Positions 1-5,735 of a stretch of DNA of 5,735 bases are shown one piece after another. Below the pieces are notes generated by a model. The model saw only the letters and a program-made list of their open reading frames with translations. It was not told where the DNA came from and did no database searches. Both the position numbers and the translations under genes were made by a program. The stretch is from contig JAFRAF010000064.1 in NCBI GenBank assembly GCA_017405545.1, forward strand, positions 1-5,735, given 5' to 3'. Position 1 is the first letter of the stretch. Every line of letters starts with the position of its first letter. The DNA comes from Oscillospiraceae bacterium (GTDB lineage Bacteria; Bacillota; Clostridia; Oscillospirales; Oscillospiraceae).

Positions 1-326
1 CTGATCTGGCCAAGTTCCCGGTAGAGCACGGCATGATAGGCTGGGCTCCCACCCAGGGCCATATCCCCTCCGGCGTACCGTACATCGGCTTCTGCAGAGA
101 CGATATACTGGCCGGCAAGATCAAGAGAGCTCAGATTATCGGTAAAGGAAGCCTGTTCCTGGGCAGAATGACCAACCTGTTCGACGGTACTTCCTTCGTA
201 ATTCAGGCTAACACCAGCGCGGAAGAGGCCGCAACTGCAGGCGTAGGCGAGGCAGAGGTCAAGAAGCTGATTGCCGGCGCTCTGAGAGATTTTGCAGAGG
301 GACTTCTGGAGAAGCAGGAGGGCTAA
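1..326 (+). CDS. grdC: Glycine/sarcosine/betaine reductase component C, beta subunit (3' end, partial)
   Basis: This is the C-terminal end (about 108 residues) of GrdC. The reading frame is open from base 3 and enters from outside the window, so the internal ATG at 33 is not the true start. Component C of glycine reductase takes the carboxymethyl group delivered on selenoprotein A and, with GrdD, releases acetyl phosphate in the cytoplasm; this is the energy-yielding reductive half of Stickland fermentation. The call rests on the KAS-III-like ending (the stretch HIPSGVPYIGF, then a glycine-rich GKGSLFLGRMTNLFDG segment) and on the gene lying directly before grdD, which is the standard order. 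Its stop codon is only 3 nt from the grdD start, and an AGGAGG at 316-321, inside the end of grdC, serves grdD; this suggests translational coupling. The family assignment is confident; the missing N-terminus, with most of the catalytic domain, cannot be assessed. Confidence 0.9.
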   Translation, partial: DLAKFPVEHGMIGWAPTQGHIPSGVPYIGFCRDDILAGKIKRAQIIGKGSLFLGRMTNLFDGTSFVIQANTSAEEAATAGVGEAEVKKLIAGALRDFAEGLLEKQEG

Positions 327-329
327 GGA

Positions 330-1490
330 ATGGCAAAGAATGTTGAAAGCATGATTGCCAATGTCTTTATGGACATGGCACAGATGCTGGAGACCGGCGA
401 GAGCGGACGTCGTCCGAAGATGGCAGTTACAGCTATGGGTACCGAGCACGGCGAGGGCAACGTACTTGAGGCTGCTCTGATTGCTCAGACCAAGGGCGTA
501 GACGTGACCCTTATCGGCACCATCGATGATGACCGTGTTAACATCGTAAAGGTAGCTGACGAGGACGAAGCTCACAAGAAGATGGACGAGCTGGTTGAGA
601 GCGGTGCCGTAGACGGCGCCGTGACCATGCACTATCCGTTCCCCATAGGCGTCTCCACAATAGGCAGAGTAATAACACCCGGCCTGGGCAAGCCGATGTA
701 TATCGCGGCTACCACGGGCACCTCAGCTACCGAGCGCGTAAAGGCTATGATCCTGAATACTGTTTACGGTATCATCACCGCCAAGGCCTGCGGAATCGCC
801 CATCCGACTGTTGGTATCGCCAACATCGACGGCGCGAGACAGGCTGAGATCGCTCTTAAGAAGCTGAAAGAGAACGGCTATGAGATAAACTTCGCCAGCT
901 CCGAGAGAGCTGACGGCGGCGCCGTTATGCGCGGCAATGACATCCTGACCGGCGCGGCCGACATCATGGTTATGGACGCCCTGACCGGCAACCTTATGAT
1001 CAAGATGCTCAGCGCCTTCAACAGCGGCGGCAAGTACGAGTCCATCGGCTGGGGCTATGGTCCCGGCATCGGCGAGGGCTACGACAAGCTGATACTGATA
1101 GCCTCCAGAGCTTCCGGTGCTGCGGTCATCGCAGGCGCCCTGGAGTTCGGCGGCCAGATGGTAAAGGGCAACTACAGAGATGTAGCCAAGGCTGAGTTCG
1201 CAGCTGCGAAGAAGGCCGGCCTCGAGGCCATCCTGGCGGAGCGTGACGCTGCTGCGGCCCCGAAGGCTGCTGCGGCTGAAGAAGTCAAGGCTCCTCCGAA
1301 GGAAGTCGTAACCGCGGTTCTGTCCGGCGTTGAGGTCATGGACCTTGAGGATGCTGTGACCGCGCTGTGGGCTGAGGGCATCTATGCCGAGAGCGGCATG
1401 GGCTGCACCGGCCCCGTCATCCTGGTATCCGAGGCCAACCACGAGAAGGGCGGCAAGGTCCTTGTGGCGAAGGGTTACCTCTCCGAGTAA
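330..1490 (+). CDS. grdD: Glycine/sarcosine/betaine reductase component C, alpha subunit
   Basis: Complete GrdD, 386 aa, the usual family length. It partners GrdC in component C and catalyses the last step of glycine, sarcosine or betaine reduction, the phosphorolytic release of acetyl phosphate, which acetate kinase can turn into ATP. Residues 1 to about 300 form a phosphotransacetylase/PlsX-like domain. An Ala/Pro/Lys-rich linker follows (about 304-324, with AAAAPKAAAAEE), then a small C-terminal domain containing GMGCTGPV. The cysteine in that motif is residue 359, the same number as the essential active-site cysteine known from the Eubacterium acidaminophilum enzyme, so the protein should be active. 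The start is set by AGGAGG at 316-321, 8 nt before the ATG. grdD is last in its operon: a strong terminator begins 24 nt after the stop. Selenoproteins GrdA and GrdB are expected upstream, outside the window. Confidence 0.95.
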   Translation: MAKNVESMIANVFMDMAQMLETGESGRRPKMAVTAMGTEHGEGNVLEAALIAQTKGVDVTLIGTIDDDRVNIVKVADEDEAHKKMDELVESGAVDGAVTMHYPFPIGVSTIGRVITPGLGKPMYIAATTGTSATERVKAMILNTVYGIITAKACGIAHPTVGIANIDGARQAEIALKKLKENGYEINFASSERADGGAVMRGNDILTGAADIMVMDALTGNLMIKMLSAFNSGGKYESIGWGYGPGIGEGYDKLILIASRASGAAVIAGALEFGGQMVKGNYRDVAKAEFAAAKKAGLEAILAERDAAAAPKAAAAEEVKAPPKEVVTAVLSGVEVMDLEDAVTALWAEGIYAESGMGCTGPVILVSEANHEKGGKVLVAKGYLSE

Positions 1491-1514
1491 TTCGGACATA
1501 TACCATAAAGCATC

Positions 1515-1550
1515 AAAGGAGAGCACTGAAAAGTGCTCTCCTTTTTTATT
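1515..1550 (+). terminator. Rho-independent terminator of the grd operon
   Basis: A perfect 13-bp stem (1515-1527 with 1532-1544) closes on a GAAA tetraloop and continues into a T-rich tail (TTTTTTATT). It lies 24 nt after the grdD stop. On the minus strand the same stem is followed only by TTTGATG, so it may also end transcription of the converging stalk gene 1, but less strongly. No other terminator is seen after that gene. Confidence 0.93.
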
Positions 1551-1610
1551 ATCTTGTGCTCTGTTTTAAGCGTAACTGCCTGGCCGCTTGTATCGGCGCA
1601 GGGGCGCGGC

Positions 1611-2318
1611 TTACTGATAGAAGCCCGCGTCGCCGACGCTCAGCATGAGCTGTCTGGCGCTGTCAGGGAACTCTATCTTCACATCATTATAGCCCGTCAC
1701 ATTCACATCAAAATGAACCGGACTGGAGGTTTTGTCCATTACAGGGGAGGTATATATCTGTTTGCCGTCGGCAGTGATAGTGATTACGGTGCTTTTATCA
1801 TACGTTGTTCCTTCCGGGACATACAGAGTTCCCTTGAAATGGGTGTATTTCATATTCAGCAGATACTCAAAGGTGCCGCCGTAATATACCGTGCTCTTTA
1901 ACGCGGAGCCATATGATGTGCCGTAGTTGTCCACGAGATTGTCACAGGTGGTGAACTTGTCGCTGATGCTGGTCATGTCCTTGAGCATCACCGTGGGGTA
2001 TTCAAGCTGGCCGTCCATGTCGCCGAGGTATACCGTATAGGTGGGGCCGTCCCAGTACACGGCCTTGCCCAGGGCGGAGGATACGGCGCGCACGGGCAGA
2101 TAGGTCGTGCCCTGATAGATCATAGGCTCCACGGTCTTGCCGTTGACGTCGGTGGGGTGGAGCTTCTGTCCGTCGATGACGATGCTGATGCCGCCCACCA
2201 GCACGTTGTTGAGTGTGGTCAGACTCCCTGCCGCCAGGGACGGGACAATGAGTCCGAGTATGAGCACCATCGTTAGCATTCCGGCAAAAAAGGACGCCAG
2301 TTTACTTCTCTTTTTCAT
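1611..2318 (-). CDS. Secreted stalk-domain protein with NPCBM-like C-terminal domain (paralogue 1)
   Basis: Protein of 235 aa, probably exported and surface-associated. It has a basic start (MKKRSK), a hydrophobic segment at about 8-28 and a likely signal peptidase site after SLAA at residue 30. Residues about 40-98 resemble the copper-amine-oxidase N-terminal 'stalk' fold (IDGQKL, then TTYLPVRAVSSALG, then VYWDGPTYTVYLG). Despite the family name this small domain has no amine-oxidase activity. Residues about 115-235 look like an NPCBM-type putative carbohydrate-binding module (FKGTLYVPEG, ITADGKQIYTSP, VNVTGYNDVKIEF, ending DAGFYQ). No catalytic domain is seen, so a role in binding cell wall or extracellular glycan is inference. 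The start is fixed by AAGGAGG at 2326-2332, 7 nt from the ATG. The stalk half is nearly identical to the neighbouring paralogue while the C-terminal half has diverged, which points to tandem duplication followed by uneven divergence or gene conversion. Confidence 0.85.
   Translation of the reverse strand: MKKRSKLASFFAGMLTMVLILGLIVPSLAAGSLTTLNNVLVGGISIVIDGQKLHPTDVNGKTVEPMIYQGTTYLPVRAVSSALGKAVYWDGPTYTVYLGDMDGQLEYPTVMLKDMTSISDKFTTCDNLVDNYGTSYGSALKSTVYYGGTFEYLLNMKYTHFKGTLYVPEGTTYDKSTVITITADGKQIYTSPVMDKTSSPVHFDVNVTGYNDVKIEFPDSARQLMLSVGDAGFYQ
1957..2257 (-). repeat. Duplicated stalk-coding segment, copy 1
   Basis: This stretch aligns without gaps to 2968-3268 at an offset of 1011 bp, with 13 mismatches in 301 positions (about 96% identity) by manual comparison. 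It codes for the end of the signal peptide and the stalk domain. Similarity drops sharply on the side that codes for the C-terminal domain. Confidence 0.9.
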
Positions 2319-2378
2319 ATTGTTTCCTCCTTGATCAGATTAATCGTATGCTGAGTGATACGCTGTTTGGATGAACAT

Positions 2379-2408
2379 ATTCTAACATATATATGTGTCC
2401 GTATGCAA
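2379..2408 (-). promoter_or_regulatory. Candidate sigma-A promoter of stalk gene 1
   Basis: On the minus strand, TTGCAT (2408-2403) is followed after 18 nt by TAGAAT (2384-2379), which is preceded by TGT, an extended -10 arrangement. It sits about 60 nt upstream of the gene start. The -35 box is poor, so the call depends on the extended -10. The 12-bp string ATTCTAACATAT seen here on the plus strand also occurs in the promoter region of the nuclease gene. Confidence 0.45.
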
Positions 2409-2474
2409 GCGGGACTTGACAGTGCGGACGTTATCAGATCCCGGTAACAGCTGTTAAGTCGCATTCGATGCCCG

Positions 2475-2510
2475 TAAAAACAGCAATCCCCGGATTTTTC
2501 CGGGGATTGG
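2475..2510 (-). terminator. Rho-independent terminator of stalk gene 2
   Basis: A perfect 10-bp GC-rich stem (2484-2493 with 2500-2509) has a 6-nt loop. On the minus strand it is followed by CTG and TTTTT (2480-2476). It lies about 75 nt after the stop of stalk gene 2, so the two stalk paralogues are probably separate transcription units. Confidence 0.85.
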
Positions 2511-2585
2511 AGTATATGTAAAATTTATTGGTATGCTTTGCCGCCTGTTGAATCTGAGTATGTCCGGTACCGCTCACGGCGCGGC

Positions 2586-3329
2586 TTACTGATAGAAGCC
2601 CGCGTCGGCGAAGCAAAGGACAAATGTGCCGCCGTTACCAAGATAGAATATGTCCTTATTTGAGAATTCGACTTTTATATCGTTATAGCCGGTAATATTG
2701 ACATCAACTGCAACCGGTTTCGATGATTTTGTCATTTTAGGTGAAGTATATATCGTTTTCCCATCTGCGGTAATCGTAATGAACACCGACTCATTGGAAT
2801 TTGTCCCCTCCGGAACAAACAGAGTGCCCTTTAGATGCGAGTACTTCATATCAACAAGGTATTCAACATATGGTTTTCCGCTTCCACCGGTTCCCTTTTC
2901 GTTGCTAATGGCTGAACTGTATGTGTTCCCGTAATTATCGGTAAGTTTATTTGTTGATTTAGCCGAGTTGTCGCTGATACTCGTCATGTCCTTGAGCATC
3001 ACCGTGGGGTATTCAAGCTGGCCGTTCATGTCGCCGAGGTATACCGTATAGGTGGGGCCGTCCCAGTACACGGCCTTGCCCAGGGCAGAGGAGACGGCGC
3101 GCACGGGCAGATAGGTTGTGCCCTGATATATCATGGGCTCCACGGTCTTGCCGTTTACGTCGGTGGGGTGCAGCTTCTGTCCGTCGATGACTATGCTGAT
3201 GCCGCCCACCAGCACGTTGTTGAGTGTGGTCAGACTACCTGCCGCCAGGGACGGGACAATGAGGCCGATAACGAGCAGAGTTGAGAGCACTCCCGCAAAA
3301 AAAGTTGCCAGCCTGGATTTTCTTTTCAT
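2586..3329 (-). CDS. Secreted stalk-domain protein with NPCBM-like C-terminal domain (paralogue 2)
   Basis: Protein of 247 aa with the same architecture as its neighbour: basic N-terminus (MKRKSR), hydrophobic signal segment, cleavage likely after SLAA at residue 30, stalk domain at about 40-98, NPCBM-like domain at about 115-247 (LKGTLFVPEG, ITADGKTIYTSP, VNITGYNDIKVEF, ending DAGFYQ). The frame is open for 16 further codons upstream, but AAGGAGG at 3337-3343 lies 7 nt before the ATG at 3329 and the hydrophobic signal segment begins just after it, so that start is chosen. Between the signal segment and residue 120 it differs from paralogue 1 by a single residue (N for D at 102). The C-terminal half differs widely, has an insert rich in Gly, Ser and Lys near 141-152, and is more AT-rich. 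The gene lies downstream of the CRISPR-like array on the same strand with no terminator in between, so array transcripts may run into it. The ligand is unknown. Confidence 0.85.
   Translation of the reverse strand: MKRKSRLATFFAGVLSTLLVIGLIVPSLAAGSLTTLNNVLVGGISIVIDGQKLHPTDVNGKTVEPMIYQGTTYLPVRAVSSALGKAVYWDGPTYTVYLGDMNGQLEYPTVMLKDMTSISDNSAKSTNKLTDNYGNTYSSAISNEKGTGGSGKPYVEYLVDMKYSHLKGTLFVPEGTNSNESVFITITADGKTIYTSPKMTKSSKPVAVDVNITGYNDIKVEFSNKDIFYLGNGGTFVLCFADAGFYQ
2968..3268 (-). repeat. Duplicated stalk-coding segment, copy 2
   Basis: Second copy of the segment at 1957-2257. The two genes also share an 18-bp stretch covering the ribosome binding site (TTGTTTCCTCCTTGATCA as read on the plus strand). 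A further identical 30-bp stretch spans each stop codon (1603-1632 and 2578-2607). The duplication therefore covered the entire gene, and only the middle of the C-terminal domain has drifted far. Confidence 0.9.
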
Positions 3330-3398
3330 GTTGTTTCCTCCTTGATCATCTTTATTAATCATCTTTGCGTTTTGCAAATCATTGTTAGCTTGTTATCC

Positions 3399-3431
3399 GC
3401 AGACTTCAGCACACGCTGTGCGGATTGCGTC
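3399..3431 (-). repeat. Degenerate terminal CRISPR-like repeat
   Basis: A fourth, imperfect copy of the array repeat, matching the 33-bp consensus at 23 positions. It lies one period (66 bp) beyond the last perfect repeat. The half that begins GACGCA on the minus strand is best kept. A decayed repeat at the end far from the leader is typical of CRISPR arrays and supports transcription on the minus strand, away from the nuclease gene. Confidence 0.65.
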
Positions 3432-3464
3432 GATATGGAATCTAAGACCATCTTCATGTTAAAA

Positions 3465-3633
3465 CTTTGCCTCAGCTCCCGCTGCGCGGAATGCGTCGGC
3501 GGGAGCTTGCCCTGGGCGCAGAGCTCGGCGCTCTTTGCCTCAGCTCCCGCTGCGCGGAATGCGTCTGCACCGGCGCCGGCATAGCGCCCGTGTACTGCAT
3601 CTTTGCCTCAGCTCCCGCTGCGCGGAATGCGTC
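3465..3633 (-). CRISPR. Short CRISPR-like array downstream of a TnpB/Cas12-like gene
   Basis: Three identical 33-bp repeats lie at 3465-3497, 3533-3565 and 3601-3633, an exact 68-bp period. The two intervening sequences are 35 nt each (3498-3532 and 3566-3600) and match each other only at chance level. A degenerate fourth repeat at 3399-3431 defines a third spacer of 33 nt (3432-3464), which is AT-richer than the others. On the minus strand the repeat begins GACGCATTCCGCGCAGCGGG and ends GCTGAGGCAAAG. It contains a small hairpin (CCGC-GCA-GCGG). Allowing one variable base, the repeat extends 3 bp further on the plus-strand right side. The array follows the nuclease gene on the same strand, and an anti-repeat lies between them. 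Against a CRISPR call: there are few repeats, the two GC-rich spacers can fold on themselves, and no adaptation genes are in view. It could instead be a tandem structured element tied to the nuclease. Confidence 0.72.
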
Positions 3634-3646
3634 GGCAAAAGCGCAC

Positions 3647-3829
3647 AAAAAATGACGCATTCTTTCAGCAAGGTGCTGTGAGCAGGTAGATAGCTTTTCA
3701 GGTCGCAGGACCCGCGCTGACTATTTTCCCTTACTCTTCTGCTGTCAAAGCATCCTATGATGCCATTAGCGACAGCCCCGGACGGGCAATCGACCGGTTG
3801 GGAGGTGCGAACCCCCCGGTATTTCTGTG
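3647..3829 (-). ncRNA. Putative tracrRNA / omega-RNA-like scaffold
   Basis: This non-coding stretch begins right after the nuclease stop codon and is dense in hairpins. In minus-strand order: a 10-bp bulged stem (3793-3797 with 3816-3820, then 3801-3806 with 3811-3815) on a UCGC loop; a GCCC/GGGC hairpin (3775-3787); a two-level hairpin in which GCTGTC/GACAGC (3741-3776) encloses GCATC/GATGC (3750-3763); GGTC/GACC (3701-3712); and CAGCA/TGCTG (3666-3678). It ends in an anti-repeat (3654-3672) and T6 (3652-3647). Structured RNA at the 3' end of the gene is the known position of TnpB omega RNA. Here the guide-bearing part appears to have moved into the array, leaving a tracrRNA-like scaffold. 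No own promoter was recognised; it may be made from the nuclease transcript. Exact RNA ends are unknown, and the 5' end may lie inside the coding region. Confidence 0.6.
3654..3672 (-). other. Anti-repeat complementary to the CRISPR-like repeat
   Basis: The minus-strand sequence CTTGCTGAAAGAATGCGTC can pair with the first 20 nt of the repeat. GAATGCGTC pairs with GACGCATTC (9 bp). An AAA/CGCG internal loop follows, and then CTTGCTG pairs with CAGCGGG (7 bp, two of them G-U). It is followed by A and six T. It lies 20 nt from the first repeat, so in an unprocessed transcript it would form a hairpin with that repeat; once cut, it would act between two RNAs. The CTTGCTG part competes with the local CAGCA/TGCTG hairpin. 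Confidence 0.65.
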
Positions 3830-5383
3830 TCAGCTTGCTGTTCGCACTATGCCCATGCTGGCAACTGTCCGTCGTGCGGAACAGAGTTTTTTGATCACTT
3901 CGTCGTGCATTATTACAAATCTTTCATAGTCCCGCTCAAGGGCGGGCTGTTCAAATCCCGTTTTTTCCTCATTTGTATGCATAAGCAGAAATGCTGAATA
4001 TAAATCGCGCTGAATCCTTCTGCCGTCCGGCATGTCGTTCCATCTCTGGCTCAGTTCCTTTTCGGTATACTTTTGGGTGATGTGATTGTACTGGCTTGCC
4101 TTGACCGAAAGAGAATCCTTGATTACTCCCTCCATGCCCCGGGACTTGAGCTTCAAGTCCAATATCCTGATAAGCGTCGCCGGGGCCTTGTTCCCCACGG
4201 ATTTGCCGAAGCGCTTCTTTCGCTTGTATCTGCCGGTCTTTTCGGATATCTCGGTTTTCTTCGCCCTGTGGGTCAGGCTCGGCCAGTTCATATCCTCAAC
4301 ATAAAATGTGTCACCCAGGGATAGCAGATGGTTCGCAAGCTCCGTGTGCTGCCGCTTCCTCGTATCCGCCTGCTTTCTCAGCAGTGAAGCCAGCTCGTGC
4401 TGGTATTTCAGATAGCGCTTCGACTTCTTCCACGTGAGCTTCACGCCTCGCTTTATAGTGCCGTCCTCGGCGTAGTTATCCGGGTTGGAAGCCCGGCGGC
4501 TTCTGTCCATTTTGCGCTGGATAATCCGCTTTTCGCGCTCGATGTTTTTGACCTCGTCGGCAAGCTCCAGCAGATCAGCCTCCTTCTCGGAAACATATGC
4601 TATGGTCTGGGGGCCTATATCTATCCCGACGGCGCCGCTCCCCACGGGGTGTATGACCTCGCCGGTCTCTTTATCGCACTTGATGACGGGCTTACCCTCA
4701 AGCGATAACTGCACATACCAGCGGGTCTTGTTTTTTCCCGGTTTTCTGAGTATCCTGCAAAACTTTACCCTGTATTTCAGCATCTCCTCTTCATATTTAT
4801 TTCCGGGGTCAAACTTAACACGCAGCCTTAAATCTTTCCATTTTACAACTCCGTCACGGTATATAATCTCTGTTCCACAGCTTTTACCTGTTTTTGAGCC
4901 ACCGGCGACCGAATTCATCGTTCCGCGTTTTTTAAAATGTATCTTTTTCCCTTTTCCTTTAAAATAATCATTAAACGCATCCCAGACCCGGGGCGCGATC
5001 CCGTGGACGGCAACGCCGGAAGCGACGTTCTTGTTGAAGTGCTTATAAAAGAACTTCATATCCTTGTTGAAGTCATTATCCGTTATCCCTGCTTTTTCCC
5101 GCATGGCTTGTAGTTTTTTATTAAGGCTTTCTATTTCCGGCGTTTTATTGCCCTCTTCGTCGCGCAGTCCCTTCTCCGCGATAATTCTCTTTTTCTCCGC
5201 CGTTATCGCCTGATAGTCTTCGCTCTTCTCCAGCCGACGCAGCTTTTTAAGCTCATAGTTCAGGAGCGTATTATAGATTTGTCTGGCGATCTCGAATCTC
5301 TTTTCAAGGCGGTCGCTCTGCCATTTTTCAATGACCAACGGCAAAGTGAGACTGCATGTATCTGTTGTCGATCTTTTTGCCAT
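3830..5383 (-). CDS. TnpB/Cas12-like RNA-guided RuvC nuclease, zinc ribbon absent
   Basis: Protein of 517 aa in the TnpB (OrfB of IS605)/type V Cas12 superfamily, longer than a typical TnpB of about 400 aa. The N-terminal part (about 1-245) has the wedge/REC-like start (SLTLPL, then RFEIARQIYNTLLNYELKKL), a charged helical insert at about 45-100, and IHFKKRG at 148-154. The RuvC-like nuclease follows. Its catalytic acids all seem present: D255 in GIDIGPQTIA, E363 in FYVEDMN and D460 in IQRDLYSAFLL. Between E363 and D460, where TnpB normally carries two CxxC pairs of a zinc ribbon, there is no cysteine; the stretch instead holds SQYNHIT and KELSQRW. The start is the ATG at 5383, with AGGAGG at 5388-5393; the frame also opens at a TTG six codons earlier, but the ribosome site lies inside that extension. 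Downstream on the same strand come a structured RNA and a CRISPR-like array, so RNA-guided DNA cleavage is inferred. No tnpA is nearby. It could instead be an ordinary decayed IS605 accessory gene. Confidence 0.85.
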   Translation of the reverse strand: MAKRSTTDTCSLTLPLVIEKWQSDRLEKRFEIARQIYNTLLNYELKKLRRLEKSEDYQAITAEKKRIIAEKGLRDEEGNKTPEIESLNKKLQAMREKAGITDNDFNKDMKFFYKHFNKNVASGVAVHGIAPRVWDAFNDYFKGKGKKIHFKKRGTMNSVAGGSKTGKSCGTEIIYRDGVVKWKDLRLRVKFDPGNKYEEEMLKYRVKFCRILRKPGKNKTRWYVQLSLEGKPVIKCDKETGEVIHPVGSGAVGIDIGPQTIAYVSEKEADLLELADEVKNIEREKRIIQRKMDRSRRASNPDNYAEDGTIKRGVKLTWKKSKRYLKYQHELASLLRKQADTRKRQHTELANHLLSLGDTFYVEDMNWPSLTHRAKKTEISEKTGRYKRKKRFGKSVGNKAPATLIRILDLKLKSRGMEGVIKDSLSVKASQYNHITQKYTEKELSQRWNDMPDGRRIQRDLYSAFLLMHTNEEKTGFEQPALERDYERFVIMHDEVIKKLCSARRTVASMGIVRTAS

Positions 5384-5422
5384 AATACCTCCTGCTTTCA
5401 AAGCGTCAAATATGATATATTT

Positions 5423-5452
5423 ATTCTAACATATAGCTACGATAAAATTCAA
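5423..5452 (-). promoter_or_regulatory. Candidate sigma-A promoter of the nuclease gene
   Basis: On the minus strand, TTGAAT (5452-5447) is followed after 18 nt by TAGAAT (5428-5423), preceded by TGT (extended -10). The start of transcription would fall near 5416, giving a leader of about 33 nt with AGGAGG at 5388-5393. The surroundings are AT-rich. The promoter sits just after the terminator of the VWA gene, so the nuclease unit appears to be transcribed on its own. Confidence 0.5.
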
Positions 5453-5453
5453 G

Positions 5454-5508
5454 CAAATAAATAAAGCGCTGTCCGAAAACCCTATACAGGCGATCGGGAC
5501 AGCGCTTT
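5454..5508 (-). terminator. Rho-independent terminator of the VWA gene
   Basis: A perfect 12-bp stem (5463-5474 with 5497-5508) encloses 22 nt, and on the minus strand it runs into a T-rich tail (TTTATTTATTTG). It lies 21 nt after the VWA stop codon. The large loop is unusual for a terminator and can add short pairing (CCC with GGG) inside the stem. Confidence 0.8.
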
Positions 5509-5529
5509 CAGGCGTTTTATCAACTTTTG

Positions 5530-5735
5530 CTACTTGTTCACCATGAGCTTTTTGAGGGCCTTTTCAAGGTTCTCCACGGTGAGAGTGTACATGTCGAACT
5601 CGTTGGCGATGATGTCGTAGGTGCGGCCCCAGTATCCGCTCCTGAACCAGCCCTGGCGCTCGGCCGGGTTGAGCCAGACGATGTGGGGGAACTTCTTCTT
5701 GAACATCCGGAAGTACTCCATGCCCGAGGGGTTCC
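5530..5735 (-). CDS. VWA domain-containing protein, CoxE-like (C-terminal end, partial)
   Basis: About 67 C-terminal residues. The frame is open to the edge of the window (NPSG precedes the Met at 5721), so the gene starts beyond it. The motif FPHIVWLNPAERQGW followed by GRTYDIIANEFDMYTLTVENLEKALKKL matches the end of von Willebrand factor A domain proteins of the CoxE-like type: the last Rossmann-like strand (VWLNP) and closing helices (MYTLTVENLEKAL). Such proteins usually pair with a MoxR-type AAA+ ATPase as a metal-dependent chaperone or assembly factor; that partner would be outside the window. The metal-binding MIDAS residues lie in the missing part. Its stop is followed by a hairpin terminator, so it seems unrelated in transcription to the nuclease gene. 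Confidence 0.7.
   Translation of the reverse strand, partial: NPSGMEYFRMFKKKFPHIVWLNPAERQGWFRSGYWGRTYDIIANEFDMYTLTVENLEKALKKLMVNK

What the first reader, a model, noticed from the sequence alone, without database searches (positions are those of the whole stretch)
3399..5383. Possible minimal type V-like CRISPR system at the TnpB-to-Cas12 transition
A TnpB/Cas12-like nuclease gene, a hairpin-rich non-coding stretch ending in an anti-repeat, and a repeat-spacer array with a degenerate last repeat follow one another on the same strand within about 2 kb. Seen: gene, repeats, period, complementarity. Known: TnpB uses omega RNA encoded at its 3' end; several Cas12 types use tracrRNA plus crRNA. 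Inferred: the omega RNA has been split into these two parts. From memory, intermediates of this kind (TranC) have been described recently, so this may be a member or relative rather than a wholly new class.
Basis: partly seen in the sequence, partly recalled or inferred. Interest (0 to 1): 0.93.

Follow-up and report, generated by a model that had tools for sequence, protein, structure and literature searches.

The report
Transposon nuclease with split guide RNA
This bacterial locus carries a nuclease of the transposon TnpB type followed by an RNA scaffold and a row of repeats and spacers, and the scaffold resembles, in sequence and predicted fold, the guide-RNA region of TnpBs that have no such row, so it likely shows how a one-piece transposon guide RNA was cut in two to make a small CRISPR system.

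Summary
On the minus strand lie a 517-aa TnpB-like nuclease (3833-5383), a structured scaffold (3634-3829), three identical 33-nt repeats and a degenerate fourth. Of 23 close relatives, 19 of the 21 assessable carry such an array; of 94 more distant loci (92 assessable) two do downstream and three upstream. The scaffold shows strong covariation, and two of its segments co-vary with the loci's own repeats. A covariance model built from array loci alone finds the omega RNA region just after the gene in 25 of 65 loci without arrays; a second model, built from both kinds, finds 20 more. In 29 of 43 such loci the model ends 22-26 nt before the omega RNA's closing TCAG, on the 5' side of its last hairpin; in array loci the 3' arm lies in the repeat. 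So the guide RNA was most likely split in that hairpin's loop and its 3' half multiplied. The protein has an intact RuvC triad, a TnpB fold and only marginal sequence similarity to LaTranC (E 0.078). Cas1 occurs in 5 of 21 host genomes and no spacer target was found, so processing, cleavage and immunity are inferred. The kind (TranC-like intermediate) is known; this looks like a separate lineage of it.

The parts
3833..5383 (-). 517-aa TnpB-like RuvC nuclease; D255 (codon 4619-4621), E363 and D460 are the predicted RuvC acidic triad; no cysteine pairs (zinc ribbon) in the stretch before D460
   Evidence: (D255, E363, D460 invariant in 63 sequences)
3634..3829 (-). non-coding scaffold (tracrRNA-like, likely derived from omega RNA) between stop codon and first repeat
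3800..3817 (-). first hairpin of the scaffold (GGGGGGT/ACCTCCC), weakly conserved
3673..3799 (-). scaffold core with conserved helices; 141.8 bits to model R1, which was built with it
3673..3678 (-). anti-repeat 2: corresponds to the 5' side of the terminal omega RNA hairpin; pairs with repeat letters in 3609-3614 (four pairs in the window)
3654..3662 (-). anti-repeat 1 (GAATGCGTC), pairs 9 of 9 with the repeat's 5' end 3625-3633
3601..3633 (-). repeat 1, contiguous with the scaffold
3566..3600 (-). spacer 1 (35 nt)
3533..3565 (-). repeat 2, identical to repeat 1
3498..3532 (-). spacer 2 (35 nt)
3465..3497 (-). repeat 3, identical to repeat 1
3432..3464 (-). spacer 3 (33 nt)
3399..3431 (-). 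degenerate terminal repeat (10 of 33 mismatches), far end of the array

Best explanation
This locus encodes a TnpB-type nuclease, a scaffold and a repeat-spacer array, and most likely works as a small type V-like CRISPR effector whose guide RNA is an omega RNA split in the loop of its last hairpin, the 5' part staying as a tracrRNA-like scaffold and the 3' arm becoming the repeat. Predicted working: scaffold and array are transcribed in the direction of the gene; each repeat pairs with the scaffold through two anti-repeat segments and so rebuilds the omega RNA fold in trans; the nuclease binds it, uses the spacer (mostly 33-35 nt) as guide and would cut matching DNA with its RuvC site. Because repeat 1 directly follows the scaffold, the stretch scaffold - repeat 1 - spacer 1 could also act as a one-piece guide. 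Shown: gene, conserved acidic residues, array, covariation, anti-repeat pairing across loci, homology of scaffold and omega RNA region, place of the break, a supported group of array-bearing loci. Inferred: transcription, processing, binding, cleavage, targets and spacer uptake.
Against: No spacer target: the three window spacers and three others gave no match in viral contigs; seven array stretches gave no convincing phage match; nothing convincing in 295 genomes of the order, where only two candidates a genome were scored. Cas1 in only 5 of 21 genomes with the locus, not in the window's incomplete genome. Single loci need not prefer their own repeat: it ranks first in 12 of 24 (anti-repeat 1) and 11 of 24 (anti-repeat 2), and in a few loci the best partner lies elsewhere in the searched stretch. 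L009 has one repeat unit; L020 has one and a broken gene. L044, inside the array group, has no array. R1 missed 40 of 65 loci without arrays; R2 missed 16 of 36 of these, and L074, L078, L080 and L090. A5 was fitted to the model, so its counts lean towards it. Four long-branch rows without arrays were left out of the second tree; in the first, two of them (L065, L116) were not separated from the array-bearing rows. No RNA data.
Confidence: 0.86

Rival explanations
1. It is an ordinary IS605-type TnpB with a one-piece omega RNA; the repeats are a local tandem duplication of its 3' end without function.
For: TnpB fold and family matches; L009 and L020 have a single unit, like an omega RNA; repeat 1 is contiguous with the scaffold.
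Against: 19 of 21 assessable close relatives keep arrays; of 87 spacers 79 are 33-35 nt; inner repeats differ from the first at 0.23 of 33 places on average; repeats co-vary with the scaffold; 87 of 92 assessable distant relatives have no array.
Confidence: 0.05
2. A pre-existing CRISPR array was recruited next to a TnpB, and the tracrRNA arose anew from a stray repeat copy rather than from the omega RNA.
For: tracrRNA is thought to have evolved independently on many occasions (PMC12669027, section 9 read); anti-repeat 1 could be a copied repeat end.
Against: The scaffold core is homologous to the omega RNA region, and anti-repeat 2 sits where the 5' side of the last omega RNA hairpin sits.
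Confidence: 0.04
3. The split-guide system works, but not as adaptive immunity: its guides serve regulation, competition between elements, or a fixed target set.
For: Cas1 not found in 16 of 21 genomes, short arrays of 2-11 repeats, no target found.
Against: The acidic triad is invariant in 63 sequences; of 87 spacers compared only one pair, within L011, shares 18 letters in a row; the last repeat decays while inner ones stay nearly identical, as in arrays that grow at one end.
Confidence: 0.2

Closest known systems
TranC (transposon-CRISPR intermediates; solved example LaTranC, PDB 9JFO/9JFP/9JFQ). The paper is recalled, not read; entry names and titles come
   Same: TnpB-like protein, CRISPR array, guide RNA split into a tracr-like and a cr-like part (recalled for LaTranC, supported by sequence here); same overall fold
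   Different: Sequence similarity is marginal (A4 profile E 0.078, though LaTranC is its top PDB hit; A1 none at E up to 1): a different protein lineage; whether this clade is one of the published TranC groups could not be checked
ISDra2 TnpB with omega RNA (PMC10097598, passages seen)
   Different: Here the guide is in two parts with an array; 517 against 408 residues; no zinc-ribbon cysteines seen
Relatives of this family without arrays (such as L027-L047, L084-L089)
   Same: 31-46% identical by best segment; homologous RNA after the gene in 45 of 65
   Different: One-piece omega RNA, in 29 of 43 closing with TCAG 22-26 nt after the model's end; no array
Small type V effectors: Cas12f (V-F), Cas12u4, C2c8
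   Same: RuvC nuclease plus array; weak profile matches
   Different: C2c8 35.2 bits against a cut-off of 350; no solved Cas12f matched by sequence

Membership tests
TranC-like intermediate (as a kind; definition recalled) | Nuclease belongs to a TnpB lineage | tested here: met
   Guided_TnpB profile E 2.8e-14 (53 bits, below its cut-off of 100); fold closest to TnpB; TnpB relatives without arrays in the same tree
TranC-like intermediate (as a kind; definition recalled) | CRISPR-like array at the omega RNA position | tested here: met
TranC-like intermediate (as a kind; definition recalled) | tracr part homologous to omega RNA, repeat carrying the other half | tested here: met
TranC-like intermediate (as a kind; definition recalled) | Uses both crRNA and one-piece guide to cut DNA | not testable with these tools
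   needs RNA sequencing and cleavage assays
LaTranC protein lineage | Close sequence kinship to LaTranC | tested here: not met
   A1 profile no match at E <= 1; A4 profile E 0.078; LaTranC is in the library, found with TnpB L129
LaTranC protein lineage | Same overall fold | tested here: met
Type V C2c8 (NF038192) | Curated score cut-off | tested here: not met
   35.2 of 350 bits
IS605-type transposon TnpB | One-piece omega RNA that ends at the element's right end | tested here: not met
   The 3' arm of the last hairpin is in the repeat and an array follows; a one-piece use of repeat 1 is not excluded
IS605-type transposon TnpB | Partner transposase TnpA beside the gene | tested here: inconclusive
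   None among the window's proteins; Y1_Tnp in 7 of 21 genomes, in one (G331) on the same contig about 40 kb off; no flanking ORF family shared by more than 3 of 25 loci
Adaptive CRISPR-Cas | Cas1 in locus or genome | tested here: inconclusive
   5 of 21 genomes, not in the window's 68.6% complete genome; many are incomplete assemblies
Adaptive CRISPR-Cas | Spacers match mobile elements | tested here: inconclusive
   No convincing match; few spacers, poor coverage of such hosts

The most novel reading that the evidence does not exclude
An RNA-splitting lineage separate from LaTranC that preserves the whole route from transposon guide to stand-alone CRISPR locus in one protein family: one-piece omega RNA in TnpBs without arrays; a cut in the terminal hairpin loop once in the ancestor of the array group; multiplication of the 3' half into arrays that persist without a detectable Cas1 in most hosts; and, in Bacteroidales, relocation of scaffold and array to the front of the gene.
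Probability: 0.5. Interest if true: 0.82.

Novelty: new member of a known kind. Interest (0 to 1): 0.66.

Why it matters
The split of a one-piece omega RNA into tracrRNA and crRNA was proposed from structures of RNAs that lack sequence similarity (PMC10097598, passages seen). Here both states occur in one protein family and are close enough to align, with covariation on both sides of the break, so the route can be tested base by base: rejoin the halves, or split the RNA of a relative without array at the same loop. It also raises the question of how spacers enter arrays in hosts where no Cas1 was found, and offers a compact nuclease with a short scaffold and repeat.

Tried and rejected
Spacer targets: exact 22-mers of the three window spacers and wobble patterns of one spacer each of L026, L016 and L010 in viral contigs, all empty. 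Phage records with seven array stretches: four without a match; the hits of the other three (L011, E 0.06, nine mycobacteriophages; L008, E 0.7, one record; L016, E 0.9, 23 records) are taken as chance. 295 genomes of the order with the window array: 230 have a match at E <= 1, best apart from the window itself E 2.8e-4, short, taken as chance; two candidates a genome were scored. Conserved neighbours: 181 flanking ORFs of 25 loci; the largest group links 3 loci and lies over the array itself, six groups link 2. R1 in 245 genomes of the class: only the window, at E <= 0.001 and strict filters. Repeat pairs upstream of L059 and L079 and downstream of L080 are other repeats. The R1 match in L080 lies away from its gene. 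Papers: searches for TranC, LaTranC, or Lawsonibacter with TnpB listed no paper on it (listings only). The 2025 classification (PMC12669027, passages and section 9) states about 50 independent array gains, so this clade may already be counted; that source study is not held. Rfam: no match. Solved structures with the window protein or with L044, L048 and L062: no relative.

Full report
What is there. The window is a whole 5,735-base contig of a 1.78-Mb genome (68.6% complete). The minus strand holds a 517-aa ORF (ATG at 5383, stop 3830-3832), 196 non-coding bases, and three identical 33-nt repeats plus a fourth with 10 mismatches, with spacers of 35, 35 and 33 nt.

Relatives. A scan of genome contigs kept 80 of 181 loci that encode relatives, and one of viral contigs gave 37. 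23 loci are 55-67% identical (L004-L026; L002 and L003 appear to be the same places as L010 and L014); 94 others are 31-46% identical by best segment. 19 of the 21 close loci with at least 300 nt downstream have an array within 700 nt; L009 and L020 have one unit; L021 and L022 end too early. Of the 94 others 92 are assessable: L048 and the viral L090 have downstream arrays, L074, L078 and L080 upstream ones, 87 none; other flagged repeats are not arrays. 21 arrays (window, 19 relatives, L048) hold 2-11 repeats and 87 spacers: 42 of 34 nt, 20 of 33, 17 of 35, 4 of 36, one each of 19, 32, 39 and 42. The last repeat differs from the first at 4.95 of 33 places on average, inner ones at 0.23, as expected if new units enter at the scaffold side.

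RNA structure. In 24 loci (window, 22 close relatives, L048) a structure of 41 pairs is kept: 96.0% of cells paired (33-44% when partners are slid), 16 pairs and 76 cells with changes on both sides (shuffles 9.3 and 23.3; 0 of 500 as high). One helix joins scaffold (CACAGCG and variants) and repeat (CGCTGAG and variants): its first four pairs are standard in every locus with letters there, with compensatory changes. Swapping repeats among loci lowers complementarity to both anti-repeats (means 16.5 to 14.2 and 16.1 to 13.7; p = 5e-5 each). Locus by locus this is uneven: the own repeat beats the mean of swapped ones in 17 and 22 of 24 loci and ranks first in 12 and 11.

The split. Model R1, built from 23 close loci only, was run on 70 other loci, 65 of them without a detected array (two of these too short downstream to judge). 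25 of the 65 match at E < 0.01, each within 65 nt of the end of the gene; L048 also matches. R2, built from both kinds, was run on 36 of the 40 that R1 missed and matches 20 at E < 0.01 (L102 is cut off by its contig end), in all 45 of 65. On the combined alignment of 35 loci, 31 of 35 pairs change on both sides and 93.7% of cells pair, against 37-46% when slid; that alignment is fitted to the model, so the counts lean its way. In 29 of 43 loci without arrays the end of the match, which in array loci is anti-repeat 2, is followed 22-26 nt later by TCAG, the end of the omega RNA; in 27 of these 29 the stretch folds as a hairpin there (L084 and L088 fold otherwise), often with a four-base loop. 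In the other 14 the model's end was mostly placed elsewhere. In array loci the matching 3' arm is in the repeat, which ends GAGGCAAAG or a variant before the spacer. The simplest account is a break in that hairpin's loop, an insertion there that carries anti-repeat 1, and multiplication of the 3' part.

Tree. A careful tree of 60 proteins puts all 24 array-bearing rows given in one group of 27 (support 99/98) that also holds L044, L009 and L022; the window's clade has 21 rows (100/100). L023 was not given, and four long-branch rows without arrays were left out. In the earlier quick tree of 82 rows the corresponding group has 29 rows (97), five without a seen array (L009, L022, L044, L065, L116), and the window's clade SH-aLRT 94. 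The root is unsure because the outgroup branch is very long. A single gain is favoured, not shown.

Function. One match to the guided_TnpB family was found in 6 of 7 genomes searched; the seventh has one further, canonical TnpB, unlike transposons in many copies such as those of Cytobacillus citreus (six of the 80 loci). Cas1 occurs in 5 of 21 genomes, TnpA-type transposase in 7 of 21. No spacer target was found. RNA-guided DNA cleavage is inferred from fold and triad; use in defence is plausible, not shown.

Known or new. The split was proposed in PMC10097598 (passages seen). PMC12669027 (section 9 read) counts about 50 independent array gains by TnpBs. TranC systems, recalled, and named in PDB titles, are the same kind. 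Whether this clade is in those lists could not be checked, hence 'new member of a known kind'.

Noticed in passing
L074 4481-5001, L078 1-383, L080 480-874: In three Bacteroidales genomes a distant relative (35-37% identical) has scaffold-like RNA and array in front of the gene: repeats of about 38 nt (GGTGTTAATCACC... and variants), spacers of about 28, last repeat decayed next to the start codon, and GGTGATTA before the first repeat that could pair with it (by eye). R1 and R2 do not match it.
   Followed up: partly
L090 6500-7100: A 90.7-kb viral contig encodes a 40% identical relative followed by about four diverged repeats of period 65-68.
   Followed up: partly
L009 6512-6966; L020 6554-6850: Single repeat unit after the scaffold: L009 is a near relative of L026 (7 repeats), L020 has a broken gene; either array loss or return to a one-piece guide.
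   Followed up: partly
L011 2700-3450: One spacer occurs twice in the array (spacers 1 and 6).
   Followed up: no
window 1611-2318 and 2586-3377 (-): Two tandem paralogues with a copper amine oxidase N-terminal-like and an NPCBM domain, sharing a 300-nt stretch at 96% identity.
   Followed up: no
window 3-326 and 330-1490 (+): DUF5940 protein and glycine/sarcosine/betaine reductase complex C alpha subunit (544 bits), which hints at an amino-acid fermenting host.
   Followed up: no
L044 6524-6760: Oscillibacter locus without array that falls inside the array group on a long branch; its RNA is not matched by R2.
   Followed up: no
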